DNA of 64,000 nt from NCBI RefSeq assembly GCF_002914585.1, contig NZ_PDDM01000004.1, forward strand, positions 124,001 to 188,000. The letters run 5' to 3'. This DNA is from Pseudanabaena sp. BC1403. Its GTDB lineage: Bacteria > Cyanobacteriota > Cyanobacteriia > Pseudanabaenales > Pseudanabaenaceae. This document shows positions 1-64,000 of the stretch, piece by piece; within the stretch, counting starts at the first letter, position 1; every line of letters starts with the position of its first letter. The notes under the pieces were generated by a model. That model made no database searches, was not told the origin of the DNA, and was given only the letters and a program-made list of their open reading frames with translations. The position numbers and the translations under genes were made by a program.

Positions 1-16
1 CTACAACGCTTTTTAC

Positions 17-70
17 TAAAATCTGAACCAGAATAAAACTTTCAAAAAATTTATTCTGGTTCAGATTTTA
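17..70. terminator. Perfect 21-bp hairpin at lipoxygenase 3' end
   Basis: Arms 17-37 and 50-70 are exact reverse complements, with a 12-nt loop. The right arm contains the stop codon of the minus-strand lipoxygenase gene. This placement fits an intrinsic terminator for that gene. Confidence 0.7.
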
Positions 71-1966
71 GATATTAATACTTTGAGGAATCCGTGATGG
101 TCTCAAATAGTTATAGTCCGTAACTCGTTTTTCATTACGAGACTTGATTGTTGACTCGATCGCCTTTAACTGATCTTGGAAATCGAGTAGGGGCTGCTTA
201 ATGCGATCGTCATTGAAATAACTAGGCCCATACTCACCCAAGGTCGTGTAATAGACCGAACCAAGAATATAAGTCATCGTCAATTGGCTCTTAGCCTGAT
301 CGATAGGAGGCAACATTGCAAAGAAATCTGCCTCGCTTGCACCTGTGGTTGAAGTTGGTGCAGGGGTATAGCCAGCTAGAGGAAATGCGGGAGCATAAAC
401 CATCAAGTCGCCTTGGGGGAAGTTCACCGCCGCATGTTGAGCACTACCAGTAAAGATTAGTAGAGTTACAGCATTGACTAAATAATCAAAAGTGCGAATC
501 TGTCCACTCTGTCCGAAACTAGTTACGCGACCACCATTGTCAGAAATGATTTCCTGTGCCCAAGCTTGCAGTTCCGAATCTCTAATCACATCATTGTCAT
601 TGAAGTAATAGATCGATAGATAGCTTTTAACCCAAGTTGAAATAGCATCCCAAACTAACAAAGCATCATCGCGATAGGGATAGTCTGGCAATAGGTTTGG
701 ATCATCAACTCCTCTCTTCTTCAAAGCTACAGGCAATATCGCCTCATCAAAGTTATAGGTTTTTACACCCTGAACTGAAAGTGCGCGAGACGAAGTAATC
801 GTGCCTGCTAATAGACTATCAATGGTTCCACCTGCATTAATCAGTCCTGACTGAGCCGCATCATTAATCGCTAAAGTCCCTTGAAAATGTGGCTTTAGTA
901 AAACATATAGAGGATGATTACTGGCGAGTTGGCGATTAGTAGCGATCGCAAAAGGCTCGATAAATAGATGAGTTCTACCCAAATGACTAATTAGTTCATG
1001 GTAATTAGCATCGGCAATTTGGACAACAGTTTTTGCTAGCATCCAGTTTGGCTCATCACCAGCTTGACAGACAAAGATGGGATTAGTATTCGGATCTTGT
1101 CCTAGTTGAATGGCGATCGGAGTCAGGCTCTTTTTCCCTTTAGGAATCGCAAATAGAGCTAAAGGTGCGTTGATATATTTCTGTTCTGATTTAGGGAAAG
1201 TGCCGCCTGCGATCGCGGTTAGTTCTACATAATCAGCCAAATACAAACGCCCTTCTGCTCCTGCCGCAGCTAAAGAATCACCAGCCAAAACCTTCTGGAA
1301 TTGCGCCTCAGTCAAGGGGAATTTGGCATCCAAAGCCTTAACCTTTTGAATCACTAGAGGATTAAAGCCAGCAACGCGTAACCTTGCAAATTCTGAATTG
1401 CTCTTAAAATTTTGACTGATTGCAGGTAGAGGAATAATCCAAAAAAGATTGTTGTATTCTTGAATGTTTGACCCTTCTAAATCAATTGGCTCATCTTCAA
1501 GAATTGTTGGCAATTCGGACAATAGTTCTATTAATGCATTTTCAGACTGAGACATGCTAGCTTCAAGCAAACGTTTTGAGAAGTCTAGTTGTTGTGCTTT
1601 AGATTTCTCTTTGTCAATGAATGCCGAAGGATTAGCTCGATCATTTAACAAAACTTTGACCACTACCTTCCCAACTAATAATCCCCAAGATAGAGAAAAT
1701 CTCTCATTCTTGGGAACCTTCTCTACCATTGGCAATGACTCAATATAGGTGTAGTTATATTGATAGAGTTGCCTAGATTGATTTAGAGATGCTTGACGCT
1801 GAGTAGTTGCGGGATCATTCTGAGGCAACAGCGGGTATTTGCTTGACTGCGATCGCCTTGATATTAAATTGGCTAAGTCTGTTAACTTAGCCGAAACGAA
1901 ATTTAATACTCTGGCAACACCACTCAAAAGCGAGAAGATCATGGATGCACCTTGAAATCTATACAT
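68..1966 (-). CDS. Lipoxygenase (catalytic domain only)
   Basis: Predicted to add dioxygen to polyunsaturated fatty acids to form hydroperoxides. The 632-residue protein shows the family's His-x4-His-x4-His-x17-His-x8-His signature at H323, H328, H333, H351 and H360. Further candidate iron ligands are H511 and N515 (in SAQHAAVNF) and the C-terminal isoleucine of IPQSINI. By analogy with plant and animal enzymes the iron ligands are H328, H333, H511, N515 and the terminal carboxylate. There is no recognisable N-terminal PLAT domain, so it is shorter than plant enzymes. A second methionine at residue 9 is an alternative start. Lipoxygenases are patchily distributed in bacteria. Regiospecificity cannot be read from sequence. 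Its stop codon lies inside a hairpin. Confidence 0.92.
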   Translation of the reverse strand: MYRFQGASMIFSLLSGVARVLNFVSAKLTDLANLISRRSQSSKYPLLPQNDPATTQRQASLNQSRQLYQYNYTYIESLPMVEKVPKNERFSLSWGLLVGKVVVKVLLNDRANPSAFIDKEKSKAQQLDFSKRLLEASMSQSENALIELLSELPTILEDEPIDLEGSNIQEYNNLFWIIPLPAISQNFKSNSEFARLRVAGFNPLVIQKVKALDAKFPLTEAQFQKVLAGDSLAAAGAEGRLYLADYVELTAIAGGTFPKSEQKYINAPLALFAIPKGKKSLTPIAIQLGQDPNTNPIFVCQAGDEPNWMLAKTVVQIADANYHELISHLGRTHLFIEPFAIATNRQLASNHPLYVLLKPHFQGTLAINDAAQSGLINAGGTIDSLLAGTITSSRALSVQGVKTYNFDEAILPVALKKRGVDDPNLLPDYPYRDDALLVWDAISTWVKSYLSIYYFNDNDVIRDSELQAWAQEIISDNGGRVTSFGQSGQIRTFDYLVNAVTLLIFTGSAQHAAVNFPQGDLMVYAPAFPLAGYTPAPTSTTGASEADFFAMLPPIDQAKSQLTMTYILGSVYYTTLGEYGPSYFNDDRIKQPLLDFQDQLKAIESTIKSRNEKRVTDYNYLRPSRIPQSINI

Positions 1967-2008
1967 CCATATATAAAACCTGAATGGTTTAATTAAGATA
2001 AATTTTTA

Positions 2009-2055
2009 TAAATAAAAGATAAGGCGGCGCATCGCGCCGCCTTATCTTTTATTTA
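2009..2055. terminator. 22-bp perfect hairpin between response regulator and lipoxygenase
   Basis: Arms 2009-2030 and 2034-2055 are perfectly complementary around a 3-nt loop, with a GGCGGCGC core and AT-rich outer ends. It contains the stop codon of the minus-strand response regulator, so it probably terminates that gene. It belongs to the window-wide hairpin set. Confidence 0.75.
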
Positions 2056-2744
2056 ACTAGTCCTGCTCTGAGAGCACGGACGGCGGCTTGAGTGCGATCA
2101 TCAGCGCATAGCTTGTTCAAAATATTGCGTACATGGGTTTTGACAGTGCCCACTGTGATGTAAAGGCGCTCAGCAATCTCGGCATTGCTATTGCCATTGA
2201 CAATCTCAGATAGCACTTCTAGCTCACGCTCAGTTAATGGCGTAGCGGCAAGGACTTGCTTGTAGTCTGCCTCAGCAGCATCAATTTCTACGGTTGCTTC
2301 ACGGCGACGTACCTGCTGCAAGACAATACTTGCGATCGCAGGATCGATCCATGAGTTGCCCTCGGCAGTTAGCTTCAGCGCTTGCACTAGATTTTCGGAG
2401 CTAATATCTTTGATGCAGTAGGAATCTGCTCCAGCGGCAAAAGCGGCTAATACGGTTTCTTGGCTATCGGTCAGCGTCAAAATTAAAACTTTAGTGGCAC
2501 GTCCTGCATCAGTAGCCGCTGCCTTGATTTGGCGAGTTACTTCTACGCCATCCATATCAGGCAAGCCCAAATCAACGATCGCTACATCTGGATGTTGGCT
2601 ATTTACCAGAGACACACCCTCTGCGCCCGTGGCAGCTTCGCCAACAAACACGAGCTCTCCCTGCTGTTGCAAGGCGATCTTCATGCCCATACGGGTCAGG
2701 TCATGGTCTTCAATCAGGACAACACGAATCGAACTCATAAGCAT
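2049..2744 (-). CDS. NarL/LuxR-family two-component response regulator
   Basis: DNA-binding response regulator of 231 residues. The N-terminal receiver domain (about 5-125) has acidic residues in IEDHD, a phospho-acceptor aspartate near D58 (VDLGLPDMDG) and a conserved lysine in CIKDIS. The C-terminal LuxR/GerE helix-turn-helix (about 165-228) contains LTERELEVL and VGTVKTHVRNIL. No histidine kinase is adjacent, so its partner and targets are unknown. Translation could start at the first or third codon (MLM). It is transcribed alone, with hairpins at both ends of its flanking spacers. Confidence 0.9.
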   Translation of the reverse strand: MLMSSIRVVLIEDHDLTRMGMKIALQQQGELVFVGEAATGAEGVSLVNSQHPDVAIVDLGLPDMDGVEVTRQIKAAATDAGRATKVLILTLTDSQETVLAAFAAGADSYCIKDISSENLVQALKLTAEGNSWIDPAIASIVLQQVRRREATVEIDAAEADYKQVLAATPLTERELEVLSEIVNGNSNAEIAERLYITVGTVKTHVRNILNKLCADDRTQAAVRALRAGLVK

Positions 2745-2900
2745 TTTTGCAGATTGTGCATAGTCTGTATTGATACCAGAATCTCATAGAAGGGGCATTA
2801 AAAATACTCAACTTAAGATTAACAGTGCTATAGGCAATGTTAAATCGTTCAAACTATCAATCGAATCTATAGCAACGTAAGAGATAGCTAGGACTAATCA

Positions 2901-2953
2901 AACCCCAAAAGATGAGTAGCGGCGCTTCGCGCCGCTACTCATCTTTTGGGGTT
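2901..2953. terminator. 25-bp perfect hairpin downstream of collagen-like gene
   Basis: Arms 2901-2925 and 2929-2953 are exactly complementary with loop TTC and core GGCGC/GCGCC. The outer end reads AACCCCAAAA. It lies 30 bp past the stop of the minus-strand gene at 2984-4552. It resembles the hairpins at 43825-43877 and 34209-34263 in its outer AACCC element. Confidence 0.7.
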
Positions 2954-2983
2954 ATTGCTATATAATTCCTGCACCAACAACCA

Positions 2984-4552
2984 TTAGTTTTTCCCAACGA
3001 CAAAAGCAGAGTCGATACTTTGGTTATATTTTGCACCGCTCTTGGTGGTTTGATTGATCACAATTCCATAGGCTGCATTGTAATCAGCTTTTAGCCAAGG
3101 TGAGCAATAACGACCAACAGGCAAAGTGTAACTATTGCCATTAACTTTCGCTCCCTCATTAGGCTCTAGTTTTGGTGGAATTTTGAAAGTAACTTTGCGC
3201 CGTTTAACATAATCGCCAGCGACTACACCAGTTGCCGATTGCTTACTAAAACATTCCACTTCGATTTGTGTCTCTTTGAGCAATTCGCGTACATTCCCGC
3301 GATCGCTAAGTATTAATTGATTGTCAGTGCCAACACCTGAGATTTTTTGCAATTGGAAAGAACTAACACGATCTGGATTAAATCCGCCTGTAATCTTTAC
3401 CACTTGAAGATTATTCTCAGGAATAACTTGATATTCCAATGTTCCTGGTAGTTGGTATTCAAGCTCTGCATTCTCATTGAGGACATTTACCTTTGCCCCA
3501 ATTTCGACTCGATCAACTCCTAAAGCCGCAGGAGTTTCTTTTGCCGCCCAATCAAATCGATAAAAAAGCCGTGCCGTATCTTTGAGATAGGTGTATGTAT
3601 CTGGCACATCAGAGCTAGCACGGAGTATGCGTGTCAAGCCACTTCTCTCAACCCAAATGTTTTTGATGAGTCCCACTTTTTTGCCGATCGCTACTCCTAG
3701 GGCGGTGCGATCGCTTGTAATTTCCGCAGGGATATCTAAACGTGGTACAAGCGTAATTTTTCCATAGGTGCCAGTTTTTCCTTCAAGACCGTTGTTACTT
3801 GTCAGTCCATCGCGACCACTTTGACAAGAATAAGAAGCGCTACTGGATTGTTCCTTTCTACTGCGATAGACCCAATTACCATCATCACTAGGAGTTTTTG
3901 AAGATGAAAAAGTATTTTGCAAAATATTTCCCACGACATCACTTATGAATTCGCCGCCTGATGTGGAGCAAACTCTCGAATGGCTAGAATAATGTTGCCA
4001 ATCAGCATTGGCATCTTTTGCCGATCTGCGCTCAATTTCTGTAGTACAGGTTGTAATTGTCCAAGAAGTTTCTTGGCAGTCACAACCCTTGCCGCCGAGA
4101 GCGCCGCGTCCATTACGCCCACCCTTTCCGCCATTGTTACGGATTTCGAGCATCTGGAGCGCTGCAATATCAGTGTAAAAAATAGTGGCATTGCCCCCAC
4201 GTCCACCATTACCGCCATTACCGCCGATGCCCCCACTACCACCAGATGCACCTATTAGAGAGAATTGAGGCCGACGAGGCTGCTCACAACTACTAGCCGA
4301 TCGCCCTGCAATTCCATCTTCAGCATCTTCACCTATTGTCCCCGTGAGATTATAAGCAGCAGGTTTCCCATCACCAACAATTTTGATGTCTTGACCATCT
4401 CTGCCATTGCGCCCATCTCGACCGCGATTGCCATCCTCTCCAGTAAGTCCAAAAGTGTTTTGAGCGATCGCTGAAAAGCTTACTAAAGGTAAGGTCAGAA
4501 TGGCGATCGGTAAAGCATGGATCACAAACTTGGGAGATAGAGGTTTCCACAT
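2984..4552 (-). CDS. Secreted protein with collagen-like Gly-x-y tracts
   Basis: Protein of 522 residues and unknown function. Residues 1-31 form a signal peptide: a basic start, a hydrophobic core and an SAIAQ cleavage region. Two or three glycine-rich stretches follow. Collagen-like GEDGNRGRDGRNGRDG lies at about 38-53, GGSGGIGGNGGNGGRGG at about 104-120, and another near 140-156. The rest (about 160-522) is a mixed-composition region with several cysteines and a repeated K(V)TFKIP-like beta character, and matches no domain I recognise. It is probably exported to the periplasm or cell surface and may take part in matrix or surface structure. The gene stands alone, with a hairpin after it. 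The ORF is certain; the function is open. Confidence 0.75.
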   Translation of the reverse strand: MWKPLSPKFVIHALPIAILTLPLVSFSAIAQNTFGLTGEDGNRGRDGRNGRDGQDIKIVGDGKPAAYNLTGTIGEDAEDGIAGRSASSCEQPRRPQFSLIGASGGSGGIGGNGGNGGRGGNATIFYTDIAALQMLEIRNNGGKGGRNGRGALGGKGCDCQETSWTITTCTTEIERRSAKDANADWQHYSSHSRVCSTSGGEFISDVVGNILQNTFSSSKTPSDDGNWVYRSRKEQSSSASYSCQSGRDGLTSNNGLEGKTGTYGKITLVPRLDIPAEITSDRTALGVAIGKKVGLIKNIWVERSGLTRILRASSDVPDTYTYLKDTARLFYRFDWAAKETPAALGVDRVEIGAKVNVLNENAELEYQLPGTLEYQVIPENNLQVVKITGGFNPDRVSSFQLQKISGVGTDNQLILSDRGNVRELLKETQIEVECFSKQSATGVVAGDYVKRRKVTFKIPPKLEPNEGAKVNGNSYTLPVGRYCSPWLKADYNAAYGIVINQTTKSGAKYNQSIDSAFVVGKN

Positions 4553-4685
4553 ATGCTAAAAACTTTGAAATTACTTTATTTTGTTGACAGTATCACTACA
4601 GGCTGAGTTCCTAATATATTCTAGAAATCTGCACCGCCTAACCTAAACTTAAAATAAAAATCATTAAATAAAAATCATTTGTATT

Positions 4686-4970
4686 ATGCCTGCAAATCAA
4701 GGTCAACAATTAGAAATATATAGTAGTAACCATCCTCAAGAAGTTTTACTGGTCAAGCTAAAAATTGATGATGAACTTGATGAAGTAATGATTTTTAAAG
4801 GCTTTTCAAGCTCCTTGATGCGATCAACAGCCTTTGATCCCGATGTGCCAGTGATTAGCGATCGCGCCGAAATATTGAGCATCGATCGCCTCGCCGCACC
4901 CTATAAGCCAAATCAGCCTAACTATCTCCAACAAGGGATAACATGGGAAGAGTTCTTTGCTTATTTGTGA
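4686..4970 (+). CDS. Conserved-looking small protein upstream of DUF815 ATPase
   Basis: A 94-residue soluble acidic protein with no transmembrane segment. The sequence includes VLLVKLKIDDELDEVMIFKG and ends in TWEEFFAYL. I do not recognise a named domain. The gap to the downstream DUF815 ATPase is only 34 bp on the same strand, suggesting co-transcription and perhaps a shared role. HIP1-rich codon use matches the neighbours, so it looks like a resident gene. Confidence 0.7.
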   Translation: MPANQGQQLEIYSSNHPQEVLLVKLKIDDELDEVMIFKGFSSSLMRSTAFDPDVPVISDRAEILSIDRLAAPYKPNQPNYLQQGITWEEFFAYL

Positions 4971-5004
4971 AGTGCATTCCTCGCGAAATTAACTTGATGT
5001 AGAT

Positions 5005-6339
5005 ATGCTTGAAGAGACGCGGCAATCGATTTATACAAAGCAAGTGAGAATCGCCTCATTATTGCTTTACCAAAATGTTTTGGAGCAAGAAGCATGGGAA
5101 GCCTATGTAAAGTTATTGCATAGCCTTGCCAACTTCGCTTTAGATGGTCATGAGAATAGCTCACGGAGACTTAGCTATTTATTTGCCTATGGAAGATGGT
5201 TCCGCGCGATCGCATCAACAGGCTACAACTGGCGAGACTATCTGATTTCGCAAATTTTGACTTCTGACAATCCCTTTAGTCAGCAAGCTCAAACCACAGA
5301 ATTTAAGTTGTTATCTCAATCATTGGTCGCTGCCGCCAAGCATGATCTCCAAGTCCTAGAAGAGATAAGTCTTTGGGGCGGAGATAAGCTAGTTGATTGT
5401 ATAGAATCTTTTGGCGATCGCCCTGTGACCTTGCAATTGTCAGAAAGTAATATATCGAGACTTTCGGAAGTTAAGCGATCGCTGATTCTCAAATTTCAAT
5501 CCACCGATGACTGGACGCAACTCCTGCCAGAGTTAGCCAATTATTACAAACATTCAGGCACAGGGATATTTACTGATTACGATGCATTCCGTTGGTGCAA
5601 AGGTCATCTTGAGGGGATTGCCTATCCTGATTTGGTTCAGCTATCCGATCTAATCGGCTACGAGTCACAAAGACAGACTCTGTACAAGAATACAGAAGCT
5701 TTTTTAGCTGGCTATCATGGGTTGCATACCTTGCTCTATGGCAGTCGCGGCACGGGCAAGTCTTCGATGGTTAAGTCATTGATGTATGCTTATCGCGATC
5801 GCGGTTTACGTCTAGTCGAAGTTGCTAAAAATGATCTTAAAGATCTGCCCATTATTGCCGAGATTCTGCGTCAAGTTCCACAGAAATTTATCATTTTTGT
5901 CGATGACTTGTCCTTTGAGGAAGAGAGCGAAGACTATAAGGCTCTCAAGGTAGTTCTGGAAGGAAATCTTTCTGCACAACCCAATAATCTTTTGGTTTAT
6001 GCAACTTCCAATCGTCGTCATTTATTGCGTGAATATTTTAGCGATCGCCCTAGCCTGAGAGATCTTAGTGATGGTAAAGAGGTCAATCCTTGGGACACAA
6101 TGCAGGAAAAGTTATCTCTAAGCGATCGCTTTGGCTTAACTCTGACATTCCTGCAAGCCGACCAAGAAATCTATCTCAAAATTGTGCATCACCTCGCAAA
6201 GCGTGCAGGTATTGAATTGCTAGATGATGATCTCAATTTTCGCGCCTTGCAATGGGCTACTCGCCATAATGGTCAATCGGGACGTACTGCGCAGCAGTTT
6301 ATCGATTTTTTGCAAGCAGATTTAGAACTTAAGCGTTGA
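5005..6339 (+). CDS. DUF815-family AAA+ ATPase
   Basis: Protein of 444 residues. The N-terminal half (1-200) is helical and unrecognised. The C-terminal half is a DUF815 P-loop ATPase, with Walker A GSRGTGKSS at about 246-254 and Walker B FIIFVDDLSF at about 295-304. A sensor-1-like YATSNRRHL follows, then an arginine-rich segment through LSDRFGLTLTF. The family is thought to act in ATP-dependent remodelling of unknown substrates. It is cytosolic, with no signal or membrane segment. It probably shares a transcript with the small gene 34 bp upstream. Confidence 0.85.
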   Translation: MLEETRQSIYTKQVRIASLLLYQNVLEQEAWEAYVKLLHSLANFALDGHENSSRRLSYLFAYGRWFRAIASTGYNWRDYLISQILTSDNPFSQQAQTTEFKLLSQSLVAAAKHDLQVLEEISLWGGDKLVDCIESFGDRPVTLQLSESNISRLSEVKRSLILKFQSTDDWTQLLPELANYYKHSGTGIFTDYDAFRWCKGHLEGIAYPDLVQLSDLIGYESQRQTLYKNTEAFLAGYHGLHTLLYGSRGTGKSSMVKSLMYAYRDRGLRLVEVAKNDLKDLPIIAEILRQVPQKFIIFVDDLSFEEESEDYKALKVVLEGNLSAQPNNLLVYATSNRRHLLREYFSDRPSLRDLSDGKEVNPWDTMQEKLSLSDRFGLTLTFLQADQEIYLKIVHHLAKRAGIELLDDDLNFRALQWATRHNGQSGRTAQQFIDFLQADLELKR

Positions 6340-6472
6340 GATGTAATGCGATCGCATCTTTAATCTCTGTGAAAGTAAGGTGCGATCGCCTAATTCACCG
6401 AAATCTTTACTATAGAAGGGACTCGATTGCCGTTGTATTTTGCAGAGATGAAAATTATTAAGGGTGAATATC

Positions 6473-6751
6473 ATGTCATTCCACGCACAAAACCAAGCGA
6501 AGTTATCTAGTTGGAAATTTATTGAAATGTGGATTGATCCTAGTTCTGATCTGCCCTATGTTTTGATGTTGATTGGTGATATGGATGGAAGCTATACACT
6601 TTATGACCCAACTGAGGGGTATCAGGTGGTTTATTCGGCGCGTGACTATGAGAAGGTGAAAGATTTTCTGTTGGAGGATGAGTATGTGCAGATTCGCGGC
6701 AGATATCAAGAAAATGCTGAAGCACGGAAATCTGAGCCTGTATTTGTTTAG
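6473..6751 (+). CDS. Hypothetical protein, 92 residues
   Basis: Small acidic soluble protein, not recognised. An in-frame GTG at 6464 would add three residues. ATG 6473 is preferred because AAGGGTG sits about nine bases upstream as a plausible ribosome binding site. Visible features are a W-rich start (SSWKFIEMWID), a DGSYTLYDPTEGYQVVY strand-like segment and an acidic helix (KVKDFLLEDEY). The fold looks like a compact alpha-beta domain. No functional claim is made. Confidence 0.65.
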   Translation: MSFHAQNQAKLSSWKFIEMWIDPSSDLPYVLMLIGDMDGSYTLYDPTEGYQVVYSARDYEKVKDFLLEDEYVQIRGRYQENAEARKSEPVFV

Positions 6752-7095
6752 GCGCGATCGCCTCAATCTCGATTCCGATCTGAATTGAAATATGTACGAA
6801 TTTCATTCAAGCGATCACCCATTCATTTCATGGATAAAATCGCTTGCTTTCTGACAGGTTTATGAGTGTGGTGATCGCTTATTCATTTCAAAAAAAATTT
6901 GCGTTACATTTCATTAACGCACCCTACTAAATTGTCTTCAAGACAATGCTCGAACTCGCGAAAATGTAGATAAAAAAGGCGGCTCGATGCGCCGCTTTTT
7001 TATCCAATAACTTACCTAATCTAAGATATAGGTAATGGATTAGATTAAACACATTTTGTAATAGTATACTTTTTATGTAATCTTCTAAGTTTTTT
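6752..7095. other. Intergenic region with short repeats and a hairpin
   Basis: No gene is supported. The stretch holds HIP1-like GCGATC sites and two near-copies of a GATCGC-TATTCATTTCA type sequence (about 6809-6833 and 6869-6892). An imperfect hairpin lies at 6969-7004 and an AT-rich leader precedes the next gene. Confidence 0.5.
6969..7004 (+). terminator. Hairpin with A-tract/T-tract
   Basis: GATAAAAAA pairs with TTTTTTATC, and inside it GCGGC pairs with GCCGC after one bulged G. The loop is short. The T-run after a GC-rich stem on either strand fits a bidirectional intrinsic terminator. Confidence 0.55.
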
Positions 7096-7440
7096 ATGAA
7101 ATATATTGCTTCAAAAAATGAGATTCTTCACTTAACTCAGGATTCATACTCATTTGGTGAGACACTCTGTGGGCATAAGTATGACTGTAATGAAAATTGG
7201 GAGGAAGTTGACTCAAGTCAAACATGGTGTTATCAAACTTGTAAAAACTGTGAACGTATTCGAGATATAGCAGAGAATTATTCAGAGACTAAGTCTAATT
7301 CCGAGGAGCAGGATAACTACTTGTCTAATAATCAATATTCGTCTAGCAGCAATTCTTTCGACGGAATCAAATTATTAGTTGGTGCTGGAGTGTTTGTATG
7401 GGGAGTTATCACACTTTTGTTGCCACGCAATAAAGATTAG
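7096..7440 (+). CDS. Hypothetical protein with cysteine cluster and C-terminal membrane helix
   Basis: A 114-residue protein. The N-terminal half is rich in Cys and His (GETLCGHKYDC, WCYQTCKNCERI), which could bind metal or form disulfides. A low-complexity Ser/Asn/Glu linker follows (about 60-88). The C-terminus has one hydrophobic segment, LLVGAGVFVWGVITLLL (about 93-109), followed by PRNKD, like a tail anchor. AT-rich codon use differs from neighbouring HIP1-rich genes, hinting at acquired DNA. Function unknown. Confidence 0.55.
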   Translation: MKYIASKNEILHLTQDSYSFGETLCGHKYDCNENWEEVDSSQTWCYQTCKNCERIRDIAENYSETKSNSEEQDNYLSNNQYSSSSNSFDGIKLLVGAGVFVWGVITLLLPRNKD

Positions 7441-7733
7441 CTTTATGCCTAATCAATTTAACAACTCTCGTTCAGTTGGCACTGGACTGTTAAAGAGGGA
7501 TGAGTCGCTCAAAGTATTTCTGGTCAAGCTTTTCACGGTTTTGCAGTCAATCACCATAAATCCTTACTGGATAAGCCTTACAACCATTTATCACTTCTTT
7601 AGAAACCAGTGCCGTTCAGTTCTGAAAGCTAAGTACAAATTTGATTGTATTGCGCTATCGCTAAATTTGCAATTTCTCTAACCAATCTAGCTCCTCCTCA
7701 TATTCTTGCTGTGTCACATCTAATTTAAATAAT
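7441..7733. other. Non-coding or decayed stretch
   Basis: AT-rich sequence without a convincing gene. Overlapping short ORFs on both strands have no coding character I can support. It may be eroded accessory DNA next to the toxin-antitoxin patch. Confidence 0.4.
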
Positions 7734-7877
7734 ATGGACACAAAAAGTTTCATTTTCGCTTTGTTGACATTAATTGCTTTGACTACACCTATTCGCCAAC
7801 AAAATTTTGCTCCTGTTGAATCAAGCAAAGATACCTTGTCAACGCCCACTATCAAGTCTGAAAAAAATAGTTTTTAG
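7734..7877 (+). CDS. Possible small secreted or membrane peptide (47 residues)
   Basis: A 47-codon ORF. Its N-terminus reads like a signal peptide or membrane segment (MDTKSFIFALLTLIALTTP), followed by a Ser/Thr/Lys-rich tail. A perfect 13-bp hairpin with a T-run begins 14 bp after the stop on the same strand, as expected for a short transcribed gene. Weaknesses are that no clear Shine-Dalgarno sequence precedes the ATG and that a 64-codon ORF overlaps on the other strand. Not recognised. Confidence 0.35.
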   Translation: MDTKSFIFALLTLIALTTPIRQQNFAPVESSKDTLSTPTIKSEKNSF

Positions 7878-7890
7878 GCTTTTACTTGTT

Positions 7891-7928
7891 AATAGAGTTG
7901 CAGCACGATGTACTGCAACTCTATTTTT
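7891..7928 (+). terminator. Intrinsic terminator, 13-bp stem plus T-run
   Basis: AATAGAGTTGCAG (7891-7903) pairs exactly with CTGCAACTCTATT (7913-7925). The plus strand continues in T. It is a classical rho-independent terminator, best explained by a plus-strand transcript ending here. Confidence 0.7.
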
Positions 7929-8198
7929 ATGCTTTGTTAGAAGGTAAGGAGACTTTAATATGTAGTTTCAGTGACTAGTTATCAAGCAGAACCTTTTTGA
8001 AAAATTAATAATTTAGCTGTATTTTTCAAAATATTCATGAATTGTGACTTCAAATAAGGAAAACAATCAATACCTCTATCAACTTCGAGAGCATAGAAAG
8101 GTGATCGCCTTTATGGTTGTTGAGATGTGATCGCAGTTTGATTTTGAGATTTAGGCGATCGCCTTGTGATGTGGTTATTTGAGTTGCGATCGCTAAAT
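7929..8198. other. Intergenic DNA downstream of the toxin gene
   Basis: AT-rich with clustered GCGATCGC-like sites near 8100-8190. No gene or strong structure is seen. Confidence 0.4.
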
Positions 8199-8483
8199 TT
8201 AATAAACCTCATCATGAGAGCCTATGTTTAACAATAAAATCGCATCCAGATCGGATTCAGCTTTTTGCACAAACTCAAACAAAATGCGATGGTTATAGTC
8301 TACAGAACAAGCCCAAATATCTGAGAGATCTCCAACCAGTTTATGAGTTCTCAAACTTGGATGATAAGGATCTTCCGCTAGTTGCCGCAACGTCTTTTCA
8401 ATTAAAGGGCGTAGTTGTGGACTTTTGCGAATTAGACGTTTAAAAGCTCGCTGAGATTTAGCAGTCCAATCAATATTTCTCAA
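8199..8483 (-). CDS. RelE/YafQ-type mRNA interferase toxin
   Basis: A 94-residue basic protein of the RelE/ParE superfamily, toxins that usually cleave ribosome-bound mRNA. Family hallmarks are the helical start WTAKSQRAFKRLIRKSP, the central DPYHPSLRTHKL, and the end strands HRILFEFV and LLLNIGSHDEVY. The only available start is TTG: an in-frame stop lies directly before it and no internal methionine exists. It overlaps the antitoxin stop as TTGA, giving translational coupling. The cognate antitoxin is immediately upstream. Confidence 0.82.
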   Translation of the reverse strand: MRNIDWTAKSQRAFKRLIRKSPQLRPLIEKTLRQLAEDPYHPSLRTHKLVGDLSDIWACSVDYNHRILFEFVQKAESDLDAILLLNIGSHDEVY

Positions 8484-8704
8484 CTATCCAACTCCGCCAA
8501 AAAATCATCAACAGAACCAGATTTGAATTTACCTTCACGATACTCCTGCTGAACCTCTCGAACTTCTTTAACAACTTGCTGCCGTTGACGCAACTTCAAA
8601 CGATTATTCAACACGTCAATTAAAGCAGCTTGATCGTCTAAAGACAAAGCATCTATGGCATTGAGAGCTTCTTGAAATAGAGATGTTTTTAAGGCTTGAC
8701 TCAT
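8480..8704 (-). CDS. Antitoxin of RelE-type pair
   Basis: A 74-residue protein preceding and overlapping the toxin gene. The sequence is mostly helical, with SLDDQAALIDVLNNRL and a charged C-terminal tail (REVQQEYREGKFKSG...DDFLAELDS). This matches small antitoxins that pair with RelE/StbE-type toxins in cyanobacteria. It should neutralise the toxin and probably autorepress the operon. No distinct DNA-binding motif is visible, so the class is inferred mainly from position and size. Confidence 0.75.
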   Translation of the reverse strand: MSQALKTSLFQEALNAIDALSLDDQAALIDVLNNRLKLRQRQQVVKEVREVQQEYREGKFKSGSVDDFLAELDS

Positions 8705-8966
8705 AGGATTATTTATGAAAGTTTACTCTATAACCTCGGTTGTCATTATACTTCAGAAAAAAGCGATCGCCTTTACTGCACTTATTCAAATAGTGATTTA
8801 GCTGCAATCTCATAAACCAAGCATTTGTTTAACATCATTTAAAGCGATCATCGCGGTTTTACTTCCATCAAATAGCGATCGCCTTATGACGTGGTTATTG
8901 GAAAGGTATTGTCCCAAACAATTCAAAACTGTTACTCTAGCAATACGTTACTGGTGCTGTAAAACT

Positions 8967-9283
8967 ATGAAACTACAAATTCAAGGCATTAAATCAGGAC
9001 AAACGATTCAACTTTTAGATATAGTTAATATTCCTGATGGAACAGTATTACTAGAAATTGAAGTAGACAAACCCAGCGATAAAAGCGCAAGACTAGCAAG
9101 ACTAAATCGTATATTTGGTGCATGGCGCAACCAGCCAGACATTGACAAATTGGTAAACCTACAGGCGAACTAGATGCCATGATTGCTGCCGTAGCGCGAT
9201 CGCGTCATGATCAGGTAGTTACGAATAACACAAAGGATTTTATTAATATTTCTGGTTTAGGGTTAGAAAATTGGATCATTTAG
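8967..9283 (+). pseudogene. Collapsed VapB-VapC-like toxin-antitoxin remnant
   Basis: Frame 1 from ATG 8967 encodes an antitoxin-like N-terminus (MKLQIQGIKSGQTIQLLD ... IFGAWRNQPDID). It then runs into unrelated residues and stops at 9173. In another frame, 9152-9283 encodes a PIN-domain C-terminus: GKPTGELDAMIAAVARSR, then VVTNNTKDF and LGLENWII. That resembles the end of VapC/FitB-type toxins, including the conserved D and the TNNTKDF motif. Most of the toxin and the end of the antitoxin are missing. An internal deletion of a vapBC operon is the simplest reading. An ORF start at 8886 is possible but the extra 27 residues look non-native. Confidence 0.65.
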
Positions 9284-9415
9284 CGATCGCCTCTTATTGC
9301 ATTGCTTCAAATAGCGATCGCCCTTTGCTCTGAAGGAGATTCTTGCATTGAAATTTTAATATAAAAAATAATTTTGTATATTTAGCGCTTTGTGTAGTAA
9401 CATAGATATTCGCAA

Positions 9416-9489
9416 CGGGATGTAGCGCAGCTTGGTAGCGCGCCTGCTTTGGGAGCAGGATGCCGTAGGTTCGAATCCTATCATCCCGA
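9416..9489 (+). tRNA. tRNA-Pro (anticodon TGG)
   Basis: A 74-nt cloverleaf. Acceptor stem CGGGATG/CATCCCG has discriminator A, and the D arm contains AGCGCAGCTTGGTAGCG. The anticodon stem CCTGC/GCAGG encloses TTTGGGA with TGG at the anticodon position. The T arm carries GGTTCGAATCC. CCA is not encoded. An imperfect hairpin with a T-run lies 22 bp downstream. Confidence 0.97.
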
Positions 9490-9510
9490 CTTAAAAAGAA
9501 AAAAACTGAG

Positions 9511-9536
9511 AAGCGTCATAATATGGCGCTTTTTTA
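9511..9536 (+). terminator. Terminator after tRNA-Pro
   Basis: AAGCGTCAT pairs with ATGGCGCTT (one G-T type mismatch) around loop AAT, followed by a run of T. It also overlaps the stop region of the convergent rhodanese gene. Confidence 0.6.
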
Positions 9537-10052
9537 TTTGGCTGGCAAAACTTGTAGATCCTGCGATCGCGTAAATTGTTTGCGCCATGCGGTAATGCCG
9601 CCTGTCAGAGTTATCACTTGATAGCCGCGATCGCTGAGATACTTATTCGCTTTAACTGATCTCATCCCCGAAGTACAGTACAAAACTACTGTTGGTTTAG
9701 CTTGATGCTTCTTTTCATAGCGTTCCACAATATTCTTAACCCTTTGAATACCTGCCTCACCTTCAATTTCGGGTAATGGCACAAGCTCACTATTAGCAAT
9801 GTGATCCTCTGCATATTCGTCTGGCGATCGCACATCAATTAAAACTACAGATCTGAGTTTGCTACTAGCCAACTCCTCAACAGAAATTTGCGGCGTACTA
9901 AAGCTTTGCAAATACACTGGCAAGCTCATTTGATGTTGATATGCAACGATGCTCAAAATCTCAGCAGTAGCAACTAGTAATGAGCCAACTAAGGCTAAGG
10001 GTATCAAATATCTACGCTTAGAGACAAATTCCTGAAAATCACTTGTCTGCAT
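9534..10052 (-). CDS. Membrane-anchored rhodanese-domain protein
   Basis: A 172-residue protein. One N-terminal hydrophobic segment (about 14-38) anchors it, and a single rhodanese domain covers about 55-160. The active-site loop is CTSGMRS with cysteine at about 126, so sulfurtransferase activity is possible. Other family motifs are VVLIDVRSPDEYAEDHI and TLTGGITAW. Its start overlaps the end of the upstream fatty acid hydroxylase gene by 14 bp, so the two are probably co-transcribed. The physiological sulfur donor and acceptor are unknown. Confidence 0.87.
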   Translation of the reverse strand: MQTSDFQEFVSKRRYLIPLALVGSLLVATAEILSIVAYQHQMSLPVYLQSFSTPQISVEELASSKLRSVVLIDVRSPDEYAEDHIANSELVPLPEIEGEAGIQRVKNIVERYEKKHQAKPTVVLYCTSGMRSVKANKYLSDRGYQVITLTGGITAWRKQFTRSQDLQVLPAK

Positions 10053-10830
10053 TTTTCTTATGCCAATTTTTAAACGGATAAATTAAATGATTAAAATAAT
10101 TTGTTGTGGTATTTAATTTGGTTCCATATTGTTTTGGTTGTTCATTCTCAGGCATGTACAAAGTCCCAAATATATAATCAAGAATTGGTAACTGTACAGC
10201 TAGATTTTGAGCGCTTTTCTGTGGATAGCGATCATGATGCCAACTATGAAATTCTGGTGTAGCAATAATCCATTTTAAAATCGGAAACTTCACTCGAACA
10301 TTGGCATGGATAAAAAAGGCGATCGCGCTTGAAAAAATTATATAAATCGCCAAAGCCTCTGATGAAAACCCTAGCAAGTAAAGGGGAATCATTTGGCAAG
10401 CCTTCGTCAAAATCTGCTCAAAAGGATGGACACGTACTGTGGCAAGCCAATCAATATGAGTAGAGCTATGATGGATTGCGTGAAATTTCCATAACCAAGG
10501 AACAGTATGCAATAGTCGATGAATAAAATAAAAGCACAAATCGCCAATGAATATAGCGGCAGTTACTTGCAAAATAAGGGGCTGTTGACCGACGAATTTA
10601 GACAATATCGGTATTGATCCTTGGCTCATCAATACAAATACAATTAATAGTTTTGTTGTGCCATGACCAATGAAATAACCTGAAAAATAGTAACAAAGAT
10701 CCGTGAACCAACCTTCACGTAATAGTTTTTGGTGATGAGCCGCTAATACTTTCTCAATCGGTACGAATACAAAGACAAGGATTAGTATTCCTTTGATAAC
10801 ATCAGGGATTTCCATCATGATTCCAATCAC
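10039..10830 (-). CDS. Fatty acid hydroxylase / sterol desaturase family membrane enzyme
   Basis: A 263-residue integral membrane protein of the di-iron hydroxylase superfamily. It carries the histidine boxes HRLLH (104-108), HAIHH (117-121) and HSWHH (195-199), with several hydrophobic helices between them. The family inserts oxygen into lipid carbon chains; carotenoid or sterol-like substrates cannot be excluded. It overlaps the downstream rhodanese gene by 14 bp, an operon arrangement. Alternative starts exist at methionines 5 and 6. Confidence 0.87.
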   Translation of the reverse strand: MIGIMMEIPDVIKGILILVFVFVPIEKVLAAHHQKLLREGWFTDLCYYFSGYFIGHGTTKLLIVFVLMSQGSIPILSKFVGQQPLILQVTAAIFIGDLCFYFIHRLLHTVPWLWKFHAIHHSSTHIDWLATVRVHPFEQILTKACQMIPLYLLGFSSEALAIYIIFSSAIAFFIHANVRVKFPILKWIIATPEFHSWHHDRYPQKSAQNLAVQLPILDYIFGTLYMPENEQPKQYGTKLNTTTNYFNHLIYPFKNWHKKNADK

Positions 10831-10845
10831 TAATTCTGCGCATGG

Positions 10846-11772
10846 TTAAGTATTTACAGGTATTTGTTCAATCTCTGAATTAATTTCAGGCTTTTTAGCG
10901 ATCGCCTCATTTACATCCATAGAAAAACCTTTAGGAAACTTGCAATTCTTAAAAGTTGCACCATACCAATCCACACCTTGCAGATTTGCATCTAAGAAAT
11001 CACAATTTTCTAAATTTGCATTTACAAATCGCGCATTTTCTAAATTTGCTCCACGAAAAGAAGTCATTGCAGCCATTTTGACTTTTGTAAAATGTAGATT
11101 AAAAGCCTTGGTTGCCAAAACAGCAGGCAAAAGTGCAAGTACTGCAAATAAGATTGCATAGTGAATTTCGTGATGTTTGATCCAGCTATAGCCAGCCGAA
11201 ATTGCAGACGAAACTCCCACTGCCATCCATACCATACCCACTGCGATCGCCCCTTTTTTATAGCCCAGATATAGCCCAAACAGAGACATCACAAACGCGG
11301 CAATCATCACACCTATACCGACCACCGTCAAAGCTGTAGAGTTAATGGCAGCGATCACCATTAACCCAATTAGTCCCATGTATACATAGAAGATCTTTCT
11401 TCGAGACATTGCGGCAGCCGTCGCAAAGGCAAATATCCAAACAAAAGGATTTGTGATCCACCCATAGGGATTTGCGACTTCACCACCACACCCAACTAAA
11501 ACAAGTTGTCCTAAAGTCCACGCAGCTAATCCAAGGGGAACGCCAAAAATGATATGCAGCGACATTTGCGTGATCTGCTTTTGGAAATTCTGTTTATCTC
11601 GACTGATCGCAGTTTCCGAGAAATCAGCACCCGCTAGATTTGCCCCTCGAAAATCACAACTTTTCAATCTTGAGCCTGTAAAGTCAGCTTCCTTTTCTTC
11701 GCCTTTACGAAATTCATTCTGAAACGATTGATTCTGAAAATCACGATAGCGATAATTTACATTGTTATCCAT
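10846..11772 (-). CDS. Pentapeptide-repeat protein split by a multi-helix membrane domain
   Basis: A 308-residue protein of unknown function. A short pentapeptide-repeat segment (about 28-54: ADFTGSRLKSCDFRGANLAG and on) is followed by a hydrophobic block with about five to six membrane helices (about 70-225). A second pentapeptide segment (about 238-275: FRGANLENARF, ANLENCDF) leads to an acidic tail. The two repeat pieces might associate on the cytoplasmic face. A related architecture begins at 63673. It ends 15 bp before the fatty acid hydroxylase start on the same strand, so it may head that operon. Confidence 0.8.
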   Translation of the reverse strand: MDNNVNYRYRDFQNQSFQNEFRKGEEKEADFTGSRLKSCDFRGANLAGADFSETAISRDKQNFQKQITQMSLHIIFGVPLGLAAWTLGQLVLVGCGGEVANPYGWITNPFVWIFAFATAAAMSRRKIFYVYMGLIGLMVIAAINSTALTVVGIGVMIAAFVMSLFGLYLGYKKGAIAVGMVWMAVGVSSAISAGYSWIKHHEIHYAILFAVLALLPAVLATKAFNLHFTKVKMAAMTSFRGANLENARFVNANLENCDFLDANLQGVDWYGATFKNCKFPKGFSMDVNEAIAKKPEINSEIEQIPVNT

Positions 11773-12446
11773 CGGGTAACCTCTTGGTTAAGTTAGTTTA
11801 GCGAGACAGCTAATTTAGCGCTACAGTTCCCTCAGCACATGTTGGAGTCCCATTTTGGAGAAATGGATTTGGTAGCTTTTGCTTTACACCAGTTTTGGGA
11901 GATTCACAAAGAATAGTGACCGTAGTTAGCTCTTTTTCTGCACTTGGCTGTGATCATGATCAAGCTCTAGCTGTTTAAGTTCAACTTGTCTAATCATGGC
12001 TATTACCTGTGGCTGCAAATTCTTGTTTCAATGATATTGCACTGCTTTTTAAGATAAAGCTGCGATCTCGATCGCCTGTTTTGATGAGACTCATTACAAA
12101 TCTTTTCCTAATGTCTATAAGTACAAATACTTAGACTATTAATATAAAGATCGAGATCAATCTTGTCTCCTTAAAGCATTTTTAGAATCACTGGATTTAG
12201 TGCTGCTATATTGTTAATTAAATATATTAATTTATTAGCAACTATCTCCAAAGAGATAGTTGTAAAGCTCCTTAACATTTTTTTAATATTTGTTGTCGGA
12301 TGGAGATCCTTTAAGAGCTTAGCTAAAAACCTTGCCTAGACAGGCTTTGGAGTTCTTAAGTATTTTGTAAGAAGGCAAACGTAAAGATGTGTTAAGCTGA
12401 TTTAAAATCCATATAAATACTCGTAGTTAAAGCAGGATTTAAGATT
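11773..12446. promoter_or_regulatory. Long psbD upstream region with 10-bp hairpin
   Basis: A 674-bp divergent spacer between the pentapeptide gene and psbD. No gene is supported. The psbD-proximal part is AT-rich. A perfect hairpin CAACTATCTC/GAGATAGTTG (12239-12248 with 12253-12262) lies about 185 bp before the start codon and could sit in a long 5' leader or end an unannotated RNA. Promoter elements could not be assigned with confidence. Confidence 0.45.
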
Positions 12447-13514
12447 ATGACCATTGCTATGGGCAGGTCGCAGCAAGTCGAAAGAGGATGGTTTGATGTC
12501 ATCGACGATTGGCTAAAGCGCGACAGATTTGTATTTATTGGTTGGAGTGGCTTATTGCTATTCCCCACCGCATTTTTATCTATTGGTGGCTGGTTTACTG
12601 GCATCACCTTTGTATCATCTTGGTATAGCCATGGTTTAGCTTCTAGCTTCCTAGAAGGCTGCAACATCTTGACCGTTGCAGTATCTTCTCCACCTTTAAG
12701 TGTTGGACATTCCTTATTGCTTTTGTGGGGCCCTGAAGCACAAGGCGACTTCACTCGTTGGTGTCAAATTGGTGGCTTATGGACATTCCTCGCACTTCAC
12801 GGTGCATTTGCGTTGATCGGCTTCATGCTGCGTCAGTTTGAAATTGCTCGTCTAGTCGGTATCCGTCCTTATAATGCGATCGCATTCTCTGGCCCTATTG
12901 CCGTATTCGTATCCGTATTTTTGATGTACCCCTTGGGTCAATCTGGTTGGTTTTTTGGCCCAACCTTCGGCGTAGCTGGTATCTTCCGCTTCATCTTATT
13001 CTTGCAAGGTTTCCACAACTGGACTCTGAATCCCTTCCACATGATGGGCGTAGCAGGTATCCTTGGCGGCGCATTGCTCTGTGCAATTCACGGTGCAACT
13101 GTTGAGAATACATTGTTCCAAGATGGTGATGGTACTAGCGCAAACACTTTTAAAGCTTTTAACCCAACTCAGTCCGAAGAAACCTACTCCATGGTTACCG
13201 CTAACCGCTTCTGGAGCCAAATCTTCGGTATTGCCTTCTCCAACAAGCGTTGGTTGCACTTCTTCATGCTATTCGTGCCTGTAACTGGACTATGGTTCAG
13301 CAGCGTTGGTATTGTAGGACTAGCATTGAACTTACGTGCCTATGACTTCGTATCTCAAGAAGTTCGCGCCGCAGAAGATCCTGAATTTGAAACTTTCTAC
13401 ACCAAGAACTTGCTTTTGAATGAAGGTATCCGTGCTTGGATGGCTCCTCAAGACCAACCAGCTGAAAGATTTATCTTCCCTGAAGAAGTATTGCCTCGCG
13501 GTAACGCACTATAA
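12447..13514 (+). CDS. psbD: Photosystem II D2 reaction-centre protein
   Basis: Thylakoid membrane protein of 355 residues that, with D1, binds P680, pheophytin, plastoquinone QA and the non-heme iron. Visible landmarks are the redox tyrosine in FLMYPLGQ (Y161, Y-D), the P680 ligand in NPFHMMG (H198) and QA/iron ligands H215 and H271. The QA-stacking tryptophan is in NRFWSQIF (W256). It is three residues longer than the usual 352: one near the N-terminus and two in the lumenal loop [11 protein letters not shown]. Some normally conserved stretches differ (for example WFFGPTFG). The terminator at 13526-13561 separates it from psbC. Confidence 0.98.
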
Positions 13515-13525
13515 ATTTGAAGCTA

Positions 13526-13561
13526 AAAAAATTGCTTGCAGCTTATTGCAAGCAATTTTTT
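13526..13561 (+). terminator. Strong terminator between psbD and psbC
   Basis: A perfect 15-bp stem (13526-13540 with 13547-13561) has a 6-nt loop and ends in a T-run, starting 12 bp after the psbD stop codon. It is a textbook intrinsic terminator. Confidence 0.8.
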
Positions 13562-13732
13562 AAGGATAATTGCAAAATTTAGCTATCAGAAATCAGTACG
13601 GTTCTACTAGTTTTTGGATTATGATGAATTTCATCAAACTTCTAAACGTTAGCAGTTAACAAGCTGATAGCTGATAGCTTAAAAATTATTTGCACTTTAA
13701 ACCTATAAAAAACTTTCTGGAGATAACCTCTC

Positions 13733-15124
13733 GTGACGACGACCATTAACTTAAACTCGCTTGGAGTGGGTGGACGTACACAGGATACATCGGGCTTTGC
13801 TTGGTGGTCTGGTAACGCAAGACTCATTAACCTTTCTGGCAAACTGCTGGGCGCTCACGTAGCTCACGCTGGTTTGATCGTATTCTGGGCTGGCGCAATG
13901 ACTTTGTTTGAAGTCGCGCATTTTATTCCCGAAAAGCCAATGTACGAGCAAGGCTTTATCCTTCTTCCTCACATGGCAACTCAAGGCTGGGGCGTTGGTG
14001 CTGGTGGTGAAGTTGTAGATATTTTTCCATACTTCGTGGTTGGTGTTTTACACCTTATTTCTTCGGCAGTACTTGGCTTTGGCGGAATCTACCATGCCTT
14101 GCGTGGCCCTGAAGTCTTAGAAAACTATTCTTCATTCTTTGGTTACGACTGGAAAGACAAGAACCAAATGACCAATATTATCGGGTATCACCTGATAATA
14201 TTGGGTTGCGGTGCATTGCTACTCGTATTTAAGGCTATGTTCTTTGGTGGTCTCTACGATACATGGGCACCTGGTGGTGGAGATGTACGTGTGATTACTA
14301 ACCCTACGATTAATCCTGTTGTCATTTTTGGCTATGTTTTCAATTCACCCTTTGGCGGCGAAGGAAACATTATTGGCGTTGACAATCTTGAAGATGTAGT
14401 TGGTGGGCATATTTGGATCGGTTTGATCTGTATTAGTGGCGGTATTTGGCATATCCTTACTAAGCCTTTCGGTTGGGCTCGTCGCGCCCTTGTTTGGTCT
14501 GGTGAAGCTTATCTCTCTTACAGTCTTGGTGCATTGAGCTTTATGGCTTTCATTGCTACCTGCTTTGTATGGTTTAACAACACAGTTTATCCTAGTGAAT
14601 TCTTTGGACCTACTGCTGCTGAAGCTTCTCAATCTCAAGCTTTCACCTACCTTGTTCGTGACCAAAAGTTAGGTGCAAACATTGCAACCTCTCAAGGTCC
14701 TACTGGTTTAGGTAAGTACTTGATGCGTTCTCCTTCGGGCGAAATCATCTTCGGCGGTGAAACCATGCGTTTCTGGGATTTCCGTGGTCCTTGGTTAGAG
14801 CCTCTTCGTGGTCCTAACGGCTTGGATATCGACAAACTTAAGAATGACGTTCAACCTTGGCAAGTACGTCGCGCTGCTGAGTACATGACACATGCTCCTT
14901 TGGGTTCTTTGAACTCAGTTGGCGGTGTTATCACTGAAATCAACGCGGTAAACTTTGTTTCTCCTCGCTCTTGGTTGTCTACTTCGCACTTCGTATTGTC
15001 TTTCATGTTCTTGGTTGGTCACCTATGGCATGCTGGTCGTGCTCGCGCGGCTGTTGCTGGCTTTGAAAAGGGTATTGATCGTAAGGATGAAGCTGTACTC
15101 TCGATGCCTGATTTAGATAAATAA
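13733..15124 (+). CDS. psbC: Photosystem II CP43 antenna protein
   Basis: Six-helix chlorophyll-binding protein of 463 residues, an inner antenna of photosystem II that also contributes ligands to the manganese cluster. The large lumenal loop carries GGETMRFW, which supplies the glutamate ligand and the second-sphere arginine. Other CP43 landmarks are TGFAWW-like [18 protein letters not shown] and [11 protein letters not shown]. Start is GTG with GGAG ten bases upstream. In most cyanobacteria and chloroplasts psbC overlaps psbD; here it lies 218 bp downstream, beyond a terminator, so it needs its own promoter or read-through. Confidence 0.98.
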
Positions 15125-15155
15125 CTAATTAAGATGTGCTTTGTCACATCCTATA

Positions 15156-15190
15156 AAAAGAAAGGCAGTGCTAAGCACTGCCTTTCTTTT
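15156..15190. terminator. Bidirectional terminator between psbC and ycf65
   Basis: AAAAGAAAGGCAGTGCT and its exact reverse complement abut almost without a loop (15156-15172 with 15174-15190). The A-run and T-run at its ends suit termination of both convergent genes. Confidence 0.8.
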
Positions 15191-15209
15191 TTGTTTTTTG
15201 CGATAATTA

Positions 15210-15509
15210 CTAGTTACTACCAGTAAATATGACATCAGGGAATTTACCTTGAGCTTCTGTCATGGGGCGATTTTTGCCCTCTTGTTGCCAGTAATTAATT
15301 ACTTCGGTTGCCTTATTTAAAATTTCGATCCGATCTTGATCGGCAATCCAGGGCTTGCTTTCCATTTCTGTTTTAAGTTGATCCCAAGCATCATCACGGG
15401 GCCAAAAGAAATACTTGGTGAGAGGGCTGAAACCTTTGCCAACGACTTGATCGACAGCAAGAGCTACATTATTTTCTAACCATAAGATTTTTAGAATAAA
15501 CTGGGACAA
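15210..15509 (-). CDS. ycf65: Ycf65 / plastid-specific ribosomal protein PSRP-3
   Basis: A 99-residue protein matching the chloroplast-encoded Ycf65 family (small-subunit ribosomal protein PSRP-3, also called cS23). Hallmarks are [45 protein letters not shown] and the ending KFPDVIFTG. It is expected to bind the 30S subunit. It is convergent with psbC and shares its terminator. Confidence 0.95.
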
Positions 15510-15569
15510 TGCTACCTACCTCCAAGAAAAGTTAAATTACATATTAAAGTAGCGATCTTGCAATATAAC

Positions 15570-16373
15570 ATGATTGAAGCCTCTAAAGTTGATTTAAAAC
15601 TATCAAGTACAAGTATTTTTGTGTTTGATATTGATGGTGTGATTCGCGATGTATCGGGCTCTTATCGCCGAGCGCTAGCAGATACGGTTGAATATTTTAC
15701 AAATGCAGCTTACCGCCCTACTTCTGAAGAGATTGACGAGTTAAAAGCTGAAGGCGTTTGGAACAATGACTGGGAAGCATCGCAGGAGCTAATCAAGAGA
15801 TATTTACATCGCATAGACAAGGAGTTACTGATACCCTATGAAACGATTGTGGAATTCTTTCAGAGTCGTTATCGGGGTAGTAATTCTGACTGGTCTGATG
15901 GATATATTGCGACTGAGCCGTTGATCGCGACGGCAGAATATTTTCGGGATTTGACGATCGCAGGGATTGGCTGGGGATTTTTTAGTGGGGCAACAAGGGC
16001 TTCAGCTAGTTATGTCTTGCGTCGTTTGGAAATTGAGTCTCCTGTATTGATTGCTATGGAAGATGCTGCGGGTAAACCAGAGCCCACAGGACTTTTACTG
16101 GCGGTCAAGCAAATTGAGCTTAGGGGGGATAAATCTGCAAGTATTGTTGTCTATGTCGGTGATACGGTGGCGGATATGCTGACGGTGGTGAAGGCTAGGA
16201 TTTATGATCCAAATTATCAATATTTTGCTGTTGGTGTGATTCCGCCACATGTGGCGGAAGATTTACGCGATCGCTATGCCGCGTTACTCAGAGAAAACGG
16301 TGCTGATCTTGTTTTGAATAATGTTCTAGAGCTAACGTCACAGCTTAATCTATTGCAAAGTTTTATAAGTTAA
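15570..16373 (+). CDS. HAD-superfamily phosphatase-like hydrolase (TIGR01548-like)
   Basis: A haloacid dehalogenase fold protein of 267 residues from ATG 15570; a TTG at 15558 would add four. Motif I is VFDIDGVIRD with nucleophile D20 and acid D22. The cap lies at about 35-125, motif II is the FFSGATR region, the lysine is in EDAAGKPEP, and motif IV is YVGDTVADML. It resembles the TIGR01548 group named for association with histidinol-phosphate aminotransferase. No such gene is nearby, so the substrate is unassigned. Cytosolic. Confidence 0.85.
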   Translation: MIEASKVDLKLSSTSIFVFDIDGVIRDVSGSYRRALADTVEYFTNAAYRPTSEEIDELKAEGVWNNDWEASQELIKRYLHRIDKELLIPYETIVEFFQSRYRGSNSDWSDGYIATEPLIATAEYFRDLTIAGIGWGFFSGATRASASYVLRRLEIESPVLIAMEDAAGKPEPTGLLLAVKQIELRGDKSASIVVYVGDTVADMLTVVKARIYDPNYQYFAVGVIPPHVAEDLRDRYAALLRENGADLVLNNVLELTSQLNLLQSFIS

Positions 16374-16428
16374 ATAAGCGCTAACATAGATCTGGCTTTA
16401 CAAGCTATTACCTTGTTAAGAAAAATTT

Positions 16429-16770
16429 ATGTCAGATTCCCAGCAATATTATTTCGTGGCTGCTAGCCGTAAGTATTTGTGTGAAGACGAAGGGAAACCT
16501 TTGGGTGAGACGCTATCGGAGCGTCGGCGCAATTTTGAAGCACGCAATAAGGAAATAAATTTTTGGTTGATTGAGCAACCTGCTTTTTTGGAAGCACCTG
16601 AGATGGCGAGTATTAAAAAGCAAATTCCTCAACCTGCGGCGGCAATTATCACAACCGATCCAAATACAATGCGTTGGCTAAAGCTAAGACTTGAGTTTGT
16701 TGTCACGGGTGAATTTACAGCGCCAAGTGCTTCAATTCCAGAGCCTTTAGCTTCTTTAGCGCTTGTGTAG
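16429..16770 (+). CDS. ycf54: Ycf54, Mg-protoporphyrin ester cyclase partner
   Basis: A 113-residue protein of the Ycf54 family (DUF2488). Family features are YYFVAASRKYL near the start, INFWLIEQPAFLEAPE, PQPAAAIITTDPN and WLKLRLEFVVTGEF. Ycf54 is needed for assembly or activity of the oxidative Mg-protoporphyrin IX monomethyl ester cyclase in chlorophyll synthesis. It lies 55 bp after the HAD gene on the same strand and is followed by a perfect hairpin. Confidence 0.93.
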   Translation: MSDSQQYYFVAASRKYLCEDEGKPLGETLSERRRNFEARNKEINFWLIEQPAFLEAPEMASIKKQIPQPAAAIITTDPNTMRWLKLRLEFVVTGEFTAPSASIPEPLASLALV

Positions 16771-16805
16771 TCAAGATAAAGTGGCTTTAACGACCTAGTC
16801 TTAAG

Positions 16806-16847
16806 ATCCAATAGAAAAGCCGCCATTTGGCGGCTTTTCTATTGGAT
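16806..16847 (+). terminator. 19-bp perfect hairpin after ycf54
   Basis: ATCCAATAGAAAAGCCGCC (16806-16824) pairs exactly with 16829-16847 around loop ATTT. The T-rich segment is inside the right arm. It lies between ycf54 and the downstream phosphatase gene, so it probably separates their transcripts. Confidence 0.7.
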
Positions 16848-16861
16848 TAATGTGCTAAGGT

Positions 16862-17854
16862 GTGACCTTAAATTTGCTGATCAAATTGCCGATCGCTACA
16901 GATATTGTGTTTAGATATTTTTGCAATAACTCTTCTTCTAGCTTGCATTCTCGATATGAGTATGCAAAGTTTGGCTTTAAGTCGATCGCTACCAATGCTC
17001 GAAAATATGGCGATCGCAGTTTATATAATTTACCTGCCAATCCTGAGTTACAAACTTTAGAATCAAAAAAATTACAAAAAGAATCACTAAGAAAATCACA
17101 TTTTGATGTTGATCTGATTCAAAGCTTTTCAGTTCAGAAAGCAGGTAACGCGATCTCCGAATGTGAAGATATTTGGAATTGTGTAATACGTAATCCAATA
17201 GTGTCGATCGCTTTATCGGATGGGGCAACTGAGTCTTCATTTACAAGAGAATGGGCAAGGGCATTAGTTACGGCTTTTACAGATCGCCAGTTACCTTGGC
17301 AAGAGGTTTATGCTTGTTCCTCAACTTGGCTATTACCATTACGAACAGCTTGGCAGCAATGGTTAGGTCAGCAGGAATTGTCTTGGTTTGCTAAACGTAA
17401 GGCAGGTGAAGGGGCTTTTGCGACCTTTGTGAGCTTGGAAATGTTTGCGGATTTAAGTTGGAAATCTCTGGCTGTGGGAGATTCTTGTTTGTTTGTGGTG
17501 CGCGATCGCACTTTGCAAAAAAGTTTTCCTTTACATAATAGTCACGAATTTAATAATCGTCCAAGGCTGATTGGAACCAATGTAAAGGCGGCGAATATTA
17601 ATATTTCGCAAATTCATGGAGTTGCAAAATGCGGAGATCACTTTTATTTAGCGACCGATGCGATCGCCTGTTGGATTTTCAAGCAAATTGAAGCAAATCA
17701 AGATCCTTGGGTAAAATTAGAACAGATCAGGACACAAGATTTGTTTGAAACATGGGTGGATGAATTGCGTGATCACCATGAAATAGCCAACGACGATACA
17801 ACCTTGCTATGCCTCAAAATTCAGGATGCAGCAGAAGTGCATTGTGAGTTATGA
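16862..17854 (+). CDS. PP2C-like (PPM) protein phosphatase domain protein
   Basis: A 330-residue protein. The recognisable PPM-type core lies at about 95-325: a metal-binding aspartate in IALSDGATES (D120), GEGAFATFVSLE, AVGDSCLFVV, YLATDAIACW and the terminal NDDTTLLCLKI. The first 90 residues match nothing and the GTG start is uncertain, so the real start may be internal. It overlaps the next gene as ATGA, implying coupled translation with the kinase-like protein. The likely role is dephosphorylating that kinase's targets or the kinase itself. Confidence 0.8.
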   Translation: MTLNLLIKLPIATDIVFRYFCNNSSSSLHSRYEYAKFGFKSIATNARKYGDRSLYNLPANPELQTLESKKLQKESLRKSHFDVDLIQSFSVQKAGNAISECEDIWNCVIRNPIVSIALSDGATESSFTREWARALVTAFTDRQLPWQEVYACSSTWLLPLRTAWQQWLGQQELSWFAKRKAGEGAFATFVSLEMFADLSWKSLAVGDSCLFVVRDRTLQKSFPLHNSHEFNNRPRLIGTNVKAANINISQIHGVAKCGDHFYLATDAIACWIFKQIEANQDPWVKLEQIRTQDLFETWVDELRDHHEIANDDTTLLCLKIQDAAEVHCEL

Positions 17855-19779
17855 CAGATATTCAATCTTGGCCATTAAATATTGACTTTACGATCGCGGT
17901 GCAAAATCCCCACCTCTGCTTTGTCGATCCTGAGCTTAAGCAAGCAAGCACTGCCAAAAATTCGCGAGGACGAGTCTTGTTATGGTCGGGGAATTTCGCC
18001 ACCGTCTACAAGCTTACTAAAGGAAATCGCTCTTGGGCAGTGCGTTGCTTTACGCGGATTCCCCAGTCAGATGTGCAGCAACGATATAGGTTAATCAGCG
18101 AATATCTCAGTCAGCATCCAATTCCTTACTTAGTTGATTTTGAATTCCTGACTCAAGGAATCCTCGTCAAAGGCGAATGGTATCCGATTCTGAAAATGGA
18201 TTGGGTGCAAGGCTCAGAATTAGATCGTTATATTGGCGAATATATTGATGATTCACAAGTTCTATTGCGTTTAGATCGGCAATTAAAACAACTGCAAAAA
18301 GATCTGCAACAGGTAGGGATTGCCCATGGTGATTTGCAGCATGGAAACATTATGGTTGACTCTGAGGGAGAGCTAAAGCTGGTTGACTATGACGGCATGT
18401 ATGTTCCCGCATTGCGAGGTGCTCCGCCCATTGAGATCGGACATCCCAACTATCAACCACCGATGCGCTCTTCTAAGGACTTTAGCGATCGCCTAGATGA
18501 ATTTTCTTTTGAGGTGATTTCCCTGTCACTTAGGGCTCTAGCAAGTCAGCCAAATCTTTGGGAGACATTCCATGAAGATAATAAAAATTTGATTTTTCGG
18601 CAAAACGATTTTCAAGAACCTGAGTTGTCACCAGTGTTTCAGTCAATCTCCAATATCCCTGATGATGAAACCCGTGAACTATGCGATCGCCTAATCCGCC
18701 GATGTCATGGCAAAGATCAGCAAGACCAATCTGAGCAGCCATTACGAAAAGACAAAATAGTTACGCAATATAAGATGTTTTTAGTTTTGGGAGTATCTGT
18801 ATTCGCTATTTTAGGCATTATTTTTTGGCTGGTTAAAACAAACCTATCGCAACCTCAACCTACCGTAACCAACATTCCTACAAATGTGCCAGTAAGCTCT
18901 CCTTCTCCCACAAATTCCCCCACTCCCGTCGCTGTAGCAACTCCAAAATTAATCCCAATCACAGCTGCAACTTTACAAGCTAAATATGCTGAAGGTCAGC
19001 GCGATTTTCGCTATGTGCAGTTGACTGGCAATCAAGGCGATCGTATACAAGGTCAGGACTTTAGCAATATTAACCTCAGTGGTTCTGTTTTAGAGAGAGT
19101 AGATTTGCGCCAAGTCATCTTCAAAAATGCGAATTTGAACGGTATTAAAATTGTTAAAGTCGATCTCCGAGGCGCAGATCTTAGTAACGCAAGTCTTGTT
19201 GACGCAAACTTAGCTTTTTCTAATCTGACTGAAGCAAATTTATCTCAAGCAAATTTATTGCGGGCAAACCTATCACAGTCCAAATTAGTCTCAGCGCTTT
19301 TACCAAAAGCAGAGCTAATGAAATCAAATCTGAGTGAAGCTGATCTCAATTCAGCAAATCTTAAGGGAGCAAATTTATTGCTTGCCAACCTCCGCAAAGC
19401 CAATTTAGTTAAGGTAAATCTGAGTGAGAGCAATTTAAGTGCCGCTAATTTGAGTGAAGCTATTTTAGATGAAGCCAATTTATCCTCGGCAGATTTGCGA
19501 TCGGCGGAGCTACACTTGACCAATCTCTCTAATGCAAATCTGAGTTCTGCGAACCTGACAGCTGCGAAACTAGTTCTGATCGAGTTTTCAGGGACAAATC
19601 TTAATGGGGCAAATTTTCGCAATGCGATCGTTGAAAATATTGGCAGCATCGAAGCCGCAGATTTTACTAATGCTGTAAATCTTGCTCCTAATATTCGTAA
19701 ATATTTCTGCTCTTTGGCTTCTGGCAACTCTGCTGAGACTGGGAGCTCTACAAAATCAACTCTTAATTGTTTGCCATGA
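17851..19779 (+). CDS. Kinase-like protein with membrane helix and pentapeptide-repeat tail
   Basis: A 642-residue fusion. Residues 40-290 form a protein kinase-like domain with catalytic loop HGDLQHGN (159-166) and a DYDG motif (181-182) in place of DFG. The usual VAIK lysine position reads AVRCF, so the canonical lysine appears to be arginine. A single membrane helix lies at about 309-328, followed by a Pro/Thr/Ser-rich linker. Then comes a long pentapeptide-repeat beta-helix (about 395-620, A(D/N)LxxAN pattern) and a Cys-containing end. The kinase should face the cytoplasm and the repeat the other side. It is translationally coupled to the PP2C gene. Activity is not assured given the altered lysine. 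Confidence 0.85.
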   Translation: MTDIQSWPLNIDFTIAVQNPHLCFVDPELKQASTAKNSRGRVLLWSGNFATVYKLTKGNRSWAVRCFTRIPQSDVQQRYRLISEYLSQHPIPYLVDFEFLTQGILVKGEWYPILKMDWVQGSELDRYIGEYIDDSQVLLRLDRQLKQLQKDLQQVGIAHGDLQHGNIMVDSEGELKLVDYDGMYVPALRGAPPIEIGHPNYQPPMRSSKDFSDRLDEFSFEVISLSLRALASQPNLWETFHEDNKNLIFRQNDFQEPELSPVFQSISNIPDDETRELCDRLIRRCHGKDQQDQSEQPLRKDKIVTQYKMFLVLGVSVFAILGIIFWLVKTNLSQPQPTVTNIPTNVPVSSPSPTNSPTPVAVATPKLIPITAATLQAKYAEGQRDFRYVQLTGNQGDRIQGQDFSNINLSGSVLERVDLRQVIFKNANLNGIKIVKVDLRGADLSNASLVDANLAFSNLTEANLSQANLLRANLSQSKLVSALLPKAELMKSNLSEADLNSANLKGANLLLANLRKANLVKVNLSESNLSAANLSEAILDEANLSSADLRSAELHLTNLSNANLSSANLTAAKLVLIEFSGTNLNGANFRNAIVENIGSIEAADFTNAVNLAPNIRKYFCSLASGNSAETGSSTKSTLNCLP

Positions 19780-19785
19780 ATCAAC

Positions 19786-19848
19786 ATAAAAACCAATATT
19801 TTTTTCAGGGGTGGCTACGCCACCCCTGAAAAAAATATTGGTTTTTAT
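19786..19848. terminator. 30-bp perfect hairpin between convergent genes
   Basis: Arms 19786-19815 and 19819-19848 are exact complements around loop TAC, with outer AAAAACCAAT and core GGGGTGGC. It separates the convergent kinase and acetyltransferase genes and would terminate both. Confidence 0.75.
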
Positions 19849-19859
19849 ATAAGCGATCG

Positions 19860-20369
19860 CTATTCGCATTCTTGGAACTCGAATCGGTATTTGACGATTC
19901 CACGACAACCATCCAAAGCGCTATTTTTCAATTCTAAGACCATAAATACATCATCTGGAACTAGGTACTCACACTTTAGTCCCTTTTCTTTTGCGGAAAT
20001 AAATCCGAAACGTGAATAGTATTCTGGATATCCCAACACCACCACAGCTTTGCATCCTAAATCAGAGCATTTCTCTAAACTATGTTTAATCAATAGAGAT
20101 CCAATTCCCCGCCGTTGATATTGAGGCAATACTGCTAATGGTGCTAATCCAAGAATCATTAATTCTTCAGAGCGTTTTTCGTCGATCGTAACGGGACTAA
20201 AGAAAATATGACCAACAATTTGTTCTGATTCTATAGCAACAAAAGAAAGTGTATTGTCAATTTCCCTTAACTGATCGACTAAGTTAGCCTCATTCTCTCG
20301 TCCAAAGGCTGCGATATTAACCGTACGAATTGCATCTATATCTTCTGGACGTTCGTTTTGAATTTCCAT
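19860..20369 (-). CDS. GNAT-family N-acetyltransferase
   Basis: A 169-residue protein of the GNAT fold that should move an acetyl group from acetyl-CoA to an amine. The acetyl-CoA loop is QYQRRGIGSLLI and the preceding strand is LGLAPLAVLP. VVVLGYPEYYSRFGF, typical of the YhbS-like subgroup, follows. The substrate is unknown. It is divergent from grpE across a spacer filled with nested palindromes. Confidence 0.88.
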   Translation of the reverse strand: MEIQNERPEDIDAIRTVNIAAFGRENEANLVDQLREIDNTLSFVAIESEQIVGHIFFSPVTIDEKRSEELMILGLAPLAVLPQYQRRGIGSLLIKHSLEKCSDLGCKAVVVLGYPEYYSRFGFISAKEKGLKCEYLVPDDVFMVLELKNSALDGCRGIVKYRFEFQECE

Positions 20370-20767
20370 CAGTTTAGGTAAATAAAATAGTCCCTTAGAT
20401 AATATGTCACGGCGATCGCCGTGACATCAGCAGTTCTCATTATGAAAATCGGTTGTTTGAAAGCCCGCCGTTGGCGGGCTTTCAAACAACCGATTTTGGT
20501 GTTTCCAGCGCCTTCGGCGCTGGAAACACCAAAATCGGTTTCATAATGAGAATTGCTGCCGTGACATATATTTAGACCTATCAAAAAGTAAAAGTGATAA
20601 AAGGTAATTACCATTACTTTTTGGTTTTATGTCACCAACTGCTATACGTTGTCTCTGATAAAGAGTAAAATCGGTATAATTGACTAAAATCGTCAAAATT
20701 AACACTTAAATTTTAACTCTTAGCAATTTACTGCTAGTCTAAAAAGCGCTAAAAGAGTATCACTGTA
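20370..20767. other. Divergent spacer of GNAT gene and grpE
   Basis: A 398-bp region. The GNAT-proximal half is the nested palindrome described separately. The grpE-proximal half (20580-20767) is AT-rich, probably holds the grpE promoter, and shows no clear CIRCE element. Confidence 0.5.
20404..20567. repeat. Nested palindrome element, copy 1
   Basis: A 24-bp palindrome centred on GGCGATCGCC (20404-20427) is followed by an outer stem (20428-20447 with 20539-20558). The outer stem encloses two hairpins: A, 20445-20469 with 20473-20497, and B, 20488-20512 with 20516-20540. Segment 20488-20497 can pair in A or B, giving alternative folds. A third copy of GCCGTGACAT follows at 20558-20567. Related copies are at 23531-23657 and 41736-41857. 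Confidence 0.85.
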
Positions 20768-21526
20768 ATGATCGAAGAAGAAAACAACCTAATTTCTGAC
20801 GACCTCATCGACGAAGATGATGAGGTACTTGAGTCTCGGCTGCAACAACTTGCAACCGAAGAATTAAATCAAATCGCAAACCCAGAAACATCTATCCCAG
20901 AAGGCTCTCAAGGATCTGCGACTACAACTAGCGAATCAAAACCTGAAGTAAGTAAAGCAAACGCCGCCGCCGCCGCAACGCTAGACAAAATTAATGGTTT
21001 GATCGCTGAGTCAACATCACTTAGAGAGCAGCTAGACGATCGCAAACAGCAATACTTACGGCTGTATGCCGACTTTGAGAATTTTCGCAAACGTACAGAG
21101 CGCGATAAAGAAGAGCAAGAAGGCACAATTACAGGCAAGATTCTCAAAAAAATCTTGCCTGTAGTTGACGATTTTGAACGGGCGCAGTTACAAATTTCAC
21201 CAAAAACAGATGGTGAAGCGTCAATTCACAAAAGTTATCAATCGGTATACAAACAGTTACTCAAATGCCTCAAAGAGACAGGTGTAGTAAGAATGGAATG
21301 CGTCGGTCAAGACTTTGACCCTAATTTTCATGAAGCAATTATGCAAGAACCCTCGACTGAATATGGCGAAGGCATAATCACTGAGGAATTACGCCCAGGA
21401 TATTTAGTCAGCGACGATCGAGTTTTACGTCATTCTCTGGTTAAAGTATCATCTGGGAAAATCGATGGCGATGATAGTGCATCTTCTGAAAATGCTACCG
21501 AAAATAGCTCTGGAGAATCCAACTAA
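20768..21526 (+). CDS. grpE: GrpE nucleotide-exchange factor
   Basis: Co-chaperone of 252 residues that releases ADP from DnaK. A long acidic, disordered N-terminus (1-75) precedes a coiled coil (about 75-130: LREQLDDRKQQYLRLYADFE). The GrpE head includes FENFRKRTERDKEE, ILPVVDDFERA, QDFDPNFHEAI and RPGYLVSDDRVLRHSLVKVS. dnaK lies 115 bp downstream on the same strand, the usual stress-chaperone arrangement. Cytosolic. Confidence 0.96.
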   Translation: MIEEENNLISDDLIDEDDEVLESRLQQLATEELNQIANPETSIPEGSQGSATTTSESKPEVSKANAAAAATLDKINGLIAESTSLREQLDDRKQQYLRLYADFENFRKRTERDKEEQEGTITGKILKKILPVVDDFERAQLQISPKTDGEASIHKSYQSVYKQLLKCLKETGVVRMECVGQDFDPNFHEAIMQEPSTEYGEGIITEELRPGYLVSDDRVLRHSLVKVSSGKIDGDDSASSENATENSSGESN

Positions 21527-21641
21527 AATAAATATTTCAAGATTGCGATCGCGATTGCATCTTGAAATGCATTATTAGGGTACATTATTCAGAAATTCAT
21601 TAAGCTAAACTTTAAAAAAGCTTTTAACGGAACTGGCGAAT

Positions 21642-23501
21642 ATGTCGAAAGTAATTGGGATCGACCTTGGTACGACAAACAGTTGTGTTTCTGTTTTAGA
21701 GGGTGGTAAGCCTGTTGTCATCTCTAGTGCAGAGGGAGGGCGAACCACACCTAGTATTGTCGCTTTTGTCAAAGACAGCAGCGAGCGGATTGTTGGGCAG
21801 GTTGCTAAGCGCCAATCTGTTACCAACTCAGTAAATACGGTTTACAGTATTAAGCGGTTTATTGGTCGTAGCTGGGATGAGACTGAGCAGGAGCGTAGTC
21901 GCGTTCCTTATACTGCGGTCAAGGGTAAAGATAATACCGTAGATGTCCAGATTGGCGATCGCGCTTATACTCCCCAAGAAATTTCGGCGATGATCTTGCA
22001 AAAACTGAAGCAAGATGCCGAGAACTATCTAGGTGAAGAAGTGACTCAAGCGGTTATTACCGTACCCGCTTATTTCACTGATACTCAGCGCCAAGCAACA
22101 AAAGACGCTGGGGCTATTTCGGGCATGGAGGTTCTGCGGATTGTCAATGAACCTACAGCAGCGGCTCTCGCCTATGGTTTGGACAAGCAAGATCAAGATC
22201 AGATTGTTCTAGTGTTTGACCTTGGCGGTGGAACGTTTGATGTATCTGTTTTACAGCTTGGCGATGGTATTTTTGAAGTTAAGGCAACCTCAGGAAATAA
22301 TCACCTTGGTGGTGATGACTTTGACGCGATGATTGTGGATTGGCTAGTTGCTGACTTTAAACAAAAAGAAGGAATTGACTTAGCCGCTGACAAAACCGCT
22401 TTGCAGCGACTCAAAGAAGCTGCTGAAAAAGCCAAAATTGAGCTTTCTAGTGCCCCTTCAACCTTAATTAGCTTGCCATTTATTGCATCTGATGCCACTG
22501 GCCCAAAGACCATTGAGCTAGACTTTACCCGTTCCAAATTTGATGAGATTACAGCATCTTTAGTCAAATCAACTCTTGAGCCAACAGCTCAAGCTCTTAA
22601 AGATGCAGGGTTATTACCGAAAGAAATTAATCGAATTATTTTAGTTGGTGGCTCCACCCGTATTCCTTCTGTACAAGATGCGATCTCCAGATTTTTTGAT
22701 GGTAAAAAACCAGACCAATCGGTTAATCCAGATGAAGCTGTAGCGATCGGCGCTGCTGTCCAAGCGGGGATCTTAGGTGGCGAGGTTAAGGATCTCTTAT
22801 TGCTAGACGTAATTCCTCTTTCAATCGGACTAGAAACTCAAGGAGGTGTATTTACTAAAAACCTAGAACGCAACACCACAATTCCTACTAGCAAGTCCCA
22901 AATTTTCTCCACCGCCGTTGACAATCAATCGGCTGTAGAAATCCATGTCCTCCAAGGTGAACGGGCGATGGTAAAGGACAATAAGAGCCTCGGCAAATTT
23001 GAGCTAGAGGGTATTCGTCCCGCACCTCGCGGTATTCCGCAGATCGAGGTTTCCTTTGATATTGATGCTAACGGTATTCTCAAGGTGTCAGCGCGAGATA
23101 TTGATACTGGGGTTGAGCAAAGTATTAGCATCACTAATACGGGTGGATTGAGCCCTAGTGAAATTGAGAGAATGCGGATGGAAGCTGAAGTCTATTCTGA
23201 AGAAGATGAGGCTCGCCGTGAATTAGCGAATATGCGGAACCAAGCATCTAACTTGATTCGCACAGTTGAAGAAATCCTCAGAGACAATGGCCCTTCGGTC
23301 ATCACTACAAGTTTGCGCGAACCTACGCTAAAAAACATGGAAGCTCTCAAGAATTTATATGAAGCTGAAGAAGCCACCTATGAAGACTTACAAACTGCAA
23401 TTAAACCGTTACAGCAATCCCTATTTGAAGTAACTCAAACAGTTGAGAAATACTCCCAAGTTGAGCGGGTCAAGCAGAAACCGAGCGACAGCTTAGAATA
23501 A
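21642..23501 (+). CDS. dnaK: Hsp70 chaperone DnaK
   Basis: A 619-residue Hsp70. The ATPase domain (1-385) shows [35 protein letters not shown] and [13 protein letters not shown]. The linker [13 protein letters not shown] leads to the substrate domain, with ILQG-like VLQGERAM and [17 protein letters not shown], and then the helical lid. It ends in a short Lys/Ser/Glu tail, without the usual acidic EEVD-like terminus. Most cyanobacteria hold several dnaK genes. Linkage to grpE suggests the main housekeeping or stress form. It folds and protects cytosolic proteins with DnaJ and GrpE. Confidence 0.97.
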
Positions 23502-23511
23502 AACTGAATGG

Positions 23512-23660
23512 CGATGCTTTTGCATCGTTCTAGCAATTCTAATTTTAAAAATTGGTTTTTTGAAAATCAGCCACAGACTGATTTTCAAAAAACCAATTTT
23601 GTATTTTCCACCGCAAGCAGTGGAAAATACGAAATTGGTTTCATAATGAGAATTGCTGAC
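23512..23660. repeat. Nested palindrome element, copy 2
   Basis: A small hairpin CGATGC-TTTT-GCATCG (23512-23527) precedes the element. Hairpin A has arms 23548-23570 and 23578-23600. Hairpin B has arms 23590-23611 and 23620-23641 with one G-T pair. An imperfect outer stem joins AGCAATTCTAATTTT (23532 on) to CATAATGAGAATTGCT (ending 23656). As in copy 1, the AAAACCAATTTT segment can pair either way. Confidence 0.8.
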
Positions 23661-23787
23661 ACCGCTCTTCAGTTTTACTGCGATCGCAAAGCGCTGTATG
23701 ATGACAGAGTTATACTTGTATTTTTGGCTACAGTTGCCAGCTGTCAACATTGGCAACTAAAGCTTATTTTGTAAACCGTGAGCCGCT

Positions 23788-24756
23788 ATGTCACTGTTTG
23801 ATTGGTTTGCTGAAACCCGCTCCCGCGCAGGTGAAGCTTATCACCGCAAAACTCCTAATCTGAATCAAAACTCTCAAGAACGTGAAATTCCTGACGGTTT
23901 GTGGCACAAATGTTCTAGTTGTGGTGCTTTAACCTATGTAAAGGATCTAAAAATCAATTTGATGGTTTGCCCAGAATGTGGTCATCACAATCAGGTTAAT
24001 GCTTATGAGCGTATAGCTCAGTTGATTGATTCTGGTACATGGCAGGAAATGGATCCAGATTTAACTTCTTGTGATCCACTAGGTTTTAAAGATCGTAAGC
24101 CTTATATAGATCGCATCAAAGAATATAAGCAAAAAACTGGTTTAAGTGATGGGGTGATCACTGGAACTGGCAAGATAGATGGATGTGATGCTGCAATGGC
24201 AGTAATGGATTTTCGCTTTATGGGCGGCAGTATGGGATCGGTAGTAGGTGAAAAAATCACCCGTATGCTAGAAACTGCTACTGCAAAACGCTTTCCTGCT
24301 TTGATATTTTGTGCTTCGGGTGGAGCACGGATGCAAGAGGGGATTTTGAGCTTAATGCAGATGGCGAAGACTTCGGCAGCTCTGGAGCGTCATCGACAAG
24401 CTAATTTGCTTTATATCCCCGTTTTGACAAATCCCACTACGGGCGGCGTGACTGCGAGTTTTGCCATGCTCGGCGATATTATTTTGGCGGAGCCCAAAGC
24501 TTTGATCGGGTTTACAGGTCGGCGCGTAATTGAGCAGACTCTCAAGCAAAAAATTCCCGATGGCTTCCAGTCATCAGAATATTTGCTCGATCATGGATTT
24601 GTAGATGCGGTTGTGCCAAGAACAAAGCTGAAACAAAGTTTGGCGATGATTTTGAAAATGCATCAGCCGCAAGAGTTAATTGCTAATAATCAAAATCTTA
24701 ATGGTGCTACTCAGTCTGTAACCCATGCTATGTCTGATAGTTCGCTAAGCTTATGA
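23788..24756 (+). CDS. accD: Acetyl-CoA carboxylase carboxyltransferase subunit beta
   Basis: A 322-residue carboxyltransferase beta subunit that, with AccA, transfers CO2 from carboxybiotin to acetyl-CoA in fatty acid synthesis. The N-terminal zinc ribbon has cysteines at about 42, 45, 61 and 64 (CSSC, CPEC). The crotonase-like domain shows [35 protein letters not shown] and [12 protein letters not shown]. The length is normal for cyanobacteria. A 20-bp hairpin follows its stop codon. Confidence 0.97.
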
Positions 24757-24758
24757 AT

Positions 24759-24801
24759 CAATTTTTGAGTGGCGCGGCTTCGCCGCGCCACTCAAAAATT
24801 G
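24759..24801. terminator. 20-bp perfect hairpin between accD and nagA
   Basis: Arms 24759-24778 and 24782-24801 pair perfectly around loop TTC with core GGCGCGGC. It lies between convergent genes, three bases after accD and just before the nagA stop. Confidence 0.75.
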
Positions 24802-24805
24802 GTTT

Positions 24806-25876
24806 TTAGTTAACTTCACAACCGAACGAAGTATGGACATCTTTAAAGTCAGGGGTCATAAATTCGGGAGCCATAGGAGCCATAGCGCAAGAGAACGAGT
24901 AGCTACACCAAGTGAGCCTTTGAGGCGCATCTTGATCGATTTCAAGATTTATGGCAAGGCGTGGAGAGTCGATCGCTAATTTAATAGCATTTTCTGGCTC
25001 ACAAACTCCCCACTCGATCAGATTATTGACTGCGTTGATTAAGGGCAGTGTTGTACCTGAGAGCGTGCCGTCGGGTAATCTGGCTGTACCATTTTGAATC
25101 GTTATCTGGCGATCGTCCCAAGGATAAGTACCATCGGGCAAACCAAGGGGCGCAAGGGCATCACTAACCAGAAAAATTTGTTTTTTCATCCTATAGATTA
25201 GTTTGATCATTTCGGGCGAAACATGAACTCCATCTGCGATTAACCCGCACCAAACCCGATCGCTTAAAATTGCTTCGCCTAATAAACCAACATCACGATG
25301 ATGCAAACTTGGCATGGCATTAAAGGCATGAGTGACCATTGTTGCGCCTTGCTCGATCACCACTCTCGTTTGCTCAGCATTGGCTGTAGAGTGTCCTAAA
25401 CTGACGATGATATTGCGATCGCATAAATATTTAATGGTTTCGCCCGTGGGATCGAGTTCGGGCGCGAGGGTGACAAGCTTAATAAATTTGGTGTAATGAC
25501 CTAATACCTGCTGCAAGGTATTGAGATTAAGCGGTAATAAATGTTGCTGAGGATGTGCGCCCCTTTTGTCAGGATGAAGAAATGGCCCTTCAAGATGTAT
25601 GCCTAAAATTTTGGCTTCGAGAGAATTAGGATTTTGCTTTTGATTGGCGATCGCTTCAGCTAGAAAAAATAGCGATCGATGTGTTTGCTCGATAGATGTA
25701 GTAACAAGTGTAGGCAAGAATCCGTCTAGCCCTTGTTGATATAAAAACTGGCAAATCTCAGGTAAATTAGCTGCGCGATCGCAATTTAGATCGTTAAAAG
25801 GAATTCCTAATGCTCCATTAATTTGGAGATCGATCGCTCCTTGAGTAGAACAGATGATTCTGCGTAAACCTGTCAT
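24806..25876 (-). CDS. nagA: N-acetylglucosamine-6-phosphate deacetylase, N-terminally short
   Basis: Amidohydrolase-fold enzyme that should deacetylate GlcNAc-6-P. Motifs seen are DLQINGALGI, GIHLEGPFLHPDKRGAH, SLGHSTANAEQT, THAFNAMPSLHHRD, LIADGVHV and the catalytic VSDALAPLG. From ATG 25876 (residue 18 of the TTG-initiated ORF) it is 356 residues. It begins only about 15 residues before the first barrel strand, so the small beta-sandwich segment that usually opens NagA is missing. The C-terminus carries a tail of about 25 residues unlike the family. It could be a shortened active enzyme or early decay. Confidence 0.8.
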   Translation of the reverse strand: MTGLRRIICSTQGAIDLQINGALGIPFNDLNCDRAANLPEICQFLYQQGLDGFLPTLVTTSIEQTHRSLFFLAEAIANQKQNPNSLEAKILGIHLEGPFLHPDKRGAHPQQHLLPLNLNTLQQVLGHYTKFIKLVTLAPELDPTGETIKYLCDRNIIVSLGHSTANAEQTRVVIEQGATMVTHAFNAMPSLHHRDVGLLGEAILSDRVWCGLIADGVHVSPEMIKLIYRMKKQIFLVSDALAPLGLPDGTYPWDDRQITIQNGTARLPDGTLSGTTLPLINAVNNLIEWGVCEPENAIKLAIDSPRLAINLEIDQDAPQRLTWCSYSFSCAMAPMAPEFMTPDFKDVHTSFGCEVN

Positions 25877-26305
25877 GATAGTTTCAACGAAGTGGGTAGT
25901 TAGAAGCGATCGTCTCTTGAAAGACAAATGAATTGTATGGATTTTGAAATTTTTTAGCTATGCTAACTTAATTATGATGGTTGGGAGCAGGTTAGGAAAA
26001 TTTACCAAGAAAGCGATCGCGAAGAATTTTTTACTTCTGTGGAACAGTTTTTATTCAGTACAGGCTATATACAGAATAGCTATAGCCATCAAGGTTAGAC
26101 CAAAACTAAAACTCAAGAGAGAATGGCAGCGCGAAGGGCAACTCGCTCTTGGGTTTTATCTCTTGACTTGACCTTGATGGCTATAACTTAAGAAGAGCAT
26201 AGAAATAAATCTAACTAAGCTATCGAACCTTGCTTAACTAGTTAGAACATGCGACTAATTAAAAATTTACAGTGATTTGTTTGATCGGAAATCACTGTAA
26301 ATAAT
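25877..26305. other. Spacer upstream of nagA with a decayed hairpin element
   Basis: A 429-bp region with no supported gene. It contains the imperfect nested element at 26081-26185 and a small inverted repeat (ACAGTGATTTGTTTGATCGGAAATCACTGT) at about 26270-26299, just after the dynamin gene's stop on the minus strand. The latter is a likely terminator. Confidence 0.5.
26081..26185. repeat. Degenerate nested hairpin element (TATAGCCATCAAG family)
   Basis: Outer arms TATAGCCATCAAGGT (26081-26095) and its exact complement (26171-26185) enclose an imperfect hairpin (about 26103-26158), AAAACTCAAGAG against CTCTTGGGTTTT. A close relative with perfect inner arms is at 43796-43910, so this looks like an eroded copy. 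Confidence 0.7.
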
Positions 26306-28783
26306 TCATGATACTAATTCTATCTCATCGATCGCAACTGATTCAGCCTCAATGACATCGATTGCAACTGTTGGCACAACAGACAAATCGGATTCGCTGA
26401 TGACTGGTAACTTCTTGCGAGACAATTGCATTGCTTCTAAACAACCATTAATGTTAGAAACTGCTGCGTTGTAAGCATCAATATTTTGCTTAATGTCACC
26501 TTGCAAGCGGCGATTGTTATCAATCTTAGATTGAGCTTCCTTCTCAAGAGTTTGCGCCAGATATGCACGAGCGCGATCGTACTGCTGCAAAATCTCATCA
26601 GCTTGTTTCTCTGCACCCGCAAGTAAATGCGTATTGAGAGTTTGATTGATCGTCTGGCGGAAAGTCCGAATTACCGTATCCTTGACTTTGAACTCAAAAT
26701 CCAGCTTTAAAAGTTGGCGAATTGCTGGTTCAGACTCGATCATGCTCTGATAGTCATAGCCACGGCATACCAGTTGCAAAGTTTGCTGCAATTGCCAGAA
26801 TCCCGCAGTTCCTTCCGCATAGAAGGCTGGACGTTCTCGCACGTAGCGATCGCATTCCGTCTTAGCTTCATTTACCAATGCATCAGATGCCTTAACCATC
26901 AAGCTGTGTAAATAATTCTCCGTGCCGCCATCGTTACCGAGCAAACGATAAAGTTCCAGATAATAGTCGGTCTTCTTGATCTTCTCAATCAGATTTTGGA
27001 AGAAATTGGTAATAATTTCTTTCGAGCATTCCACCAGAACATCCTCTAGCTCATTTGCCAAAAAATAGAAGCCCTCAGTCAAAATTCCCATCACAGGAAC
27101 GACAGAGTTACGGCGATGACTGGCTTGAGCGCGTTGATGCACGACAGCAACAGAAAAATCGACAATCAGTTCATCTAAACGCCTAACCATTTTGGTTTTG
27201 AGTTTCAAATAATCAGTTTCTAATGATTCGTTGCGATCGCTAGCCACCGCGACATTTACTTCTTTGGCAATATCTTCGTAAAGGCGATCGCCAATTTCTT
27301 TGAGATCACGACTGAGCTTCTGTAACTCCTGCGACTTAATCGCTTCAATATCGCGAGGTTGGCTTTCGAGTTGTAGCCAAGTTTCTAGATAAGACTGACG
27401 CAGCGCAATACAAATCGGCTGCAAATCATCGGCAAGATCAGCAAACAGTAAAGGCCGCTTCTCAGTGGTTAAATAGCGAGTAATCGCCGTGCGAAACTCT
27501 TCAATGCCACTATCCTTAATCAATTGCCCGATTAGCCCCGTACCCAACCCACCGAGTAAGCGCACATACTTCTCATTCTTCACATTCGTTTCTAAAACGC
27601 TGTAAGGAATTGGGAACTTGGTAATATCCAGCTTGCCAGAAACCAGACAGTAGCTATTGAACTCATTGACAAACTGTGGCGTGCCTTCCTGACCGCCCAC
27701 TGACTTTACACTTTCGACAAATACTGAATCTAAACCAAAGCGATCGCTAGCACTTGTGTTTTTAATCTGGCTACCATAGAAGCCAAGCAGACCGCTGGTT
27801 TTATAGATTTTTGAGCTATTGCGAAATTGAGTGTTGATCGTATTTTGCAGGCGATCGCGCAACTGGTCATTAGTCCAAGTCTCATCAATGCGATTGAATA
27901 CATAAAACACGCGATCGCGAATCCCTGCATTATTTTGCATTTTTTCGCTAAGTTCTGTTTCTTCAGAAGTCATTTCCCCTGTAGCTGCTGTCTTGAGAAC
28001 AAATACCACTGCCGAAGTGTCGGGATGTTGAATCTTGTCAAAGGTTAAAGCTGCATCTTTTTTGACAGGTGCATCAATCCCTGGGGTATCGATAATCACA
28101 TTGCCATCTTCTAACAGTGGATGATTGCAATAATATTCCACCCGTTTGAGAACTGCACTATTTGCTCCACGTCTTGCATAGTCAGCAGCTTTTTTAAGGT
28201 TGTCAAAACCAAACTGTTCCATTGAGTAAGTGGCATTAGCAACCGAACTAATGCGATCGCGGTTATTGGTAAAGCCTTCTAGCAAAAGATTCAAAGCATC
28301 AGCATCTTTGGCTCGTTTTGATTTACTCTTACCACCTTCTTGTTCGATTACACTGAGAGCCAAGGTTTGTAACTGCTTGAGTGCCTCAGGTTGATTAATA
28401 TTAGTGGGCGCAACTTGTCCAATTAGCCGAGAAAGTGCTTGAACCTGCTCGCGTACTTCCACTTCACTCAAGAAAGTTAATACAACCCGTTCTTCCCCAG
28501 TTTTGGCAAAGGCAATTTTACATTCCGTCCCCGTAGCATGTCCCTCGGCGCTGTAAAGCAATTCCCGCTCTAGCAGCGCGTTAATTAGCATTGATTTACC
28601 TGCGCTAAAAGCCCCCGCAAATACAATCTCAAAAGTCGGTGCGATCGCTTTCCTTAACGAAGACTGAACAACGCTACCATCCTGCTGCGATCGCAAATTT
28701 GGCTCCTGCTGCAAAAGTTGTAAGATGGCTTCAACTTGCGCTTGTAAATCCTGACATTGTGGAAAAAGAGTAAGCAGAGTCAT
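26306..28783 (-). CDS. Dynamin-like GTPase
   Basis: A large (825-residue) bacterial dynamin-like protein that should bind and remodel membranes using GTP. G1 is AGAFSAGKSM (about 56-65), G3 is DTPGID, and G4 is FNRIDE. A long helical stalk with coiled-coil character follows to the C-terminus, as in cyanobacterial BDLPs. A conserved insert between G1 and G3 is rich in Lys/Asp. Membrane insertion probably occurs through a paddle in the stalk (LGGLGTGLIGQLI region). It is transcribed alone. Specific roles (thylakoid or cell division) cannot be told from sequence. Confidence 0.88.
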   Translation of the reverse strand: MTLLTLFPQCQDLQAQVEAILQLLQQEPNLRSQQDGSVVQSSLRKAIAPTFEIVFAGAFSAGKSMLINALLERELLYSAEGHATGTECKIAFAKTGEERVVLTFLSEVEVREQVQALSRLIGQVAPTNINQPEALKQLQTLALSVIEQEGGKSKSKRAKDADALNLLLEGFTNNRDRISSVANATYSMEQFGFDNLKKAADYARRGANSAVLKRVEYYCNHPLLEDGNVIIDTPGIDAPVKKDAALTFDKIQHPDTSAVVFVLKTAATGEMTSEETELSEKMQNNAGIRDRVFYVFNRIDETWTNDQLRDRLQNTINTQFRNSSKIYKTSGLLGFYGSQIKNTSASDRFGLDSVFVESVKSVGGQEGTPQFVNEFNSYCLVSGKLDITKFPIPYSVLETNVKNEKYVRLLGGLGTGLIGQLIKDSGIEEFRTAITRYLTTEKRPLLFADLADDLQPICIALRQSYLETWLQLESQPRDIEAIKSQELQKLSRDLKEIGDRLYEDIAKEVNVAVASDRNESLETDYLKLKTKMVRRLDELIVDFSVAVVHQRAQASHRRNSVVPVMGILTEGFYFLANELEDVLVECSKEIITNFFQNLIEKIKKTDYYLELYRLLGNDGGTENYLHSLMVKASDALVNEAKTECDRYVRERPAFYAEGTAGFWQLQQTLQLVCRGYDYQSMIESEPAIRQLLKLDFEFKVKDTVIRTFRQTINQTLNTHLLAGAEKQADEILQQYDRARAYLAQTLEKEAQSKIDNNRRLQGDIKQNIDAYNAAVSNINGCLEAMQLSRKKLPVISESDLSVVPTVAIDVIEAESVAIDEIELVS

Positions 28784-28872
28784 GCAAGCAGATCCTTGAT
28801 TTAAGAGAATTTAACGCTGTAACCTAAATATATCATGTATACATCCGTTAAATTACAGCAATTTAACAGACG

Positions 28873-28915
28873 TAAAAAGAGAATGGCGGTGCTTTGCACC
28901 GCCATTCTCTTTTTA
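28873..28915. terminator. 20-bp perfect hairpin downstream of small gene
   Basis: Arms 28873-28892 and 28896-28915 pair perfectly around loop TTT with core GGCGGTGC. It lies after the stop of the minus-strand small gene at 28932 and upstream of the dynamin gene. Confidence 0.7.
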
Positions 28916-28931
28916 GTTTTATGAGGATAAA

Positions 28932-29150
28932 TCAACGCATTAGATAAGGAGTTCGTGGTTTGTTTTCCTCGTCTTGGTAATTGCAGATATTAGTTTCTGA
29001 ACGATGGATATATTCAACTTCTTCAGTGGAAAGCACAAGTTCTAGATATAGTTCTCCCATCCATACACGAATTTTGCTGAGTTGAAAGAAAAGCTGAAAC
29101 TGTTGATCACTCAGTAATTCTTGGGTTCTGGCTATTTGTGTAGGTGTCAT
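28932..29150 (-). CDS. Hypothetical 72-residue protein
   Basis: A short soluble protein, predicted helical in its N-terminal half (PTQIARTQELLSDQQFQLFFQLSKIRVWMGELYLELVLS is one run of amphipathic pattern) with an acidic, Arg-ended tail. ATG 29150 is preferred over an upstream start at 29177 because GGGGG lies a few bases before it. A hairpin follows its stop. No family recognised. Confidence 0.5.
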   Translation of the reverse strand: MTPTQIARTQELLSDQQFQLFFQLSKIRVWMGELYLELVLSTEEVEYIHRSETNICNYQDEENKPRTPYLMR

Positions 29151-29177
29151 AGTAGTCCCCCTCGATCTGGATAACAT

Positions 29178-29341
29178 TTTTGAATATCACTATTATCGAG
29201 GCGATCGCAAAATTCGTTTGTGATGCAAACAATGACAGCATAAGGATCGCCAACACTCAAAATCACGATTGCAATTACAGCAATCAACGATCTAGATCAT
29301 TACAGAACAGTGATCTGATGAACTAATTAGAGTTCTACGAT
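29178..29341. other. Short intergenic stretch before paired hairpins
   Basis: AT-rich DNA with no ORF or strong structure. The hairpin pair after the Old Yellow Enzyme gene begins at 29342. Confidence 0.4.
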
Positions 29342-29406
29342 AAAAAAAGGAACCAATTGTTTGTGGTGCGGCTTTGCCGCATCACAAACAATTGGTTCCT
29401 TTTTTT
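29342..29406. terminator. 31-bp hairpin downstream of Old Yellow Enzyme gene
   Basis: Arms 29342-29372 and 29376-29406 pair along 31 positions with a single G-T. Loop is TTT, the outer ends are A7/T7 and the core is GTGCGGC. It is adjacent to a second hairpin. Confidence 0.75.
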
Positions 29407-29410
29407 CGAG

Positions 29411-29449
29411 AAAAAGTAGAGAGTTCGCTTTGCGAACTCTCTACTTTTT
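29411..29449 (-). terminator. 18-bp perfect hairpin abutting the Old Yellow Enzyme stop
   Basis: Arms 29411-29428 and 29432-29449 pair perfectly around loop TTT. It ends one base before the stop codon of the minus-strand gene at 29450. It sits directly beside the larger hairpin, so two terminators may act in series. Confidence 0.75.
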
Positions 29450-30553
29450 TTATAAGCTTGGATAGTCTGTATAACCTTTCTCATCGCCTCCGTAGAAGGT
29501 ATTTCGATCAGGTGTATTCAAAGGTGCATTAGCGGCAAAACGTTCTACTAGGTCTGGGTTAGCGATGTAGAGACGACCAAAGGCAACCAGATCAGCCGCA
29601 CCAGATGCGATCGCAGCGTTTCCAGTCTCAAGGGTATAACCACCCGCAGTAATAATCGTGCTATTAAAAATCGGACGGAAGAAGTCAGCACCAAGATCGG
29701 GTTGATCTTCAGCAGAGCCAAATCCTTCGACTCTGGGCGCAACTAAATGCAAATAGGCAAGATTAAAGCGGTTTAATTCCTTAACTGCATACCCAAAAGT
29801 CACAGCGCGATTGGAATCATACACACTGCCAAATGTCCCGCTAGGAGATAGTCTCACGCCGACGCGATCGCTACCCCATACATTTACAACTGCTTCAGTT
29901 ACTTCTAATAACAATCGAGCACGATTCTCGACAGAACCACCATAGATATCATTGCGCTGATTGGTATTGTCTTGCAAAAACTGATCTAATAGATATCCAT
30001 TAGCACTATGAATTTCTACTCCATCAAAGCCAGCTTCCAGAGCATTTTTTGCCCCAATTCGATATTGCTCAATAATTTGAGGAATCTCTTCTAATTCCAA
30101 AGCGCGAGGCGTGACATAAGGCTTCATGCCTGTATAGGTAAAGACTTCTCCTTCGGGTGCGATTGCTGATGGAGCGACGGGCAATTCTCCATTCGGCTGA
30201 AAATCTGGATGCGAAATTCTACCCACATGCCAAAGCTGTAAAAAGATTTTGCCACCTTTTGCATGAACTGCCTCCGTTACCAAGCGCCAGCCTGAGACTT
30301 GTTCATCAGAATAAATTCCTGGAGTATTCGGATATCCTTGACCCTGTGGACAAACCTGCGATGCTTCTGTGATTAGCAACCCTGCCGAAGCCCGTTGCTG
30401 ATAATGCAAGGCATTTAAAGCTGTGGGGACGTTGCCAGCAGCAGCGCGATTGCGAGTTAAAGGAGCCATCACAATCCGATTTGGCAATGTATAACGACCG
30501 AGCTTAACCGAGGATAGAAGAGGAGCGCTCATAGGGATAATGTGATGTTGCAT
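29450..30553 (-). CDS. NADH:flavin oxidoreductase, Old Yellow Enzyme family
   Basis: FMN-dependent ene-reductase of 367 residues that reduces activated C=C bonds such as enones and maleimides. Family motifs are NRIVMAPLTRNRA, GLLITEASQV, QLWHVGRISHP, FDGVEIHSANGYLLDQFLQ (active-site His/Asn pair) and ITAGGYTLETG. The cyanobacterial OYE/NemA group is implied. It is divergent from an ArsR-type regulator gene. The start codon at 30553 lies inside a 25-bp palindrome, so the regulator probably controls it. A methionine at residue 8 is an alternative start. Confidence 0.93.
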   Translation of the reverse strand: MQHHIIPMSAPLLSSVKLGRYTLPNRIVMAPLTRNRAAAGNVPTALNALHYQQRASAGLLITEASQVCPQGQGYPNTPGIYSDEQVSGWRLVTEAVHAKGGKIFLQLWHVGRISHPDFQPNGELPVAPSAIAPEGEVFTYTGMKPYVTPRALELEEIPQIIEQYRIGAKNALEAGFDGVEIHSANGYLLDQFLQDNTNQRNDIYGGSVENRARLLLEVTEAVVNVWGSDRVGVRLSPSGTFGSVYDSNRAVTFGYAVKELNRFNLAYLHLVAPRVEGFGSAEDQPDLGADFFRPIFNSTIITAGGYTLETGNAAIASGAADLVAFGRLYIANPDLVERFAANAPLNTPDRNTFYGGDEKGYTDYPSL

Positions 30554-30602
30554 AAATTTCCATTGTTCGATTATATGCGAACAATGGAAATTTATGCAAC
30601 AT
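30545..30602. promoter_or_regulatory. 25-bp perfect palindrome, probable ArsR-family operator
   Basis: Arms 30545-30569 and 30578-30602 are exact complements around an 8-nt spacer, with a TTGTTCG-N8-CGAACAA core. It spans the OYE start codon and sits 75 bp before the divergent regulator's ATG, an ideal place for auto- and cross-regulation. A hairpin acting in RNA is the alternative. Confidence 0.65.
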
Positions 30603-30677
30603 TGTGGGATAATTTAATTTAGTAAAACGGCTTTGCTATTTTTGCTAAATTAATATTTGCTTGCTAATCCTTTTGTA

Positions 30678-30980
30678 ATGCGTCAATATCAACATCCCGA
30701 TCGCGACAATATTTCTTTAACCGATGTCCTCTACGGACTCAGCGATCCAACGCGCTTACAAATTGTCAAAATGTTGGCAACCAAAAAAGAGATTACCTGT
30801 GGCGAATTTTGTTTGGAAATGAGCAAATCCACTCAATCTCACCACTATAAGGTTTTGCGAGATACAGGGCTCATGTATACGCGATTAGAAGGGACTCAAC
30901 ATTATAATTCTCTACGTCGCGAGGATTTAGATGCAAGGTTTCCTAATTTACTAAATTCTATTTTGGATGCAATCAAGTAG
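30678..30980 (+). CDS. ArsR-family transcriptional regulator
   Basis: A winged-helix repressor of 100 residues from ATG 30678; a TTG at 30657 would add seven. The core reads LSDPTRLQIVKMLATKKEIT with recognition helix SKSTQSHHYKVLRDTGL and wing LEGTQHYNSLR. Two cysteines in ITCGEFCLEM could sense thiol-reactive or electrophilic compounds, which fits control of the neighbouring ene-reductase. The inducer is inferred, not shown. Confidence 0.88.
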   Translation: MRQYQHPDRDNISLTDVLYGLSDPTRLQIVKMLATKKEITCGEFCLEMSKSTQSHHYKVLRDTGLMYTRLEGTQHYNSLRREDLDARFPNLLNSILDAIK

Positions 30981-31356
30981 AACCTTTACGAAGTGCAGGT
31001 TTTGTTAATGTCATTAATGATTCGCGCCCATAGATATAGAACTGTAGATACAAGGGGCAGAGCATTCCCACAGAAATTTATGAATTTTTAGGCAATCTTT
31101 TTTTTGGGAATGCTCTGCCCAAAACCTTGCAACGTAGGGACAAATTATCTGCAAAAGCAAAGAGGGCATAGCATTTGCGGATCAAGATTTCTGTGGTGAT
31201 TTGTAAAATTGTGGCGCAAATGCTATGCCCCTACGGTCTTTCAGAAATAAATTGCTGGGAGCGTAAATCAATCAAAACCTTAATTTATATTTTGTTTGAT
31301 TATCGGATAAATTTGCGTGGCAAGATAATTAAAGACGGTGCAAAGCACTGTCTTAA
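30981..31356. other. Intergenic region with two-module repeat
   Basis: A 376-bp stretch between the ArsR gene and ccaA. It holds the GTAGGGGC-type repeat at 31052-31235 and the hairpin over the ccaA stop at 31321-31364. No gene is supported. Confidence 0.5.
31052..31235. repeat. Two-module inverted repeat with GGGGC...GCCCCTAC ends
   Basis: Module 1 is GGGCAGAGCATTCCCA (31055-31070) with its exact complement at 31105-31120. Module 2 is GGGCATAGCATTTGCG (31164-31179) with complement at 31215-31230, followed by CCTAC. The same two modules occur in the reverse order at 63445-63628. These are non-coding interspersed repeats of a type common in cyanobacterial genomes. Confidence 0.75.
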
Positions 31357-31364
31357 TTATCTTG
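31321..31364 (-). terminator. Hairpin at ccaA 3' end
   Basis: CAAGATAATTAAAGACGGTGC pairs with GCACTGTCTTAATTATCTTG, with one bulge and one G-T. It includes the ccaA stop codon. Confidence 0.65.
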
Positions 31365-32151
31365 CTGATCCGCGATAGATGCGATTAGCTTGCTCAGGAG
31401 ACATCCATGAAGGTAAATCTCCCGCATTTTTAGTTTCTACTTGCTGTGAACCATTCTGATACGCCGATGGAATGGGAGGAGCATCAGTATGAGTAAAGTT
31501 TTCACTTGACGAGCCGTTGGGATTGGCTAACAAGGTTTGCGGAACCTCAAAATCATCGGTCTCAGGATTGTAGGCGAGGACTTCACCTGACTCAATGTCA
31601 TAGATCCATCCATAGATGGACATCTTGTTTTGATGCAATTTAGAGCGAATTACGGGATAGGTTTTTAGGTTTTCGATCTGGGTGACGACGTTCTCTGCCA
31701 TCGTGATCGCCATCAGTTCTTCACCTTTAATGTCAGCATAATTTTCTTGAATTAAGCGGCGAGTTGACTCAGCATGTTGCAGCCATTCATAGACCAAAGG
31801 CATCTCGGTTCTTAGTTTTTCTAACTTGAGCAACCCTTTCATCGCCCCACAGTTAGAATGCCCACAGATAATTACCTGCTCGATCCCCAGCGCATGGATC
31901 GCATATTCGATCGCAGCGCCTTCACCACCATTAGCAGCACCAAAGGGCGGCACTAAGTTTCCAGCATTCCGAATTACAAATAGTTCGCCCACACCTGACT
32001 GGGTAATGAGATGCGGCACAATCCGCGAATCGGAGCAGGTAATAAACAACACACGCGGCTTTTGTCCATCGGCGAGTTGTTCAAAAATCTCTTGATTGGC
32101 AGGGAAATAGGACGATTGAAACTTGTGTAAACCCTTTAGTAGCTTTCTCAT
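31357..32151 (-). CDS. ccaA: Carboxysomal beta-carbonic anhydrase
   Basis: A 264-residue zinc enzyme interconverting CO2 and bicarbonate. Zinc ligands C39, H98 and C101 and the Asp/Arg dyad D41/R43 are in CSDSR and HSNCGAMK. The C-terminal extension ends PEQANRIYRGSAR, closely like the tail of Synechocystis CcaA (IcfA), which anchors it in beta-carboxysomes. Thus it supplies CO2 to Rubisco inside the carboxysome. It stands apart from any ccm cluster. Confidence 0.93.
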   Translation of the reverse strand: MRKLLKGLHKFQSSYFPANQEIFEQLADGQKPRVLFITCSDSRIVPHLITQSGVGELFVIRNAGNLVPPFGAANGGEGAAIEYAIHALGIEQVIICGHSNCGAMKGLLKLEKLRTEMPLVYEWLQHAESTRRLIQENYADIKGEELMAITMAENVVTQIENLKTYPVIRSKLHQNKMSIYGWIYDIESGEVLAYNPETDDFEVPQTLLANPNGSSSENFTHTDAPPIPSAYQNGSQQVETKNAGDLPSWMSPEQANRIYRGSAR

Positions 32152-32237
32152 AAACCAGTGTTGACCTTGGATGCCGCAATTTATCGCTTTATTGCTTGTG
32201 TGTATTGCTTACTGTTTAGTGTATAGCGCTTTGCGCT

Positions 32238-32282
32238 CCAGAAAGTGAAATGGGGCGCGATGCGCCCCATTTCACTTTCTGG
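32238..32282. repeat. 21-bp perfect hairpin between hypothetical gene and ccaA
   Basis: Arms 32238-32258 and 32262-32282 pair perfectly around loop GAT with core GGGGCGC. A second AT-rich palindrome (AATTAAAA...TTTTAATT) follows near 32287-32306. They lie after the stop of the minus-strand ORF at 32309. Confidence 0.7.
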
Positions 32283-32308
32283 GTTTAATTAAAAAAGCTT
32301 TTAATTTT

Positions 32309-32614
32309 TTACACTTGGGGAATCGTGCACCACATCGATCGCGTCAACTGAAAGCCAAGCTTTACCGATAGGAGATCGCCATTGATCAGGTATTGATAAG
32401 TTTTCTTTAAAATTTCATGAGTGGCGCAGTATATTCTTGCCACTGCATATTTGCGATTAGGAAGTAATACGCGCAAAAGTAACATCGTGCCACTTGACCA
32501 TGCGATCGTCCTAAATTTGGTGTTTCTCTTTGGGGCAATCCATTGAAAACGCCTGCCACTAGCTCGCAAATACGCGCCAAAATCGCTCATTACCACAGGT
32601 ATATTTGTCAGCAT
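32309..32614 (-). CDS. Possible small basic protein
   Basis: A 101-codon ORF, with a second methionine at residue 9 (32590) as alternative start. The product is basic and Arg-rich (LRASGRRFQWIAPKRNTKFR). No domain is recognised. A hairpin after its stop and length are the only support, so it might be spurious. Confidence 0.35.
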   Translation of the reverse strand: MLTNIPVVMSDFGAYLRASGRRFQWIAPKRNTKFRTIAWSSGTMLLLRVLLPNRKYAVARIYCATHEILKKTYQYLINGDLLSVKLGFQLTRSMWCTIPQV

Positions 32615-32795
32615 AGAGTTTATTGATCAGCTCAACCAAAATAATTATAAAAATATTTAGAAATATTCATCTATTGTCCTTCAAAAATCAATAGCTCTTT
32701 GGCTGAAATGATTATTTAGTTTGTAAAAAAAGCTAAAATCGCGGAGATACGCTTTGCGTGTTTTAATTCGTATTGCTGTACACACAAAGGAAATC

Positions 32796-34181
32796 ATGGC
32801 AGTAGATCTGACTCGCGTTCAACCACCTCTCAAGGTTTATCCGCCCAAAGCCAATAAATTCATATTAAAAATCATACGAATATTAACGCCATTTTGGTTG
32901 CGGTGGCAATGTGGCATCAAGCAGATTGAAACCCGCTATATCGATCGCCTTGTTGAAGCTACAAAAAAGTTTCAGGATGGCAAAGCTCGTTATATGCTTG
33001 CTTTTCGGCATCCCACCACGGATGATCCCTTTGCAATGTTGTATCTGCTTGCCTACGCTGTGCCAGAAGAGGCAAGAGATATGGGCATCAAGTTAACGAC
33101 ATTGCCCCATAGTGGGTTTGTGTATGATCGCGGCATTTCTCTATGGGCAGGAGATTACGTCAATTGGTTATTTCCAGCATTAGGAGGGATTTCCATTTTT
33201 CGCGGTAAGCTCGATCGCCTTGCACTAAGTTGGATGCGCAAACAAATTACGCATGGTGATGTGCCTCTCTCGATGGCTCCTGAAGGTGGTACAAATGGCA
33301 AAAGTGAAACGGTTGCTGAACTAGAACCAGGGATTGCTCAGATTGGATTTTGGGCTGCTGAGGATTTGCTTAAAGAAGGGCGTACCGAGGAAATGTTAAT
33401 CATTCCTGTGGGGATTCAATACGAATATTCGACTCAGGCTTGGGGAAAAATTGATCAAACAATCATCACGATTGAAAAAGAATGTGGAATTAGTAAACCC
33501 GCGATTACACCTGATAACCGCTATCAAAGACTTTACGATTTGGGTAGTTACCTAGTGAAATGGGTTAGCGATTATTACAAAGCTTTCTATGGCAACTATG
33601 CCAAAATTAACAGCGAAAATACCAATCCCGATAATTTAGCAGCGAATTTGGAGGAACTAGCCGATCGCATTTTGAGTGTTGCGGAAATGAGTTTTGGGAT
33701 CAAGGCAAAGGGTTCACCAATAGATCGCTGCCGCCGCCTCGAACAGGCAGGATGGGATCGGATTTTTCGTAATGACATTAATGATATTGAGAAATTATCT
33801 GGAGTGGAGCGTGGCTTTGCTGATCAATTAGCACTCGAAGCTAGCTATAGTAACTGGCATATGCGAATCGCTGAAAGTATCATCGGTGTCACCAGTGACT
33901 ATGTTCGCCAGCATCCTAGCCCTAGTCGCTATATCGAAGTTTTGAAATTAATGTGGAGCGTATTACAGCGTGTCACCGAGCGAAATCAAGATTCTGCTTT
34001 TAAAGAAACCCCTAATTTTGGCGATCGCAAATTAACGATCTCAGTTGCCGAACCTTTATCAGTGTCAGAGCATCTAGCCGAATATCAATCTAGCCGAGCC
34101 GCCTCTAAGGAATGCACCCGCAAACTCACTGAAGATATACATCGTGCGATGAAAGATTTGGTCGTGCCATCGGCTATATAG
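32796..34181 (+). CDS. 1-acyl-sn-glycerol-3-phosphate acyltransferase-like protein
   Basis: A PlsC-fold acyltransferase of 461 residues. Acceptor motif H-x4-D is HPTTDD (H72, D77), the second motif lies near GGISIFRGKLD, and the third is APEGGTNG. A C-terminal domain of about 190 residues has no clear match. It probably adds an acyl chain to a glycerolipid at the cytoplasmic membrane face. Start ATG 32796 is preferred over 32754 because CAAAGGAA precedes it. The long C-terminus distinguishes it from plain PlsC. Confidence 0.85.
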   Translation: MAVDLTRVQPPLKVYPPKANKFILKIIRILTPFWLRWQCGIKQIETRYIDRLVEATKKFQDGKARYMLAFRHPTTDDPFAMLYLLAYAVPEEARDMGIKLTTLPHSGFVYDRGISLWAGDYVNWLFPALGGISIFRGKLDRLALSWMRKQITHGDVPLSMAPEGGTNGKSETVAELEPGIAQIGFWAAEDLLKEGRTEEMLIIPVGIQYEYSTQAWGKIDQTIITIEKECGISKPAITPDNRYQRLYDLGSYLVKWVSDYYKAFYGNYAKINSENTNPDNLAANLEELADRILSVAEMSFGIKAKGSPIDRCRRLEQAGWDRIFRNDINDIEKLSGVERGFADQLALEASYSNWHMRIAESIIGVTSDYVRQHPSPSRYIEVLKLMWSVLQRVTERNQDSAFKETPNFGDRKLTISVAEPLSVSEHLAEYQSSRAASKECTRKLTEDIHRAMKDLVVPSAI

Positions 34182-34208
34182 CTACAGTCACTTGTCTTAT
34201 GGCAAATC

Positions 34209-34361
34209 AAAACCCAATAATTGATTGGCGGCGCTCCGCGCCGCCAATCAATTATTGGGTTTTATACCAAAACACAAAGTGGCTGCGCCACTTTGTGTTT
34301 TTAAAACCCTTACAGGGTTTGGTTTTTAATTCACAGAAGTGTTGTCACACTTTTGTGAATT
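34209..34361. repeat. Cluster of four tandem hairpins
   Basis: Hairpin 1: 26-bp arms 34209-34234 and 34238-34263, core GGCGGCGC. Hairpin 2: arms 34269-34283 and 34287-34301. Hairpin 3: a small 7-bp stem 34304-34310 with 34314-34320. Hairpin 4: arms 34328-34342 and 34347-34361 with one G-T. They fill the spacer between convergent acyltransferase and tsaD. Hairpin 2 resembles 36506-36556. Confidence 0.85.
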
Positions 34362-34365
34362 GGTA

Positions 34366-35391
34366 TTATGTATACAAGCTTTGGCAATCTTCGAGATTGA
34401 GGCGCGATCGCGTTGCAATATTCATTGACGAAGTTTCGCCACGAGCGAGATGAATAGCTCCTGCACAGCCAATCATTGCTGCATTGTCCGTGCACAAGCT
34501 CAAAGGCGGAAAAACTGCCCGAATGTCATGCTCTGCGGCACTGGTCACAAGGCGCGATCTTAATGCGCTATTTGCAGCCACACCGCCAACTGCCACAATT
34601 GTTGAAAGATTATGCTCGATCGCGCATTTAATCGTGCGGGTTACCAGAGCAGTGGCAACGGTTTCTTGAAAACTCGCGGCAATATCGGCGATCGGTAACT
34701 CTTCGCCATTGGGGCTAAGTTTTTGGGTTAAGCGCAATACTGCGGTTTTTAAACCACTAAAACTAGAGTCATAAGGGAAATCAGGAATGCGCCCTTGCGG
34801 TAATTTGTAAGCCCTGGGATTTCCCGCGATCGCGATCTTGTCAATTGCTGGCCCCCCTGGATAGCCCAAACCGAGTAATCGCGCTACTTTGTCAAATGCC
34901 TCACCCGCAGCATCATCGCGAGTTTTGCCCATTACCTGATAGTCGGTATAGTCCTTGACTAAAATAATGCTGCTATGTCCCCCTGAAACTAATAGACATA
35001 AAAATGGTGGCTCTAAAGTTGGATCAGCCAATAAAGCCGAACAGATATGCCCCTCAAGGTGATGCACCGCTATCAAAGGCTTTTTATGTAACATTGCCAA
35101 GGTTTTTGCCGCCGTCACACCGATCATCAGCGAACCAATCAGCCCTGGTGCAGTCGTCACCGCAATCCCGTCAATCTCAGCCCATGTTTTGCCAGATTCG
35201 CGATATGCCTGCGCGATCGCAGGATTAATTGTCTCTACATGTTGCCGTGCTGCAACCTCAGGTACAACGCCACCATAAAGCGCATGGGTTAAAATTTGCG
35301 ATGAAACCACGCTACTGAGAATTTGGCGATCGCATACAACTGCCGCCGCAGTTTCATCACAGCTAGATTCGATCGCAAGAATAGTTGGCAT
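34366..35391 (-). CDS. tsaD: tRNA threonylcarbamoyladenosine transferase subunit TsaD
   Basis: A 341-residue metalloprotein of the Kae1/TsaD family needed for the universal t6A37 modification of ANN-decoding tRNAs. It shows the iron ligand motif HHLEGH (H111 and H115), the start [16 protein letters not shown] and the ATP-fold motifs [12 protein letters not shown] and [13 protein letters not shown]. Cytosolic; partners TsaB, TsaC and TsaE are not in the window. Its start is 193 bp from psaF on the other strand. Confidence 0.96.
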
Positions 35392-35401
35392 TTCTAAACA
35401 A

Positions 35402-35450
35402 AATTAAGATGATCTAACTGCCGCAAAGCGGCAGTTAGATCATCTTAATT
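35402..35450. repeat. 23-bp perfect hairpin in a divergent promoter spacer
   Basis: Arms 35402-35424 and 35428-35450 are perfect complements around loop AAA. It lies upstream of both tsaD and psaF, where no protein-coding transcript should end. A role other than a simple gene terminator is implied. Confidence 0.7.
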
Positions 35451-35583
35451 GATAATTTACTTTACAGGATGTGAAGATTGCTTTACCAAGGCGCGATCGC
35501 TGATATAGGATCTGAGGCTAAGTTCTCAAACGAAAATCTCGTTATTTTTGCCTATCTTATCAAAGGTAAATTAAGGTCAGTCC

Positions 35584-36159
35584 ATGAAAAGACTTTTTGC
35601 TCTCATTCTAGTTATTAGCCTGTGGTTTGGCATTAGCCTTGCTGCAACCCCTGCTGCATATGCAGAATTCTCATTCAATGCTTTGACTCCTTGTGCAACC
35701 TCCTCTGCTTTTCAAGATCGCTTGACAAGTGAAGTTGATGGTTATACAGCCCGTCTAGCTAATTTCAAAGCTGGTAGCGGCCCTGCTGAATACCTCAAAG
35801 GTAAAATTGCTCAAACCGAAGCTCGTTTTGCAAAATATGCTAACTCTGGCTTACTTTGCGGCGAAGATGGCTTACCTCACTTGATCAGCGATGGTCGTTG
35901 GAGTCACGCTGGCGAATTCACCATTCCTGCCTTGATGTTTCTATTCATCACTGGTTGGATCGGCTGGGTTGGTCGTGCTTATCTGATTGCAATTCGTAAA
36001 GATCCAGCAACCGCAGCTCAAAAGGAAATCATCATCGATCTTCCTCTTGCTATTAAATGTATGCTGACTGGCTTTACATGGCCTCTTGCTGCACTCAAAG
36101 AGTTTGGCACTGGCGAACTGTTGGCTCCTGAAAATGAAGTTACCGTTTCGCCTCGCTAG
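35584..36159 (+). CDS. psaF: Photosystem I subunit III
   Basis: Precursor of 191 residues with a signal peptide (about 1-27, cleavage before [10 protein letters not shown]). The lumenal domain has the conserved cysteine pair (LTPC... [14 protein letters not shown]). One membrane helix follows (about 118-140), then a second C-terminal hydrophobic part. PsaF lies at the lumenal and membrane side near plastocyanin/cytochrome c6 docking and binds carotenoids. psaJ follows 101 bp downstream, a classic psaFJ operon. AAGG precedes the ATG. Confidence 0.97.
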
Positions 36160-36260
36160 TTTCTAAATCTAGCGATCGCTTTGCTAACTTTTCCAGAGTG
36201 TTGTGACAAGTGTTTTAGTACTCTGGGAAAAAATCAAAACTATCTAAAAGGAGAACTCCA

Positions 36261-36377
36261 TTGAACGGCTTTTTATCTTCTGCTCCTGTCTTGGCTGCTG
36301 TATGGCTTACAATCACCGCTGGTGTATTGATCGAAGCTAACCGCCTATTCCCAGACACCTTGACATTTCCTTTCTAA
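36261..36377 (+). CDS. psaJ: Photosystem I subunit IX
   Basis: A 38-residue single-helix protein: a hydrophobic segment [20 protein letters not shown] with the PsaJ ending LFPD. The reading frame begins with TTG (36261), preceded by AAGGAG at 36248-36253, a strong ribosome binding site with about seven-base spacing. No ATG exists upstream in frame that would fit. PsaJ stabilises PsaF in the complex. It shares the psaF transcript and terminates at the hairpin downstream. Confidence 0.93.
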
Positions 36378-36435
36378 ATCTCTAACAGTTTTAAGTTATG
36401 GGCAATGCTCTTAACTTACAGAACAGAGATTTAAC

Positions 36436-36480
36436 AACAAAAAAGAGATAGTACGCTTAACGTACTATCTCTTTTTTGTT
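36436..36480 (+). terminator. psaFJ terminator
   Basis: AACAAAAAAGAGATAGTACG pairs exactly with its complement (36436-36455 with 36461-36480) around a 5-nt loop. It lies about 60 bp after psaJ. Confidence 0.8.
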
Positions 36481-36505
36481 TTCTGGATTATTACAGCAAT
36501 CAATG

Positions 36506-36556
36506 ATTCATACCAAAACATAAAATGGCTTAGCCATTTTGTGTTTTGGTATGAAT
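36506..36556. repeat. 24-bp hairpin, ATACCAAAACA family
   Basis: Arms 36506-36529 and 36533-36556 pair with one G-T. The outer sequence TTCATACCAAAACA and the following GAATTGGTATTAC match the ends of the cluster at 34265-34370. It lies between psaJ and convergent gshA. Confidence 0.75.
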
Positions 36557-36597
36557 TGGTATTACAGCGCTTTGCACTCAAATCCGAATCAATCAAT

Positions 36598-36638
36598 TTA
36601 AGGATTTAGAGAGCGCAAGGCACTCTCTAAATCCTTAA
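36598..36638 (-). terminator. 16-bp perfect hairpin over gshA stop
   Basis: TTAAGGATTTAGAGAG pairs exactly with 36623-36638 around a 9-nt loop and contains the minus-strand gshA stop codon region. Confidence 0.7.
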
Positions 36639-37780
36639 GACAATAACAAAGCATCTGCTAGTTCTTTATCCATTTGTTCAGCAGAGGCGATCGCATCGGT
36701 CATGATTTGTCTCGGACTAATGCCATTGTGATAAGCCGCCAACCAACGTTGAGCTTCATTACCTTGATCGAGAATCTTTTGTAATGGCGATAGGAAACAC
36801 CAGACTCCATTATCCTTAGCACGCGATCGCAACTCTTCGTAGAGATTAGAAATCCATTCCCTTGCAGTGATTTGTTCGCCAGTTTGCCAATGGGTCAGCA
36901 CTGCATCAAGGCTATTAATCGCCGCCGCAACTTCATTTTGATCAGCGATCGAGGCAAGTTCTTCAGGCGTGAACTTGGTTGCATGAGGTGCAATGGGATC
37001 GAGGGATGAACCAATCCCAGCTTCGAGAAATTGATTGAGACGCATCTCTAAAAGAGCCGTGATCGCTAGTAAGGCGATGGGATCAATCACTAGATCAGAT
37101 ATCCGCAATTCTAAACGGTTGAGATTATAGGGACGATTATCACCATTTGGACGCACAGATGACCAAAGGTGACGAACATTTTGCATAGTCCCTAACTGTA
37201 ACTGCTGTTCTGTCCATTCCACAAAATGACGATGATTGCTAAATAATGGAACTAGTTTTGGTGTCTTGGGAAACATCTGCCATCGTGAAGAATGAAAACC
37301 AGTGGCTTTGCCATCAAGAAACGGAGATGAGGCGCTAAGAGCGAGATAAAGCGGTGCTTCCAGACGGATCAACCGACAAGCGGCAATTAGTAACTCTAAA
37401 TCAGGAATGCCGACATTAATATGAATACTTGCTGTAACAACATTAGTGCCATAGGTCTGCTCAATGTAGGTGTGATAAGGATTTTGTGGATCAGAGCGAT
37501 AGAAATGATCGACACCACCCAAAGCAAGAGTACTTCCTGGCATCAAAGTATAATCGCCTAGCGATCGCAAATAGCTACGTAGTTTTTGGCGTGGTTCTAC
37601 CAATGCCATTAACAACGGCTCGTATTTATGAAAAGGCGGCGTAATGTATTCAACATTGCGGCTGTCTGGTTCGCGCACAAACCCATTCAGATTAGCCACA
37701 ATGCGATCGCTAAAACCTACCACATCCCCCGTCGGTGTAGAGGTGTAGATTTCTACTTCAAAGCCTTTTGATAAAAGCAC
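36635..37780 (-). CDS. gshA: Glutamate-cysteine ligase, cyanobacterial type
   Basis: A 381-residue enzyme for the first, ATP-dependent step of glutathione synthesis. The cyanobacterial family is recognised from KGFEVEIYTSTPTGDVVG, FVREPDSRNVEYITPP, LGDYTLMPGSTLALG, TYGTNVVTASIHINVGIPD and NLNRLELRISDLV. The longer ORF to 37891 has no homologous-looking N-terminus. GTG at 37780 with AAAGGAAA just upstream is the natural start. Cytosolic. The downstream part of glutathione synthesis (gshB) is not in the window. Confidence 0.92.
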   Translation of the reverse strand: MLLSKGFEVEIYTSTPTGDVVGFSDRIVANLNGFVREPDSRNVEYITPPFHKYEPLLMALVEPRQKLRSYLRSLGDYTLMPGSTLALGGVDHFYRSDPQNPYHTYIEQTYGTNVVTASIHINVGIPDLELLIAACRLIRLEAPLYLALSASSPFLDGKATGFHSSRWQMFPKTPKLVPLFSNHRHFVEWTEQQLQLGTMQNVRHLWSSVRPNGDNRPYNLNRLELRISDLVIDPIALLAITALLEMRLNQFLEAGIGSSLDPIAPHATKFTPEELASIADQNEVAAAINSLDAVLTHWQTGEQITAREWISNLYEELRSRAKDNGVWCFLSPLQKILDQGNEAQRWLAAYHNGISPRQIMTDAIASAEQMDKELADALLLS

Positions 37781-37903
37781 GGGAGGTTTCCTTTTGCTAT
37801 AGTCACTATGTATTAAGCCTACCGTGCAATGCGATCTCTTTAAAGATGCCTTAGGACATACAAACTTCGCCAAGCTTAGAAAGGAGTGCAAAGTTCTTCT
37901 TAA

Positions 37904-39073
37904 CTAACTTTTCATAAGCTCTTTCATATTTTTGGCGGCTAAGGCATAGCCACCATCGGCTCCATCGACAAAATGGACTTGACGACCATCGCGCTCAAAA
38001 ACTAAGCAAGTCATGAGAGCGCGATCAGAAACATGAAAGCCATACACCAAACGACCTTCTTGAAACTTCTTTTCTAAATATTCAGTTAATTTTTGGCGTT
38101 GTCTGGTTCTGCCAGAAATAACCATTCGCAATACATCATCAAATTTTTTGAAGTCAGTCGCTTCTGAGACAATCTGCTTATAATCTCCCCAATTCAACGT
38201 CCCAGTTTTAATATTAAATGTTATAAAAAATAATCCCAACAAATTGATCAGCCGCAGTTTCCACAAATACAACTTCTTTTTTAACCAACTCTGAGATGCT
38301 GCAAAAACCTGCGTTTCTGATGATAAATTCTTTGCCCGAAAAGCAAGTTGTAAATTCTCAGATATGACGGGATTACATTCTACACCTTGTCCATAAATTC
38401 GCTCAATTTGGTTAATAACTTCACGATAGAGAATATCAATCTGGCTTTGACTTGGTGCTGTCACAGATATGATCAAACTAAGAATCTCTTCATGACGTGT
38501 GGGAATATCTTGCCATCGGCATTCTAAGCCAGAGAAATTGGCGATCGCATAGGAATTTTGTTGCTTAGGGCTGTACAAGACCGTTGTCGCTTGATCCTTA
38601 ACCAAACGTGTTGCGTAGCTGATGCCTCCACCTCTGAGGATCGCTTGAACATAGTTGTCGGAGATTCGGAGCTTCGCAACTTTAATGTCATAGCTTGATG
38701 TAATAGCCTCAAGTGGGACAATTCCTATGCGTAATTTAAGATTAAATTCATCTGCGGCTAATTTCTGCACAGCCAATAATGCTTGCTCTGCTTCTGGGAT
38801 AAACTTTGATGGAATGAGGATAGATGCGCCATCACCACCAAATACAAAGGGAATCTCCAGCTCTCCAACTATATTCAAAATTACAATAATGGAACAAGCG
38901 CCTAAGAGATTAATATCTTTGTATTTGCCATCTGCGATCGCCTGTGTTGATTCCTCTATATCGGTAATGATTGCCGCCCAGTTGTTAGGAACTGCGTAGA
39001 AATTCTCACTATGAGTAATATCTGCAAAATTCTGAAGAACAGGTAGATCGGCATAAAAATTTTCAGTATTCAT
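37904..39073 (-). CDS. DUF3095 (nucleotide-cyclase-like fold) protein
   Basis: A 389-residue protein matching DUF3095. The N-terminal half has the cyclase-like elements WAAIITDIEESTQAI and FVFGGDGASILIP, like class III adenylate cyclase metal motifs. The C-terminal half has RGGGISYATRLVK and an acidic end. Catalysis is not established. It is soluble, and lies 123 bp upstream of gshA on the same strand. Confidence 0.8.
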   Translation of the reverse strand: MNTENFYADLPVLQNFADITHSENFYAVPNNWAAIITDIEESTQAIADGKYKDINLLGACSIIVILNIVGELEIPFVFGGDGASILIPSKFIPEAEQALLAVQKLAADEFNLKLRIGIVPLEAITSSYDIKVAKLRISDNYVQAILRGGGISYATRLVKDQATTVLYSPKQQNSYAIANFSGLECRWQDIPTRHEEILSLIISVTAPSQSQIDILYREVINQIERIYGQGVECNPVISENLQLAFRAKNLSSETQVFAASQSWLKKKLYLWKLRLINLLGLFFITFNIKTGTLNWGDYKQIVSEATDFKKFDDVLRMVISGRTRQRQKLTEYLEKKFQEGRLVYGFHVSDRALMTCLVFERDGRQVHFVDGADGGYALAAKNMKELMKS

Positions 39074-39152
39074 GGTTATTCGTTGATATTCTTAAATATT
39101 CATGCCTATAAACCTGAATACGAGCGAAATTATCTCTATTTTATCAATAAAA

Positions 39153-39196
39153 AATAGACAGGTATAACCGCCAGTTGGCTGTCATACCTGTCTATT
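39153..39196. repeat. Imperfect hairpin, 13-bp outer stem
   Basis: AATAGACAGGTAT (39153-39165) pairs with ATACCTGTCTATT (39184-39196). Inner GCCAGTTGGC adds a short stem. It lies upstream of the DUF3095 gene and downstream of guaA on the minus strand. Confidence 0.6.
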
Positions 39197-39257
39197 GCAC
39201 TTTGTTCATCTCTAAAATGCTATGGCTTCCTGAACAAAATTTGTTATAGCTGTCGCT

Positions 39258-39312
39258 AAAAAACAGTCATAGAGGTGCGGCGCTTTGCGCCGCACCTCTA
39301 TGACTGTTTTTT
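39258..39312 (-). terminator. 26-bp perfect hairpin after guaA
   Basis: Arms 39258-39283 and 39287-39312 pair perfectly around loop TTT with core GTGCGGCGC and outer A6/T6. It lies 10 bp after the guaA stop codon on the minus strand. Confidence 0.8.
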
Positions 39313-39321
39313 GATTAGGGT

Positions 39322-40995
39322 TTATTCCCATTCAATAGTGCCAGGTGGCTTAGATGTGATATCTAACACTACGCGATTGACACCTTCCACTTCATTGACA
39401 ATGCGATTGGAAATAGTTTCCAATAAATCATAGGGAACTCTTGCCCAATCCGCAGTCATTCCATCTTCACTGGTGACTAGACGCAAAACTATAGGATGGG
39501 AATAGGTTCGCTTATCGCCCATCACACCCACGCTGCGAACTGTGGGCAATAGTACCGCAAAGGCTTGCCAGAGATTATTATATTGACCTGCACGATTGAT
39601 CTCTTGGCGCACAATTAGGTCAGCATCTCTCAGAGTATTCAGGCGATCGCTAGTAATGTCACCAATAATCCTGATTGCCAAACCAGGCCCTGGAAATGGC
39701 TGGCGCTTGACAATTTCTTCGGGAAGTCCAAGAGCCGTCCCCACTTTACGCACTTCATCCTTAAACAACTTGCGAAGTGGTTCTACTAAAGTAAAGCGAA
39801 GATTATCAGGTAAACCACCCACATTGTGATGACTCTTGATCTTGACAGCAACACGTTTACCAGTGACAGGATCAGCGTTAGTGTCAGCCGATTCAATTAC
39901 GTCTGGATAAAGAGTTCCTTGAGCGAGGAAATCAAACGGGCCTAATCGCTGTGATTCTTCTTCAAAAACATTGATGAATTCACTCCCGATTAACTTCCGT
40001 TTCTGCTCAGGTTCGGTAATACCCTTAACTCTTTCAAGAAATCTTTCACGAGCATTAACATACACAACATGAATGTGGAACTGTTCTTCAAAAAGTTTGA
40101 CTAGACGCTCTGGCTCTAGCTTGCGCATGAAGCCTTGATCGATAAACATACAGGTGAGCTGATCACCGATCGCCCTATGCAATAAGAAGGCAAGTGTTGA
40201 AGAATCTACACCACCTGACAGTGCAAGTAAAACACGCTTATCGCCAACCTGAGCACGAATTTCACGAATTGAATTTTCGATAAATGCATCGGTCGTCCAA
40301 CTTGGCTCACATTTACAAATGTGATAAACAAAATTGCGAATCATCGCCATACCACCTGCGGAATGTACTACCTCAGGATGGAACTGGACACCGTAAAGAT
40401 TTTTTTTGTGATCAGCGATCGCGGCACAAGGAGTATTCGCCGTGTGAGCTAAAATTTCAAATCCTTTGGGCAATTCAACTACTGAATCACCATGACTCAT
40501 CCACATGGTGATGCCCGTATCTACATTAGTAAGCAAATCGGTGGGATCGTCAATTTGTAATTCGGCTTTGCCATATTCCCCATGGTCGGCAAGTTCGACA
40601 GTGCCGCCGAGCTGCTTCGCCATCAGTTGCATCCCATAGCAAACACCTAAAACAGGTATACCTAAATTAAAAATTTCAGGATCGCATTGAGGAGCGCCTT
40701 CATCATAAACAGAGTTAGGACCACCTGACAAAATGATCCCTTCAGGATTAAGCTTCAGCAAGTCTTCGGCTGAGATATGATAAGTTAGAACTTCAGAATA
40801 AACTTGCGTCTCACGGATACGTCGAGCAATTAGCTCTGAGTACTGAGACCCGAAATCAAGAATCGCAATCATTGAACGACTAATTATTTTGTCTGTGGTA
40901 CTTTCAGGATCTGAGCTAGATGAATTTATACTAGATGAAAGCGCACCTTCAAGATTTAGTACGACATTCGACGATGTTGGAGGGGAAGAAACCAC
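39322..40995 (-). CDS. guaA: GMP synthase (glutamine-hydrolysing)
   Basis: Amidates XMP to GMP. The class I glutamine amidotransferase domain (about 43-235) has catalytic C119 in [10 protein letters not shown] and the HPE of VQFHPEV. The ATP-PPase P-loop is [10 protein letters not shown] and the C-terminal dimer domain ends [10 protein letters not shown] Ser-rich N-terminal extension of about 41 residues precedes [10 protein letters not shown], so the start could instead be near residue 42. Extensions of this sort occur in cyanobacterial GuaA. Length 557. Confidence 0.96.
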
Positions 40996-41112
40996 AGTAG
41001 ATACCTCTATCTTAGATGAGATAGCGTTTAATGCGATCGTAAGGCTTTCGGTAAGCCTATCGCTGCGAAAAAAGTAGCTATTCCTACAATGCTAGCAAAA
41101 TGGTACGTACTT

Positions 41113-41733
41113 ATGGTGAAAAAAACGCGTAAAAAAGTTGTGACTGCGATCGCATTGCTACCAATTCTTGCTCTGCAAGTTTTTGGAGGTAGCAATCAAA
41201 ATCTTGTTTCTAGAGATTTTCTAACTCCTTCAGCAGAAGCAGTGCAGTTACGCGATGGCAAAACCTATTTTGTGCAATTGCCATTTCTTTTGGGTGCAGA
41301 GACGACTATAAATCGCATCTATTCTTGGAATGCGACATACTACTTTGCGATCGCTTTACCTCAAAATATGGGTGAGCCTCTACAAAAGTTAGAAATTGCT
41401 CAGACAGAAGGTTTTGACAATGTTGATTTTTATAGCAATGAAACAATTGCTTACTTACAATCTTCATCAGGTGAGAGAGTTGCGATCTCTAGTAAAACTG
41501 AAGTTTTGCCAAGTCAAGATCGTGATCGCCAAAAAGTCACAATTACTTTTAATCCACCAATTTCTGCGAGTAATGAGCTTAACAGTAAGCTAGTAGTTGG
41601 ACTTCGCCCAGTCCGTAATCCTCGCTACGATGGCGTTTATCTGTTTGGAGTGACCGCATTTCCACAAGGCGATCGCCCAAATTCACAATTCCTTGGTTAT
41701 GGCAGATTAAGTTTCTACGATTTGCGTTACTAA
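41113..41733 (+). CDS. DUF2808 family exported protein
   Basis: A 206-residue predicted exported protein (ATG 41089 is an alternative start adding eight residues). The basic start MVKKTRKKVV leads a hydrophobic core (AIALLPILALQVFGG), like a signal peptide. The rest is a DUF2808 beta-rich domain with SWNATYYFAIALPQN and GVYLFGVTAFPQGDRP. This cyanobacterium-specific family is usually periplasmic and of unknown function. A nested palindrome begins three bases after its stop. Confidence 0.85.
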   Translation: MVKKTRKKVVTAIALLPILALQVFGGSNQNLVSRDFLTPSAEAVQLRDGKTYFVQLPFLLGAETTINRIYSWNATYYFAIALPQNMGEPLQKLEIAQTEGFDNVDFYSNETIAYLQSSSGERVAISSKTEVLPSQDRDRQKVTITFNPPISASNELNSKLVVGLRPVRNPRYDGVYLFGVTAFPQGDRPNSQFLGYGRLSFYDLRY

Positions 41734-41735
41734 GT

Positions 41736-41857
41736 ATATGAAACCGATTTTGTGGTTTTTAGCACCTGCGGCGCTAAAAACCACAAAATCGGTTTCATAT
41801 GCGAGTCCACCGACGGTGGACTCGCATCAAAACCGATTTTTATAATGAAAATTGCTG
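41736..41857. repeat. Nested palindrome element, copy 3
   Basis: Hairpin A has 28-bp arms 41736-41763 and 41773-41800. Hairpin B has arms 41799-41811 and 41815-41827 with loop GAC. The right end AAAACCGATTTTTATAATGA with AAATTGCTG matches copies 1 and 2. The left outer arm is largely missing, so this copy looks truncated on that side. Confidence 0.8.
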
Positions 41858-41933
41858 GAGCTGAGAGGGTGTTTTATGAAAAACATTAACGTTTGCTATA
41901 CACTATTGGCAGATAGTAACTAGATATTTAACT

Positions 41934-42398
41934 ATGACCTTCACAACAGAATCGCCAATAACTCCTGTAGAAGCAGAATCTAGTTTTGCACCACCAACCA
42001 ATCACATTGTGCAAACGATCCAAACTGTCATCGCCAGTATGGATGCTGAAAATTCGGCTCTTGAAAACCAGACCGAGGATACGTGGAAATTTCAATATGG
42101 CACTGTAGAAGTAGTTGTCAACATTACTGGAACCGAGCCTAATGATACCTTCACTGTTTTTTCGACTGTACTTGCTGCCCCATTTAAAGACGAAGCAAAA
42201 ATGACACGTTGGCTTTTGGAAAAAAATGCCGCTGACACATTTGAAGCTCGGTATGCGATCCAGAATGATCAAGTTTTGGTGTTGTGCTCACGCTCTGTTG
42301 AGGATCTTTCACCTGCGGAAATCTCACGGATCATCACGATTGTGGCAGCGATCGCCGATGAAAATGATGAAGTATTAAAAGAAAATTTCGGCGTTTAG
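41934..42398 (+). CDS. YbjN-domain protein
   Basis: A 154-residue protein of the YbjN/T3SS-chaperone-like fold. It begins with a disordered Glu/Pro segment (1-25), then TIQTVIASMDAENS, YGTVEVVVNITGT, STVLAAPFKDE and an acidic C-terminal helix (LSPAEISRIITIVAAIAD). Function unknown. It lies upstream of the lipoate ligase with a terminator between. Confidence 0.8.
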   Translation: MTFTTESPITPVEAESSFAPPTNHIVQTIQTVIASMDAENSALENQTEDTWKFQYGTVEVVVNITGTEPNDTFTVFSTVLAAPFKDEAKMTRWLLEKNAADTFEARYAIQNDQVLVLCSRSVEDLSPAEISRIITIVAAIADENDEVLKENFGV

Positions 42399-42412
42399 AA
42401 CTCTGTCTTATT

Positions 42413-42439
42413 AAGAAAGCACCGTTTGTGTGCTTTCTT
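42413..42439 (+). terminator. 10-bp stem after YbjN gene
   Basis: AAGAAAGCAC (42413-42422) pairs with GTGCTTTCTT (42430-42439) and T-rich sequence follows. It is a probable intrinsic terminator, although the next gene starts 17 bp later. Confidence 0.6.
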
Positions 42440-42456
42440 GTCATTTTTATAAATTC

Positions 42457-43191
42457 ATGAACAAACTATGGGAGCTTCTTCCTTATTCTGAAATATCGGG
42501 AAAGCTACAAATGGCTCTTGACAATTCTTTGCTTGATCGCCATAGCCAAGATCCTCAATCGCCATCGATTTTAAGATTTTATCGCTGGAGCCCATCTGCG
42601 ATTTCCTTAGGGTTTAATCAAAAGCAATATCCTATTCGCTGGAATGAGATTGCAAAAAAAAATAATCTCGACATCATTCGTCGTCCAAGTGGGGGGCGAG
42701 CTGTGCTTCATCAAGGAGATCTTACTTATACATTGATCACCAGTGCTGATATTGGTGGTGATCAAGTGGGTGATTTTGAAGATAATACCTTTGGAAGAAA
42801 GCGATCGCATCGCGAGATCTATGAATATATCAGCGGATTTCTAATTCAAGGTTTTTCTAGGTTGGGAGTTAATCTAACCTATGGAAAAGCAGGACGGGGC
42901 TATATCCATAATCCCAGTTGTTTTTCCACGGCAACCAATGCGGATTTAGTAATTGCTGATGGACGTAAACTAATCGGTAGCGCTCAAGTCTATCGTCATA
43001 ATTCAGTTTTGCAGCATGGATCAATCTCGATCAATCCAAATTACAAGTTACTAACTGAGCTATTTCAAGCAGAAGTACCGATTGTTGGTTACCAAGAACT
43101 GGCATGGAATAACCATAAAGACATAACTACAAAACTTGTAGATGTTCTATCTCAATCGGCGCGGGATTACTTTCAAGCGGAGTTCTTGTAG
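42457..43191 (+). CDS. Lipoate-protein ligase A family
   Basis: A BPL/LPL-A fold protein of 244 residues (from ATG 42457; an upstream ATG at 42430 is less convincing) that should attach lipoate or octanoate to 2-oxoacid dehydrogenases. It shows [34 protein letters not shown] and [25 protein letters not shown]. The class contains lipoate and octanoyl transferases, so the exact substrate is not fixed. Its last 45 bp overlap the convergent pseudouridine synthase gene. Confidence 0.85.
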
Positions 43192-43749
43192 TTCCGATTG
43201 AGTCAAATTTCGCCATTGTCCGACATGAAGATCTACCAATCTTAGATGAGCGATCGCCACACGTACTAGACGTAAAGTGGGAAATCCTATTGCTGCTGTC
43301 ATCTTTCTAACTTGACGATTTTTTCCTTCTGTTAATTTCAGTTCTAACCAAGCTGTGGGAATACTGGCTCGAAAGCGAATGGGCGGCTGTCGCTCTGGTA
43401 AATCTGGCTCAGTATCTAATAAATTAGCGATCGCGGGTTTAGTTCGATATCCTTGGAGCATGACACCATTGCGTAACTGCTCCAAGGCATCTTCCGTGGG
43501 AGTTCTTTCTACCTGTACCCAATAAGTTCGTGAATGTTCAAACTGGGGATCGATTAAGCGATGCTTTAATTGCCCATCATTAGTCAGAAGTAATAACCCT
43601 TCGCTATCAAAATCCAATCGACCTACTGAATATACTTCAGGGATGTCAATATATTCTTTTAATGTGGGGCGCGGGGATGCACTGTCATCAGTAAACTGAC
43701 AGAGAACACCATAGGGTTTATAGAAAAGAATATATTGGCGATCGCTCAT
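43147..43749 (-). CDS. RsuA/RluE-type 23S rRNA pseudouridine synthase
   Basis: A 200-residue pseudouridine synthase lacking an S4 domain, as in RluE. The catalytic aspartate is in [17 protein letters not shown], with [12 protein letters not shown] at the start and the [21 protein letters not shown] loop at the C-terminal half. It should modify a single uridine in 23S rRNA. It overlaps the lipoate ligase gene tail to tail. Confidence 0.9.
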
Positions 43750-43759
43750 AAGTTTTTTG

Positions 43760-43796
43760 AGAATAAAAAAGCTCGCGCCGCGAGCTTTTTTATTCT
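43760..43796. repeat. 17-bp perfect hairpin upstream of pseudouridine synthase
   Basis: Arms 43760-43776 and 43780-43796 pair perfectly around loop GCC with an A-rich/T-rich end. It lies 11 bp before the start codon of the minus-strand gene and after the CAP-domain gene, so it may terminate CAP transcription. Confidence 0.7.
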
Positions 43797-43910
43797 ATAG
43801 CTATAGCCAATCAAGTCAGGACATAAAACCCAAAAGAGAGTTGGGGCGCGAAGCGCCCCAACTCTCTTTTGGGTTTTGACTTTGTCCTAATATTGCTGAC
43901 GATAGCTATA
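43796..43910. repeat. Intact TATAGCC-AATCAAG hairpin element
   Basis: The inner hairpin has perfect 25-bp arms 43825-43849 and 43853-43877 (outer AAAACCCAAAAGAGAG, core GGGGCGC). It is flanked by TATAGCCAATCAAGTCAGGA on the left and GTCCTAATATTGC...TATAGC on the right. It is the well-preserved counterpart of the decayed element at 26081-26185. Confidence 0.75.
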
Positions 43911-43912
43911 AA

Positions 43913-44458
43913 CTAGCGTTGAGGCGTACCAAACACCTGTACCCAATAATGCCGATAGCGAGAATTTGGTGCATTCTCATATCCAAAGCCAATCTCAGTA
44001 AATTTGCTATTGAGAATATTGGCGCGATGCCCAGAACTATTCATCCATTGTCGAATTGTGCCTTCAGGCGTAGCTTTACCAGCAGCAATATTTTCGCCTA
44101 AAGCAAAATATTTATAACCATTCCCCTTAGCTCGATCTGCCATACTTGAACCATTCAGCCCAGTATGACTAAAGTAGTTATTTCTTGCCATATCTCCCGC
44201 ATGGGACTGAGCAGCTTTTGTCAATTGTGACGAAAGCTTAAGGGGCGATAAGCCTACTTTTTGGCGCTCTAAGTTAGTTAGCTTGAGCAACTCAGTTTCA
44301 AAACTGACCCGATTAGTACTTTGACTTATATTAGTAGACCGTATTGGTGAAATCTGGTTTTGTTGTTTGGCTAAAGATGTCGCATTCAAATTAGGCGCGA
44401 TCGCAATTGCCCCCCCAAACACCAAAAGGCCACAACAGGCTAAAAAAGTTGATTTCAT
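43913..44458 (-). CDS. Secreted CAP-domain (SCP/PR1-like) protein
   Basis: A 181-residue protein with a signal peptide (about 1-27) and a CAP domain (about 53-180). Motifs are LLKLTNLERQKVGLSPL, AAQSHAGDMARNNYFSHTG, ENIAAG and GHRANILNSKFTEIGFGY. The His/Glu cluster is present. Periplasmic or extracellular; bacterial members have no agreed activity. Confidence 0.88.
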   Translation of the reverse strand: MKSTFLACCGLLVFGGAIAIAPNLNATSLAKQQNQISPIRSTNISQSTNRVSFETELLKLTNLERQKVGLSPLKLSSQLTKAAQSHAGDMARNNYFSHTGLNGSSMADRAKGNGYKYFALGENIAAGKATPEGTIRQWMNSSGHRANILNSKFTEIGFGYENAPNSRYRHYWVQVFGTPQR

Positions 44459-44652
44459 AAAATTTAGTTACGAAACTTGTGAATAAATACAGATGATTAT
44501 TGACTTTTCCGTCCTTTAAGGGTTCCCATATTAAAGAACTTAAATAGCAGACTAAAAAATATTGATTTTTAAAACTACTCCTTTATCAGGGAAAAATTAG
44601 AGGGGCGCGGCTAAGCTTAAAAAAGTATGCAAAAAATATAAGGTAGATCTAA

Positions 44653-45411
44653 ATGACAGAAAATCAAGAACATAAAAAAATTGGTTGTGCTGAATGTACG
44701 ACAGGTGCTGGTTTAGGATTTGACTTTACAATGGCATTCCAGCCAATTGTTAACACGACTACCAAAGAAATTTTTGCCCAAGAAGCTCTCGTCAGAGGGC
44801 TGAATGAGGAGCCTGCGGACGATATTTTAGGACGAATCAATGATGAGAACCGTTATCGCTTTGATCAAGCTTGCCGAGTCAAAGCAGTTCAGTTAGGGGC
44901 AAAGCTGAATATTAAATCTTTTCTTAGTATTAATTTCTTGCCAAATGCTGTGTATCGTCCTGAATTATGTATTCGCACGACCCTTGAGGCAGCCGAAACC
45001 TTTGGGTTTCCCGTTGACCGTATCATCTTTGAGATTACGGAAGGAGAGAAAATCAAGGATCATGGGCATCTTCGGGAAATTATTCAGTACTATCGACAAC
45101 AAGGTTTTTTAACGGCGATCGATGATTTTGGGGCTGGTTACTCAGGACTAAATTTACTAGCTGAGTTTCAAACAGATTTGGTCAAGTTAGATATGGGCTT
45201 AATTCGCCATATTGATCAAAACAAAGGTCGCCAAGCGATCGTTAAAGGAATCGTACAAGTATGTAATGAGTTAGAGATTAAAGTGATTGCTGAAGGTGTC
45301 GAAACCTATGAAGAGCTAAGTATTCTGCAATCTTTTGGGATTGAGCTTTTTCAAGGTTATTACTTCGCTAAACCTAAATTTCAAAACCTAGCGATTCTAA
45401 ACAATTTATAG
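44653..45411 (+). CDS. EAL-domain cyclic-di-GMP phosphodiesterase
   Basis: A 252-residue stand-alone EAL domain. The signature QEALVRG, loop NFLPN, metal residue FEITEGE, DDFGAGYSGL and EGVET are all present, so degradation of c-di-GMP is plausible. No GGDEF, PAS or membrane segment is present. An N-terminal GCAECTTGAG cysteine pair might bind a metal or cofactor. A hairpin follows. Confidence 0.9.
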   Translation: MTENQEHKKIGCAECTTGAGLGFDFTMAFQPIVNTTTKEIFAQEALVRGLNEEPADDILGRINDENRYRFDQACRVKAVQLGAKLNIKSFLSINFLPNAVYRPELCIRTTLEAAETFGFPVDRIIFEITEGEKIKDHGHLREIIQYYRQQGFLTAIDDFGAGYSGLNLLAEFQTDLVKLDMGLIRHIDQNKGRQAIVKGIVQVCNELEIKVIAEGVETYEELSILQSFGIELFQGYYFAKPKFQNLAILNNL

Positions 45412-45476
45412 ATTTATTAGGATCGCAGAATTTTAGAGTCTGCTAAGTACTTCAGTACAATTAAATATAAAATTGA

Positions 45477-45515
45477 AAAAGCTGAACTGCCTACTAAGAG
45501 GGAAGTTCAGCTTTT
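45477..45515 (+). terminator. Terminator after EAL gene
   Basis: AAAAGCTGAACT (45477-45488) pairs with AGTTCAGCTTTT (45504-45515) and T-rich DNA follows. It lies 66 bp beyond the EAL stop codon. Confidence 0.6.
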
Positions 45516-45695
45516 AGAAGTGTTTTTTAATTATGCTGATGTACTCATTGAGAGCATGATCTCCCTTAATATAAATTGACATTCATCCAATGTTCCAGTA
45601 TCGATATATCACTCTATTTATAGATGACGATCCCCTTTCGTCAACCTAGTGTGAGATATCGAAAGATTAAACAATGTAGAATTCAAGTATTAAAC

Positions 45696-45878
45696 ATGAT
45701 TCATCAACTAGCAGTTCGCTTAGGTGTGTCGTGTGTGTTGCTCGCAACCTTGCCCCTTGCTACAGACGAAATAGTTAAGTATGTTCAAGCTCCTCATATC
45801 TTTTCAGGAATTGGGGCGATCGCCTCATGCGTTGGAGCCTGTGTGCCAGTTTTAACCCTGTTTCGCAATTCTGACTAA
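45696..45878 (+). CDS. Possible small membrane protein
   Basis: A 60-codon ORF (84 if started at 45624) whose product has two hydrophobic stretches, LGVSCVLLATLPLAT and IFSGIGAIASCVGACVPVL. Nothing is recognised. No clear ribosome binding site is visible. It may be real but is weakly supported. Confidence 0.35.
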   Translation: MIHQLAVRLGVSCVLLATLPLATDEIVKYVQAPHIFSGIGAIASCVGACVPVLTLFRNSD

Positions 45879-45892
45879 GTACATTTTTCTTT

Positions 45893-45947
45893 AAAACCCA
45901 ATTAATGAATATGCGTCGCTTTGCGACGCATATTCATTAATTGGGTT
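45893..45947. terminator. 26-bp perfect hairpin over ycf35 stop
   Basis: Arms 45893-45918 and 45922-45947 pair perfectly around loop TTT, with outer AAACCCAAT and core GCGTCGC. Its end abuts the ycf35 stop codon on the minus strand. Confidence 0.75.
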
Positions 45948-46321
45948 TAAGCCCATCGACCAATCACAATTCTCACAGTTCCGTCTTCTAATATTTCTTG
46001 CTGCTCGATCGCAAATCCCTGTTGAGTTGCACTTTCTAGAACCGTTCTAGCCGCATATTGCTGATTAAGTTCCCCTAGAAACTCCTCGACATTCATTGCT
46101 AAGCCCCACATGTCAGCAATGAGTTCATAGCGATCATCTACTTTCCTAAAGCCGATGTCATAGGCATTAGGCATGGGGATCACATATTCGGCTGTAGTAG
46201 CATCGCCAAGATATCCGCGCACTAAAGTATTTTGCTTGACGGGATAGCCCAGCGATTGTAAGGCTTGTTCTAGCAAGTCACCATTTTTGATTTCGATGGC
46301 GATCGTGGTGAAGTGGGACAT
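45947..46321 (-). CDS. ycf35: Ycf35 (DUF1257) protein
   Basis: A 124-residue protein of the Ycf35/DUF1257 family, shared by cyanobacteria and red-algal plastids. It begins MSHFTTIAIEIKNGDLLEQAL and includes DDRYELIADMWGL and QQYAARTVLESATQQGF. The role is unknown. It follows ycf46 with only 2 bp between them, so the two are translationally linked and probably act together. Confidence 0.9.
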   Translation of the reverse strand: MSHFTTIAIEIKNGDLLEQALQSLGYPVKQNTLVRGYLGDATTAEYVIPMPNAYDIGFRKVDDRYELIADMWGLAMNVEEFLGELNQQYAARTVLESATQQGFAIEQQEILEDGTVRIVIGRWA

Positions 46322-46323
46322 AG

Positions 46324-47946
46324 TTATTCCTCTAAGTTAATTGCAAACTTACGAAGTTCTTGAAGCAATTGCTCATCGTTAGATGCGGTACGTGCGCCCG
46401 ACTCTGCCGCCCATTGTTTAAGGGATTCAATTTGTTGAGAGGCGATTGCCGCTAATGGTACTGTCTCCTCGATCGCACTAATAATATCTTCCGTGGTGAA
46501 ATCTTCGCGGTTGCCAGTACTACCTCGACCAAAGGCTCTGTGGATGCCATCGATGATTACTTGCTCTATTTCCGCGCCGCTAAAATTTTTGGTATGTCTG
46601 GCTAATAAAAATAAATCAAATTCACGCAATCGACTGGGGCGCAATTTTTGTAAATGTACCTTGAAAATTTCTTGGCGTTCAGACTCAGTAGGTAAATTCA
46701 AAAAGAAAATCTCGTCAAATCTACCTTTTCGCAAAAGTTCGGCTGGCAAAATCCTTACATTATTAGCAGTTGCCACAATAAAAACTGGGGCTGTTTTTTC
46801 CTGCATCCATGTGATTAATGTCCCAAATACGCGCCGACTTGCCCCAGAGTCACCATCGACAGAAATACTCGCATTACCAAAAGCTTTATCGATCTCATCA
46901 ATCCACAAGACGCAGGGCGCAGTTGCTTCAGCAAGTTGAATCATCTGCCGCATCCGACTCTCGCTTTCCCCGACAAAACTTCCAAATAGCCTCCCGATAT
47001 CAAGACGCAATAATGGTAATCGCCATTCATTTGCGATCGTTTTTGCCGATAGTGATTTACCAGTGCCTTGAATGCCAACCAATAAAACACCCTTTGGCGT
47101 GGGAATGCCGTAACGTTTTGCCTCTTCTGTGAACGCATCTCGACGAATTCGCACCCATTGCTTGAGATTGTCTAAACCGCCAACATTTTTTAGCGATTCA
47201 TTAACCGTAAAAAATTCTAAGATGCCTGTTTGCCTGATTGCTTGCTGCTTTTCAGCAAGCACCGCGTCAATATCTGAATCATTTACTTGCTCTTTTTCTG
47301 CGATCGCCTTAGCTAAAACTCGTTGAATACGTGTACGGCTTAACCCCTGACAAGCCTTGACCAATTGCTCCCAAGCTAAGTTTGACAAATTGAGTTTATT
47401 GGACGAAATCTTTTGTTTGATTAAATATTCGATTTCCGCGATCGCAGGTAAAGGAAAATCGATAGCTGTGATTTCTTCGGTTAATTCGGGCGGAATCTCT
47501 AGTACATGGCTAGTTAGGGCAATTGTGCGGCGATCAAGTTTGAGATCCCGTGCCAAATTTTTAAGTTCACGAATAATCGGAATATGGCGATCATGGTGGG
47601 GATATTTCAGGATTGGATGCAAATCCCGTAATACATATAAAACATTGTCATCATCCTTAGATGCCTTATCTCGTTGAGCAATTCGTGATAGAGCTGCCAT
47701 CACCGATCCTTTATCAGTGTTATTGTCACTCCAGCCTCTTGCTATATCCCAAAACAAGATCCTGCGGCTAGGGCTAGATTGCAGGACGACCTCTATCAAA
47801 ATATCTTCGACTGGCTCTTCTTCGGCTGTCACTATATATATGAGTGGATATTTGGCGCGGAGCAATAAATCAAACTGCTCTATCAGAGCTTGATAAACTC
47901 TACTTTTGCTTAAAAATATCGGATCTATTGGCAATTGTGGCGACAT
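46324..47946 (-). CDS. ycf46: Ycf46 AAA+ ATPase
   Basis: A 540-residue AAA+ protein of the Ycf46 type. The N-terminal half (about 1-235) precedes the ATPase core: Walker A VGIQGTGKS, Walker B VLWIDEIDKAF, sensor VATANN and RKGRFDE. The C-terminal lid contains NFSGAEIEQ. ATG 47946 is favoured over the longer ORF start at 48057 because the extra residues are unlike the family. Mutants in cyanobacteria link Ycf46 to photosynthesis and carbon responses. It lies directly upstream of ycf35. Confidence 0.92.
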   Translation of the reverse strand: MSPQLPIDPIFLSKSRVYQALIEQFDLLLRAKYPLIYIVTAEEEPVEDILIEVVLQSSPSRRILFWDIARGWSDNNTDKGSVMAALSRIAQRDKASKDDDNVLYVLRDLHPILKYPHHDRHIPIIRELKNLARDLKLDRRTIALTSHVLEIPPELTEEITAIDFPLPAIAEIEYLIKQKISSNKLNLSNLAWEQLVKACQGLSRTRIQRVLAKAIAEKEQVNDSDIDAVLAEKQQAIRQTGILEFFTVNESLKNVGGLDNLKQWVRIRRDAFTEEAKRYGIPTPKGVLLVGIQGTGKSLSAKTIANEWRLPLLRLDIGRLFGSFVGESESRMRQMIQLAEATAPCVLWIDEIDKAFGNASISVDGDSGASRRVFGTLITWMQEKTAPVFIVATANNVRILPAELLRKGRFDEIFFLNLPTESERQEIFKVHLQKLRPSRLREFDLFLLARHTKNFSGAEIEQVIIDGIHRAFGRGSTGNREDFTTEDIISAIEETVPLAAIASQQIESLKQWAAESGARTASNDEQLLQELRKFAINLEE

Positions 47947-48227
47947 ATTGGCAAGTATAACAATAAGCAAAGTAGGGCGGGCATTGCCCACCCTACCCAA
48001 TTTTTTAGGTGGAGTCTTGTTATAAGTACTTGCGCAAAATAAATTACCCAAAGCCATAAAGTTCCGCCCCGCAGGGACGGAACTTTATGGCTTTGGATGT
48101 GTAATTAATTATGCCTAGCTACTTAACAATTGTTGAAAGGGCGACTACACTTTCGACAATTAAAAAACAAGCCCAATAAGGTTTTTGGATTCTCAAGATG
48201 GCAACACCATTTTGAGAATCCAAAAAC
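47947..48227. other. Spacer with two hairpins and a GTAGGG repeat
   Basis: A repeat GTAGGGCGGGCA/TGCCCACCCTAC (47972-47996) of a sort seen in many cyanobacteria lies near the ycf46 start. A 19-bp hairpin (48048-48066 with 48078-48096, plus an inner stem) and a 23-bp hairpin (48179-48201 with 48207-48229) follow. No gene seen. Confidence 0.6.
48048..48096. repeat. 19-bp hairpin between tal and ycf46
   Basis: CCAAAGCCATAAAGTTCCG pairs exactly with its complement (48048-48066 with 48078-48096). A mismatch precedes an inner CCC/GGG stem. Confidence 0.7.
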
Positions 48228-48229
48228 CT
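48179..48229 (-). terminator. 23-bp hairpin at tal 3' end
   Basis: Arms 48179-48201 and 48207-48229 pair with a single G-T around a 5-nt loop and include the tal stop codon. Confidence 0.75.
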
Positions 48230-49268
48230 AGACTGCGGCGAGTACTGGCTCTTCGAGTTTGGCTAGTCTCTCAGTTAGTAACTCCTCTAAGGTGACGAGC
48301 GCTTTGGAGAAACCTTTGATGCCTTCATCAAGTTTTTCGGATGCCATGCGATCGCTTGCGTGCATAGCAGCAAAAGTATTCTTATCCATCGGAATCTCAG
48401 CTATATCTGACTGGGCTGCGATCGCGGGATCAAGTTTGCGTACCAGTTTACTTTGCGTATGATGCAGCTCATCTAGCAAAGCAGGAGAAATTGTTAACAA
48501 GTCGCATCCAGCTAGTTCGACGATTTCGCCCATATTGCGAAAACTCGCACCCATAATTTCAGTTTTATGTCCAAACTTTTTATAGTAGTTATAAATTTTT
48601 GCGACTGACAATACACCTGGGTCTTCGGCGGCTGGATAGCTATCACGACCTGTATCTTTTTTGTACCAATCGAGAATCCGTCCCACAAATGGCGAAATTA
48701 AGGTCACTCCCGCTTCGGCGCAGGCGATCGCTTGGTGTAACCCAAACAACAATGTCAAATTGCAATGAATCCCTTCTTTCTCCAGTGACTCCGCCGCTTT
48801 GATCCCTTCCCAAGTTGAAGCGATCTTGATCAAAATGCGATCGCGAGAAATGCCATGAGCTTCATATTGCGAAATCAAGTAATGCGCTTTTTCTAGAGTT
48901 GCGTCCGTGTCGTAGGACAACCGTGCATCCACCTCAGTCGAAACTCGCCCTGGGATAGTTTGTAAAATCCTCATGCCGAAAGCGATCGCCAAGCGATCAA
49001 AAGCAAGAGAAACCACTTGAGCAGGCTTGGCATCTTTACCCAGTTCAGCTCTTGCTTCGAGGAGGGTCTCATCGACAATTTCTTGATATTGAGGCATTTG
49101 GGCAGCCGCCGTAATCAAAGATGGGTTTGTGGTTGCATCTTGAGGCTTCACCATCTCAATGGCATGGATATCACCTGTATCGGCGACCACAACTGTCATT
49201 TCGCGTAACTGATCGAGAAAACTTTTGGGCAAATCACTAGGCATAACATCCTCCATAGCACCAGTCAT
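48228..49268 (-). CDS. tal: Transaldolase
   Basis: A 346-residue transaldolase of the pentose phosphate pathway, moving a dihydroxyacetone unit between sugar phosphates. The Schiff-base lysine is K148 in [12 protein letters not shown]. Motifs [34 protein letters not shown] and GASFRN are present. Cytosolic; expected to work in carbon storage breakdown. It is divergent from psaA across 500 bp. Confidence 0.96.
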
Positions 49269-49768
49269 TACTGGCTACCTTTGCAAGCCTATCTTAGCCT
49301 TAACTGCTTTGAGACTTTTGTAACCTTTAGAGTAATTACAAGATCAATAAAGTAAATGGGTTGCTTGGCAACCTTTTTACTCTTAAACCAAAGCACATAA
49401 GATTATTTGGAAGCTCCAATAATCTTATGTGCTTTGATTTACCTCAAGCCTCATGACCATAGCTGTAAACAAAATTTGAATATTTGATAAAGTTTTGTTA
49501 AGAAAATTGCAAGGACTATTTACCTTGCAAAACAAAACTGCATATCTCAATTTATTGCAGCGCAAAGGATTGAGCAAAATAGAGACATTCTAAACAATTG
49601 TTACAAAGACTCTAGAGCGACACAAACGTAAATCTATAATTACGTCATCGTGGCTTAGGTTCTCTTGTTAAAGCAGTACTTATCTCATTCATAGATTCAG
49701 CACTATGAGAGAACTAGCCTAATCGTTTAATCTACTTTGTCTTAACAGTCTGAGAGAGGAAAATTTAC
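49269..49768. promoter_or_regulatory. Divergent tal/psaA control region with two hairpins
   Basis: A 500-bp spacer. A GGTTGC-TTG-GCAACC hairpin followed by TTTTT lies at 49359-49378. A 19-bp stem lies at 49389-49407 with 49418-49436. The rest (49440-49768) is AT-rich and probably includes the psaA promoter and long leader. GAGAGAGGAAAA precedes the psaA ATG as a ribosome binding site. Confidence 0.55.
49359..49436. repeat. Two hairpins in the divergent tal-psaA spacer
   Basis: Stem 49359-49364 with 49368-49373 is followed by T5, like an intrinsic terminator on the plus strand. Immediately after is a 19-bp stem (49389-49407 with 49418-49436) with one bulged base in its tip. No protein gene ends here on either strand. 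Confidence 0.65.
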
Positions 49769-52021
49769 ATGACAATGACTCCTCAAAAGCCAGACACAGA
49801 GGTAAAGGTATCGGTTGATCGTGACGTAGTACCTACTTCTTTCGAGAAGTGGGGACAGCCTGGTCACTTTGATCGCACCTTAAAGAAGGGACCAAAGACA
49901 ACCACATGGATTTGGGATCTTCATGCCAATGTGCATGACTTTGACAGTTTCACAACCGAAGAAGATACTGCCCGTAAGATCTTCTCCGCTCACTTTGGGC
50001 ACTTAGGTATCATCTTTATCTGGCTCAGTGGTATGTATTACCACGGAGCAAAATTCTCTAACTACACTGGTTGGTTGGCTGATCCAGTCAACATCAAGCC
50101 CAGCGCCCAAGTGGTCTGGAATGTTGTCGGTCAAGACATCTTGAACGGCGATGTTGGTGGCGGTTTCCAAGGTATTCAAATTACTTCTGGTTTGTTCCAC
50201 CTTTGGAGAGCATCTGGTATCACCACGGAGTATCAACTCCTCTGCACCGCAATTGGCGGTTTGGTGATGGCTGGTTTAATGTTCTTCGCTGGTTGGTTTC
50301 ACTACCACAAGGCAGCTCCTAAACTTGAGTGGTTTAAGAATGCTGAATCGATGATGAACCACCACTTGGCTGGTTTGCTCGGTTTGGGTTCGCTCTCTTG
50401 GGCTGGACATCAGATCCATGTATCGATTCCTATCAACTACTACCTTGATAAGGGCGTACCTGCGGATCAGATTCCTTTGCCTCATGAGTTTATATTTCAT
50501 CCTGAGTTGATGGCAAAAATCTTCCCTAGCTTTGCTCAGGGTTTAACACCTTTCTTCACTTTGAACTGGGGTGCTTATTCAGATTTCTTGACCTTCAAGG
50601 GTGGCTTGAATCCTCAAACTGGATCTCTTTGGTTAACTGACCAAGCTCACCATCACCTTGCGATCGCAACACTTTTCATCATTGCTGGACATATGTACCG
50701 CACCAACTTTGGTATCGGTCACAGCATGAAGCAAATTCTTGAAGCTCACAAGGGTCCTCTAACTGGTGAAGGTCACAAGGGTCTATATGAAATTTTGACC
50801 TCTTCTTGGCACGCACAACTAGCTGTTAACTTGGCTATGTTGGGTTCACTAAGCATCATCGTCGCTCAGCATATGTACGCGATGCCTGCTTATCCTTATA
50901 TTGCTACCAGCTACGCTACTCAAGTTTCGCTATTTACACATCACATGTGGATCGGCGGCTTCTGTATCTGTGGTGCTGCGGCTCACGCTGGCATTTTCAT
51001 GGTTCGTGACTACGATCCTGCTAAGAATGTAAACAACTTGCTTGATCGCATGTTGCGCCACCGCGATGCAATCATTTCTCACCTCAACTGGGTATGTATC
51101 TTCCTTGGCTTCCACAGCTTTGGTCTTTACATCCACAACGACACTATGCGTGCATTGGGTCGTCCTCAAGATATGTTCTCTGACACCGCAATTCAGTTGA
51201 AGCCTGTCTTCGCTAACTGGATTCAAGGTATTCATGCTGCTGCTGCTGGTACAACTGCTCCTTACGCAACTTCTAGCGTTAGCCCCATCTTCGGTGGCGA
51301 AACTCTTGTTGTCGGTGGCAAAGTTGCTGTAGCTCACATGGCTCTTGGTACGGCTGACTTCTTGGTACACCACATCCATGCGTTTACCATTCACGTTACT
51401 GTCTTAATCTTGCTGAAAGGCGTGCTTTATGCCCGTAGTTCTCGCTTGGTTCCAGACAAAGCTGAACTTGGTTTCCGCTTCCCTTGCGACGGTCCTGGTC
51501 GTGGTGGCACATGTCAAGTTTCGGCATGGGATCACGTTTTCTTGGGTCTTTTCTGGATGTACAACTGTATCTCGGTTGTAATCTTCCACTTCTCTTGGAA
51601 AATGCAGTCTGATATTTTCGGTACTGTTGATGCAAGCGGCACAATCACTAACATGGCTGGCGGTAACTTTGCACAGAGTGCATTGACCATCAACGGTTGG
51701 TTGCGTGACTTCTTGTGGGCACAAGCTTCCAACGTTATTCAATCCTACGGTTCGGCTTTGTCGGCTTATGGCTTGATCTTCTTAGGCGCTCACTTCATCT
51801 GGGCTTTCAGCCTTATGTTCCTGTTCAGTGGCCGTGGTTACTGGCAAGAACTCATTGAGTCAATCGTTTGGGCACACAACAAGCTCAACGTTGCTCCAGC
51901 TATTTCTCCTCGCGCTTTGAGCATCACTCAAGGTCGTGCAGTGGGTCTAGCTCACTACCTATTAGGTGGAATTGCCACAACTTGGGCATTCTTCCTAGCC
52001 CGTTACGGTGCACTTGGCTAA
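49769..52021 (+). CDS. psaA: Photosystem I P700 apoprotein A1
   Basis: A 750-residue membrane protein, half of the P700 core heterodimer. It carries the inter-subunit Fe-S cluster F_X ligand loop [12 protein letters not shown], many chlorophyll-binding histidines and the terminal [17 protein letters not shown]. The length is normal. psaB starts 25 bp downstream, so one transcript carries both genes. The thylakoid complex transfers electrons from P700 to ferredoxin. Confidence 0.99.
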
Positions 52022-52046
52022 TATTAACGGAGAAATTGAAGTAATT

Positions 52047-54275
52047 ATGGCAACGAAATTTCCTAAGTTTAGCCAGGCTCTCGCACAGGATCCAACAACC
52101 CGTCGGATCTGGTATGCGATCGCCACAGCGAACGATTTTGAAAGTCACGATGGTGTTACTGAAGAAAGTCTTTACCAAAAGATTTTTGCTTCTCACTTCG
52201 GACATTTGGCAATCATCTTCCTGTGGACATCTGGCAACCTGTTTCACGTAGCGTGGCAGGGTAACTTCGAGCAATGGATTCAAAATCCTCTCACCACACG
52301 TCCGATCGCCCATGCGATTTGGGACCCTCACTTCGGTAAGGCGGCTGTTGAAGCATTCACTCAAACTGATGCTGCTGGCCCCGTAAACATCGCTTATTCG
52401 GGTGTTTACCACTGGTGGTACACCATCGGTATGCGTACCAACTCCGAACTATTTACTGGCGCTATCTGGATGCTAGTATTTGCCGCCGTACTGCTTTTTG
52501 CAGGTTGGTTGCACTTACAGCCTAGCTTCCGTCCTAGCCTTTCTTGGTTCAAGAATGCTGAATCTCGTCTAAACCACCACTTGGCTGGTTTGTTCGGAGC
52601 TAGCTCTTTGGCTTGGACTGGTCACATGGTTCACGTTGCGATTCCTGAATCTCGCGGTATTCATGTCGGTTGGGACAACTTCTTGAGCGTTCCTCCTCAT
52701 CCAGCAGGGCTTGCACCTTTCTTCACAGGCAACTGGGGCGTATATGCTCAGAATCCTGATACCGCAGGTCATGTGTTTGGTACATCTCAAGGCGCTGGTA
52801 CAGCAATCCTGACTTTCCTTGGTGGTTTCCATCCTCAAACTGAGTCTCTTTGGTTGACCGATATTGCTCATCACCACTTGGCGATCGCAGTATTGTTCAT
52901 CATCGCTGGTCATATGTACCGTACCAACTTTGGTATCGGTCACAGCATCAAAGACATTTTGAATGCACATAACCCACCTAAAGGCACTCCATTTGGTGGT
53001 GCATTGGGTGCTGGTCACAAGGGTTTGTATGATACCGTCAACAATTCCTTGCACTTCCAACTCGGTTTGGCTCTTGCTTCTTTGGGGGTAATCACCTCGT
53101 TGGTTGCTCAGCACATGTACTCGATGCCTTCCTATGCGTTTATCGCTAAGGACTTCACCACTCAAGCTGCTCTATATACTCATCACCAATATATTGCTGG
53201 TTTCTTGATGGTCGGTGCATTTGCTCACGGTGCGATCTTCTTCGTTCGTGACTACGATCCTGAAGCTAACAAAGACAATGTGCTTGCACGTATGCTTGAG
53301 CACAAAGAAGCGATCATCTCTCACCTTAGCTGGGTATCTCTTTTCTTGGGATTCCATACCCTTGGTATCTACGTTCATAACGACGTAATGCAGGCGTTTG
53401 GTACTCCTGAAAAGCAAATCTTGATCGAGCCTGTATTCGCTCAGTGGATCCAAGCCGCTCATGGTAAAGCGCTTTATGGCTTTGATGTTCTGCTTTCTAA
53501 TCCTGACAGCATTGCTTCAACCGCTTACCCCAACAGTGGTAACGTTTGGCTACCTGGTTGGTTGGCTGGAATTAATTCTGGAGACAACTCGTTGTTCCTT
53601 CAGATTGGGCCTGGCGACTTCTTGGTTCACCATGCGATCGCTCTAGGTCTACACACCACTACCTTGATCTTGGTTAAGGGTGCGTTGGATGCTCGTGGAT
53701 CTAAGCTCATGCCAGACAAGAAAGACTTTGGCTACAGCTTCCCTTGCGACGGTCCTGGTCGTGGCGGTACTTGCGATATCTCTGCATGGGATTCCTTCTA
53801 CCTAGCTATGTTCTGGATGTTGAACACCATTGGTTGGACAACCTTCTACTGGCACTGGAAACACCTCGGTGTATGGCAAGGTAACGTTGCTCAGTTCAAC
53901 GAATCCTCTGTCACCATCATGGGCTGGCTCCGTGACTACCTATGGCTCAACTCTGCACAGTTGATCAATGGCTATAACCCCTATGGCATGAACAATATCT
54001 CTGTTTGGGCTTGGATGTTCCTATTCGGACACCTAGTTTGGGCAACTGGATTCATGTTCTTGATCTCTTGGCGTGGTTATTGGCAAGAATTGATCGAAAC
54101 CCTTGTATGGGCGCACCAACGCACACCTCTTGCAAGTTTGGTTCAGTGGAAAGACAAGCCTGTGGCTCTCTCCATCGTTCAAGCTCGTTTGGTTGGCTTG
54201 GCTCACTTCACGATTGGATACATACTCACGTATGCTGCCTTCCTGATAGCCTCAACAGCAACGGCTTTCGGTTAA
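52047..54275 (+). CDS. psaB: Photosystem I P700 apoprotein A2
   Basis: A 742-residue protein beginning [20 protein letters not shown], the usual PsaB start. The longer in-frame ORF from 52008 is not credible because it extends into psaA. The F_X loop [18 protein letters not shown] and the ending [19 protein letters not shown] are visible. GGAGAAATTG lies upstream as a weak ribosome binding site. It pairs with PsaA around P700 and shares its transcript, which ends at the hairpin downstream. Confidence 0.99.
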
Positions 54276-54294
54276 TCTAGCTTGCTAGTTAATT

Positions 54295-54330
54295 AAAAAA
54301 ATCCCTCACAGCAATGTGAGGGATTTTTTT
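54295..54330 (+). terminator. psaAB terminator
   Basis: A 16-bp perfect stem AAAAAAATCCCTCACA (54295-54310 with 54315-54330), loop GCAA, ending in a T7 run 20 bp after the psaB stop. Confidence 0.9.
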
Positions 54331-54370
54331 GTAAAAGCTATAATATCTAATATTTATAAGAGTGGCGAAT

Positions 54371-54745
54371 ATGACAGCTATTCAAGACAAGTCAGATATT
54401 GTCCGTACAGAAAGAGGGCTTACTATTAATGGTACTCGGATTACTCTGTATGACTTAATGGATTATATTCATGCTGGTTATCCTGTAAAGCTAATTCGCA
54501 ATTATTTTTTTTATATTACTGATCAACAATTTAATGCAGCGATCGCCTATATTGAAAATCATCGCGAACAGGTGGACTTAGAGTATCAACAGGTTTTGCA
54601 AGAAGCTGCTATCAATCGCTATTATTGGGAAGGAGTCAATAAAGAAAGATTTGCTCAAGCAACTAATCGCACTCCTAGACCTGAAAATAAAAAAGCATGG
54701 GAAAAACTGCAAAGTTGGAAAGCTAGACTAGCCACTGAGGCATGA
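54371..54745 (+). CDS. DUF433-type antitoxin-like protein
   Basis: A 124-residue protein. The DUF433 core (about 12-66) has RGLTINGTRITLYDLMDYI and DQQFNAAIAYIENH, like the small DNA-binding partner of PIN-like toxins. A C-terminal extension (Arg/Lys/Trp-rich, to EA) is unusual. A GTG at 54362 would add three residues. It overlaps the next gene as ATGA, typical of coupled toxin-antitoxin modules. Confidence 0.75.
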   Translation: MTAIQDKSDIVRTERGLTINGTRITLYDLMDYIHAGYPVKLIRNYFFYITDQQFNAAIAYIENHREQVDLEYQQVLQEAAINRYYWEGVNKERFAQATNRTPRPENKKAWEKLQSWKARLATEA

Positions 54746-55134
54746 AGTTTTTAATTGATTACAATCTCAAAGGTAAATCTTTAATCATTTGGGGTGTTGT
54801 AGCGGCTGAAGGTTGGCTGGAGCTAATAGAAATTAAATTTCTACAATTTGAGGAGGTGGGTTTGCCTCGTGATAGTAGTGATTTGTTAGTCTGGAATTTT
54901 GCTCAACAAAATCAAATGATTTTGATTACTGCTAATAGAAATATGAAGGGGAAAACTTCTTTAGAGCAGACAATTCGTGAAAGAAATACAGATATCAGTC
55001 TTCCAGTTGTGACCATTAGTAATGTGGATCGACTTGATGAGAAAGTGTATCGAGAGAAATGTGTGGCTAGTTTGATAGAAATTGGTCTTGATATAGATAA
55101 CTATTTAGGGGCGGGTCGTATTTTTATTCCTTAG
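54742..55134 (+). CDS. PIN-like (DUF5615-type) partner protein
   Basis: A 130-residue protein that starts MKFLIDYNLKG, with an acidic residue in the first strand as in DUF5615/PIN-like nucleases. MILITANRNMKG resembles the VTRDxDF motif, and a helical end follows. The third acidic ligand is unclear. Coupled to the DUF433 gene. The pair is proposed as a type II toxin-antitoxin system, without proof of toxicity. Confidence 0.7.
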   Translation: MKFLIDYNLKGKSLIIWGVVAAEGWLELIEIKFLQFEEVGLPRDSSDLLVWNFAQQNQMILITANRNMKGKTSLEQTIRERNTDISLPVVTISNVDRLDEKVYREKCVASLIEIGLDIDNYLGAGRIFIP

Positions 55135-55249
55135 TTATTGTTTGTGAGGCTTAAAGCTGAATAAAGCCATACCTCAATCAATTTTTACTAAGCCTAAACC
55201 TGATGTCAAATCTGAAACACAAGCAATTAACTTAATCGAAAAGAAGAAT

Positions 55250-56596
55250 ATGACTAGCCTCCCTGAGTCCGTTGACAATTCTCAACCACAAGACGAAGTT
55301 CCGACAACGGATTCTGCAATTACGGTAACTACTGAGAAGCCACAGAAAGGTAATTGGTGGGATGGGGCATTTGGTGCAGTTTCAGGAGCCGCAGGGGCAG
55401 TTGGTAATGCAGCTAGTGCGGTTGGTGGCACAGTTGCAGGGGCAGCTGGCTCTGTTGGGAATGCTGTTGGTGGGGCGGCTGGTGTCGTTGGTGGCACGGT
55501 TGCGGGTGCTGCGGGAAATGTTGGCGGGGCGATCGTGAGTGCGGGAAGTGCAGTTGGTGGGGTAGCTGGATCTGTCGGTAGTGCAGTCGGTGGAGCGGCA
55601 GTGGCAACCGCAGGAGCAGTCGGTGGTGCTGTTGGTGCATTTACTCAAACAGTTGGGGGTGCTGTCGTTGGTGGAATTTCATCAGCAACTAGTAGCGCAG
55701 GATCTGTGATCGAAACTGTTGGTAATAGCCCTCTAATTCGGAAAGCGGCTAAGGTATTTAATGCTGATTGGTTTCTGAAAATAATAGATCAGGTAGATGC
55801 TGTCGCATCAGAAGCCGAGGTACAGCGCTTAAAACAGCAATATCCCAATGAGTCAGCCTATCAAATCGCGCAAAGAATCATTGGACAAAAAGCCGTGTTT
55901 GCGGGTGCGTCTGGATTTGCTACCACGATTGTCCCTGGTTCTGCCGCAGCATTGTTTGCAGTTGATCTGGCTGCGACAACTTCGCTCCAAGCTGAGATGG
56001 TTTATCAAATTGCTTGTGCCTATGGAATGGATCTTAAAGATCCAGCTAGAAAAGGAGAGGTTGTCGCAGTATTCGGGTTAGCTTTTGGTGGCAAAATGGC
56101 AATCAAAGCAGGATTAGGACTGTTACGAAATATTCCCGTTGCAGGAGCCGTGATTGCTGCAAGCTCTGATGCAGTGATGCTTTACACACTTGGTCAAGCG
56201 AGTTGTTCTTTTTATGAGGCAAAACTAAACCCTGTCAACTTTGAAGAAAAATTGGTGGATATTCAAGTAGATAGTGAAGAGCGCTTAAAAAGTGCGATTC
56301 CACAAGAACAGATTATTGATCAAATTCTCGTTCATGTGATCTTGGCAGGTAATCAAGGTAGAAGTAAGGAAAATGTTTTGGCTGATTTAAAAGCGGCAAA
56401 TCTTAGACCAGAATCAATTGATGCGATCGCTGAGTATATGGATGCACCACTTCCACTTGAGATGTTACTAAAGGATATCAAGCCAGAGTATGCGTTATCT
56501 TTGTTTGCCCAATGCCAGAAATTTGCGATGTTAGATGGCATTATGACTCCTGAAGAAGCACGAGTAATTGAGATGATTCATCAGAAATTTGCTTAA
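55250..56596 (+). CDS. EcsC-like protein with a long Gly/Ala-rich N-terminal domain
   Basis: A 448-residue protein. After an acidic start, about 40-165 is a low-complexity Gly/Ala/Val/Ser region with recurrent GAVGGA and VGGTVAGAAG units (AAGxVGxA pattern). The remainder (about 170-448) resembles the EcsC family: QIAQRIIGQKAVFAGASGF, TIVPGSAAALFAVDLAATT and LQAEMVYQIACAYGM, then a helical C-terminus (FAMLDGIMTPEEARVIEMI). It may associate with membranes through the hydrophobic repeat. AAGAAGA precedes the ATG. Function unknown. The repeats raise GC content locally. Confidence 0.7.
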   Translation: MTSLPESVDNSQPQDEVPTTDSAITVTTEKPQKGNWWDGAFGAVSGAAGAVGNAASAVGGTVAGAAGSVGNAVGGAAGVVGGTVAGAAGNVGGAIVSAGSAVGGVAGSVGSAVGGAAVATAGAVGGAVGAFTQTVGGAVVGGISSATSSAGSVIETVGNSPLIRKAAKVFNADWFLKIIDQVDAVASEAEVQRLKQQYPNESAYQIAQRIIGQKAVFAGASGFATTIVPGSAAALFAVDLAATTSLQAEMVYQIACAYGMDLKDPARKGEVVAVFGLAFGGKMAIKAGLGLLRNIPVAGAVIAASSDAVMLYTLGQASCSFYEAKLNPVNFEEKLVDIQVDSEERLKSAIPQEQIIDQILVHVILAGNQGRSKENVLADLKAANLRPESIDAIAEYMDAPLPLEMLLKDIKPEYALSLFAQCQKFAMLDGIMTPEEARVIEMIHQKFA

Positions 56597-56697
56597 AGCG
56601 TCAATTTAAGGTGGTAGGCTTTTTGATGAAATATGTTAGACTGCATAGCTACTTTGGATAATTAAGTCAACCTTAAACGCAATAACAATTGAAATTT

Positions 56698-57798
56698 ATG
56701 AGAATGCGATCGCAAAGTCTTTTATCTTCTTTTGTGAATGTTGCGATCGCCGCAAATGTTTTTACTTTTATTTCGCTAAGTGGGAGTACTCAAAACCATA
56801 TCTTTGAGGCAAGTGCTCAGGAAGTAAAGGCAAATTCTGCCAATAAATCAAATCCCAATCGCTTTTTATTCATAGATTTACAAAACCATTGGTCTCGTTT
56901 GTTTGTCGAAGGTTTATTGTCACAGCCAGCTTTGAATGCTGTTTTAGTTAATCCTGATTCAATTAGCCAATTTCAGCCTGATCGCCCCATTACCCGCGCT
57001 GAACTTGCTAACTTGCTAGAGATCGCTTTTGCTAACCGCAATGCACCAAGAATTACCACAAGACTCAATGATCTTGCCACCAAAGCTGAAGTATTAGTGG
57101 CAATCTCCAGTCAGCTTAGTCTGAATAGCAAAGCCCATAAAACTCCTCAAACATATTTGCTTTCAATGTATCGCGATGCCCTGAAAGTCCCTGACTATGC
57201 TATTCCTGCGATCGCGACACTTACACAGCAAGGATTAGTCACTAATTATCCAGATCCTCGTGTTCTCGCACCTACTACGGCGATTACTAAAAGTGAACTT
57301 GTAGTACTTCTTTATCAAGCTCTGGCTTATCAAAAGAAATTGCCAGCTCTTGGCTCACTCTATACAATTAATCCCAATCGGCAACTGTGGGATCGTGAAC
57401 TGATGCAAATAACTCGTCTCGAAGTTAGCATCAGCAAGCGAAAGGTTACAGCCTTTCATGGTGAAATTCCTTTAAAAACCTATCCTGTAGCTGTAGGAAA
57501 GGAAGGCTGGAGCACCCCAATCGGCAATCATCGTGTTTTAGAGACTATTGAGTATCCTGCTTGGCAAAATCCTTTTACGGGTGACGTAATTCCTAGCAAA
57601 GATCCTGAAAATCCTTTAGGCGATCGCTGGATTGGCTTTTGGACAAATGGGAAGGATTGGTCTGGCTTTCATGGCACACCTAACCGCGCTTCTGTCGGTA
57701 CAGCTGCGTCTCATGGATGTATCCGTATGTACAACGAAGATGTTCGCGAATTATTTAGCCAAGTAACCGTGGGAACTATAGTGAGAGTATCACCATAA
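56698..57798 (+). CDS. L,D-transpeptidase (YkuD) with SLH-like segment
   Basis: A 366-residue exported protein. The signal peptide (about 1-45) is followed by an SLH-like region (about 50-190; FIDLQNHWSRLFVEGL, FQPDRPITRAELANLL) that binds the wall. A C-terminal YkuD catalytic domain follows: GKEGWSTPIGNHRV, FHGTPN and SHGCIRMYNEDV with the nucleophilic cysteine and histidine. It should make 3-3 peptidoglycan cross-links or anchor proteins. A TTG at 56689 would add three residues. Confidence 0.9.
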   Translation: MRMRSQSLLSSFVNVAIAANVFTFISLSGSTQNHIFEASAQEVKANSANKSNPNRFLFIDLQNHWSRLFVEGLLSQPALNAVLVNPDSISQFQPDRPITRAELANLLEIAFANRNAPRITTRLNDLATKAEVLVAISSQLSLNSKAHKTPQTYLLSMYRDALKVPDYAIPAIATLTQQGLVTNYPDPRVLAPTTAITKSELVVLLYQALAYQKKLPALGSLYTINPNRQLWDRELMQITRLEVSISKRKVTAFHGEIPLKTYPVAVGKEGWSTPIGNHRVLETIEYPAWQNPFTGDVIPSKDPENPLGDRWIGFWTNGKDWSGFHGTPNRASVGTAASHGCIRMYNEDVRELFSQVTVGTIVRVSP

Positions 57799-57829
57799 AA
57801 AAGGGGGCGCTTTGCGTCCCCTTTTTTAT
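57795..57829. terminator. Bidirectional terminator between L,D-transpeptidase and MBL genes
   Basis: Arms 57795-57810 and 57814-57829 pair with one G-T around loop TTT, with A/T tracts on both sides, between convergent genes. Confidence 0.75.
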
Positions 57830-57832
57830 TTT

Positions 57833-58615
57833 TTAAGCTTTTAAAACCCGCACTACAGTGGTTTGAGGCAAGCTACCCGCATTCAGCTCTATAGTTGAGC
57901 CTTCAAGTTTACGCACACTATCGGGGGGCATGAGTGCAAGAAACTCATCTACGGATGCTAATTGGCAAGAATTGCTAGATTTATCGGTACGGTAATAGGT
58001 AGGGATGACAATTCGTGGATTAAGCTCTTGCACGATCGCTCTAGCTTCGGCAGGAGAATAAGCTTTTAGTTGCATCGGATCTGTACCTTGAGTATTACCG
58101 CCAATCGGCAAAATCAAAACATCGGGACGACCCATTAAAATTCTTTGAGAGGCAGTGATAGGAGCTGCTGCTCCGCCTAAATGCACGATAAAAATACCCG
58201 ATTGCTTCCAGCGCCATGCCACATTGCGCCCAAATCTGCGACCACCAATGCGATCGTGATCCATTGTAATGCCTTGCAGATTAATCCCCTTCAGGTTATA
58301 AGAACCTGGCTCAGACAAAACTCGCGTATCTTTGGGGAGGTTCTCCAAATATCCTTCGTCAAGCAGCCGAGAACTAATCAAAATATAGTCAGATTTTGCT
58401 GTAGGAGAAGTCAATTTGGCAGTACAACCAGCAGGACGAAAAGGATGTGTTAAAAAACTGACATTATCTCCTGATATCAAAAATGACAGATGCCCCATCC
58501 ACTGAAGTCTTAGGGTTGAATTCGTTTGTGAATTAGCTGCATCAGCGATGATTCCTGCGGTAAATGCTGATATTAGTCCACCTTGAGCGAGTCGAAGAAT
58601 TTGTCTGCGGCGCAT
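57833..58615 (-). CDS. Tat-exported metallo-beta-lactamase-fold protein, metal motif missing
   Basis: A 260-residue protein with a twin-arginine-like start (MRRRQILRLAQGG) and hydrophobic signal to about residue 28. It resembles UlaG-like MBL hydrolases: LQWMGHLSFLISGD, ITMDHDRIGG, GIFIVHLGG, DVLILPIGGNT and PRIVIPTYYR. The usual HxHxDH metal loop after KSDYILIS is replaced by SSRLLDEG, and the final histidine (PxHY) is Tyr. Catalysis is therefore doubtful. It is convergent with the L,D-transpeptidase gene and exported to the periplasm. Confidence 0.85.
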   Translation of the reverse strand: MRRRQILRLAQGGLISAFTAGIIADAANSQTNSTLRLQWMGHLSFLISGDNVSFLTHPFRPAGCTAKLTSPTAKSDYILISSRLLDEGYLENLPKDTRVLSEPGSYNLKGINLQGITMDHDRIGGRRFGRNVAWRWKQSGIFIVHLGGAAAPITASQRILMGRPDVLILPIGGNTQGTDPMQLKAYSPAEARAIVQELNPRIVIPTYYRTDKSSNSCQLASVDEFLALMPPDSVRKLEGSTIELNAGSLPQTTVVRVLKA

Positions 58616-58678
58616 GTTGTTTAGTTAATTGATTGTTTTGGGTTATGTGGAGAATGTTTTACAACGGTACTTAAAGTA

Positions 58679-59278
58679 TTAGACTATGACGCTTAATCCT
58701 TTTAGGAAGTTTCGCAGCAAGTCTTTGCCTGCCTCAGTTAAGATGCTTTCAGGATGGAATTGTACGCCTTGAACGTGAGGATATTGTTTGTGTCGGACTC
58801 CCATGATTATGTCATCTTCAGTCCATGCTGTAACTTCAAGTACATCTGGACAGTTGTGACGATCAATAACCAAACTGTGGTAACGAGTTGCAGTGAATGG
58901 ATTGGCTAGACCTGCCAAAATACCGACTCCAGTATGATAAATTTGTGATGTCTTGCCATGCATTAAGTAAGGTGCGGAGACAACTTTTCCACCATACATC
59001 AAACCCATACTCTGATGGCCGAGACATACGCCCAATATCGGAGTATTTGCGTCCATTTCCCGAATAATATCTAAGGATACCCCTGCCTCTTCAGGGCGAC
59101 CAGGTCCTGGTGAAATTACGACTCCTGCGGGTTGAAGCTGTTTAACTTCTTCGATGCTTATTTCGTCATTTCGTTTAACTATAATTTCGCCTAATGTAGG
59201 GAATTCGGGTAATAATTCCCCAAGGTACTGTACAAGGTTATAGGTAAAGCTGTCGTAATTGTCGATAACAAGAATCAT
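58679..59278 (-). CDS. trpG: Anthranilate/aminodeoxychorismate synthase glutamine amidotransferase
   Basis: A 199-residue class I GATase subunit that supplies ammonia to TrpE or PabB. Catalytic C85 is in [10 protein letters not shown]; the His/Glu pair is in [27 protein letters not shown] and [16 protein letters not shown] are typical. The synthase partner is not linked, so the folate or tryptophan role (TrpG versus PabA) is not settled. Confidence 0.93.
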
Positions 59279-59407
59279 GTTTACAGTGCTTGTATTTGTG
59301 AAGCTTATTTATGAAGCTTTGGGCTTAATAGCGATCGCTAATTTCTTACTCAAATTTAGCTTTCTCAATTTAACATTCTTTATCAAGAATTCAGACCAGA
59401 AAAGATT

Positions 59408-60322
59408 ATGAAACCAGTTTTGGGAGTTTTTGCGTCGGTCTTAGTAGTTGGTGTGAGTTATGCAGATGTTGCGATCGCGCAGCTGCGTGAAAAACCACCT
59501 CAAAAAGTTCAGATTCAGCAGCAGATTGTTGTTCCACCTAATGAAACTGCTGATCAGCTTTTGGAACGTGGTAATGCCTATGTGCGTTTGGGGAACTTGG
59601 AAGGGGCTGAGGTTATATTTCGGGCAGCGATCAAGAAAAACCCTGAACTCACAGCTGCTCATTACAATCTTGGTCTGGCTTATGCGCAGGGAGGCAAGCT
59701 CAAAGAGGCTATTCATTCTTTTCAACGGGCTACCAGACTTGAGCCAAAGTTTGCGATCGCCTACAGTAATTTAGGTGCAGCCCAGTTGCAGTCGGGCGAT
59801 CCTAACCAAGCAATACCAAATTTACAGAAAGCCGTTAGTCTTGACCCTAAACTTTCAGTTGCCTATTACAATCTTGGTTTAGCATTTAAAGAAAAAAAGG
59901 ATATCAACAAGGCGATCGCCAATCTCAATCAAGCCCTAAAGCTAAATCCCCAAGCGCCTGAAACAATTTATAACTTAGGTCTATTAATTCAAACTCAGGG
60001 TGATATTCAAAAGGCGATCTCTCACTATGCCAAAGCTCTGCAACTGAATCCCGAATATGCAGAGGCTTATTACAATTTGGGGGCGGCTTTATTAATTCAA
60101 GGTCAAACAGAAAATGCGATCGGGCAATTGCGTAATGCTTTGCAATTCCGTAAAGACTATGCTGAAGCTTATTATACGCTTGGTGTCGCTCAGGTAAGGG
60201 CTGGGAAAAAGCAAGACGCAATTCAATCTTTTATTCAAGCACAAGCTTATTTTAATCAGCAAAAAAATACTCAATGGGCGCAACAGAGCGATCGCCAAAT
60301 TCAACGATTACGCAGTAGCTAA
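59408..60322 (+). CDS. Exported TPR-repeat protein
   Basis: A 304-residue protein with an N-terminal signal-like hydrophobic start (1-24) and about seven tandem tetratricopeptide repeats (about 48-290: AAHYNLGLAYAQGG, AYSNLGAAQLQSG, AYYNLGLAFKEKK and others). TPRs form a protein-docking superhelix. A hairpin lies directly after its stop. Partner unknown; periplasmic location inferred from the signal. Confidence 0.88.
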   Translation: MKPVLGVFASVLVVGVSYADVAIAQLREKPPQKVQIQQQIVVPPNETADQLLERGNAYVRLGNLEGAEVIFRAAIKKNPELTAAHYNLGLAYAQGGKLKEAIHSFQRATRLEPKFAIAYSNLGAAQLQSGDPNQAIPNLQKAVSLDPKLSVAYYNLGLAFKEKKDINKAIANLNQALKLNPQAPETIYNLGLLIQTQGDIQKAISHYAKALQLNPEYAEAYYNLGAALLIQGQTENAIGQLRNALQFRKDYAEAYYTLGVAQVRAGKKQDAIQSFIQAQAYFNQQKNTQWAQQSDRQIQRLRSS

Positions 60323-60364
60323 TCGAGAAAATTTTTTTGTGAAGCAAAAAAATTTTCTCGATTA
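60320..60364. terminator. 20-bp perfect hairpin between TPR and WD40 genes
   Basis: Arms 60320-60339 and 60345-60364 pair perfectly around TGAAG. It contains both the TPR stop region and the end of the convergent WD40 gene. Confidence 0.8.
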
Positions 60365-61558
60365 TGGAACACTCCATATATGAATATTGCAATCTTCGCC
60401 GCCACTGACTAGAGTCTGTCCATCTTGACTGAGGGCGATCGCATTGATCAGATTGATATGTCCATTGAGAACTTGAATTGGTTCGCCTGTTTCTAAGTTC
60501 CAAACTCGAATTTCTTTATAACTGGCACTAATCAAAGTTTTGCCATCTCGACTAATCGTCAGCGACTTCACCCAACCCCAATGTCCTTCTAAGGTACGAA
60601 TCGCTCTACCCGTTTGCAAATCCCACACCTTAATGCGAGTATCGAGACCACCACTGACAAGGGTGCGTCCATCAGGACTAATTGCAAAGGAGAGAACTCG
60701 CGCTGAATGTCCGATAAATTCCCAGCGTTGTTTGCCAGAAATTAAGTCCCATACGCGAATAGTTGTGTCCCAACTGCAACTCGCGATCGCCTTACCATCA
60801 GGACTTAGAGCAACGGAATCGACTAGGCTTGTATGACCTCGCAGAGTGCGAATTTCTGTACCTGTTTTAATATCCCAAAGCTTAATCGTGGTGTCTTGAC
60901 TACCTGTCACTAAAGTTCTGCCGTTGGGCGTAATTGCTACAGAGTTGACATAGCCGATATGCCCCGTAAGCGTTAGTAGTTCTTTACCTGATCGCGCATC
61001 CCAGAGTTTAATAGTTTTATCGCGACTGCCACTGACTAATATCCTGCCATTAGCACTAAGGGCAATGGAAGTAACAATATGGTTGTGTCCGCGAATAGTG
61101 CCAATCTGCTTATGTTGAGTTCTGTCTTTCCCTAAGTCCCAAACCTTGATGGTGCAGTCTGCACCAGCACTATATAAAATCCTGCCATTGGCTGACAAAG
61201 CAAGAGAAGCGATCGCCTCGGCATGACCTTGCAAAGTATCGACGATATCAAATAGGTGATATTGACTATATTCGGCTAATACTTGACGGATATGAGATTC
61301 AGGTCTTCGCCAAAGTAATAAAAGAGCCGTGCGCTGTACTTTGAGCGATTCATCCTCTAAACCTCGTAAAACCAAGTTCAAACCTGTTTCGCCATAGTTG
61401 AGGGCTTCTTTAAGAGCGGCAATTCTGGGTGCGATCGCGGGACTGCTCAATCTTCTTTTTACACCGTCCAAACCGCCTAGCACCACAGCACCAAAAGGCG
61501 GTGGTACTTGACCTCCGAGAACTGCATCCTGTGCGGTTGGCTTTAGCTTGGCAATCAT
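60362..61558 (-). CDS. WD40-repeat protein with N-terminal helical segment
   Basis: A 398-residue protein (from ATG 61558; an ATG at 61588 inside a hairpin-like region would add ten). Residues about 30-105 are helical and HEAT-like (LKEALNYGETGLNLVLRGL). Seven WD40 repeats follow (endings IKVWDLG, IKLWDAR, IKLWDIK, IRVWDLI, IKVWDLQ, IRVWNLE, IHIWSVP), enough for one seven-bladed propeller. The scaffold function is unassigned. Confidence 0.9.
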   Translation of the reverse strand: MIAKLKPTAQDAVLGGQVPPPFGAVVLGGLDGVKRRLSSPAIAPRIAALKEALNYGETGLNLVLRGLEDESLKVQRTALLLLWRRPESHIRQVLAEYSQYHLFDIVDTLQGHAEAIASLALSANGRILYSAGADCTIKVWDLGKDRTQHKQIGTIRGHNHIVTSIALSANGRILVSGSRDKTIKLWDARSGKELLTLTGHIGYVNSVAITPNGRTLVTGSQDTTIKLWDIKTGTEIRTLRGHTSLVDSVALSPDGKAIASCSWDTTIRVWDLISGKQRWEFIGHSARVLSFAISPDGRTLVSGGLDTRIKVWDLQTGRAIRTLEGHWGWVKSLTISRDGKTLISASYKEIRVWNLETGEPIQVLNGHINLINAIALSQDGQTLVSGGEDCNIHIWSVP

Positions 61559-61574
61559 CTGTTCTTGATTCTCG

Positions 61575-61599
61575 GATAGGCGGCGCAAAGCCGCCTATC
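61575..61599. repeat. 10-bp hairpin near the WD40 gene start
   Basis: GATAGGCGGC (61575-61584) pairs with GCCGCCTATC (61590-61599) around a 5-nt loop, between the duplicated PTPS gene stop and the WD40 start. Confidence 0.6.
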
Positions 61600-61611
61600 T
61601 TGATTTTGGCA

Positions 61612-62484
61612 CTAGCCAACCTTGGCTAAAGCTTCTTCTAGTGAATGCTCTATGCCAGAAAGTTGATATTCGCCGTAAACTTCACAGGAGTTATTCGGGC
61701 TTTCAATCAACTTAATACTGTGCAACTTTGCGCCGATGTCGCGAATTGGCTGAGTCAAAACTTTTTGAACATAGACTGCAATATTTTCCGCAGTTGGGAC
61801 AACTTCTGCGAAGTAAGGAATATCTTTATTCAAGAAAGTATGATCCATTGGATCAAGGATATGTAGGTCTAAAGCTTTTTGAAAATCACTTAGATCCGCA
61901 ATCATGCCTGTGCGTGGGTCAATTTCGCCTGCAATAGAGACTTCTAAATGGTAATTATGTCCATGCCCATGTACACGAGCGCATTTGCCATAGATTGCAG
62001 TGTTTTCTTCGAGAGAGAGATTATCCAGTGCGAGGCGATGAGCGGCGGAAAAGTGAGTGCTAATCGTTAAATATGCTTGCATGTCGTTACCTTTGTAATC
62101 AGCCCAGAGTTCAGGTTGTTCGTATAAGCGAATATTGACCAATGGCAGATACGATTCTAGTCGCTGCCAAATGACGCGGGCAATATTTTCGGTAGTTGGT
62201 AAAGTCTGCTGAAACTCTTCCCATGCTTGGTTTAGATAGGAAAAATTTAGTTGAGTCGTGACTTCACGGGCGATCGTTTGCTTGACATCTGAGAGGTTAA
62301 GTACCATGCCAGTGTTATCAATCTCTCCTTGCATCCCAACGTACAGAACATAGTTATGACCGTGTGGTGGGAAGTTGGTACATGCTCCGAATTTCGCCAG
62401 ATTTTCTTCGTCTGGGATTTCGGGCAGCCAGTAACGATGACTAGCAGAAAACTCGGCACGGCGATTAATTACACATTTAGCCAT
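61612..62484 (-). CDS. Tandem-duplicated 6-pyruvoyltetrahydropterin synthase / QueD-like protein
   Basis: A 290-residue protein made of two PTPS-fold units. Domain 1 (about 1-130) has FSASHRYWLP and FPPHGHNYVLYV. Domain 2 (about 135-290) has FSAAHRLAL, CARVHGHGHNYHLEV and LDPMDHTFLN. Both have the zinc-binding His triad pieces and a cysteine before HGHNY. Thus it may act in queuosine (6-carboxytetrahydropterin) or pterin synthesis. The second domain resembles a canonical QueD more closely; the first may be structural. Confidence 0.87.
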   Translation of the reverse strand: MAKCVINRRAEFSASHRYWLPEIPDEENLAKFGACTNFPPHGHNYVLYVGMQGEIDNTGMVLNLSDVKQTIAREVTTQLNFSYLNQAWEEFQQTLPTTENIARVIWQRLESYLPLVNIRLYEQPELWADYKGNDMQAYLTISTHFSAAHRLALDNLSLEENTAIYGKCARVHGHGHNYHLEVSIAGEIDPRTGMIADLSDFQKALDLHILDPMDHTFLNKDIPYFAEVVPTAENIAVYVQKVLTQPIRDIGAKLHSIKLIESPNNSCEVYGEYQLSGIEHSLEEALAKVG

Positions 62485-62687
62485 CAGGAATTAGCCATTA
62501 AAAACAAGGCTTAGTGAATTGTAAATTTCTCTTAATACGTTAACATTTTCAGCGATCGCATCGAAACTAAGTATATTTGCTACTTTAAAATTGCTTGCGA
62601 TCAAAATTGCCGATTTGTTGCGATCGCTATAATTAAAAAATATCTTTAAAAGTCCCCTGCTGTCAGTGCGATCGCATTGTTTGAGCT

Positions 62688-63419
62688 ATGACACCAATTA
62701 TTGCCCCCGATCTTGAGTCTGTTCCAAAAATTCAAGAAATACAAAAAGAAATATTTTATCCTTCTGAGGATGGTGAACCCTTGGCAGAGACTTCTGTTCA
62801 TGCTGATGCGATTATTGCGACGGTGGCGGTGTTACGCAATTACTTAGCCGAAAAATTTGCAGAGCGATCGCCTGTTGTCCTTGCCGATCAGTTTTTGTAT
62901 TACGCGCAGGGTTTTCCTAGATTGCGGGTTGCGCCTGATGTGATGGTAATTTTTGATGTTCCGCAACAACCCTATGACAATTACAAAATTTGGGAAACGG
63001 GACAAGTTCCCAGTGTCATTTTTGAAATGACTTCTGCGAGTACACAAGCTCATGACCAAACGAAAAAGCGGGAGCTTTATGAAAGCATTGGAGTTCTAGA
63101 ATATTGGCTTTTCGATCCTAAAGGTGAATGGATTCCTGAAAAATTACGCGGTTATCGTCGTCAAGCGAATCTGCCAGAAAAGGAAGAAGATTCGCTGGTT
63201 TATGAGGCGATCGCTGATGGCTTGAGTCAAGTTTTAGGATTGCGTCTTGAAGTCGAAGGCTCTCTGATTAATTTCTATCGACAAGATAACGGTGAAAAGT
63301 TGTTAATCCCCAGTGAGTTATTTACTGCTTTGCAAGTACAAACTCAGAGAGCAGAAATTGCTGAGCAGGAGGTGCAAAAATTGCGCGATCGCTTAGCTAC
63401 ATTAGGTATCGAACCATAA
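62688..63419 (+). CDS. Uma2 / DUF820 family PD-(D/E)xK-fold protein
   Basis: A 243-residue protein of the Uma2 family abundant in cyanobacteria. The predicted nuclease core is RVAPDVMVIFDV (Asp), VIFEMTSAST (Glu) and KKRELYESIGVLEYWLFDP, followed by a coiled-coil-like C-terminus (QTQRAEIAEQEVQKLRDRLA). DNA cleavage has not been shown for most members. A two-module repeat follows downstream. Confidence 0.88.
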   Translation: MTPIIAPDLESVPKIQEIQKEIFYPSEDGEPLAETSVHADAIIATVAVLRNYLAEKFAERSPVVLADQFLYYAQGFPRLRVAPDVMVIFDVPQQPYDNYKIWETGQVPSVIFEMTSASTQAHDQTKKRELYESIGVLEYWLFDPKGEWIPEKLRGYRRQANLPEKEEDSLVYEAIADGLSQVLGLRLEVEGSLINFYRQDNGEKLLIPSELFTALQVQTQRAEIAEQEVQKLRDRLATLGIEP

Positions 63420-63444
63420 ATGATTTCATCACCATGTACCACCT

Positions 63445-63628
63445 GTAGGGGTTTAGCATTTGCGCCACTATTTTCAAACTCACCACGAAAATCTCGATCC
63501 GCAAATGCTAAATCCTCTTCGCTTACACCGATAAATTGTCCCTGCGCTGTGAGGTTTAGGGCATAGCATTCCCATAGATTTGGAATCTGAGAATTTATAA
63601 ATCTCTGCGGCAATGCAATGCCCCTACA
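63445..63628. repeat. Two-module repeat with GTAGGGG...CCCCTAC ends, second copy
   Basis: GTAGGGGTTTAGCATTTGCG (63445-63464) is partly complementary to GATCCGCAAATGCTAAATC (63497-63515). Then TAGGGCATAGCATTCCCATA (about 63559-63578) leads to AATGCAATGCCCCTAC at the end. It has the same modules as 31052-31235 in the opposite order, and many mismatches. Confidence 0.7.
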
Positions 63629-63672
63629 GCTATTTATCGTAAGATTAATCCAAATTTCTGGAAGTTAAGGCT

Positions 63673-64000
63673 ATGACCTCTACGGCGAAAAACTTTGCTG
63701 GGCAAAACTTGCGGGGCAGGTCTTTTAGAGGGCAAGACCTCTCAGGCTCAGACTTTAGCGACACCGATCTGCGGGGCGCAAATTTTACAGGTGCGACTTT
63801 AATCGGCGCAAATTTCTCTAAGGCTGAGACTGGCGTACAAAAGCGATGGGTGGCATTTCAGTTAGTTATTTCCTTCTTTCTGTCGGAATTAGCAGGAATT
63901 TTTGTTGCTTATACTGGTGCATGGGTAACCATTTTTTTCGCCCCTCGCTATATTCTAAGCTCTAGGATCGCCACTGGCATAGCAATGATCATCACTCTTA
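63673..64000 (+). CDS. Pentapeptide-repeat membrane protein (cut by window end)
   Basis: At least 109 residues, continuing past the window. The start MTSTAKNFAGQNLRG leads a run of pentapeptide repeats (DLSGSDFSDTDLRGANFTGA, LIGANFSKAET), then hydrophobic helices beginning WVAFQLVISFFLSELAGIFV. This is the same order (repeat then membrane block) as the protein at 10846-11772, and likely a paralogue. A second repeat segment after the helices is predicted but lies outside the window. Confidence 0.8.
   Translation, partial: MTSTAKNFAGQNLRGRSFRGQDLSGSDFSDTDLRGANFTGATLIGANFSKAETGVQKRWVAFQLVISFFLSELAGIFVAYTGAWVTIFFAPRYILSSRIATGIAMIITL

Follow-up and report, generated by a model that had tools for sequence, protein, structure and literature searches.

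A 131-bp mobile element of Pseudanabaena with overlapping hairpins that can change in both arms after insertion

The nested palindrome located after dnaK in Pseudanabaena sp. BC1403 is one of many copies of a short repeat that has moved in the past, that shares its ends and the length of its target duplication with an insertion sequence, and whose hairpin arms co-vary among copies. In insertions shared between species, the hairpins differ by complementary changes in both arms and by inversion of their loops. We consider it probable that the repeat is a 131-bp non-autonomous MITE moved in trans by an insertion-sequence transposase, and that its hairpins are sometimes rewritten by template switching after landing. 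The role of template switching as the cause of the paired changes is what we infer from the pattern of the changes.

The window, i.e. the whole stretch of DNA that was analyzed, is 64,000 nucleotides long. The gene names dnaK and accD were taken from the original prediction and from our reading of the sequence. The prediction had placed a second copy of the palindrome at positions 23512-23660. The element proper of this copy spans 23531-23658, and positions 23512-23530 belong to the split terminator of dnaK, including the left 9-bp duplication. The features of the window are the following.

20419-20427, no strand: left target duplication of copy 1, CCGTGACAT, perfect; empty site in L148
20428-20558, plus strand: copy 1 of the MITE, 131 bp, typical; 87-98% identity to the other scored copies of the genome
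20445-20497, no strand: hairpin A of copy 1, 25-bp arms, 3-nt loop
20488-20540, no strand: hairpin B of copy 1, 25-bp arms, 3-nt loop, 10-bp overlap with hairpin A
20559-20567, no strand: right target duplication of copy 1, CCGTGACAT, perfect
23500-23530, plus strand: 5' portion of the dnaK terminator hairpin, which the insertion has interrupted; includes the left duplication; an unsplit hairpin occupies the same place in near relatives (e.g. L147, L148, L152)
23522-23530, no strand: left 9-bp target duplication of copy 2, GCATCGTTC, 3 of 9 bases unlike the right one; empty sites in relatives
23531-23658, plus strand: copy 2 of the MITE, 128 bp, diverged; 73-80% identity to other full copies over nearly the whole length; ends placed by script
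23531-23550, plus strand: left terminal inverted repeat of copy 2, differing from the 20-bp end by 4 mismatches
23548-23600, no strand: hairpin A of copy 2, from a self-complementary match and the fold
23590-23641, no strand: hairpin B of copy 2, from a self-complementary match; about 10 bp in common with hairpin A
23639-23658, minus strand: right terminal inverted repeat of copy 2, without mismatches; G000:C4:147639-147658 in the genome-wide end search
23659-23667, no strand: right 9-bp target duplication of copy 2, ACACCGCTC, from the comparison of the duplications; empty sites in relatives
23668-23676, plus strand: 3' end of the split terminator stem, from the fold and the relatives
41736-41857, minus strand: copy 3 of the MITE, one end missing, one hairpin extended into terminal-repeat sequence

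Copies 1 and 2 are located 3.1 kb apart. Their common right end, CATAATGAGAATTGCTG, had been noticed in the original prediction and is part of the 20-bp terminal inverted repeat. Self-matches likewise confirmed the proposed A/B design of copy 2, with two self-complementary inner hairpins that overlap. The proposal that the inner hairpins of the two copies are different sequences calls for a correction: they are related, the copies being 74% identical in an end-to-end alignment. The region 23500-23680 folds at -71.4 kcal/mol versus a shuffle mean of -31.56 (z = -10.01), and none of 200 shuffles was as good. No Rfam family matched positions 20300-24000 of the window at gathering scores. In copy 3, the lengthened hairpin has 31-nt arms that are 97% complementary, and this growth into the terminal repeat fits the template-switch account.

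The terminal inverted repeats of the family are 20 bp long, CAGCAATTCTCATTATGAAA, and are separated by 91 bp. With up to three mismatches, the 20-bp end matched the genome 189 times versus three times for the reversed pattern used as a control, and 100 of the 189 places were listed. A comparison of copy 1 with the whole genome brought up 139 first-look candidates; scores were computed for 40 of them, and the other scored copies had identities of 87 to 98%. Plasmid and phage records gave no match to copy 1. The remaining counts for this genome cover part of all copies because they are based on 80 stretches around the listed places and on the window. Elements were considered as paired if both ends had at most six mismatches and at least one end had at most four; this defined 65 paired elements of 44 to 141 bp in the window and the 80 stretches. 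Copies were present on many contigs and in both orientations. In the 131-bp element, hairpin A occupies positions 18-70 and hairpin B positions 61-113. Since the two hairpins share positions 61-70, a 10-bp segment is present three times, as a, a', and a, and the central a' is able to pair with either neighboring a. Short forms of 44-45 bp lack both hairpins, and their length, 131 minus 86, would be that expected of a deletion between the outer a segments. For none of the six short copies did a relative match both flanks, and the sole matches were to a neighboring MITE copy. A 27-bp palindrome built solely of two end sequences, CAGCAATTCTCATAATGAGAATTGCTG, was seen at L038:1093-1119.

Perfect 9-bp target duplications were found in 34 of the 65 paired elements, and duplications with at most one mismatch in 45. 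The mean identity of the flanks was 0.83 at 9 bp versus 0.24-0.38 at other lengths from 3 to 13. Copy 1 is missing in L148, in which the target is present once, as expected of an empty site. The site of copy 2 lacks the element in 22 of 25 relatives, which are the 22 whose spacer was read (L163, L170, and L171 being the other three). It is occupied by the unsplit hairpin in the near relatives and by other hairpins in more distant relatives; in the window, copy 2 splits the terminator hairpin of dnaK. Insertion points were located in open reading frames in 10 of 49 cases versus 145 of 196 control points, indicating that open frames are avoided and that insertions are mostly intergenic. Copies 1 and 2 both landed in an older palindrome. 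More generally, 12 of 40 intergenic insertion points were inside an inverted repeat versus 16.7% of control positions (1625 of 9713; one-sided p = 0.027), a difference only suggestive of a preference for landing in palindromes. The repeat combines the features of a MITE, namely numerous copies with terminal inverted repeats, a duplication of fixed length, empty sites, and ends in common with an autonomous element, and it is nearly certain that it is a mobile element of this type.

Two side observations concern the same sites. In L147, a different hairpin insertion, with arms of about 21 bp, comes after the site of copy 1 in place of the MITE. The native hairpin after dnaK, compared by eye in L148-L169, has arms that differ among relatives yet remain paired, so this hairpin may also change in both arms.

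The partner insertion sequence was found by searching eight relatives for the coordinates of the ends, using an 18-base end as the query. Two matches on G002:C5 face each other, span 1418 bp, and flank an open reading frame for 444 amino acids. This element (G002:C5:584-2001) has a left end identical to the 20-bp MITE end, a right end with one mismatch, and a perfect 9-bp duplication. Both ends were present 1417-1428 bp apart at 14 of 30 fetched loci, and 10 of these 14 had a perfect 9-bp duplication. Upon inspection by eye, the MITE interior did not resemble the 57 and 61 bases at the termini of the full element, only the ends being common. The 1418-bp element is a likely source of the MITE transposase, and the transposase of this insertion sequence group would move the 131-bp MITE in trans. 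Homologues of the transposase, fragments included, were detected in 9 of 26 Pseudanabaena genomes. The genome of the window itself contained no homologue passing an E-value of 1e-10, and movement there would therefore be past or due to another enzyme.

The protein was compared with IS4/ISAs1-like DDE transposases by profile searches. The 444 residues matched PF13808 at 18.6 bits versus a cut-off of 32.3 and PF01609 at 17.6 bits versus a cut-off of 23, both below threshold, and had no match in NCBIfam and, by sequence, no relative among solved structures at E-values up to 1. Residues D136, D225/D226, and E345/E347 are kept in three homologues and would form the DDE triad of a putative DDE enzyme. 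Homologues encoded by a Gloeothece plasmid (WP_013335080.1, 46% identity, annotated as an ISNCY family transposase) and a Calothrix plasmid (52%) are bordered by the ends CAGCAATTCTCATTTT. The Calothrix copy is flanked by a perfect 9-bp duplication, but no such duplication is seen around the Gloeothece copy, whose flanks differ at 6 of 9 bases. A Pseudanabaena homologue, L219 (47%), has only the outer CAGCARTTC of the ends in common. The ends are therefore those of this insertion sequence group, their inner part being variable. An insertion sequence of L101 with a PF01609 transposase was rejected as the partner on the basis of its other ends (TTAGTGGTGCAGAAAA). A search of 26 genomes with PF13808 revealed no insertion sequence with MITE ends among 30 fetched loci; the partner found later was a row below the cut-off in this search. 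A separate insertion sequence is present at L101:958-2258, with ends CTTAGTGGTGCAGAAAA and, as judged by eye, a 9-bp duplication CTCTTGCCC; it had one match in the genome of the window.

The original prediction had proposed to align the copies and to look for co-variation of the inner arms with conservation of the outer ends. Starting from 52 copies of 118-145 bp, we retained 39 gapless 131-bp copies, of which 38 were distinct, and scored a structure consisting of the ends, hairpin A, and the inner hairpin B. Cells changed on both sides and still paired numbered 66 versus 8.6 in shuffles and 6-13 if the partners were slid by 1-3 columns. All 66 were located in the inner hairpins. The 20-bp terminal repeats alone provided no paired double change versus 1.2 in shuffles, and the anticipated combination of co-varying inner arms and non-co-varying ends was therefore observed. 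Hairpin B alone, including the shared segment, accounted for 40 paired double changes versus 4.5. The distance between arms correlates with this behavior since arms 3 nt apart co-vary and terminal repeats 91 nt apart do not. Cells changed on one side only numbered 49 in the hairpins, 19 of which led to G-U pairs, and 32 of the 66 double changes were of transversion types that cannot be passed via G-U.

Two columns supplied 22 of the 66 double changes, revealing a subfamily history. In 31 of the 39 copies, the three a segments had identical 8-base cores, which occurred in five different sequences, and the subfamilies AATTGG (10 of 39) and AATCGG (18 of 39) had the same motif in all three segments. 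The common subfamily history of copies residing in one genome inflates the co-variation counts. Because the comparison of copies is open to this effect, we examined insertions shared between species.

Flank matching of 150 elements from fetched loci, some of which had been fetched twice, gave 20 pairs, eight of which were kept. The 12 dropped pairs consisted of ten places fetched twice, one repeat of a kept pair (L261/L119), and one pair with short, weak flanks (L143/L021). Four of the eight pairs (L279/L265, L280/L067, L281/L274, and L287/L083) also share unusual end mutations and thus derive from the same insertion event. In the eight pairs, the flanks differed at 184 of 3952 aligned bases (4.7%) and the ends at 6 of 272 bases (2.2%, 17 + 17 end bases per element); the left flank of L255/L247 aligned poorly over 250 bp, with 37 mismatches. 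The 400 stem pair cells, counting the middle segment in both hairpins and including 6 cells with a gap on one side, contained 10 complementary double changes, 42 one-sided changes, and 1 non-pairing double change. With about 8% of the stem positions changed, we estimate that independent change would have generated about one complementary double change versus the 10 observed.

The double changes came from five of the eight pairs. All three a segments differ in concert in L261/L257 (TCGTT to TCGGTT), and L280/L067 shows the loss or gain of a T in one arm and of an A in the opposite arm. Hairpin B of L279/L265, L258/L025, and L287/L083 displayed simple decay: 8, 7, and 6 cells, respectively, had changed on one side, and there was no paired double change. 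Among the 16 loops compared, 6 were the same, 7 were otherwise changed, and 3 were exactly inverted: TAC/GTA in L261/L257, AAA/TTT in L280/L067, and TTT/AAA in L281/L274. The inversions in hairpin B of the latter two pairs occurred with nearly unchanged arms. Fifteen variant arm strings were obtained from six of the eight pairs. Eight of these, from five pairs, were present in only one of the 150 sampled elements, and the other seven in 3 to 80; the strings are 10-21 bases long, longer ones being more readily unique, and the 150 elements are a partial sampling. These concerted hairpin changes support the original view of a family in which the ends are conserved and the inner stems either change rapidly or are swapped. 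Swapping of whole stems seems less likely than rewriting in place, although this is less firm.

Loop inversion was also visible in a census of 139 distinct elements (a few of them overlapping calls of one place), in which a 3-nt loop was scored in 121 A hairpins and 118 B hairpins. In hairpin A, common triplets occurred along with their reverse complements (GTT 36 and AAC 10, TAC 11 and GTA 10, TTT 8 and AAA 5), as they did in hairpin B (GAA 34 and TTC 23, TTT 18 and AAA 18). Other triplets had no partner or an uneven one (TAT 4 and ATA 0 in hairpin A, GCA 6 and TGC 1 in hairpin B). Since the order of A and B fixes the orientation of the element, the reverse-complement triplets can be read as real inversions.

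According to the explanation that we favor, the MITE would be moved by the putative DDE-type transposase of the insertion sequence group with the same ends, with duplication of 9 bp, mostly between genes. After landing, replication would sometimes switch template between the close arms of one hairpin, so that the second arm receives a copy of any change in the first and the loop is flipped to its reverse complement. The terminal repeats, 91 bp apart, would stay uncorrected and provide an internal control. Because the middle segment belongs to both hairpins, a change could walk along the element: one arm would rewrite this segment, which would then serve as the template for the other hairpin. 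We tentatively propose that such walking changes keep the three segments matched and that each copy records natural template-switch events. The excess of one-sided changes (42) over double ones (10) in the eight shared insertions, the B hairpins that simply decay, and the loop triplets lacking a reverse-complement partner count against the template-switch account.

Ectopic gene conversion, by which the hairpins of another copy would overwrite those of the element via recombination, both arms arriving together, is the main alternative, unlikely but with some features in its favor. Many similar copies are available, the three-way change of L261/L257 involves states known in other copies, and the seven variant strings also found in other elements have a possible source there. 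However, the eight strings found once in the partial sampling, such as CCGAGTTAGG in L255, have no such source among the 150 elements, four shared insertions retain unusual end mutations a few bases away from the hairpins, and loop inversion with nearly unchanged arms (hairpin B of L280/L067 and L281/L274) is not predicted by conversion. Selection for RNA structure, with hairpins acting in transcripts as terminators or decay barriers and stems kept paired for this reason, appears less probable still. The mostly intergenic location of the copies (10 of 49 insertion points in open frames versus 145 of 196 controls) and the splitting of the dnaK terminator by copy 2 are in its favor, but about half of the double changes are impassable via G-U, inversion of a loop is worthless for pairing, and the copies reside on many contigs in both orientations, with no Rfam match around copies 1 and 2.

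The clear subfamilies, with the same motif in all three segments, would be accounted for if all differences predated insertion and came from diverging master copies, nothing happening in place. This is very improbable, since hairpin differences exist within the eight shared insertions, which were identified as such by their flanks and in four cases by unusual end mutations as well. A local duplication of two nearby spacers, the alternative named in the original prediction in case no other copy existed, could be suspected from the short distance between copies 1 and 2. Many further copies were found elsewhere, on many contigs, which excludes this origin; the target duplications also differ, and its probability is practically nil.

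Nezha is a bacterial MITE of cyanobacteria. As for bacterial MITEs such as Nezha, the Pseudanabaena element is short and geneless, has terminal inverted repeats and target duplications, is present in many copies, and carries the ends of a full insertion sequence. It differs from them by its two overlapping hairpins with one common segment, by arms that change together after insertion, and by a host genome in which no full element was detected. With the cyanobacterial insertion sequences labeled ISNCY it shares the terminal repeat CAGCAATTCTCATT(A/T)T and the 9-bp duplications of the Pseudanabaena and Calothrix copies, but only the ends are common to the MITE. REPINs are not known to have a target duplication, and identity of the element with a REPIN was rejected in view of its 9-bp duplication and of a same-ended partner with weak DDE matches. 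According to PMC3116915, REPINs also are dispersed intergenic hairpin elements in which the ends are conserved, the middle varies, and compensatory changes occur, and they are associated with tyrosine transposases (RAYTs), unlike the present element with its 9-bp duplication and a partner showing weak DDE profile matches. In that paper, compensatory changes across the hairpin spacer are tied to selection for length and hairpin capacity (PMC3116915). Rewriting in place might occur in REPINs too.

Template switching between inverted repeats is a known process, which we propose here for an element with an unusual pair of segment-sharing hairpins. PMC8604942 presents homogenization of the arms and inversion of the spacer as the signature of a polymerase that switches template at short inverted repeats, and PMC8794818 describes loop inversion along with compensatory change. 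The Pseudanabaena hairpins resemble quasipalindromes undergoing template-switch mutation (see also PMC7202029), for which PMC8794818 and PMC8604942 report arm homogenization and spacer inversion at short inverted repeats. The cases described concern RNA genes, yeast genes, and E. coli, whereas the present case concerns natural copies of one mobile element. The element was not found, among the matches listed, in open PubMed Central papers on MITEs, dispersed repeats, cyanobacteria or Pseudanabaena, and template switching, and a 14-base string from its end had no match in open PubMed Central papers. A major repeat of Pseudanabaena is hereby named together with a likely source of its transposase. 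Since a single genome offers so many natural copies of these hairpins, the rates of arm homogenization and loop inversion could be measured in it, with the distant, uncorrected terminal repeats as a built-in control, and compensatory change in a bacterial hairpin need not signal selection for RNA structure.

Other palindromes were seen in the window. Those located at 2901-2953, 34209-34263, 39258-39312, 43825-43877, and 45894-45948 are perfect, with 25-26-bp arms, A-rich outer ends (mostly of the AAAACCC type), a center of the GGCGC type or similar, and very different middles; they may represent another hairpin family with arms changing together. Two inverted copies of a hairpin of the CAAAACACAAAGTGGC type are located at 34261-34301 and 36515-36555, and a sequence similar to this type of hairpin adjoins several MITE insertions.
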